The notes beneath the pieces are model-generated. The model saw only the letters and a program-made list of their open reading frames with translations. It was not told the DNA's origin and did not search any database. DNA of 64,000 nt from Pseudomonadota bacterium (lineage in GTDB: Bacteria > Pseudomonadota > Gammaproteobacteria > Burkholderiales > Burkholderiaceae_C). The stretch covers positions 1 to 64,000 of the forward strand of contig JAKBBP010000008.1 of assembly GCA_021808445.1 (NCBI GenBank). Reading direction: 5' to 3'. Shown piece by piece: positions 1-64,000 of this stretch; positions within the stretch are counted from its first letter, which is position 1, and every line of letters starts with the position of its first letter. A program made the translations under genes and the position numbers.

Positions 1-1408
1 GCTGGTCGTATCCGGCGGCCGCCGCGCAGCCCGTGCAGCTGCCGTCGTTGCCGGCGATGATGTCGTGGAAGGCCAGCGCGTATTGCGTGGGATGGGACAG
101 CAGCGGATACAGCCAGGGCGGCACGCTGCCCAAGGGACTCTCGCCGTTGAAGGCGCGCAGCGCATCGGCCACCGCGATCACGCCCGCCCATTCCGCGGAG
201 CCGACCACGGTCCCGCCGGCCACGTAGCCCGTCACGGTGCTCGGCGTCGAGGGGGAGATGGCATCGTAGATCTGCCCGGTGTTGCCGTCGGCGTCCATCG
301 CCACGTCGGCCACCGAGCGATAGGCCCCGAGACCGGAGACCACGCTCTGGTAGGAGGGCAGCGTGGTGTACAGGCTGGTGCCGGCACCGGTGGAGGTCCA
401 GGCGACTTCGTCGCGCGGCGCCGATGCATAGGAGATCAGGGAGGTGCCGCCGACCGCCAGAACCTGCGGGGCTACCGCCGGCCACTGCACCTGGCCTGCG
501 CCGCCGGCTCCGGTTCCGGAGACATAGCTCATGTCCGCGGTCGTGAACATGCTGTCGGACTGGCCCGCCGCTTCCGTCCAGCCCCAGGCCATGGAAACGA
601 TCCCCGCGCCCATGGTGTCGACCAGGCTGACGGCGGGCGCGAGCGTGGTCGCAGCGCCGGGCGTCTCCACGACGATCAGGCGCGCCAGCGGAGCGATGGC
701 GTGCGCCCATTCGGCCTGGATCGCGGTTTGCCCCGCCCAGTAGGAGTCATAGCTTGGAACGTTCGGGCTCATCGCGCCTGCGGCTGTCGTGTACACCATG
801 GACAGCGTGCAGCCCGCGCTCGCCGAGGCGGCCGCCAGTGGCAGGGAGGCGCTGCTGGAAATCGACATCGCGGCACAGGCGGGAAGTGCGTACTCGCTGC
901 TGAACGCCGCCAGCTCGGCGCTGAGTTCGGAGTCGTCGTAGGGGTCGACGATGTACAGGGTCTGCCCGGCCCCCAGCTGCGCCCGCTGCGCCGCGCTCAG
1001 ACCGGTCCAGGTGGCGGGCAGCGGGATCAGTCCGTAGGCGTCGCGAATCTGCGCGGGGGTGTAGTTCGCCACCGTGCTGGTGGGACTGGAGCTGCTCGCG
1101 GGCAGGGAGACCGAGGCGAAGGCACGCGCCAGGCTGAAGTCGGTCGGCGCGGCGGCTGCACGCTGCATGCGCAGCACGCTGGCGGAGGCCAGGGGCATGG
1201 TCAGGCCGATCACCGCGCCGCTGCTGCTGCCGGTCTGGCACTGGGTGGTCGAGGTCGAGCTCAACGCGATGGTCGGGGTGCTGGCGCCGCCGCCGCAGGA
1301 GGCCAGCGCCGCGATGGCCGTGGACGCCGCGAGCCACGTCGACGCGCGCCACGCGGGAGGCCTTGGGCGCGCGCCATGGGCACCGAGGGCTGCGAGGATT
1401 GGCTGCAT
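1..1408 (-). CDS. S53 (sedolisin-fold) lipoprotein, catalytically dead paralogue, C-terminus beyond window edge
   Basis: Third gene of a tandem trio, read leftward from ATG at 1408 behind a GGGAG ribosome binding site and still open at base 1 (about 469 codons visible). The N-terminus is a long basic leader ending in a lipobox (LASC) near residue 38. The fold follows its two neighbours: a YTP..R.AYG block at the start of the domain, an EWAHA block, WPAV.PQ.LAVGGT, and a C-terminal calcium-loop block (HDIIAGNDGSCTGC...GYD) at the window edge. The catalytic positions are all changed. The Glu and Asp of the ExxxD helix are both Gln (codons 728-730 and 716-718), the Asp of the SG.GD.G loop is lost (about 505-512), and the Ser of GTS is Val (206-208). 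It is therefore predicted to be a non-proteolytic homologue with a preserved fold. There is no propeptide domain. It is 35 bp behind the second paralogue, probably in the same operon. Confidence 0.85.
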   Translation of the reverse strand, partial: MQPILAALGAHGARPRPPAWRASTWLAASTAIAALASCGGGASTPTIALSSTSTTQCQTGSSSGAVIGLTMPLASASVLRMQRAAAAPTDFSLARAFASVSLPASSSSPTSTVANYTPAQIRDAYGLIPLPATWTGLSAAQRAQLGAGQTLYIVDPYDDSELSAELAAFSSEYALPACAAMSISSSASLPLAAASASAGCTLSMVYTTAAGAMSPNVPSYDSYWAGQTAIQAEWAHAIAPLARLIVVETPGAATTLAPAVSLVDTMGAGIVSMAWGWTEAAGQSDSMFTTADMSYVSGTGAGGAGQVQWPAVAPQVLAVGGTSLISYASAPRDEVAWTSTGAGTSLYTTLPSYQSVVSGLGAYRSVADVAMDADGNTGQIYDAISPSTPSTVTGYVAGGTVVGSAEWAGVIAVADALRAFNGESPLGSVPPWLYPLLSHPTQYALAFHDIIAGNDGSCTGCAAAAGYDQ

Positions 1409-1443
1409 GATGGACACTCCCGGCTTGTGCCGTTCAGGGGGGC

Positions 1444-3072
1444 TCAGCCCGCGGAGCGGCCGCGCGCCGAGGCAAGCGTGAGCGCGTGGGCGCTGGAAAT
1501 GCGCAGCCGCAGTCGCGCGCTGCCGCTCAGCCCGGTGCGGGGGTCGGTGGCGGTGGCCGTGACGACGTAGCGCCCGCAGGGCGGGCGGGGCCAGCTGATC
1601 ACGCCGGTCGATGGGCCGATGCGCATGCCTGCCGGTGCGTGCGCCAGGCTCCAGCGCACCGGCGCCACCGCGCTCAGGGGCATGTTGAAGTCCAGGGCCT
1701 GGAAGGGCGCCCCATGCAGCGTCAGCGGCAGCACGATGGGCGCGACCCGCTGCGGGCTGCCACGCAGATAACGCAGCAGCGCTTCGACGTTGGGCGTGCC
1801 CAGGCCGCCATGGTCGATGGGCTTGAACACCCGTGCGTACAGCGCGGGCCGGCGCAGCAGCGCGTAGAGCAGCGGCTGCACCTCGCCCAGCACGCCGCGT
1901 GCGCGCAGCGAGCGCTCGGCATCGGCCACGGCGAGGATTCCGGCCCACTCGGGAGCGGCCAGGCTGGTGCCGATGATCGCGCTCCACACCGGCGGACACA
2001 GCCCGGCAGGCGCCGAGGCCGCCGCGGGCGGCGCGGGGATCGCCGAGCGCGGCGTCGGGGGGCAGACCCGGCGGCCCGACGGCGTCCGGGTCGCCGGGGG
2101 AATCTGCACCAGCACCTGGCCGACGCCCGCGTTCATGGCCACGTCGGGCAATGTGCGCATGCTGCGGCCCAGAGGGGCCTGGTAGGCGGGAGCCGCGATG
2201 GTGCGGCTGGTGCCGCCTCCCGATCCTGGCCAGGCGGCTTCGTCGCGCGACGTGGCGGTGTAGGCGCGCAGCACGGTGCCTCCGACCGCCAGCACCTGGG
2301 GCAGCACGGCCGGCCAGTTCACCTGGGCGCCGGCGTCTCCGGTGCCGGCCAGGTAGGTCATGGCGGCGTCGTCGAACAGATCGGCGCGTGCCCCGGCGAG
2401 GCTTCCCGCGCCTTCCGCGATGACCATGCTCATCGACACCACTCCCGGACCCAGGCGATTGATCAAGGCGAGCGCGCCGGGCCAGTCCGTGGGCGCGCTG
2501 TCGACCTCGATCAGGCGCGCCAGTGGAGCGCTTGCATGCGCCCATTCCAGGTCGGCTGCGGCTTCGGCTTCCCACTGCGCGTTGTAGGGGGGTGGCGTGG
2601 AGCGCATGCTGCCCGAGGCCGTCGCATGGACCCGCGAAAGGGTGCATCCCGCGGCGGGCGAGGCGGCGGCCAGCGGCAGCACGGCATCGACGGGAATGGG
2701 CGTGGCCGAGCATCGCGGCAGACCGAAGCTGCGGCTGAACTCGTCGAGTTCCTGGGCCAGATGGGGATCGTCGTACAGGTCGAGGATGTACAGCGTCTGG
2801 CCGGCCCCGAGGGCGGCGGCCCGCGCCGCTTCCAGGCTGCTCCAGTGCGCGGGCAGGGGGGGCTCCTGGTAGGCACGCCGCAGTTGCAGCGGCGTGTAGG
2901 CGCCGCCCAGCGCGGGGCCGGTGCCTGCGCAGGCCCGGTCGCTGTCGCAGGCCGCGATGGCGGCCGTGGCGACCAGTCCCGCCGCCACGCCGCGCGCGAT
3001 GGCCCCCGCGCGCGGGCATCGGGCCAGGGCGACGAGGGATCGGGCGACGAGGGATCGGGCGGGTCGCGGCAT
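1444..3072 (-). CDS. S53 (sedolisin) family serine-carboxyl peptidase-like lipoprotein with one Ig-like domain
   Basis: 542 residues. A basic leader ends in a lipobox (IAAC, Cys42), so the product should be an exported lipoprotein; Asp follows the Cys. The sedolisin domain runs from about residue 58 (YTPLQLRRAYQ) to 435. The catalytic set is present: Glu170 and Asp174 (ExxxD), Asp246 (GTGDAG) and Ser370 (IGTSLAAPEWAG). The C-terminal calcium-binding loop of the family is missing: between the last helix and GLGTPN there is only a short PIDHG segment, where the two paralogues carry a Cys-containing loop. A single He_PIG-like Ig domain follows (about 450-530, ending in a YVVTATATD strand). Sedolisins are acid-active peptidases; without the calcium site and with no propeptide, activity here is uncertain. 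It lies 40 bp after the first paralogue. Confidence 0.85.
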   Translation of the reverse strand: MPRPARSLVARSLVALARCPRAGAIARGVAAGLVATAAIAACDSDRACAGTGPALGGAYTPLQLRRAYQEPPLPAHWSSLEAARAAALGAGQTLYILDLYDDPHLAQELDEFSRSFGLPRCSATPIPVDAVLPLAAASPAAGCTLSRVHATASGSMRSTPPPYNAQWEAEAAADLEWAHASAPLARLIEVDSAPTDWPGALALINRLGPGVVSMSMVIAEGAGSLAGARADLFDDAAMTYLAGTGDAGAQVNWPAVLPQVLAVGGTVLRAYTATSRDEAAWPGSGGGTSRTIAAPAYQAPLGRSMRTLPDVAMNAGVGQVLVQIPPATRTPSGRRVCPPTPRSAIPAPPAAASAPAGLCPPVWSAIIGTSLAAPEWAGILAVADAERSLRARGVLGEVQPLLYALLRRPALYARVFKPIDHGGLGTPNVEALLRYLRGSPQRVAPIVLPLTLHGAPFQALDFNMPLSAVAPVRWSLAHAPAGMRIGPSTGVISWPRPPCGRYVVTATATDPRTGLSGSARLRLRISSAHALTLASARGRSAG

Positions 3073-3112
3073 GGCGGGCAGGCCTGTGGGAGGGTGCCGT
3101 TGCGTGGGGTGC

Positions 3113-5407
3113 TCAGGCGGCCACGCTGACGACGACGCGGGTCTGCGAGCTCAGCCCGGAGGAGTCGGTGGCGGTGAGGGTCAGCACATAGCTGCCGCAC
3201 TGCGGGCTGGGCCAGCTCATCAGCACGCTCTGGCCGCTGACGCGAAAGCTCATTCCGGTGACCGCGCCGGTGATGGCGATCTGCGCGGACGTGGCGCTGC
3301 CGTCGCTCAGCGTGGCCAGCAAGGCCGACAGCGGGGTGCCGGCGGTACCGGCCGGCGCGTTGCCGGTGAACAGCGGCCCGGTGGTGGTGGAGGCGAAGCG
3401 CAATTGCAGGGTGGCGCTGGAGGTCTGGCCGGTGGTGGTGTCGGTGACGGTGACGGTGGGCGAGTAGCTTCCGGCCACCGGCGAGGCCCAGGACAGCACG
3501 CCTGCGGAGTCGACGCTCATGCCCGCGGGGGCCTGGGCAAGGGACAGGCTCAGCGGGTCGAGCTGGGGGTTGCTGAGTTGCAGCGCGTAGGAAAACGGCA
3601 GTCCGGGAGTTCCGCTGAGGCTGGCGGACGAGACCGTGGGCGCGCCGGAGCCCAGGATGCGCACACTCAGCGTGGCGCTGCCGCTGAGCAGGGTCAGGGG
3701 GTCGGTGGCGGTGACGGTGACGGAGTAGTTGCCGGGCGTGGGCTGGGGCCAGCTGACCGTGCCGGTGGAGGTGTCGATGCTCATGCCCGACGGCGCGTTG
3801 CCAAGGCTCCAGCTCACCGGCTCCACGGAGGTGAAGGGCATGCCGACGCGCAGGGCCTGGGTGGACGAGCCGCTGACGGACAGCGGGCTGACGAGGGGCG
3901 CCACCTGCGCGGGGCTGGTGCTCAGGTAGCCCAGCAGGGGGGTGACGTTGGGGGTTCCCAGGCCGGTCAGGGCGTCGTAGCCGACGGTCGCGCTGCAGCT
4001 CGAGCAGCTGCCGTCGCTGCCGGTGGTGATGTCCTGCAGCAGCTGCGCGTACGTCGTGGGTCGGTCCAGCAGGGAGTACAGGTAGGGCTGGACCTCGCCG
4101 AGCACGCCCAGTCCGAGCAGCGCGCGCTCGGCGTCGGCCTGCGCCAGGATCCCGGCCCATTCCGGGGTGGCGATGCTCGTTCCGTCGGCGGCCTCCCACA
4201 CGGGCGTGCACAATCCGGCGGGGGCCGAAGGCGCCGTCGCGGGCACGGACATCGCGTTGCCGGGGGCGGCCGGGCAGGTGCCGAGGCCCACGGAGGCGGA
4301 TGCTGCCGGGGCAATCGTCACGACATACTGGCCCGTGCCTCCCATCATCGACACGTCGGGCACCGTGCGCATGGCCAGCCCAAGGCCCAGCTGGTACATG
4401 GGTGCCGTCACGTACGAGCTGGTGCCTCCTCCCGTGTTCGACCAGGCGGATTCGTTGCGCGAGGTCGCGGTGTAGGAGGACATGACCGTGCCTCCGACCG
4501 AGAGAATCTGGGGCATCACGGCAGGCCACATCACCTCGGTGCCCCAGTCCCCCGAGCCGGAGACGTAGGACATCTGGGCGTCGTCGAACATGCTGTCGGG
4601 CATGGACGAGTATTCCTTCATGGCCCAGCTCATGGACACGATGCCCGGACCCATCGTGTCGACCAGGCTCAATGTCGCGTTGGAGCCGTTTCCCGGCATC
4701 TCGACCAGGATGATTCGCGCAAGGGGGGCGATGACATGGGACCACTCGATGTCGATCGCCGTCTCCAGCGACCACGAGGAGTTGTAGCTTGGCGCGGTCG
4801 ACGTGAGACTGCCGCTGCTGCTCGAATAGACCTGCGTGAACGTGCATCCGGCGCTCGCGGAGGCCGCCGCGAGCGGAAAGCTTGCGGTCACGGGGATCGA
4901 TGCCGCGGTACAGGTGGGCAGGCCGAAGGTCTGGCTGAAGTAGTTGAGTTCCTCGAAGGCGGCGGGGACGTGGTACTGGATCAGGATGTAGATGGTCTGT
5001 CCGGCGCCGAAGCCCGCGGCCTGGGCCGCGCTGAGCCCGCTCCAGGAGCTGGCCAGGGGCAGCTCCTGGTAGGCCTGGCGGACTTCCAGGGGGGTGTAGA
5101 CACCGTTCGGCGGCGCGGATGCGGCGGTGGCCGCCGGCACGATGGACGACAGGCTGCTCGAGCCCAGGGGCATGCTGAGCTCGATCGTGGAGCCGGTGAG
5201 CGCGGCGCCGGACTGACATGTCGTTCCGGTCGAGCTGCCGGAGGAGCCGCCGCCGCAGGACGCCAGCAGGACCAGGCCGCACAGCGCGCCGATCATGCGC
5301 GCCGCGTGCGCGGGCGCCCTGGGGCCACACAGTTCCGATCGCCTGGCACCCTCGATGGCGCAGCTGCTCGGGTCGGGCGAAGCGGGTACCCGCCTTTGGG
5401 ATCGCAC
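3113..5407 (-). CDS. S53 (sedolisin) family peptidase-like lipoprotein with three Ig-like domains
   Basis: First gene of the trio. GTG at 5407 is chosen because an AAGGGGGG ribosome binding site lies about 8 bases upstream and because it gives the long basic leader seen in the paralogues; ATG at 5296 and TTG at 5524 are alternatives. Numbered from 5407, the lipobox is LASC with Cys51. The sedolisin domain starts near residue 103 (YTPLEVRQAYQ). Catalytic residues are intact: Glu215/Asp219 (LETAID), Asp287 (SGSGDWG) and Ser411 (DGTSIATPEWAG). The calcium loop is present around Asp459 (QDITTGSDGSC..C...GYD). Three He_PIG-like Ig repeats follow, each with a (Y)S/TVTVTATD-type strand. The usual large N-terminal activation propeptide is absent: only about 50 residues separate the lipid anchor from the peptidase domain. 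It is probably a cell-surface or periplasmic acid peptidase. Confidence 0.85.
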   Translation of the reverse strand: MRSQRRVPASPDPSSCAIEGARRSELCGPRAPAHAARMIGALCGLVLLASCGGGSSGSSTGTTCQSGAALTGSTIELSMPLGSSSLSSIVPAATAASAPPNGVYTPLEVRQAYQELPLASSWSGLSAAQAAGFGAGQTIYILIQYHVPAAFEELNYFSQTFGLPTCTAASIPVTASFPLAAASASAGCTFTQVYSSSSGSLTSTAPSYNSSWSLETAIDIEWSHVIAPLARIILVEMPGNGSNATLSLVDTMGPGIVSMSWAMKEYSSMPDSMFDDAQMSYVSGSGDWGTEVMWPAVMPQILSVGGTVMSSYTATSRNESAWSNTGGGTSSYVTAPMYQLGLGLAMRTVPDVSMMGGTGQYVVTIAPAASASVGLGTCPAAPGNAMSVPATAPSAPAGLCTPVWEAADGTSIATPEWAGILAQADAERALLGLGVLGEVQPYLYSLLDRPTTYAQLLQDITTGSDGSCSSCSATVGYDALTGLGTPNVTPLLGYLSTSPAQVAPLVSPLSVSGSSTQALRVGMPFTSVEPVSWSLGNAPSGMSIDTSTGTVSWPQPTPGNYSVTVTATDPLTLLSGSATLSVRILGSGAPTVSSASLSGTPGLPFSYALQLSNPQLDPLSLSLAQAPAGMSVDSAGVLSWASPVAGSYSPTVTVTDTTTGQTSSATLQLRFASTTTGPLFTGNAPAGTAGTPLSALLATLSDGSATSAQIAITGAVTGMSFRVSGQSVLMSWPSPQCGSYVLTLTATDSSGLSSQTRVVVSVAA

Positions 5408-5819
5408 GGTCAGGTTCCCCCCTTGGCCGTTGGGAAGGCCCTGGCGCCGGCTCGGGGGATCCCCGTTCCGGGTCGGGCTTGGATGGCTGGATGGTAGGTT
5501 GGGAAATCCTGGGTTTTCGCGCAAAATTTGCCGAATAACGCGATGATCAGCGTTAATTTCCTGAAAAAATCAGGGAATATTGGAATATTTCATTTCTGCG
5601 TCCAGCCGTGCGGCCGGCGCTCGCGCTGCCGGATGCTCGGCGCGTCGCCGCATGCGCACCGTGCTTGCGTCCCGGCTGGGATCTCCTCTTGCAGGCAAGG
5701 CGCCGGGCCTGTGTCGCGCCGCCAGACTGCGCCGTGTCGCCGGTTGTCCCTAGAATTTGCATTGCGCAGGGGCGCCGGCTCGCAGCCTGCCCCCGTTCCC
5801 CTCTCCCGTGCCTTTCGCC
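5408..5819. other. Intergenic region between the S53 operon and argB
   Basis: No gene recognised. The stretch around 5515-5605 is clearly AT-rich against its surroundings and holds an imperfect inverted repeat (CCTGA-A5-TCAGG, about 5560-5574). It is the likely site of divergent promoters for the S53 trio and for argB, but I cannot assign exact -35/-10 boxes. The remainder up to the argB start is GC-rich and featureless. Confidence 0.4.
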
Positions 5820-6725
5820 ATGACCGAATCCGCCGTACCCGACCTGGCCCACATTTCCCCGCGCGACAAGGCCGAGATCCTCGCCCAGGCGCTGCCCTAC
5901 ATCCGCAAGTTCCACGGCAAGACCCTGGTCATCAAGTACGGCGGAAACGCCATGACCGATCCGGCGCTGCAGCAGGACTTCGCCGAGGATGTGGTGCTGC
6001 TCAAGCTGGTGGGCATGAACCCGGTGGTGGTGCACGGCGGCGGCCCGCAGATCGACGAGGCCTTGGCCAAGATCGGCAAGAAGGGCACCTTCATCCAGGG
6101 CATGCGCGTGACCGATGCCGAGACCATGGAGGTGGTGGAGTGGGTGCTGGCGGGTCAGGTGCAGCAGGACATCGTGGGCCTGATCAATTTCGCCGGCGGC
6201 AAGGCGGTGGGGCTGACCGGGCGCGATGGCGGCATGATCCGCGCGCGCAAGCTGCGCATGCGCGACCGCGCCAATCCCGAGGTGGAGCACGACGTGGGCC
6301 AGGTGGGCGAGATCGAGTCCATCGATCCAGCGGTGGTCAAGGCGCTGCAGGATGACCAGTTCATTCCGGTGATCTCGCCGCTGGGCTTCGGGGAGGACAA
6401 CGAGAACTTCAACATCAATGCCGACGTCGTGGCGGGCAAGCTGGCCGAAGTGCTCAAGGCCGAGAAGCTGGTGCTGCTGACCAACACTCCCGGGGTGCTC
6501 AACAAGGCGGGCGAGCTGCTCACCGACCTGTCGGCGCGCGAGATCGACGAGATGTTCGCCGACGGCAGCATCTCCGGCGGCATGCTGCCCAAGATCTCCT
6601 CGGCGCTGGATGCGGCCCGCTCGGGCGTGAACTCCGTGCACATCATCGACGGGCGCATCCCCCATGCCATGCTGCTGGAGATCCTGACCGAGCAGGCCTT
6701 CGGCACGATGATCCGTTCGCATTGA
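5820..6725 (+). CDS. argB: Acetylglutamate kinase
   Basis: 301 residues, full length for the family. It phosphorylates N-acetyl-L-glutamate with ATP, the second step of arginine biosynthesis, in the cytoplasm. The amino-acid kinase fold is shown by the N-terminal KYGGNAM phosphate loop (about residues 41-47), the GGGPQI substrate loop (about 76-81), and the [26 protein letters not shown] nucleotide region followed by [11 protein letters not shown] at 5820 is preferred over an upstream in-frame ATG at 5757 because homologues begin near this point. It overlaps the next gene by four bases, so the two are probably cotranscribed, as is usual in Burkholderiales. Confidence 0.95.
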
Positions 6726-7492
6726 GCGTGCGCCGCAGCCACGCCGACGCGCCACGCCGCACGGTGTGGCTGTTCGATATGGATGACACCCTGCACGACG
6801 CGTCGTGGCGGGTGTTTCCACGCATGAACCAGGAGATGAGCGACTACATCCAGCGCCATCTCCAGGTCGACGCTCAGCGCGCCGACGAACTGCGACGCCA
6901 TTTCTGGCGCCGCTACGGCGCTACCCTGCTGGGTCTGATGCACGAGCACGGCGTGCGCGCCGAGCATTTCCTGGAACAGACCCATCGTTTTTCCGACCTC
7001 GCGCGTCTGCTGCGAGCCGACGCGGCGCAGCGGGCCGCGTTGCGCCGGCTGCCCGGACGCAAGTACGTCCTGACGAACGCTCCGCGCGCCTACGCCCTGC
7101 GCGTGCTGGGAGCCTTCGACATGCTGCGCGAATTCGACGGCGTGATCGCGGTGGAGGACATGCGCCAATTCGGCAAGCTGCGTCCCAAGCCCGACGCGCG
7201 CATGCTGCGCCATGTGCTGCGCCGCCTGGGTGTGCGACCGGCCCAGTGCGTGCTGGTCGAGGACACCCTGGGACATCTGCGATCGGCGCGCGCGCTGGGC
7301 CTGCGCGGCGTCTGGTTCACGCGCTATGCGCACCGCGCCGCTCGCCGGCAGGCCGACGCAGCTGCCCGGGCCTCGGCGCAGAGTGCGCGCCTGCACCGCG
7401 CGGGGCGCCACGGACGCCCCGGCTACGTCAGCGCGCGCACCTCCAGCCTGTGGCAATTGCCGCGCCTGGTGCCTTCCGGGCCGCGAAGCTGA
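6722..7492 (+). CDS. HAD-family hydrolase, pyrimidine 5'-nucleotidase type
   Basis: 256 residues. The DxDxT nucleophile motif is FDMDDTL (about residues 18-24), the second motif is the TNAP segment, and the Lys/Asp motifs are RPKPD and VEDTLGHL. This is the pyrimidine 5'-nucleotidase-like HAD group that dephosphorylates nucleoside monophosphates. The start is TTG at 6722, overlapping the argB stop; GTG at 6728 is an alternative. The last 45 or so residues are very rich in Arg and Ala and extend past the catalytic core. The argB-HAD-slmA order is a recognisable Burkholderiales block. Confidence 0.85.
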
Positions 7493-7563
7493 ATTCCGGG
7501 TCGCAGGCTTCGGCGCGCCTGCACGGGGAGCCCCGGGCGCGGGCGTGCGAGAATCCCTGCACC

Positions 7564-8190
7564 ATGTCCGAGCCCGCTGAAGCCCCTGCGTCCGCCGAGG
7601 TCACCTCCGTGGTGCGCCGTCGCCCCGCGCCCGGACGCCGGCGCGAGCAGATCCTGCAATGCCTGGCCGGCATGCTCGAGGAGGCCCCGGCCGAGCGCGT
7701 GACCACCGCGGCGCTGGCGGCGCGCCTGCAGGTGTCGGAGGCCGCCCTGTACCGGCATTTCGCAAGCAAGGCGCAGATGTTCGAGGCGCTGATCGAGTTC
7801 ATCGAGAGCAGCCTGTTCGGGCTGGTGGCGCAGATCGAGGCGCAGCATCCTTCCGGTCTCGTGCAGGCGGCGCGCATGGTGCAGGCGCTGCTGGCCTTCG
7901 CCGATCGCAACCCCGGGCTGAGTCGCGTGCTCACCGGCGAGGCGCTGGTGGGCGAGCACGCGCGACTGCGCGAACGCGTGCAGCGCCTGTTCGCGCGATT
8001 CGAGGCATCGGTGCGCCAGAGCCTGAAGGTGGCGCAGCAGCAGGGCGGGGTGGCCGCCGGTTTCGAGCCCTCCGAGCGGGCGCGGTGGCTGCTCACCTAC
8101 GCCAGCGGCAGTCTGGCACTGCGCGCACGCGCGGACGCGCGCGCCACACCCGTCGCAGACGAAGGGGCGCTGCTGGCCCTGCTGGGCTGA
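7564..8190 (+). CDS. slmA: Nucleoid occlusion factor SlmA (TetR family)
   Basis: 208 residues. A TetR-type helix-turn-helix lies at about residues 25-70 (TTAALAARLQVSEAALYRHFASKAQMFEALIEF), with a ligand-free type C-terminal helical domain behind it. SlmA binds specific chromosomal sites and blocks FtsZ ring assembly over the nucleoid. The assignment rests on the VSEAALYRHFASK helix and on position directly downstream of argB-HAD, as in other betaproteobacteria. ATG at 7564 follows a short 71 bp gap after the HAD gene. Confidence 0.85.
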   Translation: MSEPAEAPASAEVTSVVRRRPAPGRRREQILQCLAGMLEEAPAERVTTAALAARLQVSEAALYRHFASKAQMFEALIEFIESSLFGLVAQIEAQHPSGLVQAARMVQALLAFADRNPGLSRVLTGEALVGEHARLRERVQRLFARFEASVRQSLKVAQQQGGVAAGFEPSERARWLLTYASGSLALRARADARATPVADEGALLALLG

Positions 8191-8271
8191 AACGCCGCGC
8201 CTCGCGGGCCCGTCGGGGCTTCCGAGCCGCCCATTCGCGGGGTTGCGCCGGAGAAGTACGAAATTTCGTGG

Positions 8272-8310
8272 TTGACAAAGCCGGCGAATTCAGAAATAGT
8301 ACGATCGTTC
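8272..8310 (+). promoter_or_regulatory. Promoter with overlapping TetR-type operator for the beta-oxidation operon
   Basis: A consensus -35 TTGACA (8272-8277) is separated by 17 bases from AATAGT (-10, 8295-8300). It is directly followed by, and slightly overlaps, the palindrome ACGATCGT (8301-8308) inside AGTACGATCGTTCGTT. This is a strong sigma-70 promoter with an operator at the start site. The gene just downstream encodes a TetR regulator, so autorepression and control of the following fatty-acid genes are likely. Confidence 0.7.
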
Positions 8311-8361
8311 GTTTTCTATCCGGTGCCCATCCAGCCCGGTGCCCATTGAGACGCAGCGATC

Positions 8362-9066
8362 GTGTCGACCTCCCGCAGGGCCCCAGCATCTCCTTCCGAA
8401 ACCTCCCCCGAGGCCGCCGCGCTCGCCGAGCCGCCCGGCAAGGGGCGGCAGACCCGACGCGCGATTCTTGACTGCGCCTTGCAGATGGCGGGGCGCATCG
8501 GACTGGAAGGCCTGTCCATCGGGGTGCTGGCCGATCGCATGCACATGAGCAAGTCGGGGGTGTTCGCCCATTTCGGCTCGCGCGAGGAATTGCAGATCTC
8601 GGTGATCCGGCATTACCACGAGTTGTTCGAGGCGGCGGTGTTCCTGCCGGCGCTGGAACAGCCGCGGGGACTGCCACGCCTGCACGCCATGTTCCACCGC
8701 TGGCTGCAACAGGTCAGCCTCGAGGTGGAGACGGGCTGCATCTACATCTCGGGGGCCGTCGAGTTCGACGATCGTCCGGGCCCGGTTCGCGATGCGCTGG
8801 TGCTGATGGTGCAGACCTGGCAGTCGGCCCTGCGCCGCGCCATCGAACAAGCCGTGCAGGCCGGCCACCTGAGCCCGCAAACGCCGGTGCAGCAGGTGAT
8901 GTTCGAGTTGCACGGACTGATCCTGGCCTTGCACCACGACTCGCGCCTGCTGCAGATACCCGATTGCGCGGAGCTGGTGCGCAGTGCCTACCTGCGCGTA
9001 CTCACGCCGTGGACGACGCCGCAGGGCGAGCAGCTGCTGCGCGACCTGCAGGCCGCCTGCGCCTGA
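8362..9066 (+). CDS. TetR/AcrR family transcriptional regulator
   Basis: 234 residues. The helix-turn-helix is at about residues 30-75 (TRRAILDCALQMAGRIGLEG...MSKSGVFAHFGSREEL). The C-terminal domain resembles regulators that sense acyl-CoA or lipophilic ligands (TetR_C group). The start is GTG at 8362. It precedes a five-gene-scale beta-oxidation set, suggesting it represses that operon in the absence of acyl-CoA, as PsrA/FadR-like TetR proteins do. That role is inferred from context. Confidence 0.85.
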   Translation: MSTSRRAPASPSETSPEAAALAEPPGKGRQTRRAILDCALQMAGRIGLEGLSIGVLADRMHMSKSGVFAHFGSREELQISVIRHYHELFEAAVFLPALEQPRGLPRLHAMFHRWLQQVSLEVETGCIYISGAVEFDDRPGPVRDALVLMVQTWQSALRRAIEQAVQAGHLSPQTPVQQVMFELHGLILALHHDSRLLQIPDCAELVRSAYLRVLTPWTTPQGEQLLRDLQAACA

Positions 9067-9124
9067 GCCCCCGCCGAAGTCCTCCCGAACCCGAATCCTT
9101 CCCTTTTTCCCCAGGAGAATCGCC

Positions 9125-10921
<1,797 letters not shown>

Positions 10922-10978
10922 GCCTGCGCCCTGCCCGACCTTCCCCTTTGCCAACGCCCGTCCGCGGGCCTTCCCACC

Positions 10979-13375
10979 ATGAGCCAGAACTTTCCCATCC
11001 GTCAGGTCGCCGTGCTCGGCGCCGGGGTCATGGGCGCGCAGATCGCCGCCCACTGCGTCAACGCCCGCGTGCCCGTCATCCTGTTCGATCTTCCCGCCAG
11101 GGAAGGTCCGAAGAACGCCATCGCCGAGCGGGCGGTGGCCAACCTGAAAAAGCTCAGCCCGGCCCCGCTGGGCCTGGCGCAGGAGGCGGAACTCATCCGC
11201 TGCGCCAACTACGACGATGACCTGGCCTTGCTGGCCGGCTGCGACCTGGTGATCGAAGCCATCGCCGAGCGCATGGACTGGAAGCACGAGCTGTACCGCA
11301 AGGTCACTGCGCATCTGGCCCCGGGGGCGCTGTTCGCCACCAACACCTCGGGCCTGTCGATCACGCGACTGGGAGAGGGTTTCGATCCGCAGTTGCGTCA
11401 GCGTTTCTGCGGCGTGCATTTCTTCAATCCGCCGCGCTACATGCCGCTGGTCGAACTGATCCCTACCGAGCACACCCGTCCCGAGGTGCTGGATCAGCTC
11501 GAGAGCTTTCTCACCACCACGCTGGGCAAGAGCGTGGTGCGCGCGCTGGACACCCCCAACTTCGTCGCCAACCGCGTCGGGGTGTTCTCCATCCTCGCGG
11601 TCATCCACGAGGCCGAGCGCTTCGGCCTGAGTTTCGACGTGGTCGACGACCTCACCGGCTCCAAGCTGGGGCGCGCCAAGAGTGCCACCTTCCGTACCGC
11701 CGACGTGGTGGGCCTGGACACCATGGCCCACGTCATCGGCACCATGCGTGACACCCTGCCGCTGGACAAGGATCCCTTCGCCGCGCTGTACGCCACGCCC
11801 AAGGTGCTGGCGCAACTGGTCGAGCAGGGCGCGCTGGGCCAGAAAAGCGGCGCCGGCTTCTACAAGAAAGTGGGCAAGGACATCCTGCGCCTGGACCCGG
11901 CCAGCGGCGAGTACGTGCCCGGCGGCGGCAAGGCCGAGGAAATCGTCGCGCGCATGCTCAAGAAGCCGGCGGCCGAGCGCTTCGAGCTGCTGCGCAATTC
12001 CAGCAACCCCCAGGCGCAATTCCTGTGGAGCGTGTTCCGCGACGTGTGGCACTACATCGCGCTGCACCTGGGGGACATCGCCGACAACGCACGCGACCTC
12101 GACTTCGCCATCCGCTGGGGCTTCGGCTGGAACGAGGGGCCCTTCGAGACCTGGCAGGCGGCCGGATTCCAGCGCATCGCCGGCTGGATCGCCGAGGACA
12201 TCGCGGCCGGCAAGGCCCTGTGCTCCGCACCGCTGCCCGACTGGGTGCAGCGCATCGAGGCGGTGCACACGCCGCAGGGCTCCTGGTCGGCCTCGCAGGG
12301 CTGCTACAAGCCTCGGCGCGAGTTGCCGGTGATGCGCCGCCAGCTGTTCGGCCAGAGCGTGCTGGGCGAGGCCGCACCCGAGCCCGGGACCGCGGGTGCC
12401 ACGGTGTTCGAGGATGCGTCGATCCGCCTGTGGACGGCGCCTGGCGGCGACGACGTGCTGGTCGCCAGTTTCAAGACCAAGATGAACACCCTGGGCCCGG
12501 GCGTGGTCGCCGGGCTGCAGCGCGCCGTCGAACTGGCCGAAACCTCCTACCGCGGCCTGGTGGTCTGGCAGACCGGCGAACCCTTCAGCGCCGGCGCCGA
12601 CCTGCAGGCCATGCTGCCGGCCTTCATGAGTGGTGGCGCCAAGGCCATCGAGCCGGAGGAGAAGAAGCTGCAGGACCTGGTGCTGCGACTGCGCTATGCC
12701 CAGGTGCCGGTGGTCGCTGCCGTGCGCGGCATGGCGCTGGGCGGCGGCTGCGAGCTGGCGGTGCACGCCGCGCGCCGCGTGGTGGCGCTGGAAAGCTACA
12801 TCGGCCTGGTCGAGGTGGGCGTGGGCCTGATCCCGGGTGGTGGCGGACTGTGCTACCTGGCGCGCCGCGCCGCCGAGCTGGCGCAGGCGGCCGGGGCCGA
12901 CGCCGACCCCATGGTGTTCCTCAAGGGCCTGTACATGCAGCCGGCCACGGCCGCGGTGTCCAAGTCGGCCATCGAGGCCCGGCGCATGGGCTGGCTGCGC
13001 GACGAGGACGTGATCGTCACGCACAAGGACGAGCTGCTGTTCGTGGCCATCGAACAGGCGCGCTCGATGTCGGCCTCCGGCTGGCGCGCGCCGGTCCCCA
13101 CGCTGATTCCGGTCGCCGGGCGCAGCGCCATCGCCACCATTCGCGGACAGCTGGCGAACATGCGCGACGGAGGCCAGATCAGCGCCCACGACGACCTGCT
13201 GGGCCAGATGATCGCCGAGGTGGTTTGCGGCGGCGACGTCGACGCCGGAACGCGGGTCGACGAGGCCTGGCTGATGCGCCTGGAGCGCGAGCGCTTCTGC
13301 CGCCTGCTGGAACATCCCAAGACCCAGGAACGCATCATGAGCCTGCTGCAGAACGGCAAGCCGGTACGCAACTGA
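10979..13375 (+). CDS. FadB-like 3-hydroxyacyl-CoA dehydrogenase / enoyl-CoA hydratase fusion
   Basis: 798 residues. The N-terminal NAD-binding Rossmann motif GAGVMG (about residues 14-19) opens a 3-hydroxyacyl-CoA dehydrogenase, with the family block HFFNPPRYMPLVE near 160 and two C-terminal dehydrogenase domains. A crotonase domain occupies about 480-720, with the oxyanion-hole blocks SAGADLQAM and ALGGGCELA and a conserved Glu in VEVGVGLIPGGGG. This dehydrogenase-then-hydratase order is the reverse of E. coli FadB and is common in betaproteobacteria. It catalyses hydration and oxidation of enoyl-CoA in beta-oxidation. Confidence 0.92.
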   Translation: MSQNFPIRQVAVLGAGVMGAQIAAHCVNARVPVILFDLPAREGPKNAIAERAVANLKKLSPAPLGLAQEAELIRCANYDDDLALLAGCDLVIEAIAERMDWKHELYRKVTAHLAPGALFATNTSGLSITRLGEGFDPQLRQRFCGVHFFNPPRYMPLVELIPTEHTRPEVLDQLESFLTTTLGKSVVRALDTPNFVANRVGVFSILAVIHEAERFGLSFDVVDDLTGSKLGRAKSATFRTADVVGLDTMAHVIGTMRDTLPLDKDPFAALYATPKVLAQLVEQGALGQKSGAGFYKKVGKDILRLDPASGEYVPGGGKAEEIVARMLKKPAAERFELLRNSSNPQAQFLWSVFRDVWHYIALHLGDIADNARDLDFAIRWGFGWNEGPFETWQAAGFQRIAGWIAEDIAAGKALCSAPLPDWVQRIEAVHTPQGSWSASQGCYKPRRELPVMRRQLFGQSVLGEAAPEPGTAGATVFEDASIRLWTAPGGDDVLVASFKTKMNTLGPGVVAGLQRAVELAETSYRGLVVWQTGEPFSAGADLQAMLPAFMSGGAKAIEPEEKKLQDLVLRLRYAQVPVVAAVRGMALGGGCELAVHAARRVVALESYIGLVEVGVGLIPGGGGLCYLARRAAELAQAAGADADPMVFLKGLYMQPATAAVSKSAIEARRMGWLRDEDVIVTHKDELLFVAIEQARSMSASGWRAPVPTLIPVAGRSAIATIRGQLANMRDGGQISAHDDLLGQMIAEVVCGGDVDAGTRVDEAWLMRLERERFCRLLEHPKTQERIMSLLQNGKPVRN

Positions 13376-13419
13376 TCGCTCCCGCGACGCATTTCCCCAC
13401 CGAATTCCCGGAGAACATC

Positions 13420-14649
13420 ATGTCCAAACAAGTGCAGGACGCCTACATCGTCGCGGCGGCGCGCACCCCGATCGGCCGCTCGCATCGCGGCGTGTTCCGC
13501 AACATGCGCCCCGACGATCTGCTGATCCGTGCGGTGCAGGCCGCGCTGGCCCAGGTGCCCGGCCTGGATCCGAAGGCCATCGAGGATGCCGTCATCGGCT
13601 GCGCCATGCCGGAAGGCGAGCAGGGACTGAACATGGCTCGCAGCGCCATGCTGCTGGCGGGGCTGCCCGACAGCGTGGGCGGCGTGACCGTCAACCGCTT
13701 CTGTGCCTCCGGGCTGACGGCCATCCAGATGGCCGCCGACCGCATCCGTGTCGGAGAGGCCGACGTGATGCTGGCCGGCGGCGCCGAAAGCATGAGCATG
13801 GTGCCGATGACCGGCAACAAGCCCTCGTTCAATCCGCGCATCTTCGAGCGCGACGAAAACATCGGCATCGCCTACGGCATGGGCCTGACCGCCGAGAAGG
13901 TCGCGCAACGCTGGAAGGTCTCGCGCGAGCGCCAGGACGAGTTCGCGCTGCAGAGCCACCAGCGCGCGCTGGCCGCCATCGCTGCCGGCGAGTTCTCCGA
14001 CGAGATCGCGGCCGTGGACGTGATCGACCGCGGCGCCGACCTGGCCGCCGGCACGGTGCGCGAGACCCGGCGCAGCATCAGCGTGGATGAAGGCCCCCGC
14101 GCCGACACCTCGCTGCAGGCCCTGGGCAAGCTGCGCCCGGTGTTTGCCTCGCCCAAGGATCCCACGGGCAAGGCCACCGGGCTGGGCACCGTGACGGCGG
14201 GCAACAGCTCGCAGACCTCCGATGGTGCCGGGGCCCTGCTGCTGGCTTCCGAGGCCGCGATCCAGCGCTTCGGTCTGCAACCGCTGGCGCGCTTCGTCGG
14301 CTTCGCCTCGCGCGGCGTGCCCCCGGAGATCATGGGCATCGGTCCCATCGAGGCCATTCCGGCGGCGCTCAAGGTGGCCGGGCTCAAGCTGGACGACATG
14401 GGCTGGATCGAACTCAACGAGGCCTTCGCCGCGCAGTCGCTGGCGGTGATCGACAGCTGCGGGCTCGACCCAGCTCGAGTGAACCCCCTGGGCGGGGCCA
14501 TCGCGCTGGGGCACCCGCTGGGCGCCACCGGGGCCATCCGCGCCTGTACCACCCTCTACGGCATGCGCCGGCGCCAGCTCAAGTACGGCATGGTCACCAT
14601 GTGCGTGGGCACGGGCCAGGGTGCCGCCGGCATCTTCGAGCGGGTCTGA
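13420..14649 (+). CDS. Acetyl-CoA C-acyltransferase (thiolase)
   Basis: 409 residues. It performs thiolytic cleavage of 3-ketoacyl-CoA, the last step of beta-oxidation. The nucleophilic Cys is in VNRFCASG (about residue 91), and the family motifs NEAFA, GHPLGATG and the second catalytic Cys in MCVGTGQG near the C-terminus are all present. ATG at 13420 follows a CCGGAGAA ribosome binding site. It lies 44 bp after the FadB-like gene and three bases before the crotonase. Confidence 0.95.
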   Translation: MSKQVQDAYIVAAARTPIGRSHRGVFRNMRPDDLLIRAVQAALAQVPGLDPKAIEDAVIGCAMPEGEQGLNMARSAMLLAGLPDSVGGVTVNRFCASGLTAIQMAADRIRVGEADVMLAGGAESMSMVPMTGNKPSFNPRIFERDENIGIAYGMGLTAEKVAQRWKVSRERQDEFALQSHQRALAAIAAGEFSDEIAAVDVIDRGADLAAGTVRETRRSISVDEGPRADTSLQALGKLRPVFASPKDPTGKATGLGTVTAGNSSQTSDGAGALLLASEAAIQRFGLQPLARFVGFASRGVPPEIMGIGPIEAIPAALKVAGLKLDDMGWIELNEAFAAQSLAVIDSCGLDPARVNPLGGAIALGHPLGATGAIRACTTLYGMRRRQLKYGMVTMCVGTGQGAAGIFERV

Positions 14650-14652
14650 GCC

Positions 14653-15417
14653 ATGGAGCCGATCCTCGCCTTGCGCGAAGCCGGGGTGCTGACGCTGACC
14701 TTCAACCGGGTCGAGAAAAAGAACGCCCTCACGCAGGAAATGTACTCCTTGCTGCACCGCGAGCTGCAGGCCGCGCAGGCCGACGACGCGGTGCGCGTGG
14801 TGGTGCTGCAGGGCAGCCAGGAGCTGTTCACCTCCGGCAACGACGTCACCGAGTTCCTGCAACGTCCTCCGGGAGGTCTGGACACGCCGGTGTTCGACTT
14901 CCTGCGCTCGCTGGCCGATTTCCCCAAGCCCGTGATCGCGGCCGTGGGCGGGCCCGCGGTGGGTATCGGCACCACGCTGCTGCTGCATTGCGACCTCGTG
15001 TACTGCGGCGACAATGCGCTGTTCTCGATGCCCTTCGTGAACCTCGGTCTGTCCCCCGAGGCGGCCTCCAGTTTTTTGCTGCCCTTGCGCGTGGGGCCCG
15101 CGGCGGCGGCCGAGATGCTCCTGTTCGGCGAACCCTTCGGGGCCGACGACGCGCTGGCCGTGGGCCTGGTCAACCGCGTGCTGCCGCCGGAGGAATTGCG
15201 GGACTATGCGCAGGCCCAGGCCCGCAAGCTGGCGGCCAAGCCGGCGGCCTCGCTGGCGCTGACCAAGCAATTGCTGCGCAAGGGCCAGCGAGAGCTGGTG
15301 CACGCCGCGCTGGCCGACGAGGCCTGGCATTTCGCGCGCATGTTGCAAGGCCCGGCGGCCAAGGAGGCCTTCAGCGCCTTCCTGGCCAAGCGCAAGCCGG
15401 ACTTCTCCGGGCTTTGA
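14653..15417 (+). CDS. Enoyl-CoA hydratase/isomerase family protein
   Basis: 254 residues, a free-standing crotonase. The oxyanion-hole segments are SGNDVTEFL and PAVGIGTTLLLHCDL. The first position where hydratases carry a catalytic Glu is not Glu here, while a Glu is kept in GLSPEAASS. This points to an enoyl-CoA isomerase (delta3/delta2) type or auxiliary function rather than a classical hydratase. It ends the beta-oxidation operon, convergent with trmL, whose stop codon adjoins. Confidence 0.88.
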   Translation: MEPILALREAGVLTLTFNRVEKKNALTQEMYSLLHRELQAAQADDAVRVVVLQGSQELFTSGNDVTEFLQRPPGGLDTPVFDFLRSLADFPKPVIAAVGGPAVGIGTTLLLHCDLVYCGDNALFSMPFVNLGLSPEAASSFLLPLRVGPAAAAEMLLFGEPFGADDALAVGLVNRVLPPEELRDYAQAQARKLAAKPAASLALTKQLLRKGQRELVHAALADEAWHFARMLQGPAAKEAFSAFLAKRKPDFSGL

Positions 15418-15888
15418 TCAGACGGCGCCTTCCCAGCCGTTCTGACGCCAGGCCTCGAACACGGACACCGCCACCGCGTTGGACAGGTTCAGGCTGCGCT
15501 GGCCCGGGCGCATGGGCAGGCGCACGCGCTGCCCGGGCTCGAACTCGTGCAACAGCTCCTCGGGCAGTCCGCGGGTCTCGGCGCCGAACACCAGCCAATC
15601 CCCGCGCTCCAGCCGGGCGTGCTGCAGAGGCCGGGCCCCGCGGGTCGTGAAGGCCCACATCGCACCGCCCTGCGCCCGGGCCTGCGCGCGCAGCGCGGGC
15701 CAGTCCTCGTGCACCTGCAGGCGCGTCCATTCGTGGTAGTCCAGCCCGGCGCGGCGCATGCGCGCGTCATCGAGTTCGAAGCCGAGAGGGCGCACCAGGT
15801 GCAGGGAACAGCCGGTATTGGCGGCCAGGCGGATGACATTGCCGGTATTCGGGGGGATTTCCGGATGCACGAGCACGATGTGGAACAT
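15418..15888 (-). CDS. trmL: tRNA (cytidine(34)-2'-O)-methyltransferase
   Basis: 156 residues, the usual size. This SPOUT methyltransferase modifies the wobble base of tRNA-Leu isoacceptors. Family signatures are the N-terminal HPEIPPNTGN block, RPLGFELDD...RRAGLDYHEW, FGAETRGLP, and the knotted C-terminal RSLNLSNAVAVSVFEAWRQ. ATG at 15888 is set by the conserved N-terminus MFHIVLVHPEIPPNTGN. It lies just downstream of comF on the same strand (14 bp gap). Confidence 0.94.
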   Translation of the reverse strand: MFHIVLVHPEIPPNTGNVIRLAANTGCSLHLVRPLGFELDDARMRRAGLDYHEWTRLQVHEDWPALRAQARAQGGAMWAFTTRGARPLQHARLERGDWLVFGAETRGLPEELLHEFEPGQRVRLPMRPGQRSLNLSNAVAVSVFEAWRQNGWEGAV

Positions 15889-15902
15889 GATGGGCGTGCA
15901 GT

Positions 15903-16661
15903 CTAGTCGCGAGGCACGGGGGGCGGAGTGCGCAGCAGCACGGCCAGGCGAACGTCCCCGGCGCCGGCACGCAGCAGGGCGCGCGCCGCCTGCTCGGCGG
16001 TGTTGCCGCTGGTCATCACGTCGTCGACCAGCAGCATCCTGGCGCCGCGCGCCAGCGGCGCTGCGATGAAGGCGCCGCGCACGTTGGCCGCGCGGTGCGC
16101 CAGGGGCAGGGTGCTTTGCGCGGGACCGTCGCGCCGGCGCAGCAGCAGGCGGCAGTCGCAGGGCCAGCGCAGCTCGTGCGCAAGCCCGCGCGCGAGTTCC
16201 CAGGCCTGGTTGTAGCCGCGCTGGCGCAGGCGCGAGGGGCTCAGCGGAACCGGCACCACCCAGCGCGACGGCCCCCAGCCCGGGCGCTCGGAGCGAAGGC
16301 ATTGGCCCAGCAGCCTGCCCAGCCAGCGGGCCAGCGCCGGATCGTCGCCGAACTTGATCCCGGCGACCAGGCGCTCCCAGGGAGGCGCGTAATCGCTCCA
16401 GGCCAGCGCACCGGCGAAGGCCGGCAGGCGCAGCGCGCAGGCGCCGCAGGCGGCGGCGGGTCCGCCCAGGGCCAGCGCGCAACGCGGGCAGCGCCAGCGT
16501 GCCGGGCGTTCGCACTGGCAGGCTGAGCACAGTGGCGCGCGGCTGGGCAGGCAGCACAGCCGGCAGCGTCCGTCGGGAAGCAGCGCGGCTGCCAGGTTTG
16601 CGAGCACGGCTCGAAGCGGCTCCGACGGTGGCTCGGGTGGCGGCAGCGGCAGTGCGCACAT
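15903..16661 (-). CDS. comF: ComF family phosphoribosyltransferase-like protein
   Basis: 252 residues. The N-terminal zinc-binding region holds repeated Cys pairs (CRLCC, CSAC, CPRC, CGAC; about residues 33-75). The C-terminal PRTase domain carries the binding loop LLVDDVMTSGNT near residue 211 and the GYNQAWELARGLA block. ComF proteins act in DNA uptake and are widely conserved even outside competence. It is divergent from a methyltransferase gene. Confidence 0.9.
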   Translation of the reverse strand: MCALPLPPPEPPSEPLRAVLANLAAALLPDGRCRLCCLPSRAPLCSACQCERPARWRCPRCALALGGPAAACGACALRLPAFAGALAWSDYAPPWERLVAGIKFGDDPALARWLGRLLGQCLRSERPGWGPSRWVVPVPLSPSRLRQRGYNQAWELARGLAHELRWPCDCRLLLRRRDGPAQSTLPLAHRAANVRGAFIAAPLARGARMLLVDDVMTSGNTAEQAARALLRAGAGDVRLAVLLRTPPPVPRD

Positions 16662-16790
16662 GTCGCTATAGTGCTTGGCTTCGCCCAGGCACCGCTGGCC
16701 GCGCGCTGCAAGACCCCGCGCTGCAAGACCTCGCGCAGATGTCCGGGGCGCGGCCCAGGCGAAGCCAAGCCGCCAAGACTGTTTTCCACC

Positions 16791-17711
16791 ATGTCCCCGA
16801 CCCCGCCTCCTGCCAGTTCCGGCACCAGCACCAGCGCCGGTGTGCGCCACGCTCGCGACCGGCTGGCACGCGGCGGCGCCCCCTTCCTGTGGAGCGAGGC
16901 GGCGCGGCGCATGGCCGAACGCCTGCCGCTGCTTCGCCTGCAACCCGAGCTGGCGCTGGACGTGGGCTGCGCCTGGGGCGACGGACTGAGCCTGCTGCGC
17001 GCGCAGTATCCGCGGGCCCGCCTGATCGGCGTGGAGCCGGGTGCCGCGCTGGCCGCGCGGGCGAGGCGCGACCGGGGCGGCGGCTGGCTGCAGCGCCTGC
17101 GGGGTGGCGGGGCCACCGAGGTGGTGCAGGCTGACCTGCAGGCGCCGCCCGTGCCGCAGGGCGCGGCGCAATTGCTGTGGTCCAACCTGGCGCTGGGCTG
17201 GGCTCCCGAGCCCGCAGCGCTGTTCTCGGCCTGGAACCGGGCCCTGCGACCCGACGGTGTGCTGATGTTCACCACCTTCGGCCCCGACACCCTGCGCGAA
17301 CTGCGCGACCCCGAGGTCGCGGCGCTGTGCGCCGGCGCTGCGCAGTGGCCGGACATGCACGACCTGGGAGATCTGCTGGTCGAGCAGGGCTTCGCCTCTC
17401 CGGTGATGGACATGGAATTGCTGCGCCTGCGCTGGCCCGACGCCGAAGCTGCCTTGCGCGAGCTGGCCCAGCTGGGCCGCGCGCCCCACGCAGCCGCGCG
17501 ACAGGGGCTGCGTACGCCGCGGCGCTGGCGTCGCCTGCTCGAGCTGCTGCAGGCGCGCGCGGCAGCCTGCGAGCACGGCCAGGTGGAGCTGAGTTTCGAG
17601 CTGGTCTACGGCCATGCCTTCAAGCCGGCGACCAGCCGCGCCGAGGCGGGAGTGGCCAGCATCGGCCTGGAGCAGATCGGAGGGCGCGCGCGCTCCCGGC
17701 CCCCCGGCTGA
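16791..17711 (+). CDS. SAM-dependent methyltransferase (BioC-like)
   Basis: 306 residues. Class I methyltransferase: ALDVGCAWGDG is the SAM-binding glycine motif (about residue 50), followed by an acidic strand (IGVEPGAALAARARR) and LWSNLALGWAPEP. The C-terminal half resembles malonyl-ACP O-methyltransferase BioC (MFTTFGPDTLRELR, DMHDLGDLLVEQGFASPVMDME). No other biotin gene is nearby, so assignment to biotin synthesis is tentative. ATG at 16791 is chosen over a distant upstream ATG because homologous sequence begins shortly after it. Confidence 0.8.
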   Translation: MSPTPPPASSGTSTSAGVRHARDRLARGGAPFLWSEAARRMAERLPLLRLQPELALDVGCAWGDGLSLLRAQYPRARLIGVEPGAALAARARRDRGGGWLQRLRGGGATEVVQADLQAPPVPQGAAQLLWSNLALGWAPEPAALFSAWNRALRPDGVLMFTTFGPDTLRELRDPEVAALCAGAAQWPDMHDLGDLLVEQGFASPVMDMELLRLRWPDAEAALRELAQLGRAPHAAARQGLRTPRRWRRLLELLQARAAACEHGQVELSFELVYGHAFKPATSRAEAGVASIGLEQIGGRARSRPPG

Positions 17712-17822
17712 GTAGTGGCCGCGCCCACCCCGGGCTATTCGAAGGCCGGCACGGGCATGTTGACCCGACGCAAAATGCCCGCCGATGGGGCGCCGCGCGT
17801 CGTCGCGCCCCGGGGGCATCCC

Positions 17823-17828
17823 TATAAT
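17823..17828 (+). promoter_or_regulatory. Consensus -10 box upstream of the oxidase cluster
   Basis: A perfect TATAAT at 17823-17828 stands out in GC-rich DNA, about 150 bp before the DUF2244 gene. The -35 position 17 bases upstream is poor (TCGTCG), suggesting an activator-dependent promoter or a different spacing. The 263 bp between the methyltransferase and the DUF2244 gene shows nothing else recognisable. Confidence 0.45.
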
Positions 17829-17974
17829 GTGGGGGTTACGGGCGTCACCGCAAGGCGGAGGCGTGCGGAGTCGGCCCGAGCGGCGGGCGCCGCGCGATCG
17901 GCCGGCATCGCCCGAGGAAATCTTGCAATCAGCGGCACGCCAGCGCGTGCGGCACTGGAGACGGGACCCCCGAC

Positions 17975-18460
17975 ATGTCTGCGCAGTGGATGGACAAGCT
18001 CGATGTTCGTGCGCCGGATGCCCCCGGCTGCGCGCATGTCTGGGTGTCCCGGCGCAACTGCTCCATCAGTCCCCGCCAGCTGCTGGGCTTTTTCGTGTCC
18101 CTGAGCCTGCTGTCGCTGCTGGTGGCGGGTCTGTGCTGGGTGAGCGGAGCCAAGCTCGTGACCCCCTTCACCCTGCTGGAGCTGCTGGTGATGGCCGGCG
18201 CGCTCCTGGCCTACGCGCGCCACGCGGCAGACCGGGAACGCGTCGAATTCGGTCCGGAGCATGTGGTCGTGGAATGGGAATGCGCCGGGCGCGTGGAGCG
18301 CCACGAGCTGCCGACCCGCCAGACCCGCATCCTGGTGCATGACAACGGCCTGATCGTGTTCAAGGCGGGGCAGGCGCAGGCCTACGCCGGGCGGTACACG
18401 CGGGCCGAGCGCCGCGAGAAGCTGGCGCGCGAGCTGCGGCGCGCCTTGATTGCGGCCTGA
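17975..18460 (+). CDS. DUF2244 domain membrane protein
   Basis: 161 residues. Two adjacent transmembrane segments (about residues 36-60 and 63-78) are followed by a soluble C-terminal domain with VVVEWECAGRVERHELP. This matches DUF2244 proteins commonly found just before coxB in betaproteobacteria; function unknown, presumably linked to the oxidase. It is adjacent to coxB. Confidence 0.8.
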   Translation: MSAQWMDKLDVRAPDAPGCAHVWVSRRNCSISPRQLLGFFVSLSLLSLLVAGLCWVSGAKLVTPFTLLELLVMAGALLAYARHAADRERVEFGPEHVVVEWECAGRVERHELPTRQTRILVHDNGLIVFKAGQAQAYAGRYTRAERREKLARELRRALIAA

Positions 18461-18490
18461 GTGAAATCTTTCCATAAGGTGACATCGAAG

Positions 18491-19339
18491 ATGAAACTGA
18501 AGCACTATGCGACCCTGGCTTCGGCCTTGTTCGTCTCCACGGCGTTCGCCGCGAAGAGCCTGCCCGGGGGGCCGCAGGTCAACGGAATCGATTTCCAGCA
18601 ACCCGTCACCAGCATCGCCTATGACCAGCGCTGGCTGAACTACATGGTGATGCTGATCTGCCTGGCCATCGGCCTGCTGGTGTTCGGCGTCATGTTCTAT
18701 TCCGTGTTCAAGCACCGCAAGTCCAAGGGGGCGGTGCCCGCCACGTTCCACGAGAGCACCACGGTCGAGGTGATCTGGACCGTCATTCCGCTGATCATCG
18801 TGATCGCCATGGTGATTCCCGCGACCAAGGTGGTGCTCGCGCAGGAGGACGTCGGCCACTCCTTCATGACCGTCAAGGTCACCGGCTACCAGTGGAAGTG
18901 GAGCTACGACTATCTGGACGGCCCGGGCAAGGGCATTTCCTTCTACTCCACGCTGACCACGCCGATGGCCGAGATCTACGGCAAGGAGGCCAAGCCCGAC
19001 AACTATCTGCTGCAGGTCGACCACCCGCTGGTCGTGCCGGTGAACGAGAAGGTCCGCATCCTGACCACCTCCGCCGACGTGCTGCACGGCTGGTACGTGC
19101 CCGCCTTCGGCGTGCAGATGGACGCCATCCCCGGCGCCACCCGCGAGACCTGGTTCAAGGCGGAGAAGCCAGGCACCTACTATGGCCAGTGCGCGCAGAT
19201 CTGCGGCAAGGGGCACGCCTTCATGCCCATCGTGGTCAAGGTGCTGCCTCTGGACCAGTACCAGGCCTGGGTGCAGTCGACCCAGGCCGAGCTGAAGAAG
19301 GACGGCGGCTCCTTCCCGCCCTCCGGCGCGGTCAGCTGA
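18491..19339 (+). CDS. coxB: Cytochrome c oxidase subunit II
   Basis: 282 residues from ATG at 18491, which follows AAGGTGA; a GTG at 18461 adjoining the upstream stop is an alternative. A signal peptide (to about 21) is followed by two transmembrane helices (about 47-70 and 86-108) and the periplasmic cupredoxin domain. The CuA site is complete: His in DVLHGWYVP, and the loop YGQCAQICGKGHAFM supplies two Cys, His and Met. It receives electrons from cytochrome c. Many betaproteobacterial homologues carry an extra C-terminal cytochrome c domain with CxxCH; here the protein stops after the CuA domain. The gene for subunit I does not follow. Confidence 0.93.
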   Translation: MKLKHYATLASALFVSTAFAAKSLPGGPQVNGIDFQQPVTSIAYDQRWLNYMVMLICLAIGLLVFGVMFYSVFKHRKSKGAVPATFHESTTVEVIWTVIPLIIVIAMVIPATKVVLAQEDVGHSFMTVKVTGYQWKWSYDYLDGPGKGISFYSTLTTPMAEIYGKEAKPDNYLLQVDHPLVVPVNEKVRILTTSADVLHGWYVPAFGVQMDAIPGATRETWFKAEKPGTYYGQCAQICGKGHAFMPIVVKVLPLDQYQAWVQSTQAELKKDGGSFPPSGAVS

Positions 19340-19376
19340 GCGGCTCCTTCGCAGCGCATCCTCCTGGTCTCCGGTC

Positions 19377-19490
19377 ATGTCCCGACTTCCCGCCGACAAG
19401 CGTCGCAGCAACCTGCGCCTGGCTCTGATCACGCTGAGCATCGCCGTCGTGCTGCTCGTCGGGTTCATCCTGCGCTGGACCCTGCTGTGA
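19377..19490 (+). CDS. Small oxidase-assembly membrane protein
   Basis: 37 residues (starts MSRLPADKRRSNLRLAL): a short basic head and one transmembrane helix. It matches the tiny 'cytochrome oxidase small assembly protein' usually encoded between subunit I and cox11 in Burkholderiales. It would be missed by length cut-offs. Here it lies directly between coxB and the DUF2970 gene. Confidence 0.75.
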   Translation: MSRLPADKRRSNLRLALITLSIAVVLLVGFILRWTLL

Positions 19491-19532
19491 CGCCGCCCCG
19501 CCACGGCCAGGGCTGAATCCTTCGAAGCGATC

Positions 19533-19727
19533 ATGGGTTCCTTTCTCAGCGCCTTCCGGGCCATCTTCTGGGCCTTCCTGGGCGTGCGCAAATCGAAGGA
19601 CCGCGAGCGCGACTTCGCGAACCTGAACATCCTCCATATCGTCATCGCAGGCCTGGTCGGCGCGGCGCTGTTCGTCGGCCTGCTGATGATGATCGTGCAT
19701 TGGGTCATTTCCAACCCTCATTCCTAA
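19533..19727 (+). CDS. DUF2970 small membrane protein
   Basis: 64 residues with the DUF2970 pattern: an N-terminal amphipathic segment (FLSAFRAIFWAFLGVRKSKDRERD) and one C-terminal transmembrane helix. It normally lies between ctaG (cox11) and coxC; here ctaG is absent and it directly follows the small assembly gene. Function unknown. Confidence 0.85.
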   Translation: MGSFLSAFRAIFWAFLGVRKSKDRERDFANLNILHIVIAGLVGAALFVGLLMMIVHWVISNPHS

Positions 19728-19743
19728 CGTCGAGGAAGACAAT

Positions 19744-20601
19744 ATGTCGTCATCCAGCCAACCCTCGGGTTATTTCGTTCCGAGTCCATCGCCCTTTCCG
19801 GTGATGGCGGCCACCTGCCTGGTGGCGATGGCCTTCGGCGCCGGCCTGTGGTTCAACGACGTCCCGCATGCGCAATGGCTGTTGCTGGTGGGCCTGCTGG
19901 GATTCCTGGGCACGCTGTACAAGTGGTTCGGGCGCGCCATCTCGGAAAGCGAGGGTGGTCTGCACAACCAGGCGGTGGACTCCTCCTTCCGCTGGAGCAT
20001 GAGCTGGTTCATTTTTTCCGAGGTGATGTTCTTCGCCTCGTTCTTCGGGGCCCTGTACTACGCGCGGGTGTGGGCGCTGCCCGACCTGGCCGCCCTGCAC
20101 AACCAGGTGCTGTGGCCGCATTTCCAGGCCGCCTGGCCCAGTGTCGGTCCCGGCGGGCTGATCCCCGCGGTGCACGCCATGGACCCCTGGCCCATCCCGA
20201 CCATCAATACCGCGCTGCTGCTGACCTCCGGCCTGACGCTGACCATCTCCCACCATGCGCTGCGTGCCGATCACCGCCGCAAGGCCATCTTCTGGCTGTC
20301 GCTGACCATCGCGCTGGGTGTGACCTTCCTGTTCATGCAGGGCTTCGAGTACCACCACGCCTACACCGAGATGGGGCTGAAGCTGACCTCGGGCATCTAC
20401 GGGGCGACCTTTTTCATGCTCACGGGTTTCCACGGTTTCCACGTGTTCCTGGGCGCGACCATGCTTTCCGTGGTGCTGTACCGCCTGGTACGCGGCGACT
20501 TCAAGGCGGATCACCATTTCGCCTTCGAAGGCGCTGCCTGGTACTGGCACTTCGTCGACGTGGTGTGGCTGCTGCTGTACGTGCTGGTGTATTGGCTTTG
20601 A
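19744..20601 (+). CDS. coxC: Cytochrome c oxidase subunit III
   Basis: 285 residues, seven predicted transmembrane helices, full length. Family blocks are FRWSMSWFIFSEVMFFASFFGALYYAR, the GFEYHHAYTEMGL loop, and the C-terminal HFAFEGAAWYWHFVDVVWLLLY. It stabilises subunit I and its proton uptake. It starts 16 bp after the DUF2970 gene. Its presence with subunit II but without subunit I nearby is notable. Confidence 0.95.
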   Translation: MSSSSQPSGYFVPSPSPFPVMAATCLVAMAFGAGLWFNDVPHAQWLLLVGLLGFLGTLYKWFGRAISESEGGLHNQAVDSSFRWSMSWFIFSEVMFFASFFGALYYARVWALPDLAALHNQVLWPHFQAAWPSVGPGGLIPAVHAMDPWPIPTINTALLLTSGLTLTISHHALRADHRRKAIFWLSLTIALGVTFLFMQGFEYHHAYTEMGLKLTSGIYGATFFMLTGFHGFHVFLGATMLSVVLYRLVRGDFKADHHFAFEGAAWYWHFVDVVWLLLYVLVYWL

Positions 20602-20644
20602 GTCCCGGGGGCGCCGAGCCGCCTGGCGGCTGCGCCCTGGAAGC

Positions 20645-20669
20645 GACGGCCGCGCGGGGCGCGGCCGTC
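20645..20669. terminator. Perfect stem-loop between converging coxC and DUF2909 genes
   Basis: An exact 11 bp inverted repeat (GACGGCCGCGC / GCGCGGCCGTC) with a three-base GGG loop lies 44 bp past the coxC stop and 20 bp past the end of the opposing gene. There is no T-run, so it may stop or protect transcripts from either side by structure rather than act as a classical terminator. Confidence 0.45.
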
Positions 20670-20688
20670 AGGTGCTGGGCCCGCAGGC

Positions 20689-20901
20689 TCAGCGCGACGT
20701 CAGCGGAATGCCGCTGGGGTGGATCCACCCCATCCTGTAGCTCAGCAGGATGAACAGGAACAACAGGATCGAGAAGCCGATCCGGAACGTCAGGGCGTTG
20801 ACCGCGCGATTGGACTTCCCCTTGTCCTTCATCACGAAGTACAGCCCGGAGAACAGGCTGCCGAGGATGAGCACGAAGGCGATGAGGACGACGATGCGCA
20901 A
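20689..20901 (-). CDS. DUF2909 twin-transmembrane protein
   Basis: 70 residues, two transmembrane helices joined by a basic loop (MKDKGKSNRAVNALTFRIG). This is the DUF2909 'twin transmembrane protein' found on the opposite strand between coxC and SURF1 in betaproteobacteria. The start is TTG at 20901 behind GGGAG. It is divergent from SURF1 with only about 30 bp between starts. Function unknown. Confidence 0.75.
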   Translation of the reverse strand: MRIVVLIAFVLILGSLFSGLYFVMKDKGKSNRAVNALTFRIGFSILLFLFILLSYRMGWIHPSGIPLTSR

Positions 20902-20931
20902 GGCTTGGCTCCCGCTTGGGTGAATGAGGTG

Positions 20932-21705
20932 ATGTCGAAGCCGATTGTCCCACCAGTGGCGCCGCAAGGCGCGACCCCAGGCTTGCGACCGCGGGAAATC
21001 CTGACCGTGATCGCATCCCTGGCGCTGATCGCGCTGCTCGCGCGGCTGGGCGTGTGGCAGCTCGATCGCGCGCACTACAAGCAGGCGCTGGCGGCGAGCA
21101 TCGCCAGCCGCGAGCACATGCCCGCACTGGCACTGGGCCCGCAGGGTCTGGATTTCGCCAGTGCCGAGTGGCGTCCGGTGCAGGCCCGCGGCACCTGGGC
21201 CGGGCGGCTGACCGTCTACCTGCAGAATCGCCAGTACCGGGGTGTGAGCGGATTCTGGGTGTTCACCCCGCTGCGCCTGGCGGGTTCGGACACCTACGTG
21301 ATGGTCGAGCGCGGATGGGCCGGACCCGACACCCACGCGCCGATGCTGGTGCCGCCCATTCCCAGTCCGCCGGGCATGGTGGAGGTGCGTGGGCGCGTTG
21401 CGCCCGCACCGTCACAATGGTTTTCTTTCGCGAAAGACCCTCCTGGTGCCATGGTGCGCCAGAATGTCCAACTTTCCCAGTTCGCCGCCTACCATCACAT
21501 CCGCCTCCTGCCGTACGTGATCCAGCAACTGGGGACGGACGGCGAGGGGCTGGTGCGCGACTGGCCCGCCCCGGATCTCGGCATGCAGACCAACTACGGC
21601 TACGCCTTCCAGTGGTTCGCGATGAGCGCGACCTGCATGGGCCTGCTGGTGTATTTCACCACCCGCACGCTGCGCCGCCGGCGTGCCGCGGGGGGCACGC
21701 GATGA
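20932..21705 (+). CDS. SURF1 family cytochrome oxidase assembly protein
   Basis: 257 residues. Two transmembrane helices, N-terminal (about 25-41) and C-terminal (about 225-243), flank a periplasmic domain with the SURF1 blocks LGVWQLDRA, the FTPLRL...VMVERGW motif and the C-terminal NYGYAFQWFAMS. SURF1 helps place heme a into subunit I. ATG at 20932 is chosen; GTG at 20920 is possible. It overlaps the next gene by four bases. Confidence 0.88.
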   Translation: MSKPIVPPVAPQGATPGLRPREILTVIASLALIALLARLGVWQLDRAHYKQALAASIASREHMPALALGPQGLDFASAEWRPVQARGTWAGRLTVYLQNRQYRGVSGFWVFTPLRLAGSDTYVMVERGWAGPDTHAPMLVPPIPSPPGMVEVRGRVAPAPSQWFSFAKDPPGAMVRQNVQLSQFAAYHHIRLLPYVIQQLGTDGEGLVRDWPAPDLGMQTNYGYAFQWFAMSATCMGLLVYFTTRTLRRRRAAGGTR

Positions 21706-22400
21706 AGACGCTGCAGGCCCATCCGGTGCCGGCGGGCCGGCCCGGCGTGCCGCGCAGGCGCGTGGCCCTGTGGCTGCTGGCGGCCGTGGTGCTGGTGCCG
21801 CTGCTGGCCACGCTGTACGTCGGACTGGTGGAGCATCGCGGAGGCAAGCCGGCCTATGGCGAGCTCGTGCAGCCCCAGCGCCCGGTGCCGCGCCTGCGCC
21901 TGCGCACCCTCGACGGCAAGCCCTTCGAACTGCGCAGTCTCAACGGCTACTGGCTGATGCTGGTCGCGGCCCCCGGCTCCTGCGACGCCGCCTGCCAGCG
22001 CCTGTTGTTCGACATGCGCCAGTTCTACCTGGCCGCCGGCAACGACCAGTACCGCGTAGCCCGCGTCTGGCTGGTCACGGACGACGCGCCGGTCAACCCC
22101 GGGGTCCTCGCGCCGGCAGCGGGGACGGTGATCCTGCGCGCCGATCCCACGCAACTGCGCGCCTGGCTGCCGCTGAGCCAGGGCGAGGGCCTGCAGGGTC
22201 CGATGTGGCTCGTGGACCCGCTGGGCAACCTGATGCTGCGGTTCCCCGCCGGCTTCGATCCGGTGCGCGCGCTCGGCGTGTTCGGCAAGCTGCTCTACAA
22301 CACCCAGTCCTGGAAATCGAGAAGTCTGCAGCCGCTGCCGATCGTCCGGGATCCATCCGGCCCGGGCCCTGGCGCCGCGAGCCCGGGGGCCAAGCCATGA
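21702..22400 (+). CDS. SCO-like / thioredoxin-fold membrane-anchored protein
   Basis: 232 residues. One N-terminal transmembrane helix (about 22-42) is followed by a thioredoxin-like domain. A CxxxC copper-type motif (CDAAC) sits where SCO proteins carry theirs, and LVDPLGNLMLRFP resembles the SCO C-terminal strand. It is the divergent SCO-like protein commonly between SURF1 and ctaA in Burkholderiales, probably an assembly factor. It overlaps both neighbours by four bases, so translation is likely coupled. Confidence 0.75.
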   Translation: MKTLQAHPVPAGRPGVPRRRVALWLLAAVVLVPLLATLYVGLVEHRGGKPAYGELVQPQRPVPRLRLRTLDGKPFELRSLNGYWLMLVAAPGSCDAACQRLLFDMRQFYLAAGNDQYRVARVWLVTDDAPVNPGVLAPAAGTVILRADPTQLRAWLPLSQGEGLQGPMWLVDPLGNLMLRFPAGFDPVRALGVFGKLLYNTQSWKSRSLQPLPIVRDPSGPGPGAASPGAKP

Positions 22401-23581
22401 TGAATCCTTCCCTTCCGTCCAACCTGGTGCACAACCTGTACCAGGCGGTTCCCACCGTCTGGTTGTTCTCGCTGCACTGGCTGCAGGCCGGCATGTGGCT
22501 GCTCGGGCTGCTGCTGGTGGTCTGGGCGGGCTTGCGCATGCGCTGGGCGCGCCTGGTGGCGCTGCTGGTGTTCCTGACCATGGACCTGGTCATGTTCGGG
22601 GCCTTCGTGCGCCTGACCGATGCGGGCCTGGGCTGCCCCGACTGGCCGGGGTGCTACGGGCGCCTCACGCCGGCGCAGGCCCATGTGCAGATCCACCAGG
22701 CCGTGGCGGAGGAGGGGGGCACCCAGGGCAACGTGAGTCCCTTCAAGGCCTGGGTGGAAATGATCCATCGCTACGTGGCCACCATCATCGGCGCGCTGAT
22801 CACGGTGATGGCCCTGCGTGCACTATGGGCACGCAGGAAGGGGCAGGCCGTTCGCGTGGGGCTGCCGCTGCTCTTGTTCGCCTGGATCATCGTGCAGGGC
22901 ATGTTCGGCGCCTGGACGGTCACCCTGCTGCTCAAGCCGCTGATCGTCACCCTGCACCTGATGGGGGGCATCGTGCTGCTGCTGCTGGCGGCCTGGTTCT
23001 GGATGCGCAATCGCCCCGACATGCAGCCGCTGGATGCGGGGGCCGCGACGCGCTGGCTCACCCTCGCTGCGCTGGCCGGGCTGCTGGTGCAGATCTTCCT
23101 GGGCGGCTGGGTGAGCACGAATTACGCCGCGCTGGCCTGCTCGGGCTTTCCCACCTGCAACGGCAGCTGGAATCCGCAGGTCGACTGGAGTGCCGGTTTC
23201 ACCATGTGGCGTGACCTCGGCCGCATGCCCGACGGCTCGGCGATCACCCTTCAGGCGCTGATGGCCATCCATTGGGCGCACCGACTGTTCGCCGTGGTGG
23301 CCTCCGCGCTGGTGCTCGGCGCGGCCGGCCTGCTGGCTCGCCTGCGCGAGCTGCGCCGCCTGGCGGCGTGGCTGGTGCTGGCGCTGCTGACCCAGATTGC
23401 CCTGGGCGTCAGCGTGGTGCTGCTGCAGCATCCCCTCGTGCCCGCGGTGGCCCACAATGGAGTGGCGGCACTGATGGTGCTGCTCTTGACCACGGCGGCC
23501 TGGCGCACCTCGGGTGGGCGCCAGGAGCGCCGCGCTGCCGCGCCGCCGGCAGGAATGCAACCCGTGCAAGGCCAATCATGA
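22397..23581 (+). CDS. ctaA: Heme A synthase (COX15/CtaA)
   Basis: 394 residues, eight transmembrane helices. It oxidises heme O to heme A. The four conserved histidines are in [31 protein letters not shown] and [11 protein letters not shown]; the second half also has [22 protein letters not shown]. It overlaps the SCO-like gene upstream and ctaB downstream by four bases each. Confidence 0.93.
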
Positions 23582-24477
23582 AAACCGGCTCCCTCTCCCA
23601 GCCCCCTGGCGCGCTGCGCGTCGTTTCGCAACTCTACGCGCTGACCAAGCCGCGGGTGGTGCAGCTGATCGTGTTCTGCGCCGTCATCGGCATGTTTTTG
23701 TCGCAGCCCGGGCTGCCCAACTGGCGCCCGCTGCTGGCCGCCACGGCCGGCATCTGGCTGGTGGCCAGCGCCGCCGCGGCCTTCAACTGCCTGGTGGAGC
23801 AGAAGATCGACGCCGTCATGCGCCGCACCTCCTGGCGCCCATCGGCCACGGGCGAGCTGGGCAGTGCCCCGATCCTCCTGTTCTCGGGCCTGCTGTGCAG
23901 CGCCGGCATGGCCCTGCTGTACACCCAGGTCAATGCACTGACCATGTGGCTGACCTTCGGGACCTTCATCGGCTACGCGGTGATCTACACGGTGCTGCTC
24001 AAGCCGGCCACCCCGCAGAACATCGTCATCGGAGGCGCCTCCGGCGCCATGCCCCCGGTGCTGGGCTGGGCCGCGATGACCAACTCCGTGTCGGCGCAGG
24101 CGCTGATCCTGTTCCTGATCATCTTCCTGTGGACCCCACCGCATTTCTGGGCGCTGGCGCTGTACCGCACCGAGGATTACCGCAAGTCGGGCCTGCCGAT
24201 GCTCCCGGTGACCCATGGTTCGCGCTACACGCGTCTGCAGGCCCTGCTGTACACCTTGCTGCTGACGGTGGTGAGCCTGATGCCCTGGGCCATGCACACG
24301 GCCGGGCTGATCTACGCGTTCAGCGCGCTGGGCCTGGGGGGCGTGTTCATCGCCTACGCCGCCAGGCTGCTGCGGGAATACAGCGATGCACTGGCGCGGG
24401 CCATGTTCCGCTACTCCATCGTCTACCTCTCGCTGCTGTTCGCGGCCATGCTGGTCGACCACTACCTGCGCTTCTGA
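23578..24477 (+). CDS. ctaB: Heme O synthase (protoheme IX farnesyltransferase)
   Basis: 299 residues, multi-spanning UbiA-type prenyltransferase. It adds a farnesyl chain to heme B to make heme O, the substrate of CtaA. The first prenyl-diphosphate motif is [19 protein letters not shown] (about residues 66-84); the second region is [16 protein letters not shown]. It ends the oxidase cluster: the SCO1 gene that often follows is not present. Confidence 0.94.
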
Positions 24478-24499
24478 AGCCCTTCGCCTCAGGCGGGCC

Positions 24500-25426
24500 G
24501 TGAGCGCCTACGTCGGACGCTTTGCTCCTTCGCCCAGCGGGCCGCTGCACGCCGGCTCCCTGGTGGCGGCCCTGGGTTCCTGGCTGGACGCGCGCGCGCA
24601 CGGCGGGCGCTGGCTGGTACGCATCGAGGATGTGGACACCCGGCGCTGCGTCGCCGGAGCCGATCTGCGCATCCTGCAGCAACTCGAGGCCTGCGGCTTG
24701 CGCGCCGATGCGCCCCCGTGCTGGCAGTCCCGGCGGGGAGCTGCCTACGCGCAGGCTCTGGAGCGGCTGCTGGGCTCCGGCGCCGCCTTTGCCTGCAGTT
24801 GCTCGCGTCGCGACCTGGAGCGGTCGGGCGCGCCCCTGGGGCCCGGCGGAGAGCGCGTGTATCCGGGCACGTGCCGGGCCGGTCCGCGAGGCGCGCCGCG
24901 CGCCTGGCGCCTGCGCCTGCCGCCCGGCGACGCGGCCTGTGTGCGCTGGCACTGCGATCGCCTCGGGGATCAGCGCGAATGCGTGGACCGTACGGTGGGC
25001 GATTTCGTGCTGCGACGCGCCGACGGCGACTGGGCCTATCAGCTCGCGGTGGTGGTGGACGATGCGGCGCAGCAGGTCAGCGACGTGGTGCGTGGCGAGG
25101 ACCTGGCCGGCTCCACCGCACGCCAGATCCTGCTGCAGCGCGCACTGGGGCTGCCCACGCCGCGCTACCTGCATCTGCCGCTGCTGCTCGATGCGCAGGG
25201 GCGCAAACTGTCCAAGTCCGAGCATGCGGCGGGCCTGGTGCCGGGCGTGCAGGCCCTGCGCGACGCCGCGGCGGTGCTGGGCCTGCAGCCGGCGGGTGCG
25301 ACGGTGGGCGAGGTGCTGGCCTCGGCGCTGTCGCAATGGCAGGGTCTGCGCGGGCGCTGGAAGCGCCACAGCCTGGAACGGCCGGCGGCTCCGTGCCCGG
25401 ATGCGCTGGGCTCGGACCGGGTCTGA
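24500..25426 (+). CDS. gluQ: Glutamyl-Q tRNA(Asp) synthetase
   Basis: 308 residues, a glutamyl-tRNA synthetase catalytic core without an anticodon-binding domain. It attaches glutamate to queuosine in tRNA-Asp. Motifs: [20 protein letters not shown] (HIGH-like), the zinc site (CSCSRRDL ... YPGTC), the VVRGEDL block and KLSKS (KMSKS-like). The start is GTG at 24500. Convergent with rhlE, 20 bp apart. A second queuosine gene (queE) lies just beyond rhlE. Confidence 0.93.
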
Positions 25427-25446
25427 GCTGCCCGCTCGCGCAGCGT

Positions 25447-26883
25447 CTACTTGCCCGCGGCGGGCGGCTTGCCGCCCAGCAGCAGGGGCACCTTGCGCCG
25501 CGATCGGATATTGCTCGGCACTCCGCCACGCGCGGCGCCCGCCGCAGGCGCCTGCTCCCAGGGTGGCTGGGCGTTGGGGTCGGCTTCGTAGGGCTTGTCG
25601 AACCAGGGATCCTGGGTCGAGGCGCGGGGCGTGCCGGGGCGCTGCGGCGTGTGGCCCAGCCCCGAATCGCGAGGCGCGCGGGGCAGGCGGCGTGGCGGGT
25701 GCACATCCAGTTCACGAAGCTCGATCTTGCGCTTGATGAGCTTCTCGATGTCGCCCAGCGAGCGGCTGTCGCGCTCGCTGCACAGCGTGATGGCCAGGCC
25801 CGAGGCGCCCGCGCGGCCGGTGCGCCCGATGCGGTGCACGTAGTCCTCGGCATTGAAAGGCACGTCGTAGTTGATCACCCCGGGAAGCTCGGCGATGTCC
25901 AGCCCGCGCGCCGCCACGTCGGTGGCGACCAGCACCTCGACCTCGTTGCGCTTGAAGGCGTCCAGCGTGGCGAGGCGCTCGGCCTGCGACTTGTCGCCGT
26001 GCATGGCCTGGGCCTTCAGTCCGTCACGCTGCAGCATGCGCGCCAGGCGTCCGGCGCCGAGCCGGCTGTTGACGAACACGATGGTCTGGCGCAGTTCATG
26101 GTCGCGCAGCACTTGCAGCAGCGCGGGGTGCTTGAGGTCCTCGGCCACCTTGTAGAGGATCTGCTCGACGTTGGTCGCGGTGGCATTGGGGCGCGCCACC
26201 TCGACGGTCACCGGGTCGCGCAGGTAGCTCTGGGCCAGGCGCCGGATCTCGGGCGAGAAGGTGGCGGAGAACAGCAGCGTGGTGCGCTGGGACGGCAGGA
26301 AGGCGAGGATGCGCTGCAGATCGGGCAGGAAGCCGATGTCCAGCATGCGGTCGGCCTCGTCCAGCACGACGAACTGGACCTGCGACAGGTTCACCGTGCG
26401 CGCCTCCAGGTGGTCGAGCAGGCGTCCCGGCGTGGCCACCACGATCTCCACTCCCTGGCGGAGCGCGGCGGTCTGCGGAGCCATGTCCATGCCCCCGAAC
26501 ACGCAGGCACTGCGCAGCGGCGTGTGGCGCGCATAGGCCTGCACGTTGACGAACACCTGGTCGGCCAGTTCACGGGTGGGTGCGAGCATCAGCGCGCGCA
26601 CCGGATGGCGCGCCGGCGACACGCTGGTGCTCGCCAGCGGCAGCAGCTGCTGGAGGATGGGCAGCGTGAAGGCGGCGGTCTTGCCGGTGCCGGTCTGCGC
26701 GGCGCCCATCATGTCGTGCCCGGAGAGCACCACGGGAATGGCGCGCTGCTGGATGGGGGTGAGGGTTTCGTAGCCCATGTCGGCCACCGCCCGCAGCAAC
26801 CTCGGATCCAGCGCGAGATCGCTGTAGCGCTGAACGACCGGGGCTTCGACGGCGGGTGCTTCGGTAGGGCTTGCTTGGTTCAT
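25447..26883 (-). CDS. rhlE: DEAD-box RNA helicase RhlE
   Basis: 478 residues. Q motif (YETLTPIQQRAIP), Walker A AQTGTGKT, PTRELADQV, DEAD box VLDEADRML, SAT (FSATF), and the C-terminal domain with ARGLDI and HRIGRTGRAG. The C-terminal tail from about 395 is Pro/Arg-rich, as in RhlE types. The start is ATG at 26883 behind AGGAAC; ATG at 26901 is an alternative. It probably acts in ribosome assembly or RNA turnover. Confidence 0.92.
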   Translation of the reverse strand: MNQASPTEAPAVEAPVVQRYSDLALDPRLLRAVADMGYETLTPIQQRAIPVVLSGHDMMGAAQTGTGKTAAFTLPILQQLLPLASTSVSPARHPVRALMLAPTRELADQVFVNVQAYARHTPLRSACVFGGMDMAPQTAALRQGVEIVVATPGRLLDHLEARTVNLSQVQFVVLDEADRMLDIGFLPDLQRILAFLPSQRTTLLFSATFSPEIRRLAQSYLRDPVTVEVARPNATATNVEQILYKVAEDLKHPALLQVLRDHELRQTIVFVNSRLGAGRLARMLQRDGLKAQAMHGDKSQAERLATLDAFKRNEVEVLVATDVAARGLDIAELPGVINYDVPFNAEDYVHRIGRTGRAGASGLAITLCSERDSRSLGDIEKLIKRKIELRELDVHPPRRLPRAPRDSGLGHTPQRPGTPRASTQDPWFDKPYEADPNAQPPWEQAPAAGAARGGVPSNIRSRRKVPLLLGGKPPAAGK

Positions 26884-26969
26884 CGGGTTCAGTTCCTGCA
26901 TGGATCGCAAATCGGCGCCCCCAGGATCTGCCGCACGGGCGGGGGCGAGCCCGTGCGCTGCCGGCGCGT

Positions 26970-27602
26970 TCAGCGAATGCCCAGCAGCTTGTGGGTCTGC
27001 AGGCTCAGTCGCCAGCGCGGGTCGCGCAGGCACTGGCGCAGCGCCCATTCGGTGTTCTCTCGTCGCAGCGGCCCGTCCATGGGCTGCAGCAGGCGTTGTC
27101 CGAAATCCAGCCCGGCCAGTTCGTCGAGGTCGAGCCCGGGCTGCGGCACGACCACCTTGATCTCCTGCCCGCTGCGCTGTACCAGAGGCGCGCCGGCCTT
27201 CGGGCTCACGCAGATCCAGTCGATTCCAGGCGGCGCCGGCAGGCTGCCGTTGGTCTCGACGGCGATGCGCAGGCCGCGCGCGTGCAGCGCGTCGACCAGG
27301 GCCTCGTCCACCTGCAGCAGCGGCTCGCCGCCGGTGAGCACGCACAAACCGCCCGCGCTGCCCTGCGGCCAGCGGGCCGCAACGGCCTCGGCCAGGTCCC
27401 GCGCCTCGGTGAAGCGGCCGCCACCCTCGCCATCGGTGCCGACGAAATCCGTATCGCAAAAGCGACAGATCGCCTGGTCACGGTCCTGCTCGCGCCCGTT
27501 CCACAGATTGCAGCCTGCGAACCTGCAGAACACCGCGGGCATGCCCGCCTGCGCTCCTTCGCCTTGCAGGGTATAGAAGATTTCCTTGACCGAATAGGTC
27601 AT
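26970..27602 (-). CDS. queE: 7-carboxy-7-deazaguanine synthase QueE
   Basis: 210 residues, radical SAM enzyme of queuosine synthesis. The iron-sulfur motif is of the betaproteobacterial type with an insertion: CRFAGCNLWNGREQD... CRFCDTDF. SAM-binding block LTGGEPLLQ and VETNGS follow. ATG at 27602 is set by MTYSVKEIFYTLQGEG. It lies downstream of pal on the same strand but beyond a strong terminator, so it probably has its own promoter. Confidence 0.92.
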   Translation of the reverse strand: MTYSVKEIFYTLQGEGAQAGMPAVFCRFAGCNLWNGREQDRDQAICRFCDTDFVGTDGEGGGRFTEARDLAEAVAARWPQGSAGGLCVLTGGEPLLQVDEALVDALHARGLRIAVETNGSLPAPPGIDWICVSPKAGAPLVQRSGQEIKVVVPQPGLDLDELAGLDFGQRLLQPMDGPLRRENTEWALRQCLRDPRWRLSLQTHKLLGIR

Positions 27603-27684
27603 CGATGACGTGCTGCTGGTGGCATGCGGCACGCATTATCCCACGGACGGCTTGTGCGTCGCAGCAAGTCCGCGTCGCGCGCAT

Positions 27685-27722
27685 GAAAAACCCGCGCGGG
27701 CCACCAGGGGCCGGCGCGGGTG
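27685..27722 (-). terminator. Rho-independent terminator after pal
   Basis: Read on the minus strand, CCCGCGC-C-GGCC, a CCTGGT loop, GGCC-C-GCGCGGG and then TTTTT form a GC-rich hairpin with a single C.C mismatch and a T-run, about 35 bp past the pal stop. It separates pal from queE. Confidence 0.75.
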
Positions 27723-27757
27723 CCTGGAGCCCGCGCAAGGCGCGGGCGATTGCGGCT

Positions 27758-28285
27758 TCAGCGCTGGTAGACGATGTCCACGCGGCGGTTTTCGGCGTAG
27801 TCCGCGGCCGTCGTGCCCATGGCCTTGGGCTTTTCCTTGCCGAAGCTGATGGCTTCCATCTGGGCCGGCTTGGCGCCCAGCAGTTCCATGGCGTTCATCA
27901 CCGAGTCGGCACGCTTCTGACCCAGGGCCAGGTTGTATTCGCGGCTTCCACGGGCGTCGGTGTTGCCTTGCAGCTGCACATGGGCCGCCGGGTGGGCGAT
28001 CAGGTACTGCGCGTTGTCCTCGACCACCGGACGGTACTTGGACTCGATGTTGTACTTGTCGAAGGCGAAGAACACGCTGCGCGGCACGTTCGGCGCCGGG
28101 CCGAGGTTTTCCTCGGCAGGTGCCTGCACGGCGGCGACGCTGCTTTGCGCGGCGTGGTTGGAAGGCGCCGGAGCGGCGGACTGCACCGGCGCCGTCGGCT
28201 TGCTGCTCGAGGCGCAGCCGCCCAGGGTGCCGAGCACGGCCAGAGCCAGCGCAGCCGGCACGGTGGACAACAGGTGACGCTTCAT
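27758..28285 (-). CDS. pal: Peptidoglycan-associated lipoprotein Pal
   Basis: 175 residues. Lipobox LGGC at about residue 24, a Pro/Ala linker, then the OmpA-like peptidoglycan-binding domain (NTDARGSREYNLALGQKRADSV, ENRRVDIVY). It tethers the outer membrane to peptidoglycan with the Tol system. ATG at 28285 follows AAGGGG; a GTG lies just upstream. tolB and ybgF, usual neighbours, are not on either side here. Confidence 0.93.
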   Translation of the reverse strand: MKRHLLSTVPAALALAVLGTLGGCASSSKPTAPVQSAAPAPSNHAAQSSVAAVQAPAEENLGPAPNVPRSVFFAFDKYNIESKYRPVVEDNAQYLIAHPAAHVQLQGNTDARGSREYNLALGQKRADSVMNAMELLGAKPAQMEAISFGKEKPKAMGTTAADYAENRRVDIVYQR

Positions 28286-28518
28286 CACAATCCCCTTTTT
28301 AGGAATAAATGGTCAGGTATGCGGGCCGACTTGCAACGCCGCCTCGCGGGCGTATCCCGGAACATCGGCGCGAGGGGGCCTGAGTGATCATGCGCACGCG
28401 AATAAGCCCCCCTTGCGAGCATAAGGCTCCCCAGACGCAAACGCGATACCTGAGTGCCCCGTTGACCGCCGAAGCGTATCGGTTGGACACCAAGGTAACG
28501 GGAAGTAACGCGTCTGCG

Positions 28519-28533
28519 CACGGCCGTTCAACG
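28519..28533. terminator. Small inverted repeat after the LysE-family gene
   Basis: GGCCGTT/AACGGCC arms with one base between them lie a few bases beyond the stop of the exporter gene. No T-run follows, so it is only a candidate for transcript end formation. The rest of the 253 bp between pal and this gene shows no gene or clear signal. Confidence 0.3.
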
Positions 28534-28538
28534 GCCGA

Positions 28539-29228
28539 TCAATTCCTGTGCAGCCGGAGCATCGCGATGCCGAAGGCACAGAACACGCCGGCGCTCGCCC
28601 GCTGCGGCCATCCCGCCTCGAAGCAGCGGCGCAGGCGCCTGCGGGCCAGCACGGCCAGCGCCGCATAGCTGCTCAGCGCAAGCAGGGACATGGTCATGAA
28701 GGTGAGGGTCAGTACCGCGTACTGGGGCAGCGCCGCATGGTCCGGGCGCAGGAACTGCGGGAACAGGGCCGCGATGAAGGCAATGGCCTTCGGGTTGGTC
28801 AGGGCCACGGTCAGGCCGCGACGGTACAGCACCCGCGGGCGCGCCTGCGCGGATGCCGGGCCCGGCGAAGCCAGGCCCGTGTCGGGATTCGCGTCGTCCA
28901 GCGGGATCCCCTGCGGCGCCCCCTCCGCGCGGCGCATCGAGCCCGCCCTGCGCCATTGCTGCACCCCGAGCCAGATCAGGTACAGGGCTCCCACGGTCTT
29001 GAGCAGCGTGAAGGCGGTGGCCGAGCCCTGCAGCAGCGCGTTGATGCCCAGGGCGCTGAGCACGCTGAGGGTGAGCAGGCCGCTGATATTGCCCAGCGAG
29101 GACCAAAACGCACGGCGCCAGCCGAAATGCATGGCATTGTTCACGGCCAGCATCACCGCCGGGCCAGGGGTGAAGGAAGCCACCACCGCGAATCCGGCGA
29201 ACAGGCCCAGCGCGGGGAGGGAGATCAT
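28539..29228 (-). CDS. LysE family amino-acid exporter
   Basis: 229 residues, six predicted transmembrane helices. The N-terminal GFAVVASFTPGPAVMLAVNN is the LysE/RhtB signature, and the second half has LTVALTNPKAIAFIAALFPQFL. It is likely to export an amino acid or similar metabolite; substrate unknown. A hydrophilic insert of about 30 residues (Pro/Asp/Ala-rich) splits the helical bundle in the middle, as in many relatives. It overlaps maiA by four bases. Confidence 0.88.
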   Translation of the reverse strand: MISLPALGLFAGFAVVASFTPGPAVMLAVNNAMHFGWRRAFWSSLGNISGLLTLSVLSALGINALLQGSATAFTLLKTVGALYLIWLGVQQWRRAGSMRRAEGAPQGIPLDDANPDTGLASPGPASAQARPRVLYRRGLTVALTNPKAIAFIAALFPQFLRPDHAALPQYAVLTLTFMTMSLLALSSYAALAVLARRRLRRCFEAGWPQRASAGVFCAFGIAMLRLHRN

Positions 29229-29869
29229 GGCTTCGGTGCGTCCGGCTGTGCCGCCGGCGCCGCGTCTCGAAAAGCCTGCAATTCCTGGCAGGCCGCCTCG
29301 ATGTCCAGCAGGCGGGGCCAACGGGCAAGGTCGACGTGAAAACGCCGTGCGGTGCTCAGCTGCGGCACCAGGTACACATCCGCCACGCTGGGCGCGGCTC
29401 CGAAGCAGAAGCGCCCGCGTCCCGGGTCGGTCGCGAGCAGCGCATCCAGCGCATCGAAGCCGGCTCCCATCCAGGCACCGCACCATGCGTCGATGCCGGC
29501 GCCATCGCAGCCCAGCTGGGCGCGCAGGTACTCGATCACGCGTCGATTGTTGAGCGGATGCATGTCGCAGCCCACGATCGCCGCCAGCGCCCGCACCCGT
29601 GCACGCTGCAGCGGATCGCGCGGCAGCAGCGGGGGCTCCGGGTAGACCTCGTCCAGCCATTCGATGATCGCCGGGGACTGGGTCAGCACCTGCCCGTCCA
29701 CCTCCAGCGCGGGAACCAGGCCCTGCGGGTTCACGGCCCGGTACCGTGCTCCCGCCTGTTCGCCGTGCAGCAGGTCCACGGGCACGTAGTCGGGATGCAG
29801 GCCCTTGAGGGCCAGCGCGATGCGCAGGCGATGCGAGGTGCCGCTGCGGAAGTAGCTGTAGAGCTTCAT
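29225..29869 (-). CDS. maiA: Maleylacetoacetate/maleylpyruvate isomerase (zeta-class GST)
   Basis: 214 residues. Zeta-class glutathione transferase: YSYFRSGTSHRLRIALALKGL carries the SSxSxR-like active-site block, NPQGLVPALE and LTQSPAIIEWLDE bind glutathione, and GCDMHPLNN is the isomerase signature. It isomerises maleylacetoacetate or maleylpyruvate. The adjacent FAH gene argues for the gentisate branch (maleylpyruvate to fumarylpyruvate). Confidence 0.88.
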   Translation of the reverse strand: MKLYSYFRSGTSHRLRIALALKGLHPDYVPVDLLHGEQAGARYRAVNPQGLVPALEVDGQVLTQSPAIIEWLDEVYPEPPLLPRDPLQRARVRALAAIVGCDMHPLNNRRVIEYLRAQLGCDGAGIDAWCGAWMGAGFDALDALLATDPGRGRFCFGAAPSVADVYLVPQLSTARRFHVDLARWPRLLDIEAACQELQAFRDAAPAAQPDAPKP

Positions 29870-30576
29870 GCGGCGTTCTCCAGGAGTTGCAGGCTGACGG
29901 TCCCCACGCCTTCGATGCTCCCGTCCACGCGCTGGCCCGCGCGCACCGGACCGACGCCTTCCGGAGTGCCCGTATAGATCAGGTCTCCCGCGCGCAGGTG
30001 GTACAGGCGCGAGAGGTCGGCGATCAGCTCGCGCACCCCCCAGATCATGTCCGACAGGTCCGAGTCCTGGCGCTGCTCGCCATCCACGCGCAGTTCGATG
30101 CGTCCGCGCTCGATCACGCGGCCCGGCATCGGGACGATGGGCGAGATCACGGCCGAATTCTCGCAATCCTTCGCGGTATCCCAGGGCTTGCCCTGGTCGC
30201 GCGCCGCGAACTGCAGGTCGCGGCGGGTCATGTCCAGGCCGCAGCCATAGCCGTAGATGTGCTCGTGCGCCGACTCCACCGCGATGTCGGCACCGCCCGA
30301 ACGCAGCGCCACCACGAGTTCCATCTCGTAGTGGTAGTTGGACGTGGCCTGGGGGTAGGGCACGCTGGCGCCCGAGGCCAGCAGGGCGGAGGGCGATTTG
30401 GTGAAGTAGAAGGGGCGGTCACGCTGCGCGTCCACCGGACGACCCATCTCCTTCGCATGCGCGAGGTAGTTGCGGCCGACGAAGAACAGGCGCTGCACAG
30501 GCAGGCGCTGTTCGCTGCCCTGCACGGCGACCGACGCGGGTTGCGGCGGCGCCCAGAGGTAGGAAATCGAAGTCAT
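29866..30576 (-). CDS. Fumarylacetoacetate hydrolase family protein (fumarylpyruvate hydrolase-like)
   Basis: 236 residues. FAH fold: GRNYLAHAKEMG, FTKSPSALL, YEMELVVAL (metal-binding Glu pair), GYGCGLDMTRRDLQ, and TGTPEGVGPV. It cleaves fumarylpyruvate or a related diketo acid. It overlaps maiA by four bases, forming a two-step ring-cleavage module; no gentisate dioxygenase is in the window. The next 213 bp (to the Spy-like gene) is a divergent promoter region without a clear consensus. Confidence 0.88.
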   Translation of the reverse strand: MTSISYLWAPPQPASVAVQGSEQRLPVQRLFFVGRNYLAHAKEMGRPVDAQRDRPFYFTKSPSALLASGASVPYPQATSNYHYEMELVVALRSGGADIAVESAHEHIYGYGCGLDMTRRDLQFAARDQGKPWDTAKDCENSAVISPIVPMPGRVIERGRIELRVDGEQRQDSDLSDMIWGVRELIADLSRLYHLRAGDLIYTGTPEGVGPVRAGQRVDGSIEGVGTVSLQLLENAA

Positions 30577-30789
30577 CGCAAGCCCAGGATCGCGGCGCGG
30601 CGCGGGAGGCCACGCACCATGTGGAAGCTTAGCGCGAGGCGCGTGGGCATGCCGCGCCGCTCGCCGACCACGCGCCGGTTCTCGATGCGCATGCGCGCCC
30701 GGGTCGCGAAACCGCGTGCTTGTGGCAGATCAAGCACCTGGGAGCCGGGCCGGCCTAAGGTAGTGGGGGTATCGATCCAGGAGCAGATC

Positions 30790-31548
30790 ATGAACCAAGG
30801 ATTCAAGCGAGGCGCGTGCCTGCTGGCTGCCGCACCGCTGCTGTTCGCAGCGGCCCTGGGCACCGGCGCGCAGGCTGCGCAGACGTCCAGCGAGCCCGCG
30901 GCTGCGGCCCCCGGACCCGGCTACGGACCTGGCTACGGCCCCGGCATGATGGGCGGCTACGCAGGCGCCTACCACCGCGGTGCCTACGGCCCGGGCGGCC
31001 CCTATGGCCATGGCTACGGCCCGGGGTACGGCGCAGGCTACGGACCCTGCGAAGGGCGCGGCTACGGGCCCGGCTACGGCCCCGGCATGATGGGCGGGGC
31101 CTACGGCTACGGGAGAATGGGCGGCGGCTACGGCTACGGCTACGGCTACGGCCCCGGCATGATGGGCGGTGGCTTCGGCAGGATGGGTGGCTTCGGCCCC
31201 GAAGCCTGGGGCATGGGTCCGCGCGGCATGGGCTATGGATTCGGCGCCTGGGGCGACGGCCTCGACCTCAGCCAGGCGCAGGACAAGAAGATCGGCGAGA
31301 TCCAGAAGGCCCTGTTCGACAAGCAATGGCCGCTGATGCAGGCCATGCACGAGACCATGATGCAAGGAGCCTGGTCAGCGCCCGGCGCCAGGCTCGACGT
31401 GGACGCGGTGATGAAGCGCGCCAAGGCGCTGTCCGACATCCGCCTGCAGATGCTGCGCAACCGACTGGAAAGCCTGCAGCAGTTCCAGGCCGTACTCACC
31501 CCCAAGCAGCGCAAGGAGCTTCAGCGCCAGGGTGCCTGGGGGCGCTAG
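30790..31548 (+). CDS. Exported Gly/Tyr/Met-rich Spy/CpxP-like protein
   Basis: 252 residues. A signal peptide (to about 29) is followed by about 120 residues made almost entirely of GYGPGYGPGMMGG-type repeats, then a helical C-terminal domain of the Spy/CpxP kind (about 155-252) with an LTPKQRKEL (LTxxQ) motif. Spy proteins are periplasmic chaperones induced by envelope or metal stress. Met and the Tyr/Gly repeats could bind metal; this is inference from its position convergent with an iron uptake operon. ATG at 30790 follows AGGAG. Confidence 0.8.
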   Translation: MNQGFKRGACLLAAAPLLFAAALGTGAQAAQTSSEPAAAAPGPGYGPGYGPGMMGGYAGAYHRGAYGPGGPYGHGYGPGYGAGYGPCEGRGYGPGYGPGMMGGAYGYGRMGGGYGYGYGYGPGMMGGGFGRMGGFGPEAWGMGPRGMGYGFGAWGDGLDLSQAQDKKIGEIQKALFDKQWPLMQAMHETMMQGAWSAPGARLDVDAVMKRAKALSDIRLQMLRNRLESLQQFQAVLTPKQRKELQRQGAWGR

Positions 31549-31593
31549 ATGTCAAGCGGCCTGGCGCGCGGGCGCACCCGGCCGTGGCGATGC

Positions 31594-32127
31594 TCAATAG
31601 CCGCCCTTGTGCCCGACCCCGCCCACGTAGGTGAAGTCCCAGCTCTTGACGAAGGGAGCCCACCACTGCGCGACTCCGGTTTCCTTGTCGGTGTGCCGGA
31701 AGAAGGCCGCGTAGGGCGGTGGCTCGAAGCGAAAGCTCGCGCGGTACTTGCCCGGGCCGTCGAAGCGGATGTTGGCGCCATAGTGCGGGCCATCGTTGGC
31801 GGACATGACCATCAGCGTGCCGAAGGTCGACCAGTGGGTGCCCAGCTTCTGGATCTCGTAGCTGACGGTCAGGTAGGGCATCCACGCGCCCGGGGGAAAA
31901 CCCTGCGGGTTGTTCTTGTCGGCGTGGATGTCGATCTCCAGATGGGCGTCGGCCTTCGCAGCGTCCATGCCCGGAAGCATCGGTGCCATGTCCACCGGCT
32001 GCAGGTACACGGGGTGAATGATCATGCCGTCGGCCACCACCGGGGCGCCCATCGACTGTTCCGCCGCCGAGGCTGGAACCGCCGTCACGGCCAGCGCGGC
32101 CGCCATCGCGAAGTGCTGCAGACGCAT
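31594..32127 (-). CDS. ftrA: Periplasmic iron-binding protein, P19/Tpd family (FtrA type)
   Basis: 177 residues. Signal peptide (to about 21), then the P19 domain: Cu/Fe ligand blocks DAHLEIDIHADKNN, a Met-containing VSYEIQKL strand region, NDGPHYGANI and FFRHTDKETG. P19 proteins bind ferrous iron and copper in the periplasm. It is last gene of the ftrB-C-D-A operon, convergent with the Spy-like gene. Confidence 0.9.
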   Translation of the reverse strand: MRLQHFAMAAALAVTAVPASAAEQSMGAPVVADGMIIHPVYLQPVDMAPMLPGMDAAKADAHLEIDIHADKNNPQGFPPGAWMPYLTVSYEIQKLGTHWSTFGTLMVMSANDGPHYGANIRFDGPGKYRASFRFEPPPYAAFFRHTDKETGVAQWWAPFVKSWDFTYVGGVGHKGGY

Positions 32128-32185
32128 CGTGTCGTTTCCTTTCAGTCGGAGCAGAAACCGGCGCTTGCCGGGGAGCAGGCTGTGC

Positions 32186-33685
32186 TCACAGCCCGAAGAT
32201 CGCCGGCCACCAGGCCAGGCCCAGCAAGGCCACGCCGGCCAGCAGGGGGCCCAGGGCCGCGAGGCGCCGCAGGCCCCGCAGCTTCTGCGCGCCAAGCAGG
32301 CGCAGCCCCAGCCCGATGCTCCACAGCATGCCCAGCGCGAACAGGCCCAGCTTGAGCAGCGCCACCGCCCGCACCGGAAGTCCGGCGCCGGCCAGCGCGT
32401 CGAACAGCTCGCCGCCCAGGCCCACGACCAGCGACACCATGGCCACGGGCATGTAGGCATAGGCCTGCTCCACGAAGCGACGCCGCAGGTCCAGGTCGGC
32501 GCCCAGCAGCCCGGCCAGCCAGCTCGACGCGGCGGTGAGCAGGCCCAGCAGCGCGGCAAGGGCCAGCGCGCAGCCCAGCATGAAGCCCGTGATCGTGAAG
32601 AAGTCCAGCCAGGTGTAGACCTCGCGTCCATGCCGGTGCACCGACATCAGCCACCACGGTCCTGGCGTGCCGATCCAGTCCCACCCCCGGTCGATGGCCC
32701 AGACTCCCAGCGCCTGGCGCATCTGCCCGTACTGGGGCAGGATGAGCCAGAGAAAGCCCCCCAGCGCCAGGCCGGTGGCCAGGAACAGGAACCAGATCTC
32801 GGCCGGGTTCGGATGGTGGTGGCGGATGTCCGCCACCTCGTGGCCCGGTCGGCGCAGCACCAGCGCCAGGCCGCCGCGGCCGCCGGGGTTGACGCAGCGG
32901 AAGCACTCGATGCAGTGGCGCGACTCCTGCTTGCGCTTGATGTCGATCATGGTCGGGCATACGCCCTTGTCGGCGTAGGCATCTCCGCCCGGGCTCGGTT
33001 GCTTGGGGCTGAACTGCACCGCACCGATGCGGGAGAACACCCCCAGCATCAAGCCGATGGGGCACATGTGGCGGCACCAGGGGCGCTTGTTGCGACCCTG
33101 GCCGTACACGAAGCCCAGCACCACGGCACAGGCGAATGCCAGCCCGAACACCACCGCGATGCCCTGCGGGAAACCGCGCGCGTCCACCGTCTGCGCCAGC
33201 ACGGTGATGACCACGAAGCTGACCACCGGCGTGCCTTCCCAGCGCACCCAGCGCGGCACCGGTCGCTTGAGCCCGATGCGGTTGGCCCATTCCGAGCTCG
33301 CACCCAGCGGGCACAGGATTCCGCACCAGCTGCGCCCGGTGAAGATCACCGACACGAACACCAGCGGAAACCACAGGCCCCAGATGATGAAATTGGCCAG
33401 CAGGGTGAAATTGTTCAGGATGTCCGCATGATCGCCCGGCTCCGGAAGGAGCAGCGGCAGGATCATCAGCGCCATGAACCCGAAGAACATGGTCACGTGG
33501 ACCCAGGCCAGACGGTCGCGGTTGCGCGATGCGAAGGCTTCCACGCGGGCCACCCAGGGGCTGCGCCTGCGCCAGTCGCCCGCGGACTCGCTGCGCACAG
33601 GCAGGGGGAAGGGACGCTGCCCGGGGGTTCCCCCCGTCACGACGCGCTCCCGAGGGGGGTCGGGCGGGGGCGATTGACCAGCCAC
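32186..33685 (-). CDS. ftrD: 4Fe-4S polyferredoxin membrane protein (FtrD type)
   Basis: 499 residues, multi-spanning. NapH-like iron-sulfur motifs: SWCGILCPLGA, PWCRHMCPIGL, a GVCPTMIDI segment and CIECFRCVNPGG. It probably supplies electrons for iron reduction or oxidation in the Ftr uptake system. The start is GTG at 33685, overlapping the end of the permease gene by 49 bases, so translation is likely coupled. Confidence 0.9.
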   Translation of the reverse strand: MAGQSPPPDPPRERVVTGGTPGQRPFPLPVRSESAGDWRRRSPWVARVEAFASRNRDRLAWVHVTMFFGFMALMILPLLLPEPGDHADILNNFTLLANFIIWGLWFPLVFVSVIFTGRSWCGILCPLGASSEWANRIGLKRPVPRWVRWEGTPVVSFVVITVLAQTVDARGFPQGIAVVFGLAFACAVVLGFVYGQGRNKRPWCRHMCPIGLMLGVFSRIGAVQFSPKQPSPGGDAYADKGVCPTMIDIKRKQESRHCIECFRCVNPGGRGGLALVLRRPGHEVADIRHHHPNPAEIWFLFLATGLALGGFLWLILPQYGQMRQALGVWAIDRGWDWIGTPGPWWLMSVHRHGREVYTWLDFFTITGFMLGCALALAALLGLLTAASSWLAGLLGADLDLRRRFVEQAYAYMPVAMVSLVVGLGGELFDALAGAGLPVRAVALLKLGLFALGMLWSIGLGLRLLGAQKLRGLRRLAALGPLLAGVALLGLAWWPAIFGL

Positions 33686-34464
33686 ATCATGCTGCCGATA
33701 CCCGTCAGCGTGGCCAGGTAGAAGATCACTTGCAGGGCCGAGGGGCTTTGCGTGTAGCCCACCAGGATATGCAGCAGGCGTCCGGCCATCGACTGCTGGC
33801 TGAGCAGCCAGGAGCTGTTCCAGACACCTTCGCGAATGGCCGGCAGCAGCCCCGCCTGGGTGAGCATGCCGGCCGCATCGGTGGCCATGCCGGCGGCCAG
33901 CAGCAGGATCATCCAGCCGGTGACGGTGAACAGGTGTCGCGTGGGAATGCGCAGCAGGCCCTTGTACAGCAGGGTGCCCGCGGCCACGCCGCCGGCCAGG
34001 CCTGCCAGCGCGCCCGCCAGCATCGAGCCGGCGCCGGCGCCGCTGGCGTAGATGCCATAGCCGAACAGCACGGCCTCCGAGCCTTCGCGCAGCACCGCCA
34101 TCATCACCACGACCATCAGGACCGACAGGGGTTTGTCACCCACCGCGACGTCGTGGCCCACGGCGCGCATGGTCTGCGCGAGTTCCTTGCCGTGACGACT
34201 CATCCACACGTTGTGCCAGCCCAGCATGGCCACCGCCAGCAGCAGCACCGCGGCGTTGAGCAACTGCTGGCCGCGGCCCTGCACCGCGGTGGCGATGGCA
34301 CCCGCGAAAGCGGCGACCACGCAGGCCCCGGCCACGCCCAGCAGCACACCCAGGCTCACCCAGCGCCCGCGCCCGGCCACGCCCTTGGCGGCCGCCAGCA
34401 CGATGGACACGACCAGTGCGGCCTCGAGGACCTCGCGGAACATGATGATGGCAGTGGCCAGCAT
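33637..34464 (-). CDS. ftrC: FTR1 family iron permease
   Basis: 275 residues, seven predicted helices. The iron-passage motifs RExLE (IMFREVLEAALVV, about residues 9-14) and REGSE (AVLREGSEAVLFGYG, near 125) are both present. It transports ferric iron across the inner membrane after oxidation in the periplasm. It starts 17 bp after the cupredoxin gene. Confidence 0.93.
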   Translation of the reverse strand: MLATAIIMFREVLEAALVVSIVLAAAKGVAGRGRWVSLGVLLGVAGACVVAAFAGAIATAVQGRGQQLLNAAVLLLAVAMLGWHNVWMSRHGKELAQTMRAVGHDVAVGDKPLSVLMVVVMMAVLREGSEAVLFGYGIYASGAGAGSMLAGALAGLAGGVAAGTLLYKGLLRIPTRHLFTVTGWMILLLAAGMATDAAGMLTQAGLLPAIREGVWNSSWLLSQQSMAGRLLHILVGYTQSPSALQVIFYLATLTGIGSMMWLVNRPRPTPLGSAS

Positions 34465-34480
34465 GTCGGTCTCCGGGATG

Positions 34481-34816
34481 TCAACGGGCCCGCACGACCA
34501 GCGTGCCGACGCTCGAGGGATGGAAATCGTTGAAGAACCGGTAGCTGCCGGGTTTCAGCGGCGGGATGTACACGGGCAAGGCGGTGCCCCCCGGAATCAC
34601 CTGTTCCACGCTGAAGTCGCTGCTTTCGAACTCGGCCGGCAGCGCATCCCGGTTATCCACCACGATCTTGACCCGCTTGCCCGCGGGAATGGTGATGCTG
34701 CCCGGCTCGAAGGCCTGGGCGTGGATGGTCAGGGTCGGCGCCGCCGCGGAGGCGAGGGCGGCGGCAGGCAGGGCGGCGGCCAGCGCGAAAACGCCCAGAA
34801 CCCTCGAAATGTCCAT
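34481..34816 (-). CDS. ftrB: Cupredoxin-domain protein of the iron uptake operon (FtrB type)
   Basis: 111 residues from ATG at 34816 behind AGGGAG. Signal peptide (to about 22), then a cupredoxin fold with the PAEFESSDFSVEQVIPGG block, and FFNDFHP with its C-terminal His. The homologues oxidise Fe2+ before FTR1 transport. First gene of the operon, 75 bp downstream of a Fur box. Confidence 0.88.
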   Translation of the reverse strand: MDISRVLGVFALAAALPAAALASAAAPTLTIHAQAFEPGSITIPAGKRVKIVVDNRDALPAEFESSDFSVEQVIPGGTALPVYIPPLKPGSYRFFNDFHPSSVGTLVVRAR

Positions 34817-34891
34817 CGAAAAACTCCCTGGGCCCCTGAAATCGAGAGGCCTTCCTGACTGCAAATGCTACATGTTCTCATTCCTCCTGTA

Positions 34892-34910
34892 AATGCAAAT
34901 GATTCGCATC
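34892..34910 (-). promoter_or_regulatory. Fur box of the ftr operon
   Basis: The 19-base sequence AATGCAAATGATTCGCATC is a near-palindrome that fits the AATGAGAATGATTCTCATT form of the Fur consensus. It lies about 75 bp before the ftrB start codon, so iron-dependent repression of the four genes is expected. Confidence 0.7.
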
Positions 34911-34938
34911 GTCTGGCAGCCGGCCCCTGCGGGAGGGC

Positions 34939-35625
34939 TCAGCCCAGGCCGGGGAGCAGCGCCGGGAGCTGGTCGAGGCTGCGGATCTCGTGGTCGGGCC
35001 TGCCGGGCAGGCGTTCCGGGCGCTGGCCGTAGCGGTTGCACCAGACCGCCCGCATGCCGAAGGCCTTGGCACCGAAGGCGTCCCAGGCGTTGGACGAGAG
35101 GAAACAGACCTGCTCGGCGCCCAGCCCCAGCTGGCGCAGGCCGTAGGAGTACACGCGCGAGTCGGTCTTGAACACCTGGACCGCGTGGGCCGACAAGACC
35201 GCGTCGAACAGATCATTCAGGCCTGCCGAGCGCACGGCGGCGTCGAGCATGGTCGGCGTCCCGTTGGACAGGATCGCCGTGACCAGGCCGGCGTCGCGCA
35301 GGGCCTGCAGGGTGGCGGGCACCTCGGCGAAGGCCGTCAGGTTCAGGTACAGATCCATCAGCCTGGCGCGCAGCCCCGGCTCGAGCAGTCCGAGGCTGTC
35401 CAGCGCGAAATCCAGCGCATCCCCGGTGACCTGCCAGAAATCGGCGTAGCGTCCCTGCAGAGAGCGCAGCCATGTGTATTGCAGCTGCTTGTCGCGCCAG
35501 ACGGCGGTCAAGGCCACGCGCTTGTCGTCCGGCAGGCCCGGGCAGCGGGCTGCCGCCGACGCGAAATCGAATAGGGTGCCGTAGGCGTCGAACACACAGG
35601 CGCGAATTCCCCGCAGCCGGTCCAT
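34939..35625 (-). CDS. Haloacid dehalogenase type II
   Basis: 228 residues, (S)-2-haloacid dehalogenase group. Nucleophile Asp in VFDAYGTLFD (about residues 11-20), the substrate Arg region QLQYTWLRSL, SNGTPTML, the Lys in VFKTDSRVY and the closing SSNAWDAFGAKAFG. It hydrolyses the carbon-halogen bond of 2-haloacids to hydroxyacids. Its start adjoins the stop of the glutathione transferase gene. Confidence 0.9.
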   Translation of the reverse strand: MDRLRGIRACVFDAYGTLFDFASAAARCPGLPDDKRVALTAVWRDKQLQYTWLRSLQGRYADFWQVTGDALDFALDSLGLLEPGLRARLMDLYLNLTAFAEVPATLQALRDAGLVTAILSNGTPTMLDAAVRSAGLNDLFDAVLSAHAVQVFKTDSRVYSYGLRQLGLGAEQVCFLSSNAWDAFGAKAFGMRAVWCNRYGQRPERLPGRPDHEIRSLDQLPALLPGLG

Positions 35626-35627
35626 GA

Positions 35628-36347
35628 TCAGCCCCCCGCCGCGACCGGAGCCGGCGCGACGCTGCGCGCCAGGCCTCCGTAGGCATCCAGCATGCGTTCG
35701 ACCCAGGGGGCGATGGGGTCGGACGGGTCCAGCAGCGCCACCGGGCTGCTCGTGCGCGCCCATTGGAACGCCCCGAACACGGCGTGGTCCGCATAGCTGG
35801 GCTGGGCGCCGGCGAGGTAGGGCTGCGCGGCGAGGGTGCTGCGCAGGGGCGCGAGCACCCGGCGCACGTTGTCCACAGCCTGCGTGCGCTGGGCGGCGAG
35901 CGCCTCGAAGCTCTGCCCGAAGGCCGCCTCGCGGCTGCTGCGGAAATACTCCTGGTCCTTGTCGTGCAGGATGGCCGGCAGATCCGGCACCACCACGCGG
36001 GCGATCGCCGGCTGCAGCGTTTCGGCGGCCCATTGATTCAGGAAGCGCGCCAGCGCGCGTCCGGCCCCCGGCCCGAACAGCGAAGGCCTGTCGGTGTAGC
36101 TGTCCTCCAGGTACTCGGCGATGGTCCAGCTGTCGTGGATCCAGCGTTCGCCGTCGACCAGCACCGGTACCTTGCCCTGGCCCGTCTCGGCGATGGCCTG
36201 CTTGTCGGTGAAGCGCCATGCGACGGTCTGCACCGGCAAGCCCTTGTGGGCCAGCGCCAGGCGGGTGCGCCAGCAATAGGGACTGAAGCGGCGTTGCTCG
36301 TCGGCACCGGCCAGGTCGAAAAGTCGAAGCATGGAAGGGCTGTTCAT
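35628..36347 (-). CDS. Glutathione S-transferase family protein
   Basis: 239 residues. The N-terminal thioredoxin-like domain has FSPYCWRTRLALAHKGL, GKVPVLVDG and IHDSWTIAEYLED; the rest is the helical GST domain. The SPYCWRT pattern is that of beta-etherase-like GSTs (LigE/LigF relatives). Overlaps the TetR gene by one codon and adjoins the dehalogenase, so the three form one operon of likely detoxification function. Confidence 0.88.
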   Translation of the reverse strand: MNSPSMLRLFDLAGADEQRRFSPYCWRTRLALAHKGLPVQTVAWRFTDKQAIAETGQGKVPVLVDGERWIHDSWTIAEYLEDSYTDRPSLFGPGAGRALARFLNQWAAETLQPAIARVVVPDLPAILHDKDQEYFRSSREAAFGQSFEALAAQRTQAVDNVRRVLAPLRSTLAAQPYLAGAQPSYADHAVFGAFQWARTSSPVALLDPSDPIAPWVERMLDAYGGLARSVAPAPVAAGG

Positions 36348-36970
36348 CAGGGGAGATCTCCAGGAAGCGCCGCCTTGCCCTGTGGGCAGGGCTCGAGCCT
36401 GCGCAGGGCGTGGGCGGCCAGGTTGTGCAGCCGCTGTGCTTCGCCGTACAGGCGGGCCGCGACGCGGATCGCGAACACGGCGCCCATCAGGGCCTGTGCC
36501 TCGGAGGCCACGTCCGTGCCCTCGGGCAGCGCTCCGGCGGCCACCGCGCAGGCCAGCCGGGAGGCGAAGAAGGACTCGACCTCGCCCAGGCGCGCACGCA
36601 CCACCGCACGCGCGGCCTCGCCCATGTCGGCGCCGTCCAGCGCGGTGTTGACCAGCAGGCAGCCGCGCTGTTCGGGGTCGGCCAGGGAGGCCGCCACCAA
36701 TTGGTCGAAGAACTGACGGATCGCCCCCAGCGGCGCGGCTTCGGACGAGAGCTGTGCGATGCGCGCGGCCAGACCGCGCTGGGCGTAGCGCCCCAGCACC
36801 TGCACGAACAGTCCCTGCTTGTCGGTGTAGCGGTGGTACAGCGCGGCGCTGCCCAGTCCGGTGGCCTGCGCGAGCTCGCGCAGCGAGGTGCCGGCATAGC
36901 CTCGGCGCCAGAACACCTGCATCGCGCGTTCGAGCACGACATCGTCGCTGAGGCTTCGGCTTCGGGGCAT
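36347..36970 (-). CDS. TetR/AcrR family regulator
   Basis: 207 residues. HTH at about 8-55 (VLERAMQVFWRRGYAGTSLRELAQATGLGSAALYHRYTDKQGLF), C-terminal TetR_C domain. Leads the GST-dehalogenase operon and is divergent from a FrnE-like gene; it probably represses both through the operator between them. Confidence 0.88.
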   Translation of the reverse strand: MPRSRSLSDDVVLERAMQVFWRRGYAGTSLRELAQATGLGSAALYHRYTDKQGLFVQVLGRYAQRGLAARIAQLSSEAAPLGAIRQFFDQLVAASLADPEQRGCLLVNTALDGADMGEAARAVVRARLGEVESFFASRLACAVAAGALPEGTDVASEAQALMGAVFAIRVAARLYGEAQRLHNLAAHALRRLEPCPQGKAALPGDLP

Positions 36971-37010
36971 GGATGATCCGCTTGTGAGGCGCTGGAACTG
37001 CGAGTACTTT

Positions 37011-37027
37011 AATAGAACGTTCGTTTC
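37011..37027. promoter_or_regulatory. Candidate TetR operator between the GST operon and the FrnE gene
   Basis: AATAGAACGTTCGTTTC contains the palindrome GAACGTTC. It lies 40 bp before the TetR start and 56 bp before the FrnE-like start, next to TACTTTAAT, a possible -10. It shares AATAG.ACG and TTCGTTT with the operator at 8295-8316. Confidence 0.55.
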
Positions 37028-37082
37028 AATTCAATTCCGCCCCTGGCGCAGCGTCGCCGGCAGGCGGGGAGGCGCGCAAGAC

Positions 37083-37736
37083 ATGGACCGAGCTGAAGGG
37101 GCCCATCTGGTGTATTTCGCGGATCCGATGTGTTCCTGGTGCTGGGGTTTTGCTCCGGTGATCCAGGCCATCGGCGAGCGCTTTGGCGAGGACCTGCCCA
37201 TTCGTCTGGTCCTCGGCGGCCTGCGCCCGGGCAACGTCGAACCGATGGACGACCAGGCTCGCGCGGAAATGCGCGGGCACTGGAACCATGTGCAGGAGGC
37301 CAGCGGCCAGCCCTTCGACTGGAGCTTTTTCCAGCGCGAGGGTTTTGTCTACGACACCGAGCCGGCCAGTCGAGCCGTGGTGCTCATGCGCCGCCGCGGC
37401 ATGGCCGAGGCCCTGGCCGGATTGCACCGCCTGCAGCGTGCCTTCTACGCCGAGGGACTCGACATCACCGATCGCGATCAGCTCGCCGAGCTGGCGGCCG
37501 AATTCGGCTTCGACCGGGAAGGCTTTCGCGCCGGGCTGGACGAGCCCGGCACCCTGCGCGAGACCCGGGCCGATTTCACGCTGGCCGCCCAATCGGGGGT
37601 GAGCGGCTTCCCCACCCTGATCGCAGGCGGCGGCACGCGCGACTACGCCCTGCTCACCCACGGTTTCCAGCCCGCTCAGCGCCTGCTTCCCGCGCTGGAG
37701 CGATGGCTGGCCGGGCGGGGCGGGCGGGCCGCATAG
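37083..37736 (+). CDS. DsbA family protein (FrnE-like)
   Basis: 217 residues, cytoplasmic (no signal peptide). Thioredoxin fold with CxxC motif in DPMCSWCWGF (about residues 15-24), the DsbA helical insert, and the cis-Pro block GVSGFPTLI. FrnE proteins are oxidoreductases used in polyketide isomerisation or stress response. It is divergent from the TetR-GST-dehalogenase operon, probably under the same regulator. Confidence 0.88.
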   Translation: MDRAEGAHLVYFADPMCSWCWGFAPVIQAIGERFGEDLPIRLVLGGLRPGNVEPMDDQARAEMRGHWNHVQEASGQPFDWSFFQREGFVYDTEPASRAVVLMRRRGMAEALAGLHRLQRAFYAEGLDITDRDQLAELAAEFGFDREGFRAGLDEPGTLRETRADFTLAAQSGVSGFPTLIAGGGTRDYALLTHGFQPAQRLLPALERWLAGRGGRAA

Positions 37737-37743
37737 CGCAGGA

Positions 37744-37815
37744 CGGCCTGACGGACTGCATCCTCCGAGCCGCGAGCATGCTGGTGGGCCCTGCGGGGCT
37801 CGAACCCGCAACCAA
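37744..37815. repeat. Direct repeat, left copy, with displaced 3' part of tRNA-Ile
   Basis: 72 bases identical to 38602-38673, and nearly matching for 11 more. It starts eight bases past the stop of the FrnE-like gene. From about 37782 it is the 3' end of tRNA-Ile(CAT) (the acceptor and T arm), so it is a displaced tRNA fragment with 38 bases of flanking DNA. The two copies enclose higBA. This is the layout of integration at a tRNA gene or of a duplication. Confidence 0.85.
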
Positions 37816-37973
37816 GGGATGATGAGCGGAATTCAGGCAGGATTTCCGGGGAACTCCGGCTCGCCTTCGCCCGCCGCGGTCCGTAGAAGTCTGTCGTATC
37901 CGTCACGGTAGGCTCGGGTCAATCCGAGTGGTCACGTCGAGTCCGCGCAGCTGATAGCTGATACGCGACGCGT

Positions 37974-37979
37974 TACAAT
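37974..37979 (+). promoter_or_regulatory. Candidate -10 box for higBA
   Basis: TACAAT (37974-37979) lies seven bases before the higB start codon, giving a nearly leaderless transcript. Just upstream a 7 bp direct repeat (AGCTGAT AGCTGAT) could be an antitoxin operator. Confidence 0.45.
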
Positions 37980-37985
37980 CCGCCC

Positions 37986-38264
37986 ATGATCCGGTCGTTC
38001 CGTCATGCGGGTCTGGAGGCCTTCTACCGCACGGGCAGCAAAGCCGGCATCCAGCCCCACCATGCGCCCAGATTGCGGCTGCTGCTGACCGCCCTGGATG
38101 CTGCCAGGAGCGCGCAGGACATGGGCGCACCGGCGTGGCGTCTGCACCCGCTGTCCGGACGGCTGGCCGGACATTGGTCGGTGTGGGTGAACGGCAACTG
38201 GCGCTTGACGTTCCGCTTTGATGGCGCGGACGCCGAACTTGTCGACTACCAGGACTACCACTAG
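37986..38264 (+). CDS. higB: Type II toxin, RelE/HigB family
   Basis: 92 residues. HigB-type ribosome-dependent mRNA interferase: FRHAGLEAFYRTGS at the N-terminus, PLSGRLAGHWSVWVNGNWRLTFRF (the strand with the catalytic basic residues), and a C-terminal VDYQDYH. Toxin precedes antitoxin by nine bases, as in higBA. Enclosed by the tRNA-derived direct repeats. Confidence 0.9.
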   Translation: MIRSFRHAGLEAFYRTGSKAGIQPHHAPRLRLLLTALDAARSAQDMGAPAWRLHPLSGRLAGHWSVWVNGNWRLTFRFDGADAELVDYQDYH

Positions 38265-38273
38265 GGGAAGAAG

Positions 38274-38555
38274 ATGAGCATGCACGACCCGGCGCACCCG
38301 GGCGAGGTTCTGCGCGAATGGCTGCCCGAGGGCATGACGGTGACGCAGGCAGCGCAAGAGTTGCACGTGGCGCGGGTGACCTTGTCCAAGGTGCTGAACG
38401 GGCAAGCCGGCATATCCGCCGTGATGGCGCGGCGGCTTGCCGTCTGGCTGGGGACCTCGCCCGACATGTGGGTGAACATGCAGGCTCACTACGACCTGTG
38501 GCAAGCCAGCAAGGTGCGGCTTCCGAACATCAAGCCCCTGCGAAGGGCGGCCTGA
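38274..38555 (+). CDS. higA: HigA family antitoxin
   Basis: 93 residues. XRE-type HTH (TVTQAAQELHVARVTLSKVLNGQAGISAVMARRLAVWLG), preceded by HPGEVLREWLPEGM, the HigA signature. It binds and neutralises HigB and represses the operon. Confidence 0.92.
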   Translation: MSMHDPAHPGEVLREWLPEGMTVTQAAQELHVARVTLSKVLNGQAGISAVMARRLAVWLGTSPDMWVNMQAHYDLWQASKVRLPNIKPLRRAA

Positions 38556-38601
38556 GCGCCCGGCGCCGCCGGCCGAGGCGGCCAGATCGGATCGTGGTGG
38601 G

Positions 38602-38715
<114 letters not shown>

Positions 38716-38803
38716 GCGGCCGAGCGGCGGATTCTACCGGGCGCCTCCAGGGGCTTCTCGGCACTCGCGCCCGGGCGCTTGCGAGGCCGCGGACAATGGC
38801 TCG

Positions 38804-39331
38804 ATGGGACGGTGCATGCGTGGCGTCACCCTGGTGGAGTGCCTGGTCGTGATGGCGCTGACGGCCATCTGCCTGGCCTTGGCCTTGCCCGCTTGGCGCG
38901 ACGCCGTCCGGGCGCAGCGGGTGCGCGCCGCCAGCCTTGCCCTGGACGATGGATTGCGCCAGGCCCGGCTGCTTGCGCGGCAGCGCGGCGCAACCGTGCG
39001 GATCTGCCCGGGAGGCGAAGCCGCCGACTGCCTGGGGGCAGGGCGCTGGGAGCAGGGCTGGGCCCTGCGCGGCGAGGCGCCGCGGGGTGGGGGCCAGGCG
39101 CCGCTGCTGGGCGTGGGCCCCGCGCTGCGCGGTGTGCGCATCGAGGCGAGCGAGGTGCTGGAGCGGGGGGCCGGCTTCGACGCCGGCGGCTGGCCGCGCC
39201 GGCGCGGCGGCGCGCTGCTGATGGGGCGCTGGCGGGTGTGTCCGCCGGAAGGCGGCATGGGGCGCGAGCTGGTGCTGTCGGCAGCCGGGCGGCTGCGCGG
39301 CGCACGCATCGATTGCACGCCGGCTCCCTGA
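38804..39331 (+). CDS. Type II/IV pseudopilin, GspH/FimT family
   Basis: 175 residues. Short leader followed by the prepilin cleavage site G|VTLVECLVVMALTAI (about residues 7-8) with Glu at +5 and a long hydrophobic helix. The rest resembles GspH/FimT minor pilins (LDDGLRQARLLARQRGATVRICP). No other pilin genes are near. It lies beyond the tRNA, convergent with hrcA. Confidence 0.85.
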   Translation: MGRCMRGVTLVECLVVMALTAICLALALPAWRDAVRAQRVRAASLALDDGLRQARLLARQRGATVRICPGGEAADCLGAGRWEQGWALRGEAPRGGGQAPLLGVGPALRGVRIEASEVLERGAGFDAGGWPRRRGGALLMGRWRVCPPEGGMGRELVLSAAGRLRGARIDCTPAP

Positions 39332-39389
39332 GCCACGCCAGGCTCGCCGCGTCGCGCCGCGGGGGCCGCGCGGCCCGGACGTCCGCGCC

Positions 39390-40418
39390 TCAGCGCTGGC
39401 TGAGCGCGTTGCCCACCAGCTTGGCGGTGATGTCGACGATGCGGATCATGCGTTCGTAGGCCATGCGGGTCGGGCCGATCACGCCCAGGGTGCCGACCAC
39501 CCGGCCGTCCACCTCGTAGGGCGAGGTGATCACCGACAGCTCCTCGTAAGGCACCACCTCGCTGTCGCCGCCGATGTAGATGCGCACGCCCTCGGAGCGC
39601 TGCGAACTCTCCAGCAGGCGCAGCAGCAGGGACTTCTGCTCGAACAGGTCGAACAGGCGCCGCAGGCTGGCCAGGTCGCCGGCGAGGTCGTCCACCTCCA
39701 GCAATTGCTTCTGGCCGGAGATCACCACCTGCTCCTCGCGTTCGGCCGCGGCCTGGCCGGCGGCGGCCACCGCCGCCTGCATGAGCGCGACGATTTCCCC
39801 GCGGATGTTCTCCACCTCGCCGCGAAGCCGGGCCGACATCTGCTCGAAGTCCAGCCCGCTGCAATGGGCGTTGAGGTAGTTCGCCGCCTCGGTCAGCTGC
39901 GCCTGGGTGTAGGGGTGGCCAGAGACGATGATGCGGTTCTGCACGTCGCCGCTGGCGTCGACCAGGATGACCAGGATGCGCTGTTCGGACAGACGCAGGA
40001 ACTCGATGTGCCGGAAGGCCGCATCGCGCCTCGGGCTCATCACCACGCCAACGAAATGGGAAAGGTCCGACAGCAGGCGCGCCGCGTTGACGATGACCTT
40101 CTGCGGCTCCACGCTGGTCAGCTCGGAGCGGAAGCGCTGCTCGAGTTCCTGGCTTTCGCCGTCGCCGCGGGCCGTGAGCATGGTGTCGACGAACACCCGG
40201 TAGCCGCGCGGCGTGGGGATACGGCCGGCCGAGGTGTGGGGGCTGGCGATCAGGCCCAGTTCCTCGAGGTCCGCCATCGCGTTGCGGATGGTCGCCGCCG
40301 AGAGCTCCAGGCCCGAGGCACGGGATAGGGTGCGCGAGCCCACGGGCTGCCCATCGGCGATGTAGCGCTCGATCAGGGCTTTCAGCAGAACTCGGGCTCG
40401 GTCGTCCATGGAGCGCAT
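39390..40418 (-). CDS. hrcA: Heat-inducible transcription repressor HrcA
   Basis: 342 residues. N-terminal winged helix ([28 protein letters not shown]), then [22 protein letters not shown], a GAF-like region and the C-terminal [15 protein letters not shown]-type block. It represses groE and dnaK operons through CIRCE elements. ATG at 40418 or 40409. Divergent from nadK. Confidence 0.94.
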
Positions 40419-40552
40419 TTTAAATTCCCAAGTCCCGGCATGGGGGCGCCCTGGGGCGCAGGGCCATCTGCCTGTGCTGTAATGCCACAAGGCAGGTTCC
40501 CGGCCTGCCGGCCAGCGTGCCCCGTTGCGCGCGTTCATCCGCCCTTCCGCTC

Positions 40553-41449
40553 ATGTCCGCACCCGTATTCCAGCACGCCATCCTGATCGGCAAGCCCGAG
40601 GCAGCCGGAGCCGGTCGCACGCTGGAGGACATCGCCTCGTGGCTGGCGCACGGCGGGGTCGAGCCGCTGATCGAGCGGGAAACCGCGCAGCGCTGTGAGC
40701 TTCCTGGCTACCGCGCGGTGGATTTGCGTGCCATCGGGCGCGACGAGGCGCGCAGCCTGGTGGGCATCGTGGTCGGCGGCGATGGCACCATGCTGGGCGC
40801 GGCGCGCCAGCTGGCCCCGTCCGGGGTTCCCCTGATGGGCATCAATGCCGGGCGCCTGGGCTTCATCACCGACATCGTCGAGGCCCGCTGGCGCGAGGCC
40901 CTCGGCGCCATGCTGCAGGGCCATTTCGAGCGTGAGCAGCGTGCGGTGCTGAGCGGGCGCGTGCAGCGCGATGGCGAGACGATTTTCAACGGCATCGCCA
41001 TCAACGACATCGTGGTCAACCGAAGCGGTGCGACCGGGCTGGTCGAGTTGCGCGTGGACGTCGACGGCTGCGCCATGTACGCCCAGCGCGCCGATGGGCT
41101 GATCGTGGCCACGCCCACCGGTTCCACCGCCTATGCCATGTCTGCGGGCGGTCCGATCCTGCACCCCAGCCTGCCCGGGCTGGTCCTGGTGCCGATCGCG
41201 GCGCACACGCTGTCGAATCGCCCCATCGTGCTGCCCGACCATGTGCGCATCGACATCGAAGTGGCCTCGCGCAGCGACGTGGTGCTGAACTTCGACATGC
41301 AGCATTTCGCCGACCTGCTGGGCGGAGACCGCATCCACCTGCAGATCGCGCCCTACCGCGCGGTGTTCCTGCATCCGCCGGGCTGGAATTATTTCTCGAC
41401 CCTGCGCAAGAAGCTGCGCTGGCACGAGATCCTGGGCGTCGACGACTGA
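40553..41449 (+). CDS. nadK: NAD kinase
   Basis: 298 residues. Phosphorylates NAD to NADP. GGDGTML (about 77-83) is the kinase motif, with INAGRLGF and ATPTGSTAYAMSAGGPI. ATG at 40553 is chosen by the conserved start of the fold; a GTG/CTG-type upstream extension is unlikely. Confidence 0.95.
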   Translation: MSAPVFQHAILIGKPEAAGAGRTLEDIASWLAHGGVEPLIERETAQRCELPGYRAVDLRAIGRDEARSLVGIVVGGDGTMLGAARQLAPSGVPLMGINAGRLGFITDIVEARWREALGAMLQGHFEREQRAVLSGRVQRDGETIFNGIAINDIVVNRSGATGLVELRVDVDGCAMYAQRADGLIVATPTGSTAYAMSAGGPILHPSLPGLVLVPIAAHTLSNRPIVLPDHVRIDIEVASRSDVVLNFDMQHFADLLGGDRIHLQIAPYRAVFLHPPGWNYFSTLRKKLRWHEILGVDD

Positions 41450-41484
41450 AGGCCCGGCACCGAGGAATTCCAGGGATCCCGAGC

Positions 41485-43197
41485 ATGCTGCGTCGTCTGC
41501 ACATTCGCCAATTCGTGCTGGTGGACGAACTCGAACTCGAGTTCGGCCCCGGCTTCACGGCGCTGACCGGCGAGACCGGCGCCGGAAAGTCCATCCTGAT
41601 CGATGCGCTCAAGCTGGCGCTGGGCGAGCGTGGCGATGCCTCCGCGCTGCTGCCGGGGGCGCCGCGCGCGGAGATTTCCGCGGAGTTCGACACTCCGCCC
41701 CAACTCGCCGGCTGGCTGGACGAGCAGGGTTTCGAGCCTGGCGATACCGTGCTGCTGCGCCGGGTCATCGACGCCCAGGGGCGCTCGAGGGGTTTTCTCA
41801 ACGGAAGTCCGGCGACCCTGGCACAGCTGCGCGAGGCGGGGGACGCGCTGGTGGACATCCACGGCCAGCACGCCTGGCAGAGCCTGGCGCGCAGCGACTC
41901 GGCGCGGGAGTTGCTCGATGCCTATGCCGGTGCCGCGGATGAGCGCGAGGCCTGCGCGCAGGCCTGGCGCGTGTGGCGTGACGCCGAGCAGCTCTGGCAG
42001 GCGGCACGCCAGGATGCCGGACAGATGCTGCGCGAGCGCGAGGACCTGCAGCGCGAGCTGGCCGAACTCGAGCGCCTGGCCCCGCAGCCCGAGGAGTGGG
42101 AGCCCCTGAACGCCGAGCACCGGCGGCTCGCGCACGCGGCCGAGCTCATCGAACAGCTGCAGGGGGCCTGCGCATGGCTGGACGACGAGGAAGGCGGCGC
42201 CCTGCGCCTGCTGGCGCGGGCCCAGCAGGCGCTGCAGCCGGCAGCGGCCATCGACCCCGGGCTGCAGCCGGCGCTGGAGCAGCTCGATCAATTGCAGACC
42301 CTGGGCGCCGAGCTGGGTCACGAGCTGGCTGCGCGCCTGCGCCAGGCGGATGTCGATCCCCGGCGCCTGGCCGAGGTGGACGCCAGGCTGTCCGCGTGGC
42401 TGGGCCAGGCGCGGCGCCAGCGCGTGCCGCCCGAGCAGCTGCCCGCGCATTGGCAGCGCCTGCGCGCCCGCCTGCAGCAGCTCGAGCAGGGGGCCGACCT
42501 GGACGCGCTCGCTGCGCGCGAGCGCGAGGCCCACGCGCGCCTGCGGGAAGCCGCGGCGCGCCTGAGCCAGCGCCGCGCCTCGGCCGGACCGCGCCTGGCG
42601 CAGGGCGTGCGCGCGCTCATGCAGGAGCTGGGCATGCGTGGTGGGGATTTCTCGGTGGCACTGCACGAGCTCGCGCAGATCCAGTCCGCCGGCGCGGAAT
42701 CCGTGGAACTGCTGGTGTCCGGACATGCGGGAGCCGAGCTGCGCCCGTTGGCGCGCGTGGCGTCGGGCGGCGAGCTCTCGCGCATTGCGCTGGCGCTGGC
42801 CGCGACCACGGCGGCGCAGCAGCCGGTGGGCACGCTCCTGTTCGACGAGGTGGATTCCGGCATCGGCGGCGCGGTGGCGCACACGGTGGGTCGCCTGCTG
42901 GGCGCCCTGGGGGCCGATCGCCAGGTGCTGGCGGTGACCCATCTGGCGCAGGTGGCGGCCGCGGCGGCGCGCCACCTGCAGGTGGACAAGACCAGTCGCG
43001 ACGGGCGCACCTTCAGCAGCGTGCGCGTGCTGGACCCCTCCGGTCGGGTGCTGGAGATCGCGCGCATGCTCGGCGGAGACGCCTCCTCCGAGGTGGCCCT
43101 GGCGCATGCCCGGGAAATGCTGCAGGGGGCCGTGCAGACTTCGGAGCCGCGCGCGCGGCGCGCACGCGCGGCGCAGGGCCGCGCGAAGGCCGGCTGA
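41485..43197 (+). CDS. recN: DNA repair protein RecN
   Basis: 570 residues, SMC-like. Walker A GETGAGKS (about residues 29-36), long coiled-coil arms rich in Ala/Arg/Gln/Glu, ABC signature ASGGELSRIALAL, and Walker B LLFDEVDSGIGG. It bridges DNA in double-strand break repair. It starts 35 bp after nadK. Confidence 0.95.
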   Translation: MLRRLHIRQFVLVDELELEFGPGFTALTGETGAGKSILIDALKLALGERGDASALLPGAPRAEISAEFDTPPQLAGWLDEQGFEPGDTVLLRRVIDAQGRSRGFLNGSPATLAQLREAGDALVDIHGQHAWQSLARSDSARELLDAYAGAADEREACAQAWRVWRDAEQLWQAARQDAGQMLREREDLQRELAELERLAPQPEEWEPLNAEHRRLAHAAELIEQLQGACAWLDDEEGGALRLLARAQQALQPAAAIDPGLQPALEQLDQLQTLGAELGHELAARLRQADVDPRRLAEVDARLSAWLGQARRQRVPPEQLPAHWQRLRARLQQLEQGADLDALAAREREAHARLREAAARLSQRRASAGPRLAQGVRALMQELGMRGGDFSVALHELAQIQSAGAESVELLVSGHAGAELRPLARVASGGELSRIALALAATTAAQQPVGTLLFDEVDSGIGGAVAHTVGRLLGALGADRQVLAVTHLAQVAAAAARHLQVDKTSRDGRTFSSVRVLDPSGRVLEIARMLGGDASSEVALAHAREMLQGAVQTSEPRARRARAAQGRAKAG

Positions 43198-43210
43198 GCG
43201 GGAGGCGACC

Positions 43211-44167
43211 ATGGGCATGCAGGCGCAGGAATCGAGCGGCTCGGCGCAGCGCGAGGCGCGGGCCTTGCGCGTGGTGCTGTTGTCCGGGGTGTCGGGTTCG
43301 GGCAAGACCATCGCGTTGAACTCGCTGGAGGATGCCGGCTTTTACTGCGTGGACAACCTTCCCCCGCAGCTGGTCGATCAGCTGCTGGAGGTGGCGCAGC
43401 AGGCCGGCTATCGGCGCCTGGCCATCGCCATGGACGCCCGCGCGCCGGAAGGCCTGGGCCTGCTGCCCGAGCTGGTGCGGCGCCTGCGCGCGCAGTGCGA
43501 CCTGCATTTCATCTACCTGGACTGCAGCACCGACACCCTGGTGCAGCGCTTTTCCGAGACCCGGCGCGCGCATCCGCTGACGGCCCGCCGGGGCGAGCAG
43601 GCGCGCGGCAGCGCGGGCCTGCCGGCGCCGGCCTCGGCGCCGGCGCTGGTCGAAGCCATCGAGCTGGAGCGAGAGCTGCTCGCGCCGGTGGCCGGCCTGG
43701 GACTGCATATCGACACCAGTGGGCTGCGCCCCGCGCAGCTGCGAGCCTGGGTGCGCCAGGCGGTCCAGCTGGAGGCCTCGCGCCTGACCTTGTTGTTCGA
43801 ATCCTTCGCCTTCAAGCATGGCGTGGCGCTGGACGCGGATTTCGTGTTCGACGTGCGCATGCTGCCCAATCCGCACTACGACCCGCAGTTGCGCCCCCTG
43901 AACGGACGCGACGCGCCGGTGGCCGAATTCCTGCGCGCGCAGCCTCCGGTGTTGCGCATGCTTTCCGACCTGCGGGCCTTTCTCGAGCAATGGCTGCCTG
44001 CCATGGCCGAGGACCAGCGCAGCTACGTGGTGGTGGCCATCGGCTGCACCGGTGGCCAGCACAGGTCGGTGTTCCTGGCCGAGGAACTGGGCCGCTACTT
44101 CGGGCAGCAGCATCGGGTGCTGGTGCGCCACCGCGAGCTCGACGCGGTCGGCGGGCCGAGCCCCTGA
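43211..44167 (+). CDS. rapZ: RNase adapter protein RapZ
   Basis: 318 residues. Walker A GVSGSGKT (about 27-34), then ALNSLEDAGFYCVDNLP, and the C-terminal RNA-binding block with GCTGGQHRSVFLAEEL. RapZ controls glmS through small RNAs. An insertion of about 12 Ala/Gly/Pro residues (GEQARGSAGLPAPASAPAL) breaks the middle of the nucleotide domain. ATG at 43211, 14 bp after recN. Confidence 0.92.
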   Translation: MGMQAQESSGSAQREARALRVVLLSGVSGSGKTIALNSLEDAGFYCVDNLPPQLVDQLLEVAQQAGYRRLAIAMDARAPEGLGLLPELVRRLRAQCDLHFIYLDCSTDTLVQRFSETRRAHPLTARRGEQARGSAGLPAPASAPALVEAIELERELLAPVAGLGLHIDTSGLRPAQLRAWVRQAVQLEASRLTLLFESFAFKHGVALDADFVFDVRMLPNPHYDPQLRPLNGRDAPVAEFLRAQPPVLRMLSDLRAFLEQWLPAMAEDQRSYVVVAIGCTGGQHRSVFLAEELGRYFGQQHRVLVRHRELDAVGGPSP

Positions 44168-44185
44168 GGTTTCCGGGCAGGCGCC

Positions 44186-45256
44186 TCAACCGGCCTCGTC
44201 CGCGGCGAGCAGCCTGCGCACCGGCGCGGGCAGACCGAGGGCCAGGGCCTGTTGCAACGAAAACCAGCGTCCGGCCGAGTCGGAGTCGGCGATGATGGCG
44301 TGGGCGCGCAGGCGAATCTCCAGCGGGTGCAGCAGCAGGTCCATGTGGGTCAGCACATGGCGCAGGGGATCGCGATGGCGTTGTTCCAGCACTTCGCCGA
44401 GTTGCCTGGCGTGGTGGATCGCCTGCTGCTCGTCGTCGTGCCCGGGCAGGCACCACAGCCCGGGCCAGATGCCCTGCGCATCGCGGCGCTGCAGCCAGAC
44501 GCGCGCGCCGTCGGCCTGCTCGCTGCGCGCCCACAGCAACACCCAGTGCAGGGTGCGCCGCGCGGACTTCGCAGGATCCGGGGAGGGCGCCGCGGGGGGG
44601 GCGTCGAGGTGGCGCGGGCAATCGGCGGCGAAGGGACAGAGCAGACAGTCGGGCTGCGTGGGCCTGCACAGCGTGGCTCCCAGGTCCATCAGGCCCTGGG
44701 TGTAGGCGTCCAGCCCGGATTCGGGAAGCAGGGACTCGGCCAGATTCCACATCGTGCGCAGCGTGGCGGCGTCGCGCGGGCGTGGCAAGGCGAAGGCACG
44801 CGCCAGCACGCGCTGCACGTTGGCATCCAGGATGGCCTCGCGCTTTCCGAAGCAGAAGGCGGCGATGGCGGCCGCGGTGGATCGACCGATGCCCGCCAGG
44901 GCCTCCAGGCCTTCACGGTTGCGCGGGAATTCGCCGCCGTGCCGCTCACAGACCTGCTTCGCGCAGGCATGCAGGTTGCGCGCGCGCCGGTAGTAGCCCA
45001 GGCCGCTCCACTGCGCCAGCACCTCGTCGAGTTCGGCGGCGGCCAGGGTGTGCACGTCGGGGAAGCGCCGCAGGAAGGGCTCGTAGTAGCGCAGCACGGT
45101 ATCCACCCGGGTCTGCTGCAGCATGATCTCCGAGACCCACACCCGGTAAGGGTCGCGGCTGCGCTGCCAGGGAAGGTCGTGGCGCCCGTGCTTGCGCTGC
45201 CATGCCACCAGGCGGGGCGCGAAGTCGCGGGGGTCGATCCCGCGTGCTGCGCTCAT
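44186..45256 (-). CDS. mutY: A/G-specific adenine glycosylase MutY
   Basis: 356 residues. Helix-hairpin-helix domain with LEALAGIGRSTAAAI, catalytic Asp in ILDANVQRVLAR, and the iron-sulfur cluster CRPTQPDCLLCPFAADC (C-x6-C-x2-C-x5-C). The C-terminal NUDIX-like domain reads oxidised guanine. Removes adenine opposite 8-oxoguanine. mutM, same repair system, lies two genes away. Confidence 0.94.
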   Translation of the reverse strand: MSAARGIDPRDFAPRLVAWQRKHGRHDLPWQRSRDPYRVWVSEIMLQQTRVDTVLRYYEPFLRRFPDVHTLAAAELDEVLAQWSGLGYYRRARNLHACAKQVCERHGGEFPRNREGLEALAGIGRSTAAAIAAFCFGKREAILDANVQRVLARAFALPRPRDAATLRTMWNLAESLLPESGLDAYTQGLMDLGATLCRPTQPDCLLCPFAADCPRHLDAPPAAPSPDPAKSARRTLHWVLLWARSEQADGARVWLQRRDAQGIWPGLWCLPGHDDEQQAIHHARQLGEVLEQRHRDPLRHVLTHMDLLLHPLEIRLRAHAIIADSDSAGRWFSLQQALALGLPAPVRRLLAADEAG

Positions 45257-45320
45257 CGGGTGGCGTGGCGCAGCCGGGCCGGGCTCGGGGCGGCCGTTGC
45301 GCCGCCGGCGGCGGCCCCGC

Positions 45321-47303
45321 TCATGCGGCCGCGGCCAGCGCTTCGGCGCCCGGCAGGGCGAGCTCGAAGCGGTTGGCGAGTTGCTGGCGCAGTTCGCGCA
45401 GCTGCTCCGCGCGTTGTCGAAGCTGCTCGATGCGCTCGGCGAGTTCGCCGTCCGCCTGCGCCACCTGCTGCAGGTTGCTCAGGCGTCGATGCAGGGAGCG
45501 CCGGCGCTCACGGGTCTGTGCCTGAAGGCTGGCCATGGCGGCGCGGTTCCAGTGTTGCGCGTCGGCGATGCCGCGTTCCTGGATGGCTCGCAGCCGGGCC
45601 TGGGCAGACAGCAGCACGCGGTCCACGTAGGCGCTGCTTTGCAGGCGCAGCCACTGCACGGCCCCCGCGAAACGCAGATAGTCCGATCGCATGGCCTCCA
45701 GATCCAGCCTCGCTCCGTCCAGGCGCAGCGCCTTGGGCAGGGGCATGGAAAAGGCGAATTCGTTGTTCAGGCGCACGCAGGCGCCGGCCAGCATGGACTG
45801 GTTCTCCTCCAGCACGGACTCGGCCCGGTTCATGCTGAGCCCGAGTTCGTCGCAGGCATCGGCCAGCGCCGCGCGCAGGCCGGTCTTGAGCAGGGCCGAG
45901 CGCAACTGGCGTCGCAGCCCCTCCAGGCGCTGCAGCGCGCGCTTGGCATCCAGCAATTCGGCCACCCGGGCCATCTGGCGGGCATTCACCGCCTGCACCG
46001 CCTGCACCAGGCCCACCGCGGCGTCGAACTCCTGGCGTTCCGCGGTCGCGCGCTGCAGCAGGGCGGCCGCGGCATGCTTGCTCTTGCCCTGCAGCGCCTC
46101 GAGCTCCATGCGTTGCTCGTCGGCCAGCCGCAGGCGCGCGTCCAGGTCGCGCTCCAGGCGCTGACGGGTGTCCAGCAGGGTGGCGCGCCAGCTGCCTTCC
46201 AGCCAGTCGCGGCGCTCGCGGTCGGCGCATTCGCCCAGCGCCGCCTCGAGCTGGGGCAGGCCCGAGCGCTGCAGCAGGGTGTCGTCGCCCTGGATGCGCG
46301 CCAGCAGTCCCTTGTGGGCGCTGAGTGCGAAGACCCTCGACGGGGCGACCTGCAGCACCTGGGCCACGGACTCGCACTGCTTGCGGATCTGCGCCTGCAC
46401 CTCGGTGCCGCTGCGCAGGGGGTCCCACAGCATGTCGATCTTGTTGAGCACGACAAAGCTGCGCGCGCGCCCGGCCGCCCCCACATGCTCGGTCCACAGC
46501 TGCAGGTCGCTGCGGGTGACGCCGGCGTCGGCCGACAGCAGGAACACCACGGCCGCCGCCGAGGGGATGAGCGAAAGGGTCAGCTCGGGCTCGGCGCCCA
46601 GCGCGTTCAGTCCCGGGGTGTCGAGTACGCTGATGCCCTGGGCCAGCAGCGGATGCTCGATGTTCAGCAGCGCATGGCGCCAGCGTGGGATCTCCACCTC
46701 CTGCGCGCCCTGCGCATCGTCGGCGCCCGCGGCCTGGGCCGCGGAGGAGGCCACGGCGTCCTCGTCGCCCTCGGGAAGGTGGAACCCCAGTTCGCGCGCT
46801 CGAGCCAGCGGCACCATGACGGTGTCGCACAGGCGCTGCAGCGCCCGGCTCATCGCCACGGCGTCGGCCGCGGCGAAACGGTGTTCCTGCCATTCCTGGG
46901 GGCGCGCCTTCCAGTCGCTGAGCAGGCGCGATTCCGCGCGGGTCTCGATGGGAAGCAGGCGCAGCGAGATGGGCTGCCCCGGGTCGCTGTAGATCTCCAC
47001 CGGGCACATGGTCGTGCGGCCGACTCCGGCCGGCAGCACGCGCTGGCCGGTGGCACCGAAGAACAGTGCGTTGACCAGCTCGGACTTGCCCCGCGAGAGC
47101 TCGGCCACGAAGGCCAGCTGCACCTGGTCGCGCTGCAGGCGGCGCTCGAGTTCGCCCAGGGGCTCCTGCCACAGCGAGGGGTCGAGCGAGCTGTCCGCCA
47201 GCCAGCCGGCGAGGGCGGTCAGGCGCGCCAGGCGCTGGTCGCGCCAGGCTCCGAAACGGCTCCACGAGGGAGCTTGCGCGGGGAGACGAATCGGCTGGTT
47301 CAT
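45321..47303 (-). CDS. Dynamin-family GTPase-like protein
   Basis: 660 residues. G1 is ELSRGKSELVNALF (Gly of GxxxxGKS replaced by Ala), G3 DTPGLN, G4 NKIDML. The C-terminal half is a long helical and coiled-coil region with many Arg, Gln and Glu. It is a bacterial dynamin-like protein of unknown role, common beside mutM in betaproteobacteria. ATG at 47303 (or 47309). Confidence 0.85.
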   Translation of the reverse strand: MNQPIRLPAQAPSWSRFGAWRDQRLARLTALAGWLADSSLDPSLWQEPLGELERRLQRDQVQLAFVAELSRGKSELVNALFFGATGQRVLPAGVGRTTMCPVEIYSDPGQPISLRLLPIETRAESRLLSDWKARPQEWQEHRFAAADAVAMSRALQRLCDTVMVPLARARELGFHLPEGDEDAVASSAAQAAGADDAQGAQEVEIPRWRHALLNIEHPLLAQGISVLDTPGLNALGAEPELTLSLIPSAAAVVFLLSADAGVTRSDLQLWTEHVGAAGRARSFVVLNKIDMLWDPLRSGTEVQAQIRKQCESVAQVLQVAPSRVFALSAHKGLLARIQGDDTLLQRSGLPQLEAALGECADRERRDWLEGSWRATLLDTRQRLERDLDARLRLADEQRMELEALQGKSKHAAAALLQRATAERQEFDAAVGLVQAVQAVNARQMARVAELLDAKRALQRLEGLRRQLRSALLKTGLRAALADACDELGLSMNRAESVLEENQSMLAGACVRLNNEFAFSMPLPKALRLDGARLDLEAMRSDYLRFAGAVQWLRLQSSAYVDRVLLSAQARLRAIQERGIADAQHWNRAAMASLQAQTRERRRSLHRRLSNLQQVAQADGELAERIEQLRQRAEQLRELRQQLANRFELALPGAEALAAAA

Positions 47304-47397
47304 CGGCATCGGGACACGGTCGCTGCGGCGCGCCTGTGGGGCGGGCGCCTGACGTCCATAGCGTACCCCTTCGCGCCGGCCGGCGATACGGGCGGGC

Positions 47398-48219
47398 TCA
47401 GCGCCGCTGGCAGGAAGGGCAGAAATAGGTGCTTCGTTGGCCCTGCGCGACATGCGACAGCGGGCGCGCGCAGCGCCGGCAGGGCTGGCCGGCACGACCG
47501 TAGACCAGGGCTTCGAGCTGAAACTGCCCATGGCTGCCGTCGCTGGAACAGAAGTCCCGCAGGGTGCTGCCGCCGGCGCGCACAGCCTGTTCCAGCGTGG
47601 CGCGCAGCTCGGTGGCCAGGCGGGCGCAGCGTTCGCGCGACAGCCGCCTTCCGGGCGTGCGGGGGTCGATGCCGGCGCGGAACAAGGCCTCGCAGGCATA
47701 GATGTTGCCTACGCCCGCGACCACGGACTGGTCCAGCAGCAGCAGCTTGATCGCGACGCGGCGGGGATGTACCGCGCGCCACAGCAGATCCCCGTCGAAG
47801 CCGGGCTCCAGAGGCTCCGGGCCGAGGTGGCTGAGCAGGGGGTGCTGGGGCCCGGGCAGGGCCTGCCAGATCACCGCGCCGAAGCGGCGCGGATCGTTCA
47901 TGCGAAGTTCACCCCGGTCGGTGAGCAGCCGGAAATGTTCGTGCGGACCGGGTTGCGCGGCGGCTTCGACCGGGGCCTGCAGCCAGCGCAGCGAACCCGA
48001 CATGCCCAGATGCACGATCAGCCGCCCCTGCTGCAGCCCCAGCAGCAGGTACTTGCCCCGACGTTCGATGTTCTCGATGCGCTGGCCCGAGAGGCTGTCC
48101 GGCGCGCATTGCAGGGGCCAGCGCAGCGGCTTGCCGAGCTGCGCGCCGCGCACCACGCTTCCGCGCAAAGGGCCCAGCAGGGCTCGGCGCGTGACTTCGA
48201 CCTCGGGGAGTTCAGGCAT
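47398..48219 (-). CDS. mutM: Formamidopyrimidine-DNA glycosylase
   Basis: 273 residues. N-terminal catalytic PELPEVE, helix-two-turn-helix with VAGVGNIYACEALFRAGIDP, and the zinc finger CRRCARPLSHVAQGQRSTYFCPSCQ at the C-terminus. Excises 8-oxoguanine. Divergent from the orphan gene at 48407. Confidence 0.96.
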   Translation of the reverse strand: MPELPEVEVTRRALLGPLRGSVVRGAQLGKPLRWPLQCAPDSLSGQRIENIERRGKYLLLGLQQGRLIVHLGMSGSLRWLQAPVEAAAQPGPHEHFRLLTDRGELRMNDPRRFGAVIWQALPGPQHPLLSHLGPEPLEPGFDGDLLWRAVHPRRVAIKLLLLDQSVVAGVGNIYACEALFRAGIDPRTPGRRLSRERCARLATELRATLEQAVRAGGSTLRDFCSSDGSHGQFQLEALVYGRAGQPCRRCARPLSHVAQGQRSTYFCPSCQRR

Positions 48220-48277
48220 GCGTGAATTGTGCGCCCGGGCGGGCGGATTCGCCCTGCGCCCCGTAAGGCCATGGGAA

Positions 48278-48307
48278 CAGTTGAGAGGTCAATTGTCGCA
48301 AAATATA
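48278..48307 (+). promoter_or_regulatory. Candidate promoter for the orphan 612-residue gene
   Basis: An AT-rich patch in otherwise GC-rich DNA between mutM and the orphan gene holds TTGAGA followed, about 17 bases on, by AAATATATGA. It lies about 100 bp before the start codon. Exact boxes are uncertain. Confidence 0.4.
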
Positions 48308-48406
48308 TGAAAAGGTAACAAATGTTAGCAAGTGACGGCGCCGCCACGGATCGGTTCCCGGCCCGTCCGCCATGCTCATCCAGGGACCGATGCAGGAGGT
48401 TCGACA

Positions 48407-50245
48407 ATGTCTGTACGCAAACACGGGATGCGCAAGGGACCATGGGCACGGCTCCTCGCGGGACTGGGCGTCGTCAAGAGCGCGGTTGCCGGCTGGTTCG
48501 TGCTCTTGCCCCTCTCGGTGCCGGGCTTGCTGGCGGGGGCCTTGCTCGCGCTGGGCCTGACGGCCCTGCTGATCTACCAGGGCGGGTGGCCCAACGCCCC
48601 CGGCACCGGCGAGGGTGGACAGGTCTCGCCGAGGCCGGACCTCCACCCCGATCACCCCGGCGGCGACGAGCCCGGCGATGACCCCGAAAAGCAGGGCCAA
48701 CGTGGGAGCATCGAGATTCGTCTTGACGGCCCCGTGGATTTCCGCGAGATCCGCTATACGGTGCTGTACCGACCCGGCAAACCGGCGTTGCAGGGCGAGA
48801 AGCTCTACCTGCGCGAGCCCGCCGATCCGGACAACCGGGTGCGCGCGGTCTCCGCCGAGCAGATCGAAAAGAATCCGGCGCGGTACCGCGACCTGGCCTT
48901 CGAGTCGCAGATCCTGTGCAGGCGCGGTTTCGCGCTGAGCACGGCGAACCCCTTGTGCCGCGGGACGATTGCGCTCGCACCGGATTTCAAGGAGTTGCGC
49001 AGCACCCGCACCCAGGTCCGCGCGCGAGCCTCCGAGCTGGCGCCGCCGGCCGAGGGCCAGGGGCCGGACGAGGCCTCGGGGGCCACGGCGCAGGCCACGC
49101 TGCGCCTGACCAACACCTTTTTCGCGCTGTCGTCGGGCCCGCCGCGTTTCGAGGGCAAGCTGCTGCGCATCGAGCAGGATGAGCACAACCCGGCCGAGTT
49201 CTTCCCCACCCCGATGCCCCTGCCGGGGCCTGGCAGCGCCGCGCTCGAGGGTGTGTCCCGCCTCGAGCTGTCGGCCGATCGGGGGCGCCTGTACGTGCTC
49301 GCGCAGGACGCGCTGTATGCCTGGCAGGCCGGCAAGCCGGATCTGCAGATGCTGTACCGCTCCAGCTCCCAGGAGAAGCTGCGCGACGCCTCGCCCACGG
49401 AGCAGGGAATCTGCGTGGCTTTCCTGCGCGAGCAGCAGTCGGGCATGCGCTGCCTCGAGCAGGACCGCATCTACTGGGGGCCGACCCAGACCTTCCCGGT
49501 CGATCTGCGCGTCTCCGACATGAGCAGCGCCGGCAACAGCCTGGTTCTGGTGGGCACCGAGGTGCAGGATCCGGAGCACTGGAGGGTGTACGCGGTGCCG
49601 GACGCCTCGCAGACCTGGGCGGAGTTCCGCGAGGTGCCGTCGACCCGTTGGAATGGCCGCCGGCTGGAAGGATCCATCGGCTTGAAGGCTTGGCCCGGCG
49701 GGCGTCAGGATTTCATGCTGTACGGCGCCGCGCCGGATCAGCGCCTGGGCTTCTGGCCGCTGGGCCTGGCGCAGCGCGGGGTCGAGGGCGCCTATGGCTT
49801 TTATGTCACACGCCAGCCCAATCCCTTCCCGGCGCCGGAGCAGGAGGGGCATGCCCTGCGGGAGGTGGACGTCTGGCGCGGCGTCGCACCGGGTGCGGCG
49901 CGGGTGTTTTCCCTGGTCGGAGGCATTGGCGAGGTCGACTACAGCATGCTGGTGAACCGTCCCATCTACTCGGGCCGGGTGTCGGTGAACATCGATTCGC
50001 TGCGCCTGGATACCTTGCGATTGCTCGACGGTGTCGGACGAGAGAAGCTGCTGGCGGTGGCCGGCGTGGCGGCTTCCCACCCTCGCACCTTCATCGCCCT
50101 GCTGCGCTACGGCAACGCCGCCGCGCCTCCGCAGCTGCTGGGCAAGGTGAATCTCTCCGATCCGCAGCAGGCGCAACGTTCCTTGATGTTCCAGCCACGG
50201 GTGCGGGCCATTTCCCAGAACACCCTGGTGCTGGAGCCCGCCTGA
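48407..50245 (+). CDS. Uncharacterised membrane-anchored protein
   Basis: 612 residues; not recognised. A basic start is followed by two hydrophobic segments (about 16-38 and 39-57), a Gly/Pro/Asp-rich linker (about 59-98) and a large soluble part, likely extracytoplasmic. This part has beta-rich stretches such as LSADRGRLYVLAQDALYAW and GNSLVLVGTEV that recall a beta-propeller, and two Cys pairs (about 173-187 and 337-352) that could form disulfides. ATG at 48407 follows AGGAGGT. Codon use looks like the rest. It lies alone between mutM and the TPR-lolB-ispE block. Confidence 0.85.
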   Translation: MSVRKHGMRKGPWARLLAGLGVVKSAVAGWFVLLPLSVPGLLAGALLALGLTALLIYQGGWPNAPGTGEGGQVSPRPDLHPDHPGGDEPGDDPEKQGQRGSIEIRLDGPVDFREIRYTVLYRPGKPALQGEKLYLREPADPDNRVRAVSAEQIEKNPARYRDLAFESQILCRRGFALSTANPLCRGTIALAPDFKELRSTRTQVRARASELAPPAEGQGPDEASGATAQATLRLTNTFFALSSGPPRFEGKLLRIEQDEHNPAEFFPTPMPLPGPGSAALEGVSRLELSADRGRLYVLAQDALYAWQAGKPDLQMLYRSSSQEKLRDASPTEQGICVAFLREQQSGMRCLEQDRIYWGPTQTFPVDLRVSDMSSAGNSLVLVGTEVQDPEHWRVYAVPDASQTWAEFREVPSTRWNGRRLEGSIGLKAWPGGRQDFMLYGAAPDQRLGFWPLGLAQRGVEGAYGFYVTRQPNPFPAPEQEGHALREVDVWRGVAPGAARVFSLVGGIGEVDYSMLVNRPIYSGRVSVNIDSLRLDTLRLLDGVGREKLLAVAGVAASHPRTFIALLRYGNAAAPPQLLGKVNLSDPQQAQRSLMFQPRVRAISQNTLVLEPA

Positions 50246-50383
50246 GTGCGCTGTGCGCGGGCCTGGGAAGGCGCGGCCATCCCCGGGGAATCCGCGGCCG
50301 GGGAGGGCCGCAACGCGGGGCGGCGGGCCCGCCGCCCCGCTACACTGGAACGCCACGTCGTTACGCCTTTCACCGGCCTTACG

Positions 50384-50428
50384 TTCATGCGGTTCATGCG
50401 GTCCATGCGGTCCATGCGGCCCACGCGC
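50384..50428 (+). repeat. 9 bp tandem repeat over the TPR gene start
   Basis: Five units of TTCATGCGG/TCCATGCGG/CCCACGCGC give four in-frame ATG codons nine bases apart. The repeat encodes a short FMR/SMR/SMR pattern ahead of the signal peptide. Confidence 0.7.
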
Positions 50429-52363
50429 ACAGTCGCTTTCGCCACCCCGCTGCTGGCCCTGCTCGCCGCGGTGTGGTGGATCGAGCCCGCCCAGGCCGAG
50501 CCGGCGAGCCAGCTGGCCGCGGTCGTGCGTACGACTCCCTCGCAGCAGTCCCGCGACGATGCCGAGCAGCAGGCCCGCTGGTTCTACTCGACCTTGACCG
50601 GAGAGATCGCGGCGCGCACCGGGCATCCCGACGTCGCCTACGCCGAGTTGCTGCGCGCCGCGCGCGACATGGATTCAGCGCCCTTGTTCGAGCGGGCCGT
50701 GCAGGTGGCCCTGGGCGCGCGTCAGCCCGAGCTGGCCTTGTCCGCGGTCGGCGCCTGGCGCGAACAGCAGCCGGCTTCGGCCCGCGCGCAGGCCTGGCGC
50801 GTGCAACTGTTGCTGGGCCTGGGGCGCGACGCCGAGGCCGCGCCGGCGATCCAGCGTCTCTTGTCCATGACCCCGCAGCCGCAGCGACCGGAAACGGTGC
50901 TCGCCCTGGGGGGCATGTTCCTGGGCATGGACGACGCGCAGCGCGCGCTGGCGCTTGCGCGCCGCAGTCTCGCCCCCTATGCCACCCTGGCCCAGACCCA
51001 GGCCGTGATCGCCCAGCTGCAGGTGCAGACCGGCGAGCTGAGCGCCGGGCTGGCGCGTGCCGCGCGCGCCCTCAAGGCCGACCCCTCGCTGCGCCCGGCA
51101 GCCTTGCTGCTGGTGCAGCATTACAAGGTCGATCCGGTGCGGGCCGACGGCCTGCTCGCGGGCTACATGCTCGCGCAGCCGGACGACGACACCCTGCGCA
51201 TGGGCTGGATCGACGCCGCCACGCAGCAGCAGCGCGACAGCGTCGCCCTGGCGCAGTGCGAGAGCCTGGCTCGGCGCCAGCCCGACATGGCGCAGGTCTG
51301 GCTGATCCTGGGTTCGCTGCAGCAGCAGATGGGCCAGTTCGCGCAGGCCGAGCATTCGCTGCTGCGCTTCCTCTCGCTCAGCCTGCCCGGCGTGTCCCTG
51401 CCCAGCCTGCCCCCGACGGCCTCGCAGGCTGCGTCGGCTGCGCCGGCGGCCGCGGCGTCCGCCGCCTCGAGTTCCCCGATCCCCGCCGCTGCGGCCAGTG
51501 CGGCCGGTGCGGCCGCACCCAGGGGCCATGCACAAGCGCGGGCTCCAGCGCAGGTCCCGGCGCAGGTTCCGGGCGCGGCACCCCCGGTGCCGCCCGACGA
51601 GCTGGAGCAGGTCGATCTCGCGCTGTCCAGCCTGGCGTTGCATCAGGGCGCAAGCGCGCGCGCCGAGCAGTGGCTGCAGCAGGTCTCCCCCGATCGCCAC
51701 GACGCGGCGATGGTCTTGCAGCGGGCCAAGGTGCTGGCCGCGCAGGGCCGGCCGCGCCAGGCGGTCGAGCTGGTGCGTGCGCTGCCCCGCGCCAGCAGCC
51801 TGCAGCGTCGCCGGCGCCTGCTCGCGCTGTCGGAACTGCTGGGCTTCCTGCACGAACCCGCGCAGGCCTACGCCGTGCTGCGGTCGGGGATGGGGGTCTG
51901 GGGCCACGACCCGGATTACGCCTACGAGACCGCGATGGCCGCGCAGCAGGCCGGTCGGCCGAGGCAGATGCTGGCGGATCTGCGGCGCATCGTGAAGCAA
52001 CACCCCGAGTACCAGCCCGCCCTGAACGCCCTGGGCTATTCCCTGGCCGACCAGGGGCGCGATCTGGAGCAGGCACGGCGTCTGGTCGAGCACGCGCTGC
52101 GCCTGAGTCCCGGCAACCCCTTCGTCCTGGACAGCCTGGGCTGGGTGGAGTTCCGCAGCGGCCACCTGGCGCGCGCGCAGCGCCTGCTGGAGCAGGCCTA
52201 TGCCGGGCGCGAGGATCCGGAAATCGGTGCCCACCTGGCCGAAGTGCTGTGGCGCCGCGGCCAGCGCCAGCGTGCCACCGAGCTGCTGCGCGCCTGCTGG
52301 AAGGCCGCGCCGAAGGATCGTGGAGTGCTGGAGGCCATGCGCCGCCTGGGGCTGTCATTTTGA
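50387..52363 (+). CDS. Exported tetratricopeptide repeat protein
   Basis: 658 residues from the first of four repeated ATGs. Signal peptide ends at about 33 (AQA|EPAS). TPR-like helices fill the rest, with clear TPRs at the C-terminus (NPFVLDSLGWVEFRSGHLARAQRLLEQAY). An Ala/Pro-rich low-complexity insert lies near 345-405. This gene usually precedes lolB in betaproteobacteria; it may act in the outer-membrane lipoprotein or envelope pathway. Confidence 0.85.
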   Translation: MRFMRSMRSMRPTRTVAFATPLLALLAAVWWIEPAQAEPASQLAAVVRTTPSQQSRDDAEQQARWFYSTLTGEIAARTGHPDVAYAELLRAARDMDSAPLFERAVQVALGARQPELALSAVGAWREQQPASARAQAWRVQLLLGLGRDAEAAPAIQRLLSMTPQPQRPETVLALGGMFLGMDDAQRALALARRSLAPYATLAQTQAVIAQLQVQTGELSAGLARAARALKADPSLRPAALLLVQHYKVDPVRADGLLAGYMLAQPDDDTLRMGWIDAATQQQRDSVALAQCESLARRQPDMAQVWLILGSLQQQMGQFAQAEHSLLRFLSLSLPGVSLPSLPPTASQAASAAPAAAASAASSSPIPAAAASAAGAAAPRGHAQARAPAQVPAQVPGAAPPVPPDELEQVDLALSSLALHQGASARAEQWLQQVSPDRHDAAMVLQRAKVLAAQGRPRQAVELVRALPRASSLQRRRRLLALSELLGFLHEPAQAYAVLRSGMGVWGHDPDYAYETAMAAQQAGRPRQMLADLRRIVKQHPEYQPALNALGYSLADQGRDLEQARRLVEHALRLSPGNPFVLDSLGWVEFRSGHLARAQRLLEQAYAGREDPEIGAHLAEVLWRRGQRQRATELLRACWKAAPKDRGVLEAMRRLGLSF

Positions 52364-52386
52364 CACCGCCGGCAGGGGGGGCGCGG

Positions 52387-52962
52387 ATGCTGCGCGGCCT
52401 GGCCTGCGCGGCCCTGCTGGCCCTGCTGGCCGCCTGCGCCTCGTCGCCGACGCTGGAGCGGCAACGGGTCGGCTGCGCCCTCGACTATTCCGGGCGTATC
52501 TCGGTGGTCGAGCAGGGTGCGCATCCCTACAACCTCTACGGCTCCTTCGACCTGCATCTGGAGGGTGACAGCGGTTCGCTGGAGCTGGGTTCGCCGCTGG
52601 GGCAGATGCTGGCGCGGGCCAGCTGGAGCGTCGACTCGGCCAGCGTGAGCAACGGGCACGAGCAGCGCGGCTTCGATTCCTTCGAGGACATGACCGAGGC
52701 CACGCTGGGCCTGCGCCTGCCGCGAGCCGCGCTGCAGGACTGGGTGCGCGGACGCCCCGCCGCCCGTTGGAGCTCGCGGGCCCTGGATCAGGGCGGCTTC
52801 GAGCAGCTCGGCTGGGAGGTGCGGGTGCAGCGCAAGGACGGGCATCCGCACGTGCTGCGCCTGTCGCGCGGCCAGGGGGAGGACTCGGAGCGGCTCAGTC
52901 TGGTCATCGACCATGCCGAGCTGCCCCGTCCGGACTGCGACCGTCCCGGGAGCGCGCCTTGA
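52387..52962 (+). CDS. lolB: Outer membrane lipoprotein LolB
   Basis: 191 residues. Lipobox LAAC near residue 18, then the LolB fold (CALDYSGRISVVEQG, YGSFDLHLEGDSGSLELGSPLGQMLARASW). It inserts lipoproteins into the outer membrane. ATG at 52387, 23 bp after the TPR gene. Confidence 0.88.
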   Translation: MLRGLACAALLALLAACASSPTLERQRVGCALDYSGRISVVEQGAHPYNLYGSFDLHLEGDSGSLELGSPLGQMLARASWSVDSASVSNGHEQRGFDSFEDMTEATLGLRLPRAALQDWVRGRPAARWSSRALDQGGFEQLGWEVRVQRKDGHPHVLRLSRGQGEDSERLSLVIDHAELPRPDCDRPGSAP

Positions 52963-53942
52963 ACCGTGGACCGCGCGCCCTGTTCGGCGTGCCGGCGCCG
53001 GCCAAGCTCAACTGGTTCCTGCATGTGCTGGGCCGGCGTGCCGATGGCATGCATGAGCTGCAGACGGTGTTCCAGTTCATCGATTGGTGCGACGAGCTCG
53101 ACTTTGAATGGCGCGAGGACGGGCAGATCTCCCGCGAAGGGGGGCCCGGGCTGCCCGAGGAGGATCTGTGCGTGCGCGCGGCCCGCCTGCTGCGCGAGCA
53201 CACCGGTGCCCGGCCGGGGGTGCACATGCGCCTGCGCAAGCGCGTCCCGGCGCAGGCCGGGCTGGGCGGCGGCAGTTCGGACGCCGCCACCGTGCTTCTG
53301 GCCCTGAACCTGCTCTGGGGTCTGGGCCTGCGGCGCGCCGAGCTGCAGCAGCTGGGGGCGCGGCTGGGCGCGGACGTGCCGGTGTTCGTGTTCGGGCGCG
53401 ACGCCTTCGCGCAGGGCGTGGGCGAGCAATTGCGCGCCCTGCGCCTGCCGGCATGGAACATGCTGATCGCGTGGCCGGGCGAAGGCCTGTCCACGGCCCA
53501 GGTGTTCTCGCACGACTTATTGACAAGGAATACGCCGGCCTGCACAATGGAGGGCTTTTGCGAGCACCTCAAAAGGGGGCTTGAAGGGCGTCGCCCAGGA
53601 AGCGAGGCAGGGGGCGAGGCGGGAAGCGAGACCGGAAGCCCGGCGATCGATGCGCGAACCATGCGCGGTCTGCTGGGTTTCGGGGCCAACGACCTGCAGC
53701 CCGCCGCGATGGAGTTGCTGCCGAAGCTGCGCCGCCTGCAGGACTGGCTGGCGCGCCAAGGCGGTGCCGATGGCGGCGACGCCGTGCGCATGAGCGGTTC
53801 GGGTTCGGCGATGTTCGTGCCGATGGACCCGGCGGCTGCAGGTGGCACGGAGGGTTTCGCTGGGGAAGTTCCAGCCGGGTGGACGGTGCGCATGTGCCGA
53901 AGCCTGTCGGAGCATCCGCTGCGCGACTGGGCGCCCGACTGA
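52959..53942 (+). CDS. ispE: 4-diphosphocytidyl-2-C-methyl-D-erythritol kinase
   Basis: 327 residues, GHMP kinase of the MEP isoprenoid pathway. PAKLNWFLHVLGRR start, ATP loop PAQAGLGGGSSDAA, and the C-terminal MSGSGSAMF. The start is TTG at 52959, overlapping the lolB stop, with GGGAG ahead. A stretch of Gly/Glu/Ser repeats (EGRRPGSEAGGEAGSETGSP, near 208-227) is inserted between conserved parts. Confidence 0.93.
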   Translation: MNRGPRALFGVPAPAKLNWFLHVLGRRADGMHELQTVFQFIDWCDELDFEWREDGQISREGGPGLPEEDLCVRAARLLREHTGARPGVHMRLRKRVPAQAGLGGGSSDAATVLLALNLLWGLGLRRAELQQLGARLGADVPVFVFGRDAFAQGVGEQLRALRLPAWNMLIAWPGEGLSTAQVFSHDLLTRNTPACTMEGFCEHLKRGLEGRRPGSEAGGEAGSETGSPAIDARTMRGLLGFGANDLQPAAMELLPKLRRLQDWLARQGGADGGDAVRMSGSGSAMFVPMDPAAAGGTEGFAGEVPAGWTVRMCRSLSEHPLRDWAPD

Positions 53943-53980
53943 GAGCTTCGCTTCGAGAGCTTTGCTTCGAGAGCTTTGCA
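53941..53980 (+). repeat. 14 bp tandem repeat after ispE
   Basis: Nearly three units of GAGAGCTTYGCTTC, starting inside the ispE stop codon. The 190 bp from ispE to the tRNA-Gln gene contains no gene. Confidence 0.6.
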
Positions 53981-54132
53981 GGACAGCCACGCTGCTGCCG
54001 CGCCACTGTCGTTTCAGGCGCGGGATTGCGTAGAATGCCAGAGGTTGCTGGTTGTGGTGCGGGTTACGAGCCCGCAGGACAGTCCGGCACGCCTCGAAGG
54101 TCCGGGATTCGTCCCGGTCCGGGTCGAGTTGT

Positions 54133-54206
54133 TGGGGAGTCGCCAAGTTGGTTAAGGCACCGGATTTTGATTCCGGCATTCGAGGGTTCGAATCCTTCCT
54201 CCCCAG
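54133..54206 (+). tRNA. tRNA-Gln (TTG)
   Basis: 74 nt, acceptor TGGGGAG/CTCCCCA, anticodon stem CCGGA/TCCGG around loop TTTTGAT (anticodon TTG), T arm GAGGGTTCGAATCCTTC. The following CCA is not fully encoded (CCC). It precedes prs as in other betaproteobacteria. Confidence 0.92.
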
Positions 54207-54312
54207 CCCCCTTGAGGGCCTGCCCGCCTCGCAGCGGCATGCGCTGCCGCTGTTCGCTGCGCGGCAGCTGCCGGCGGCCTCGACAACCCCGCAGCGCTAG
54301 CGCAGTGCCATC

Positions 54313-55284
54313 ATGACCTCCCACGCGGCCGATTTCGTCGTTTTCACCGGCAACGCCAACCCGGCGCTGGCACAACAGGTGGTGGAGCAACTGGGCATCG
54401 GGCTCGGGCATGCCTTCGTCGGTCGTTTCTCCGACGGCGAGGTCACGGTCGAGATCCAGCAGAACGTACGGGCGCGGGAAGTGTTCATCCTGCAGTCCAC
54501 CTGCGCTCCCACCAACGACAGCCTGATGGAACTGCTGGTGATGGCCGACGCCCTCAAGCGCGCGTCGGCCGAGCGCATCACCGCCGTGATTCCCTATTTC
54601 GGCTACGCCCGCCAGGATCGCCGGCCCCGTTCGTCGCGCGTGCCCATCACCGCCAAGGTGGTGGCGAACATGCTGCAGGCCGTCGGCATCGCCCGCGTGG
54701 TGACGATGGACCTGCACGCCGACCAGATCCAGGGTTTCTTCGACATCCCGGTGGACAACATCTACGCCTCGCCCATCCTGCTGGGCGACCTGCGTGCGAA
54801 GAACTACAAGGATCTGATCGTCGTCTCCCCCGACATCGGTGGCGTGGTGCGAGCGCGCGCGCTGGCCAAGCTGATGGACTGCGACCTGGCCATCATCGAC
54901 AAGCGCCGTCCCAAGCCCAACGTGTCGGAAGTGATGAACGTGATCGGCGAGATCGACGGGCGCAACTGCATCATCATGGACGACATGGTGGACACCGCGG
55001 GCACCCTGACCAAGGCGGCCGAGGTGCTCAAGGAGCGCGGCGCCCGGCGCGTCGTGGCCTATTGCACCCACCCCGTGTTCTCGGGGCCCGCGATCGAGCG
55101 CATCAACGCCAGCGATCTGGACGAGGTCGTGGTGACCAACACCATTCCGCTGCGCGAGGCCGCGCTGGGCAGTCCCAAGGTGCGTCAACTCTCGGCTGCC
55201 CAGCTGATCGCGCAGACCATGATGCGCATCGCCCAGGGCGGATCGGTGCTGCAGTTGTTCAACGAACAGGAAACCCTGTTCTGA
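54313..55284 (+). CDS. prs: Ribose-phosphate pyrophosphokinase
   Basis: 323 residues. Makes PRPP from ribose 5-phosphate and ATP. Typical blocks: [37 protein letters not shown]-type loop, [16 protein letters not shown], and the PRPP loop [13 protein letters not shown]. Full length. Confidence 0.96.
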
Positions 55285-55359
55285 AGATTTCCGCGCCGCG
55301 GCCCTCGGGTCGCGGCGTCCCGGGCGCCGCGCTGGTCGCGAGCGGGGCGCCTTCATCCC

Positions 55360-55380
55360 GGGGTCCGTCGGACCCCTTTT
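55360..55380 (+). terminator. Terminator-like hairpin between prs and rplY
   Basis: GGGGTCC-GTC-GGACCCC followed by TTTT: seven perfect pairs and a three-base loop. It ends only 12 bases before the rplY start codon, overlapping its leader. Confidence 0.65.
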
Positions 55381-55392
55381 CTCGGAGTCGAC

Positions 55393-56010
55393 ATGAAAGT
55401 CGTCGCATTTGAACGTCAGGCGCAAGGTACCGGTGCGAGCCGCCGCATGCGCAACGCCGGCAAGGTTCCCGGCATCGTCTATGGCGGTGAGCAAAAGCCG
55501 CAGCTGATCGAGCTCGATCACAACGCGCTGTATCACGCGCTCAAGAAGGAACAGTTCCACTCGTCGATCCTCGACCTGACGGTGGGCGAGCAGCAGACCA
55601 AGGTGCTGCTCAAGGCCTACCAGGTGCATCCCTTCCGTCCGCTGGTGCTGCACGTCGACTTCATGCGCGTGGCAGCGGATCGCAAGATCTCGATGAAGGT
55701 GCCGTTGCACTTCAAGGGCGCCGAGGAATCCCCTGCGGTCAAGCTCGAAGGTGCGATGATCACCCACGTGATCAGCGAGCTCGAAGTGTCCTGCCTGCCC
55801 GGGGACCTGCCCGAGTTCATCGAGGTGGACCTCAGCGGCCTGAGCAAGGGCCACTCCCTGCACGCCAGCGACCTGAAGCTGCCGGCCGGCCTGTCCGTGG
55901 TCACCCACGGAGCCGAGAATCCGGTGATTGCCGCCGTGCTGAGCAAGGGCGGTGAGTCGGCCGAGGAAGCCGCGCCCGCGGGCGACGCAGCCGCACCTGC
56001 CGCGTCCTGA
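55393..56010 (+). CDS. rplY: 50S ribosomal protein L25/Ctc
   Basis: 205 residues, the long Ctc form. N-terminal 5S rRNA-binding domain ([21 protein letters not shown]), C-terminal TL5-like beta domain ([20 protein letters not shown]) and an Ala/Glu-rich tail. ATG at 55393 behind GGAG. The usual next gene, pth, is absent. Confidence 0.95.
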
Positions 56011-56033
56011 AGCCCGGGCCGGGCAAGCCGCGC

Positions 56034-56055
56034 CAACGCCGCCTCCGGGCGGCGT
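56034..56055 (+). terminator. Stem-loop after rplY
   Basis: AACGCCGCC / GGCGGCGTT arms around a TCCG-type loop, 24 bases after the stop, followed by GTCGTT. Likely the rplY terminator, though the T-run is poor. Confidence 0.6.
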
Positions 56056-56105
56056 TGTCGTTGGCGGGATCGAGAGGCCGCGCGGCCGCGGGCCGGACCC
56101 GGTGC

Positions 56106-56492
56106 CTATTCCGCCGGAACCGGCCGCGGCCGGCGGTCCTCGCCCACGCACACATAGGTCAGCGTGGCCTCGGTGACCCGGAACACCTGGGTGTCGGGAA
56201 TGCCGCGCTCGGCATAGACCTCCACGTCCACGGTGATGGAGGTACGGCCCACGCGCACCACCTTGGCGTACAGCGACAGCAGGTCTCCCACCAGGACCGG
56301 GTGCTTGAACACGAATTCATTGACCGCCACGGTGGCCACGCGGCCCTTCGCGCGCCGGGCGGCGGCCACGCCCCCGGCGATGTCGACCTGGGCCATGATC
56401 CAGCCGCCGAAGATGTCCCCGTGCATGTTCACGTCCGAGGGCATCGGCTGGATGCGCAGGATCGGCTCGGGTTGGGTGGGAAGGCTTTGCAT
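56106..56492 (-). CDS. Acyl-CoA thioesterase (hotdog fold)
   Basis: 128 residues. YciA-like: IQPMPSDVNMHGDIFGGWIMAQVDIAGG (catalytic Asn/Asp region), then VNEFVFKHPVLVGDLLSLYAKVV. It hydrolyses acyl-CoAs. ATG at 56492 fits the family's start. The frame stays open upstream through a repeat array to an ATG at 56693, giving an optional repetitive extension. Confidence 0.88.
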   Translation of the reverse strand: MQSLPTQPEPILRIQPMPSDVNMHGDIFGGWIMAQVDIAGGVAAARRAKGRVATVAVNEFVFKHPVLVGDLLSLYAKVVRVGRTSITVDVEVYAERGIPDTQVFRVTEATLTYVCVGEDRRPRPVPAE

Positions 56493-56505
56493 CGGATCCC
56501 CGCTG

Positions 56506-56613
56506 GAATGGAACGCTGAATGGAGCGCTGAATGGAACGTTGAACGGAACGCTGAACGGACCACAGGATGGAGCTCTGGATGGTCCACTGGATCAGGCAC
56601 TGGACGGAACGTG
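56506..56613. repeat. Degenerate 12 bp tandem repeat array
   Basis: About nine 12-base units related to GAATGGAACGCT, best conserved at 56506-56553 and more diverged to 56613. It lies between the divergent thioesterase and ABC transporter genes. On the minus strand it is open in frame with the thioesterase and would encode a Ser/Phe/His tetrapeptide repeat. Confidence 0.7.
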
Positions 56614-56691
56614 GCTGAAAACCCGAACGCCTGTGCATGAAACAGGGCAAACCCGAATAATGCACCAATTGGCGCAAGTCCGACATTTCGC

Positions 56692-58545
56692 ATGAGAGAC
56701 CACTCCCGATCCTCCCCGCCGCCGGAAGGCGCGGCCGCGTCGCTGCCCGGAGCGCGCTGGGCCGCGCTGCGCCAGCTCGCGCCCTACCTGTGGCATTACC
56801 GCGGGCGCGTGGTGCTGGCCCTGCTCATGCTGGTGGCGGCCAAGCTGGCCAACGTCGGCGTGCCCATCGTGCTCAAGCACATCGTCGACGATCTGCAGCT
56901 GCGCCCCGGGGATCCGCGTGCCGTGCTGGTGGTTCCCGTCGCGCTGCTGCTGGCCTACGGGGCGTTGCGGGTGGGCGTGTCGCTGTTCACCGAGCTGCGC
57001 GAGGTGGTGTTCTCCAGGGTCACCCAGGGCGCGGTGCGCCGGATCGCGCTGCAGGTCTTCGACCATCTGTTCTCCCTCTCGTTGCGCTATCACCTGCAGC
57101 GCCAGACCGGCGGCATGTCGCGGGACATCGAGCGTGGAACCCGCGCCATCTCCAGCCTGGTGTCGTTCACCCTCTACAGCGTCCTGCCCACGCTGGTGGA
57201 AATGGGCCTGGTCATCGGCATCCTGGTCGTGCGCTACGACTGGTGGTTCGCCGCCGTGGCCCTCGGGGCGCTGGTGCTCTACATCAGCTTCACCATCGTG
57301 GTCACCGAATGGCGCACCGGGCTGCGACGCACGATGAACGAGCAGGATTCACGCGCCAACCAGCGCGCGGTCGATGGGCTGCTGAACTACGAGACGGTCA
57401 AGATCTTCGGCAACGAGGCCTGGGAAGCCCAGCGCTACGACGCCAATCTGAAGCGCTGGATGCACGCTGCCGTGCTGTCGCAGAACTCCCTTTCGGTGCT
57501 CAACCTGGGCCAGAGCATCATCATCGCCGCGGCGGTCACGCTGCTGGTGTGGAGGGCCACCGTCGGCGTGGTCGACGGCACCATGAGCCTGGGCGACCTG
57601 GTGCTGGTCAACGCCTTCATGATCCAGCTGTACGCGCCCCTGAATTTCCTGGGGGTGATCTACCGCGAACTGCGCCAGGCGCTGACCGACCTGGAGCGCA
57701 TGTTCACCATCCTGCACCAGGACCGCGAGGTGGCCGACGCGCCTGGGGCGACCGAGTTGCGCGTCGGCGCGGGCACCGTGCGCTTCGAGGACGTGCACTT
57801 TGCCTACCAATCCGGCCACGAGGTGCTCAAGGGGCTGAGTTTCGAGGTTCCGGGCGGCAGCACCGTGGCGGTGGTGGGACCTTCCGGCGCTGGCAAGTCC
57901 ACCCTGTCGCGACTGCTGTTCCGGTTCTACGACCCGCAGGCCGGCAGGATCCTGATCGACGGGCAGGACATCGCGACGGTCACCCAGGCGAGCCTGCGCG
58001 CCGCACTGGGCCTGGTGCCGCAGGACACGGTGCTGTTCAACGACACCATCGCCTACAACATCGCCTACGGCCGGCCGGGTGCCCCGCACGATGAGGTGGA
58101 GCGCGTCGCCCGCGCCGCGCAGATCCACGATTTCATCGTGCGCCAGCCCGACGGCTACCAGACCCAGGTGGGCGAGCGCGGCCTGAAGCTCTCGGGCGGG
58201 GAGAAGCAGCGCGTGGCCATCGCGCGCGCGCTGCTGAAGAACCCGCCGGTGCTGATGTTCGACGAGGCGACCTCTCAGCTGGATTCCGCCAACGAGCGCG
58301 CGATCCAGGCCGAGATCCGCGACGCCGCGCGCGACCGCACCACCCTGATCATTGCCCACCGCCTGTCCACCGTCGTCGACGCGCACCAGATCCTGGTGCT
58401 GGCCGACGGACGCATCCAGGAGCGTGGCACCCACGCCGAGCTGCTCGCCGCCGGCGGCCTGTACGCGCGCATGTGGGAGCTGCAGCAACAGCGCGAGGGC
58501 GCCGAGGCCTCGGGGCTGGAAGCCGCCCTGCGCGTGGTGGCCTGA
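56692..58545 (+). CDS. Atm1/HMT1-type ABC exporter
   Basis: 617 residues, half-size ABC transporter. Six-helix domain with the Atm1 blocks [25 protein letters not shown] and [25 protein letters not shown]; ATPase with [25 protein letters not shown] and FDEATS. Exports glutathione-linked compounds, Fe-S precursors or metal complexes. ATG at 56692. Confidence 0.92.
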
Positions 58546-58622
58546 GTCCCGGGCGCGGGCCGATCCACTCCTGCGTGCGCTGCGGCCCACTACCATGGGC
58601 GCAGCCCTTCCTGCACCGAATC

Positions 58623-59714
58623 ATGCAAGCTTCCGACTCCCTGCTCCGCATCACCCGGCCCGATGACTGGCACCTGCACCTGCGCGACGGCGACGCGCTG
58701 GCCTGGACGGTGCCGTGGAGCGCGGCGCAGTTCGCCCGCGCCATCGTCATGCCCAATCTGAAGCCGCCGGTGGTGGATACCGCGCAGGCGCTGGCTTATC
58801 GCGAGCGGGTGCTGGCGGCGCGTCCGGCCGGCTCGGACTTCCAGCCCCTGATGACCCTGTACCTGACCGACCGCACCCCGCCCGCCGAGATCGCCCGCGC
58901 GCGCGCCAGCGGCGCGGTGTTCGGGGTCAAGCTGTATCCGGCCGGTGCCACGACGAATTCCGACAGCGGAGTGACCGACCTGCGTCACGTGCACGGCGTG
59001 CTCGAGGCCATGCAGCGCGAGGCCATGCCGCTGCTGGTGCACGGCGAAGTCACCGACCCCGAGGTGGACGTGTTCGACCGCGAGGCGGTGTTCCTGGAGC
59101 GCCACCTGGAGCCGCTGCGTCGCGATTTCCCGGAACTCAAGGTCGTGCTGGAGCACATCACCACCTCGCAGGCGGTGGATTTCGTGCTGGCGAATGACGC
59201 GCGCGACGCGCGCGGTGCGCCGCTGCTGGGTGCCACGCTGACCGCGCATCACCTGCTGCACAGCCGCAATGCGATGTTCCGCGGCGGTCTGCGTCCGCAC
59301 TATTACTGCCTGCCGGTGCTCAAGCGTGAAACCCACCGCAGGCGCCTGCTGGAGGCGGCATGCAGCGGGGACGCACGCTTTTTCCTGGGTACCGATTCGG
59401 CACCCCACGCGCGGGGCGCGAAGGAGGCCGATTGCGGCTGCGCGGGCTGTTTCAGCGCCGTGCACGCGCTGGAGCTGTACGCGCAGGCTTTCGAGCAGGC
59501 CGGCTGCCTGCAGCGCCTGGAAGGATTCGCCAGCCACTTCGGCGCGGATTTCTACGGCCTGCCGCGCAATCGCGGCACCCTCGAGCTGCGCCGCGAGTCC
59601 TGGGAGGTGCCGCCGAGCCTGGGCTATCTGGACGGCGAGATCGTCCCCGTGGACGCCGGTGCGCGCCTGGGTTGGCGGGCGCGGCCCGCTGCTGCGCCGC
59701 AACAGCAGGCATAA
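58623..59714 (+). CDS. pyrC: Dihydroorotase
   Basis: 363 residues, class II PyrC. Metal ligands [10 protein letters not shown], carboxylated Lys in [29 protein letters not shown], and [10 protein letters not shown]. Third step of pyrimidine synthesis. ATG at 58623. Confidence 0.95.
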
Positions 59715-59723
59715 TCGCGCCCG

Positions 59724-60057
59724 GCGAAGCAGGCTGGGCAGTCGCGCCGCGCAAGCGGCGAGGAAGGTCCGGACTCCACAGGGCAGGGTGACGGCTAACG
59801 GCCGTGCGCGGCGACGCGACGAACAGGGCCACAGAGACGAGTATGCGCGGCGCGAGCCGCGCGGACGTGAAACGCGGCAACCTCCACCCGGAGCAACACC
59901 AAATAGGCAGGCGAAGGCGCCGCAAGGCGCCGGGAGCGCGGCCCGCGCGAGCCTGCGGGTAGGTGGCACCGAGCCGCTCCGGTAACGGGCGGCCCAGAGG
60001 AATGACTGCCACATCGGGCGACCGATGCACAGAATCCGGCCTACAGGCCTGCTTCGC
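59724..60057 (+). ncRNA. rnpB: RNase P RNA, class A
   Basis: About 334 nt. The ends pair (GCGAAGCAGGC with GCCTGCTTCGC). Conserved blocks GAGGAAGGTCCGGACTCCACAGGGCAG, AACAGGGCCACAGAGACGAG, GGTGAAACGCGGCAACCTCCA-like and AGAGGAATGACTGCCAC are all found. It is the catalytic part of RNase P. Confidence 0.93.
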
Positions 60058-60277
60058 CCCTTATTTCCCCAAACTCCCCCCAATTTCGCTGCATGCATCC
60101 AGGCACTCGCCTGCGTTCGGGCTTTGCGCTGCGCACCGCCGCGATGTCAACCCGTTACTTTCAACCCAATCTTCAAGTCCTTATTTCAAGGGGGTTTTTT
60201 TCGAAAAATCTGGTTAAATAACCAGTATCCGATTCGCGCTAAGTCATTGTTTGGTAAGCGAAATTTTCTGCCTGCTA
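60058..60277. other. Upstream part of the dcw cluster control region
   Basis: No gene. An AT-rich patch at 60180-60240 contains T-runs and the inverted repeat CTGGTTA-AA-TAACCAG (60210-60225), 16 bp and similar in layout to a LexA box (CTG-N10-CAG). Confidence 0.4.
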
Positions 60278-60306
60278 TTGACGGGGCACTGTTTGCCCCA
60301 TACAGT
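60278..60306 (+). promoter_or_regulatory. mraZ: Promoter of the mraZ/dcw cluster
   Basis: TTGACG (60278-60283), 17 bases, TACAGT (60301-60306). It overlaps the first of four 10 bp repeats that fit MraZ binding sites. Confidence 0.65.
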
Positions 60307-60343
60307 GCAGCCAAGTGCAGAAAAGTGGGTGAAAGTGCAGCGG
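60304..60343 (+). promoter_or_regulatory. MraZ operator repeats
   Basis: Four direct repeats beginning AGTG at 60304, 60314, 60324 and 60334, exactly 10 bp apart (AGTGCAG, AGTGCAG, AGTGGGT, AGTGCAG). MraZ is known to bind GTGGG-like repeats with this spacing ahead of its own gene. Confidence 0.75.
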
Positions 60344-60377
60344 CACGACCCGGCACCAGGCGGACTCGGAGAAGCGC

Positions 60378-60806
60378 GTGTTCATCGGCATATCGGCATT
60401 GACGCTGGACGGCAAAGGTCGCATGACCGTGCCTGCGCGTCACCGCGACATGCTGCTGGCGCAGGCCGCCGGACGCCTCACCCTGACCAAGAGCCCCGAG
60501 GGTTGTCTGCTCATGTTCGGCGATCAGCAGTGGCAGGAGTTTCGCGCCAAGATCGCCGCGCTGCCCATGTCGGCGCAGGGCTGGAAGCGCATCTACCTGG
60601 GGCATGCCACCGAGACCGAGATCGACGCCAGCGGGCGGGTGCTCATTCCGCCCGAGTTGCGTGTCGCGGCGCATATCGAGCGCGACATCGATCTCATCGG
60701 CATGGGCTCGCATTTCGAAGTCTGGGACCGCGCCACGCATCAGGCGCGCGAGGCGGCGGTGATCGAGGCCGGAATGCCCGATGCCGTGCGCGACATCGTG
60801 GTGTGA
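60378..60806 (+). CDS. mraZ: Transcriptional regulator MraZ
   Basis: 142 residues, two AbrB-like domains with DGKGRMTVPARHR and DASGRVLIPPELR. Autorepressor of the division cluster. The start is GTG at 60378 behind GGAGA. Confidence 0.94.
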   Translation: MFIGISALTLDGKGRMTVPARHRDMLLAQAAGRLTLTKSPEGCLLMFGDQQWQEFRAKIAALPMSAQGWKRIYLGHATETEIDASGRVLIPPELRVAAHIERDIDLIGMGSHFEVWDRATHQAREAAVIEAGMPDAVRDIVV

Positions 60807-60818
60807 AGGTGCCCCCCG

Positions 60819-61796
60819 ATGTCCGCTCCGTCCCATCGCGCTGCAGCCGCGCTGCAGCATCGCACCGTGTTGTTGCAGGAGGCCGTCGACTGGCTGGTCG
60901 CCGACCCTTGCGGAACCTACGTGGACGCCACCTTCGGGCGTGGTGGGCACACGCGGGCGCTGCTGGCGCGCCTGCAGCCCCAGGGGCGCGTGGTGGCGCT
61001 CGACCGCGACCCGCAGGCGATCGAGGCGGGCGGGGAACTTTCCCGCGCCGAGCCGCGCCTGCGCCTGGTGCACGCGGCCTTCTCCGAATGGGGTGCGGTG
61101 CTGGATGGGCTTGGCATCGCCAAGGTCCAGGGCCTGCTGCTGGATCTTGGCGTGTCCTCGCCCCAGCTGGACCAGACCGAACGGGGCTTCAGTTTCCGCG
61201 GCGATGCTCCGCTGGACATGCGCATGGACACGACGCGCGGCTTCACGGCGGCGCAATTCCTGAGCGAGGCCGACGTCGATGAAATCACCAGGGTGTTGCG
61301 GGACTATGGGGACGAACGGGCTGCTTTCGCGATTGCAAAGGCGATTGTGGCTGGCCGCGAACGGGGCCAGCCCATCACCCGTACCGGGGAGCTTGCCGCC
61401 CTCGTTGCGCAAGCGGTGCGCAGCCGGGAACCGGGCCAGGATCCGGCCACCCGCACCTTTCAGGCTCTTCGGATTCACGTCAATGCCGAACTCGCCGAAC
61501 TCGAGGCGGCGCTCGCGCAGGTGATGGAGCGCCTGGCTGCGGGAGGCCGACTCGTGGTCATCAGCTTCCACTCCCTCGAAGATCGCATCGTCAAGCAATT
61601 CGTGCAGGGCCACGCGCGCGCTCCGGCGCTCACGCCGCAGCAGCGGCGTCTGCCCTTGCCCAGCGCGCGCTTCGAGCCCGGCCTGCGCGCGCTCGCGCGC
61701 GTGAGGCCCGGTGAGGCCGAGGTGCGCGACAACCCGCGCAGCCGTTCGGCCGTGATGCGCGTGGCCGAACGCCTGGCCCAGGGGGCCGAGGCGTGA
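60819..61796 (+). CDS. rsmH: 16S rRNA (cytosine(1402)-N4)-methyltransferase
   Basis: 325 residues. [27 protein letters not shown] (SAM site), [31 protein letters not shown] and [18 protein letters not shown]. 12 bp after mraZ; overlaps ftsL by four bases. Confidence 0.96.
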
Positions 61797-62092
61797 TCCG
61801 CGTGAACCTGCTCCTGCTGGTACTGGCCGTCGCCTGCGCGATGAGTCTGGTGCGCGCCCAGTACGAGGCCCGCCGCGGCTTTGCCGCGCTGGATGCCGCG
61901 CAGCAGCGAGCCGCCCAGCTCGAACTCGATCACGATCGCCTGCAGGTCGAGCTGCGCGCCTTGTCCGTGCCCTCGCGCATCGAGTCCCTGGCCCGCGGCC
62001 AGCTCGGCATGGTGCCGATCACTCCGGCGCGCAGCGACTATGTGAGCGCCGCGCAGCTCCCCGGCCTTCCGGTGAGCATTCCCACGCGATGA
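61793..62092 (+). CDS. ftsL: Cell division protein FtsL
   Basis: 99 residues. One N-terminal transmembrane helix (about 3-20) and a periplasmic coiled coil ([23 protein letters not shown]). It works with FtsB and FtsQ to activate FtsWI. The start is GTG at 61793. Confidence 0.9.
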
Positions 62093-62102
62093 TGCAGCTG
62101 CC

Positions 62103-63872
62103 ATGAGACTCGCATCGCGCCCCTTCGCCATCCCCGCGCAGCGCCGCAACAGTCATCTGCTGCACCTGCGCCTGCCCCCTGGGCGAGCCTGGTTGATCAA
62201 GGGCCTGATGTTCCTGGCCTTCGCCGCGCTGGCACTGCGCGCGCTGTGGATCCAGGGCATCACCACCGGCTTCTACCAGCGCCAGGGCGACCTGCGCTTC
62301 GTGCGCACCATCGAGCTGCCCGCGATGCGTGGGCGCATTCTCGATCGCCACGGCAACATCCTGGCCTCGAGCATTCCGGTCAAGACCATCTGGGCCGACC
62401 CCCAGACCCTGCAGGCCGATGCGCAGCAGGTCGTCGCGCTGGCCTCGCTGCTGGGCATCGATCCACGCGAGCTGCGCAGGCGCCTGGCGCAGGACCAGCT
62501 GCAGTTCGTCTACATCAAGCGCCAGGTGGACGTCGACACGGCGCGCAAGGTCGCGGACCTGCACATCAAGGGCGTGTACATGTCGCCAAGCTATCGGCGC
62601 TTCTACACCGAAGGCGCGGCGGCGGCGCAGCTGCTGGGCTTCACCGACATCGAGAACCAGGGACGCGGCGGACTGGAATGGCAGTTCCAGCGCCAGCTGG
62701 CCGGACATGCGGGCACCCGCAAGGTCATGCGTGACCGCCTGGGCAACGTGATCGAGGACGTCGAGGGAGGTACCCCGCCTGTCAACGGCGAGGACGTGCA
62801 GTTGTCCATCGACAGCAAGATCCAGGATCTGACCTATCAGGCGCTGGAACAGGCCGTGAAGGCCAGCCACGCCAAGAACGCCAGCGCCGTCGTGCTCGAC
62901 GCGAACACCGGCGAAGTGCTGGCGATGGCCAACTACCCCAGCTTCGATCCCAACAAGCGCAGCGGCTACACCAATGCCGACATGCGCAACTACGCGCTCA
63001 CCGACATCTACGAGCCCGGCTCCGTGATGAAGCCGCTGACCATCGCCGCGGCGCTGCAGGACGGGGTGGTGACGATGCACAGCACCTTCCAGACCGCGCC
63101 GGGGTGCATGCTCATGTACGGCAACCGCATCTGTGACGATTCGGACAACGGAACCATCGGTCTGCCCCAGGTCATCCAGTACTCGAGCAACGTGGCGACG
63201 GGGCAGATCGTCATGCGCATGAAGCCCGAGGAGCAGTGGGACATGTACACCGCGGTCGGACTGGGCCAGCGTCCCCAGCTGCCCTTCCCGGGAGAGGCCA
63301 GCGGGCGTCTGCGGCCCTGGAAGCGCTGGCGCCCCATCGATGCCGTGACGCAGGGCTTCGGCTACGGCCTGGCGGTGTCCACCTTCCAGCTCGCGCATGC
63401 CTACCTGGTGTTCGCCGACGGCGGCCTGATCCGCCCGGCCACCCTGTTCAAGACGGCCCAGCCGGCACCGGCGGTGCGGGTGATCTCGGCGCGCGTGGCT
63501 GCCGACGTGCGCTCGATGCTGGCGCTGGTCACCTCGCCCAAGGGCACCGCTGCGGCCGCGCGCATCCCCGGCTACTCCACCGGCGGAAAGACCGGCACGG
63601 CCTACATCTGGAGGGGCAGGGCCTATGACAAGCACGAGTTCCGCGCGCAGTTCGTGGGCATGGCGCCGATCGACCATCCGCGTCTGGTGATGGCGGTATC
63701 GGTGGACCAGCCCGATGCCAAGATGCATTTCGGCGGCCAGGTCGCCGCGCCCGTGTTCTCCGAGGTGGTAGGGCAGTCGCTGCGCATGCTGGGCGTGCCG
63801 CCGGACCTGCCGGTGCAGCCCGAGGTGCCCCCGGCGCAGCCGCAGGTGGCGCGGGCGGGAGGCGGTGCATGA
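62103..63872 (+). CDS. ftsI: Peptidoglycan D,D-transpeptidase FtsI (PBP3)
   Basis: 589 residues. One transmembrane helix (about 31-52), PBP dimer domain (AMRGRILDRHGNILASS), transpeptidase with SVMK (about residue 303), SSN and KTGT. Septal cross-linking of peptidoglycan. Ten bases after ftsL; overlaps murE by four bases. Confidence 0.96.
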   Translation: MRLASRPFAIPAQRRNSHLLHLRLPPGRAWLIKGLMFLAFAALALRALWIQGITTGFYQRQGDLRFVRTIELPAMRGRILDRHGNILASSIPVKTIWADPQTLQADAQQVVALASLLGIDPRELRRRLAQDQLQFVYIKRQVDVDTARKVADLHIKGVYMSPSYRRFYTEGAAAAQLLGFTDIENQGRGGLEWQFQRQLAGHAGTRKVMRDRLGNVIEDVEGGTPPVNGEDVQLSIDSKIQDLTYQALEQAVKASHAKNASAVVLDANTGEVLAMANYPSFDPNKRSGYTNADMRNYALTDIYEPGSVMKPLTIAAALQDGVVTMHSTFQTAPGCMLMYGNRICDDSDNGTIGLPQVIQYSSNVATGQIVMRMKPEEQWDMYTAVGLGQRPQLPFPGEASGRLRPWKRWRPIDAVTQGFGYGLAVSTFQLAHAYLVFADGGLIRPATLFKTAQPAPAVRVISARVAADVRSMLALVTSPKGTAAAARIPGYSTGGKTGTAYIWRGRAYDKHEFRAQFVGMAPIDHPRLVMAVSVDQPDAKMHFGGQVAAPVFSEVVGQSLRMLGVPPDLPVQPEVPPAQPQVARAGGGA

Positions 63873-64000
63873 GCCCGGTGGTGCTCGATTCGGCCGCGGG
63901 CGTGGTGCGCGCGCTGCGAGGCGTGGCGGGTCCGCAGGCCGCGCTGGACACGGATTCGCGCACCCTGCGCGCCGGCGACGTGTTCGTGGCCTGGCCTGGA
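63869..64000 (+). CDS. murE: UDP-N-acetylmuramyl-tripeptide synthetase MurE, 5' end only
   Basis: 44 codons before the window edge. TDSRTLRAGDVFVAWPG is the N-terminal Mur ligase block that binds the uridine part. Position after ftsI fits murE. Confidence 0.85.
   Translation, partial: MSPVVLDSAAGVVRALRGVAGPQAALDTDSRTLRAGDVFVAWPG

Follow-up and report, generated by a model that had tools for sequence, protein, structure and literature searches.

Organization of the locus

The window, by which we mean the whole 64,000-nucleotide stretch of DNA analyzed, begins with the first base of contig C33 and opens with three tandem genes, termed A, B and C, that belong to the sedolisin/kumamolisin type (MEROPS family S53). 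The neighboring amino acid kinase gene is presumably argB. The features are as follows:

2..1408, minus strand: gene C, lipoprotein of S53 fold that has no catalytic residues, 469 aa up to the contig end, which truncates the C-terminus
1444..3072, minus strand: gene B, S53 protein with a Glu/Asp/Asp/Ser (E/D/D/S) tetrad and a lipobox assigned by eye, calcium loop deleted, one Ig-like match below cut-off
3113..~5407, minus strand: gene A, S53 lipoprotein (lipobox assigned by eye) with E/D/D/S tetrad, calcium loop and, behind them, Ig-like He_PIG/PKD modules
5820..6725, plus strand: argB-type gene (amino acid kinase family), the neighbor that marks the site

Because the window begins at the first base of its contig, gene C is truncated at its C-terminus. 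The orthologue in the same-genus genome G013 is complete and encodes 753 residues including an Ig-like region, and that of G025 is complete except for its last residues, the contig likewise stopping inside the gene. We preferred the GTG at 5407 as the start of gene A because G013 and G025 have an upstream GTG as well; the ATG at 5296 is possible. Genes A and C share 48% identity across 383 residues. The gaps separating A from B and B from C measure 40 and 35 bp in the window, 31 and 35 bp in G025, and 34 and 35 bp in G013. A search of the window genome (G000) with gene A returned nothing beyond the three genes, and no promoter or terminator patterns were found in positions 1-6000.

Loss of the catalytic tetrad in gene C

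The triad of kumamolisin consists of E78, D82 and S278, and D164 is its oxyanion Asp, as given in excerpts of PMC5935664. HMMER aligned gene C with kumamolisin (1gt9; E=6.8e-6) and placed the following four codons on these positions:

728..730, minus strand: Q227, aligned with kumamolisin E78
716..718, minus strand: Q231, aligned with kumamolisin D82
506..508, minus strand: A301, aligned with kumamolisin D164 (oxyanion Asp)
206..208, minus strand: V401, aligned with kumamolisin S278 (nucleophile)

MAFFT alignments with other S53 proteins put the four residues in identical columns. Since the kumamolisin alignment matches Q/Q/A/V directly to E/D/D/S, the catalytic residues of gene C have not merely moved to shifted positions, and the protein lacks both the Glu/Asp/Ser triad and the oxyanion Asp of an S53 peptidase. 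The C copies are all dead in this sense, with QQAV in the window and QQTG and QQAA in the orthologues.

The reading frame of gene C is open and carries a lipobox recognized by eye (LASC followed by GGG), as it does in 3/3 species. Its motifs comprise the opening YTPAQIRDAYG, the helix AGQTAIQAEWAHAIAPLAR, the loop GTGAGGAGQ and GGTVVGSAEWAG, and it keeps a calcium-type loop (HDIIAGNDGSC...GYDQ). All three species have such a loop sequence in A and C, and two have it in B, in each case toward the C-terminal end of the catalytic domain; its calcium binding and ligand positions are putative. In the window copy of gene B, the loop is gone through an in-frame deletion at ~1800-1835 (KPIDHGGLGTPN). 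The B orthologues of G013 and G025 retain it, so that the deletion is confined to the window species.

The triad and the oxyanion Asp are present in 6/6 copies of A and B. The match of gene A to the PDB is weak, being limited to TPP1 (E 7e-4) near the Ser loop; its Glu and Asp were assigned by aligning it with C and further S53 proteins. A first-pass annotation of this DNA had reported the loss of all four catalytic positions in gene C, with coordinates that proved exact against DNA and translation, and the retention of its lipobox and calcium-type loop, which we also find. It had further described C as lying next to two intact paralogues, in a trio that is active, degenerate and dead. This holds for the tetrads of A and B but not for the calcium loop of the window's B, and the threefold description applies to the window species but not to G013 or G025, where B keeps that loop.

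Invariant positions across the S53 family

The E/D/D/S tetrad is intact in all six A and B copies, in the single copy of genome G006 and in 29/29 aligned homologues from the taxonomic family; the latter are the loci returned (L032-L060) from a search with matches in 43/399 family genomes, G000 included. A-type relatives occur without C in dozens of genomes. Across 36 non-C proteins, allowing up to three gaps per column, we defined 60 invariant columns. Seven of them are altered in all three C copies, including the four catalytic ones (hypergeometric P = 7e-5 for 4/4 among seven losses, the columns not being fully independent). The other three fall in the SxSW strand (its second Ser), the GGG loop (its middle Gly) and the GTSxxxP loop (its Pro); going by sedolisin structures, these three presumably line the active site. 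Gene C retains 50/60 columns, and 3 more lie past the cut end of the window copy. A and B show one change each, a gap at a Pro column. Judged from these alignments, the losses in gene C are selective for the active site. The median identity of the catalytic domain to the 29 active family members is 49% for the window's C, 45% for A and 44% for B, and outside the active site the ancestral scaffold is kept by C at least as well as by the tetrad-bearing copies.

A wider hunt for dead copies, covering the rest of the family, the order, class and phylum, Dyella and Acidobacteria, gave 36 ORF hits from 38 loci (L028 and L030 yielded no ORF hit), and none of the 36 had lost the whole tetrad. Thirty carry E/D/D/S, L119 is a fragment, and in L026, L027, L029 and L078 the first pair is misaligned, yet E-x-x-x-D is present in the sequence. 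The distant S53 homologue L124 (G419:C297, ~1160-2000) has E/Q/D/S and GTSVSTAFF; replacement of its D82 by Gln is possibly an independent, partial loss. Pattern searches of the ten weakest family matches detected the oxyanion Asp and the Ser motif in 10/10 and E-x-x-x-D in 7/10, the pattern not being found in L134, L135 and L140. At E 1e-15, matches were obtained in 2/369 class genomes and 3/398 phylum genomes, G000 included in both. Plasmids gave weak matches alone (25 records, all <60% identity). Eight IMG/VR contigs (L126-L133) encode S53 relatives at 36-40% identity, and the seven that were translated (all but L130) carry E/D/D/S motifs. PF00082 was dropped as a search profile, as it gave no match in the window genome yet matched 7/14 control genomes.

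Predicted fold of gene C

We modeled the catalytic domain of the G013 orthologue of C from 14 sequences. The best of five models reached a pLDDT of 86 and a pTM of 0.90, with pLDDT values of 62-80 for the others. Its 17 best PDB matches are all S53 structures, among them kumamolisin-As, kumamolisin, Pseudomonas sedolisin and TPP1, and they rank ahead of subtilisins (best E 7.6e-19). With TM-scores to the query of 0.64-0.71 and r.m.s.d. values of 5.3-7.3 Å, the match holds at the level of the fold, and this model predicts a sedolisin fold for gene C. A full-length prediction from 8 rows was poor (pLDDT 51) and was discarded.

Selection on gene C

The C frames are open and free of stops in three species at 70-81% identity, two of the copies ending at contig ends. 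In the catalytic domain, Nei-Gojobori dN/dS for the three species pairs is 0.31, 0.32 and 0.40, with bootstrap 95% limits from 0.21 to 0.54, all below 0.55 and below 1. The active paralogues give 0.33-0.47 (A) and 0.35-0.40 (B) over the same domain, and whole-gene values are 0.39-0.47 for C, 0.45-0.55 for A and 0.42-0.43 for B. Amino-acid identity in the catalytic domain is highest for C (74-89%, as compared with 67-72% for A and 68-70% for B). For the G000-G013 pair, three neighboring genes show far lower dN/dS (argB ~0.01, HAD ~0.05, TetR ~0.10), which indicates that the constraint on the trio is moderate.

Fixed loss of the tetrad is thus accompanied by purifying selection in 3/3 orthologues, and we find neither a disrupted frame nor neutral evolution. 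Gene C very probably lacks catalytic activity and is under selection; on the strength of its sequence, it is a conserved pseudoprotease and no pseudogene, in line with the earlier view that it is not decaying.

The constraint is unevenly distributed over the former active site. In 15-column windows, identity among the C copies is high at the Gln pair (92nd percentile), lower at the oxyanion loop (26th) and low at the former Ser (9th). Across the copies, the Gln pair alone is constant; the Ser position is occupied by V, G or A and the oxyanion position by A, T or A. From these three sequences we infer that the acid/base helix, now QxxxQ, is constrained and that the nucleophile side drifts. The high variability of the former-Ser stretch makes a preserved pocket at the old nucleophile unlikely. 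The role of C may instead be carried by its scaffold, with Gln in the place of the carboxylates, as the same three copies suggest. The annotation had taken amide and aliphatic replacements at every catalytic site as a sign of selection for binding, and had asked whether a Gln/Gln/Val pattern is conserved. Conservation extends to the Gln pair (3/3) but not to Val or to the oxyanion replacement, and only the Gln helix looks selected, which argues against a selected pocket throughout.

Phylogeny, distribution and genomic site

In our tree, the rest of the family falls outside a single clade (100/100) made up of A, B, C and the G006 copy. Within it, each of the three genes forms a fully supported monophyletic group, with those of A and B as sister groups (100/99); the first branch within the clade, C versus the G006 copy, has support of 86/28. 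The tree omits L066 and L067, in which no start motif was found, and includes B rows of unusual composition. Gene C appears to have shed all its catalytic groups before the three species split.

The trio occurs in conserved order in 3/28 same-genus genomes (G000, G013 and G025), and thus recurs as a gene set that pairs tetrad-bearing and dead copies, in line with the annotation's view of the trio as a possible system. Any S53 match was found in 4/28 genomes and none in the remaining 24/28. The fourth, G006, has a single tetrad-intact copy, and argB was not detected there. Gene C was found solely together with A and B (3/3 in the genomes examined). All three trio genomes are fragmented (115, 140 and 600 contigs; G013 is a MAG), so that the co-occurrence of C with A and B carries little weight. 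In G013, the trio spans two overlapping contigs, C124 with argB, A and the start of B, and C61 with the remainder of B, the whole of C and a DUF1345 gene. In G025, a single contig carries a partial argB together with A, B and the greater part of C.

In 13/26 argB loci, none from a trio genome, argB adjoins a DUF1345 gene at ~120-265 bp; the remaining 13/26, the three trio genomes among them, have no DUF1345 match in their short flank. The trio of G013 sits between the two genes. The argB-DUF1345 site is empty in 13 relatives (L083, L084, L086 and ten more) and filled in G013 (L021 3670-4335). The trio at this site would represent either an insertion or a set of genes that was repeatedly lost, and we found no convincing flanking repeats. 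Between G013 and G025, dS is 0.085 for argB (189 codons of one gene) as against ~0.43 for A and C (L022/L023), a hint at an exchange of divergent trio alleles. For the G000-G013 pair, dS is 0.24-0.42 for neighboring genes and 0.39 (A), 0.58 (B) and 0.26 (C) for the whole trio genes, values with which horizontal exchange is no more than a possibility.

Pro-domain and Ig-like modules

The Pro-kumamolisin domain (PF09286) was not detected at E 0.1 in any of the window's three proteins, nor at E 0.01 in A and C of G013, A and B of G025 and the G006 copy. A Dyella S53 protein served as positive control and scored 93 bits. Four single-copy relatives from the order (L061, L063, L064 and L065) also lack a match, and Ig-like domains exceed the cut-off in 2/4 of the scanned relatives at this level. 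Gene A has He_PIG and PKD matches above the Pfam cut-offs, and gene B one Ig-like match below. In the complete C of G013, a single He_PIG domain passes the cut-off and weaker Ig/PKD matches stay below it, and the G006 copy carries Ig-like modules of the kinds found in A. By pattern, a lipobox-like motif lies upstream in 26/29 of the family homologues L032-L060. The branch comprising these loci together with L061 and L063-L065 has an N-terminal extension in which a TFHxAPV-like motif is often present.

Proposed role of gene C

A binding, inhibitor, chaperone or receptor role for C, as first suggested, is plausible. As we read it, C is a member of a small clade of pro-domain-less S53 lipoproteins and was retained after the loss of its tetrad. 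A, B and C would be co-produced and lipid-anchored on the cell envelope, and their Ig-like modules might provide spacing or adhesion. C would rely on the sedolisin scaffold that it retains to serve as a non-catalytic partner of A (and B), possibly in a heteromer in which it stabilizes or restrains the active protease or delivers substrate to it. The Gln pair in place of Glu and Asp would keep the former acid/base helix packed without charges, and the former Ser and oxyanion loops would be free to drift. We favor a partner because of the compact gene order and because C occurs only with A and B (3/3). Against this stand the small number of trio genomes, the moderate constraint on the three genes, the dozens of genomes in which A-type relatives do without C, and the lack of promoter or terminator patterns at 1-6000. 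Taken as a whole, a conserved pseudoprotease that most likely acts as a non-catalytic partner of A/B is the best explanation, and we regard it as close to an even call. That C would act on A/B, rather than alone, is quite possible, if short of even. The more specific proposal of a surface-anchored heteromeric acid protease, in which C is an obligate non-catalytic subunit that replaces the missing pro-domain or presents substrates to A and B, is in our view unlikely; if true, an S53 pseudoprotease and its protease partner would be encoded together in an operon, and the Gln-x-x-x-Gln helix would be the signature of the pair.

C could instead be an independent surface binding protein, such as an adhesin or a receptor for peptides or glycans, and have no more than its operon in common with A and B; its Ig-like region and retained scaffold, and not A or B, would then matter. 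The He_PIG and weaker Ig/PKD matches of G013 C, the lipobox seen by eye in every C copy and a scaffold kept while the Ser loop drifts are all compatible with such a protein. C was however observed in the trio only, and the similar Ig-like modules of A and of the G006 copy mark no separate role for it, and we consider independence somewhat unlikely.

An inhibitory or protective function, in which C would behave like an immunity protein or a pro-domain and occupy or shield the A/B active site, would suit the absence of a canonical PF09286 domain from A and B and the placement of C on the strand of B, 35 bp downstream of it. The four order-level relatives also do without PF09286 and have no C seen beside them, so that a missing pro-domain does not imply a need for C, and we judge the function improbable.

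Finally, a recently dead duplicate in slow decay toward loss, to which the elevated dN/dS relative to three neighboring genes, the variable Ser and oxyanion loops and the 24/28 genus genomes without any match could point, is very unlikely given open frames at 70-81% identity in three species, dN/dS significantly below 1 and like that of the paralogues, 50/60 invariant columns kept (3 missing merely through the cut of the window copy) and losses directed at the active site.

The trio offers a compact natural system for testing how live proteases may be controlled by a dead one, and also for asking how pro-domain-less sedolisins are held in check on the cell surface.

Comparison with known systems

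MEROPS lists non-peptidase homologues in many families. Among the S53, sedolisin and kumamolisin literature searched, titles and the beginnings of abstracts mention neither an inactive S53 partner nor an operon of dead and active S53 genes, and excerpts of PMC5567314, PMC6278154, PMC5935664 and PMC11593635 do not describe an inactive S53 partner. In its excerpts, PMC5567314 dismisses 'likely inactive homologs' of fungal serine proteases from its set, so that dead homologues as such are already known.

The trio shares with the MEROPS S53 family the fold, the position of the ExxxD helix, the GGT and GTx loops and the calcium-type loop. A and B also share the E/D/D/S tetrad, of which C has 0/4, and the trio proteins that we scanned differ from the family in lacking PF09286 and in carrying a lipobox and C-terminal Ig-like regions. 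Prosegment-less S53 proteins are already known, as some fungal sedolisins consist of the core alone according to excerpts of PMC6278154. The pro-domain-less S53 proteins of the bacterial family (L032-L060) have a catalytic domain with 44-49% median identity to A, B and C. Unlike the trio, they usually come as a lone strong match in a genome (G248, G317 and G376 have two), and no dead partner was seen.

Models for the proposed function are provided by the prozyme of trypanosome AdoMetDC, a dead homologue that regulates the live enzyme (PMC5201418, in excerpt), and by the iRhom pseudoproteases, which act with ADAM17 (PMC11248996). With C they have in common a dead protein retained beside an active enzyme. 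They differ in being non-S53 proteins whose interaction is proven, whereas the partnership in the trio is predicted from sequence, and the iRhoms are rhomboid-like and not paralogues of ADAM17.

Known pseudoproteases include the eukaryotic iRhoms and scabies mite proteases and the bacterial pseudo-orthocaspases. The latter are protease homologues with replaced catalytic residues in several lineages (PMC6426788, in excerpt) and differ from C in belonging to a caspase-like family in which a His/Cys dyad has become Tyr/Ser. Gene C represents a bacterial S53 case, in which the catalytic set has been removed completely and selectively. Several species share this fixed loss, each with two neighboring copies whose tetrad is intact.
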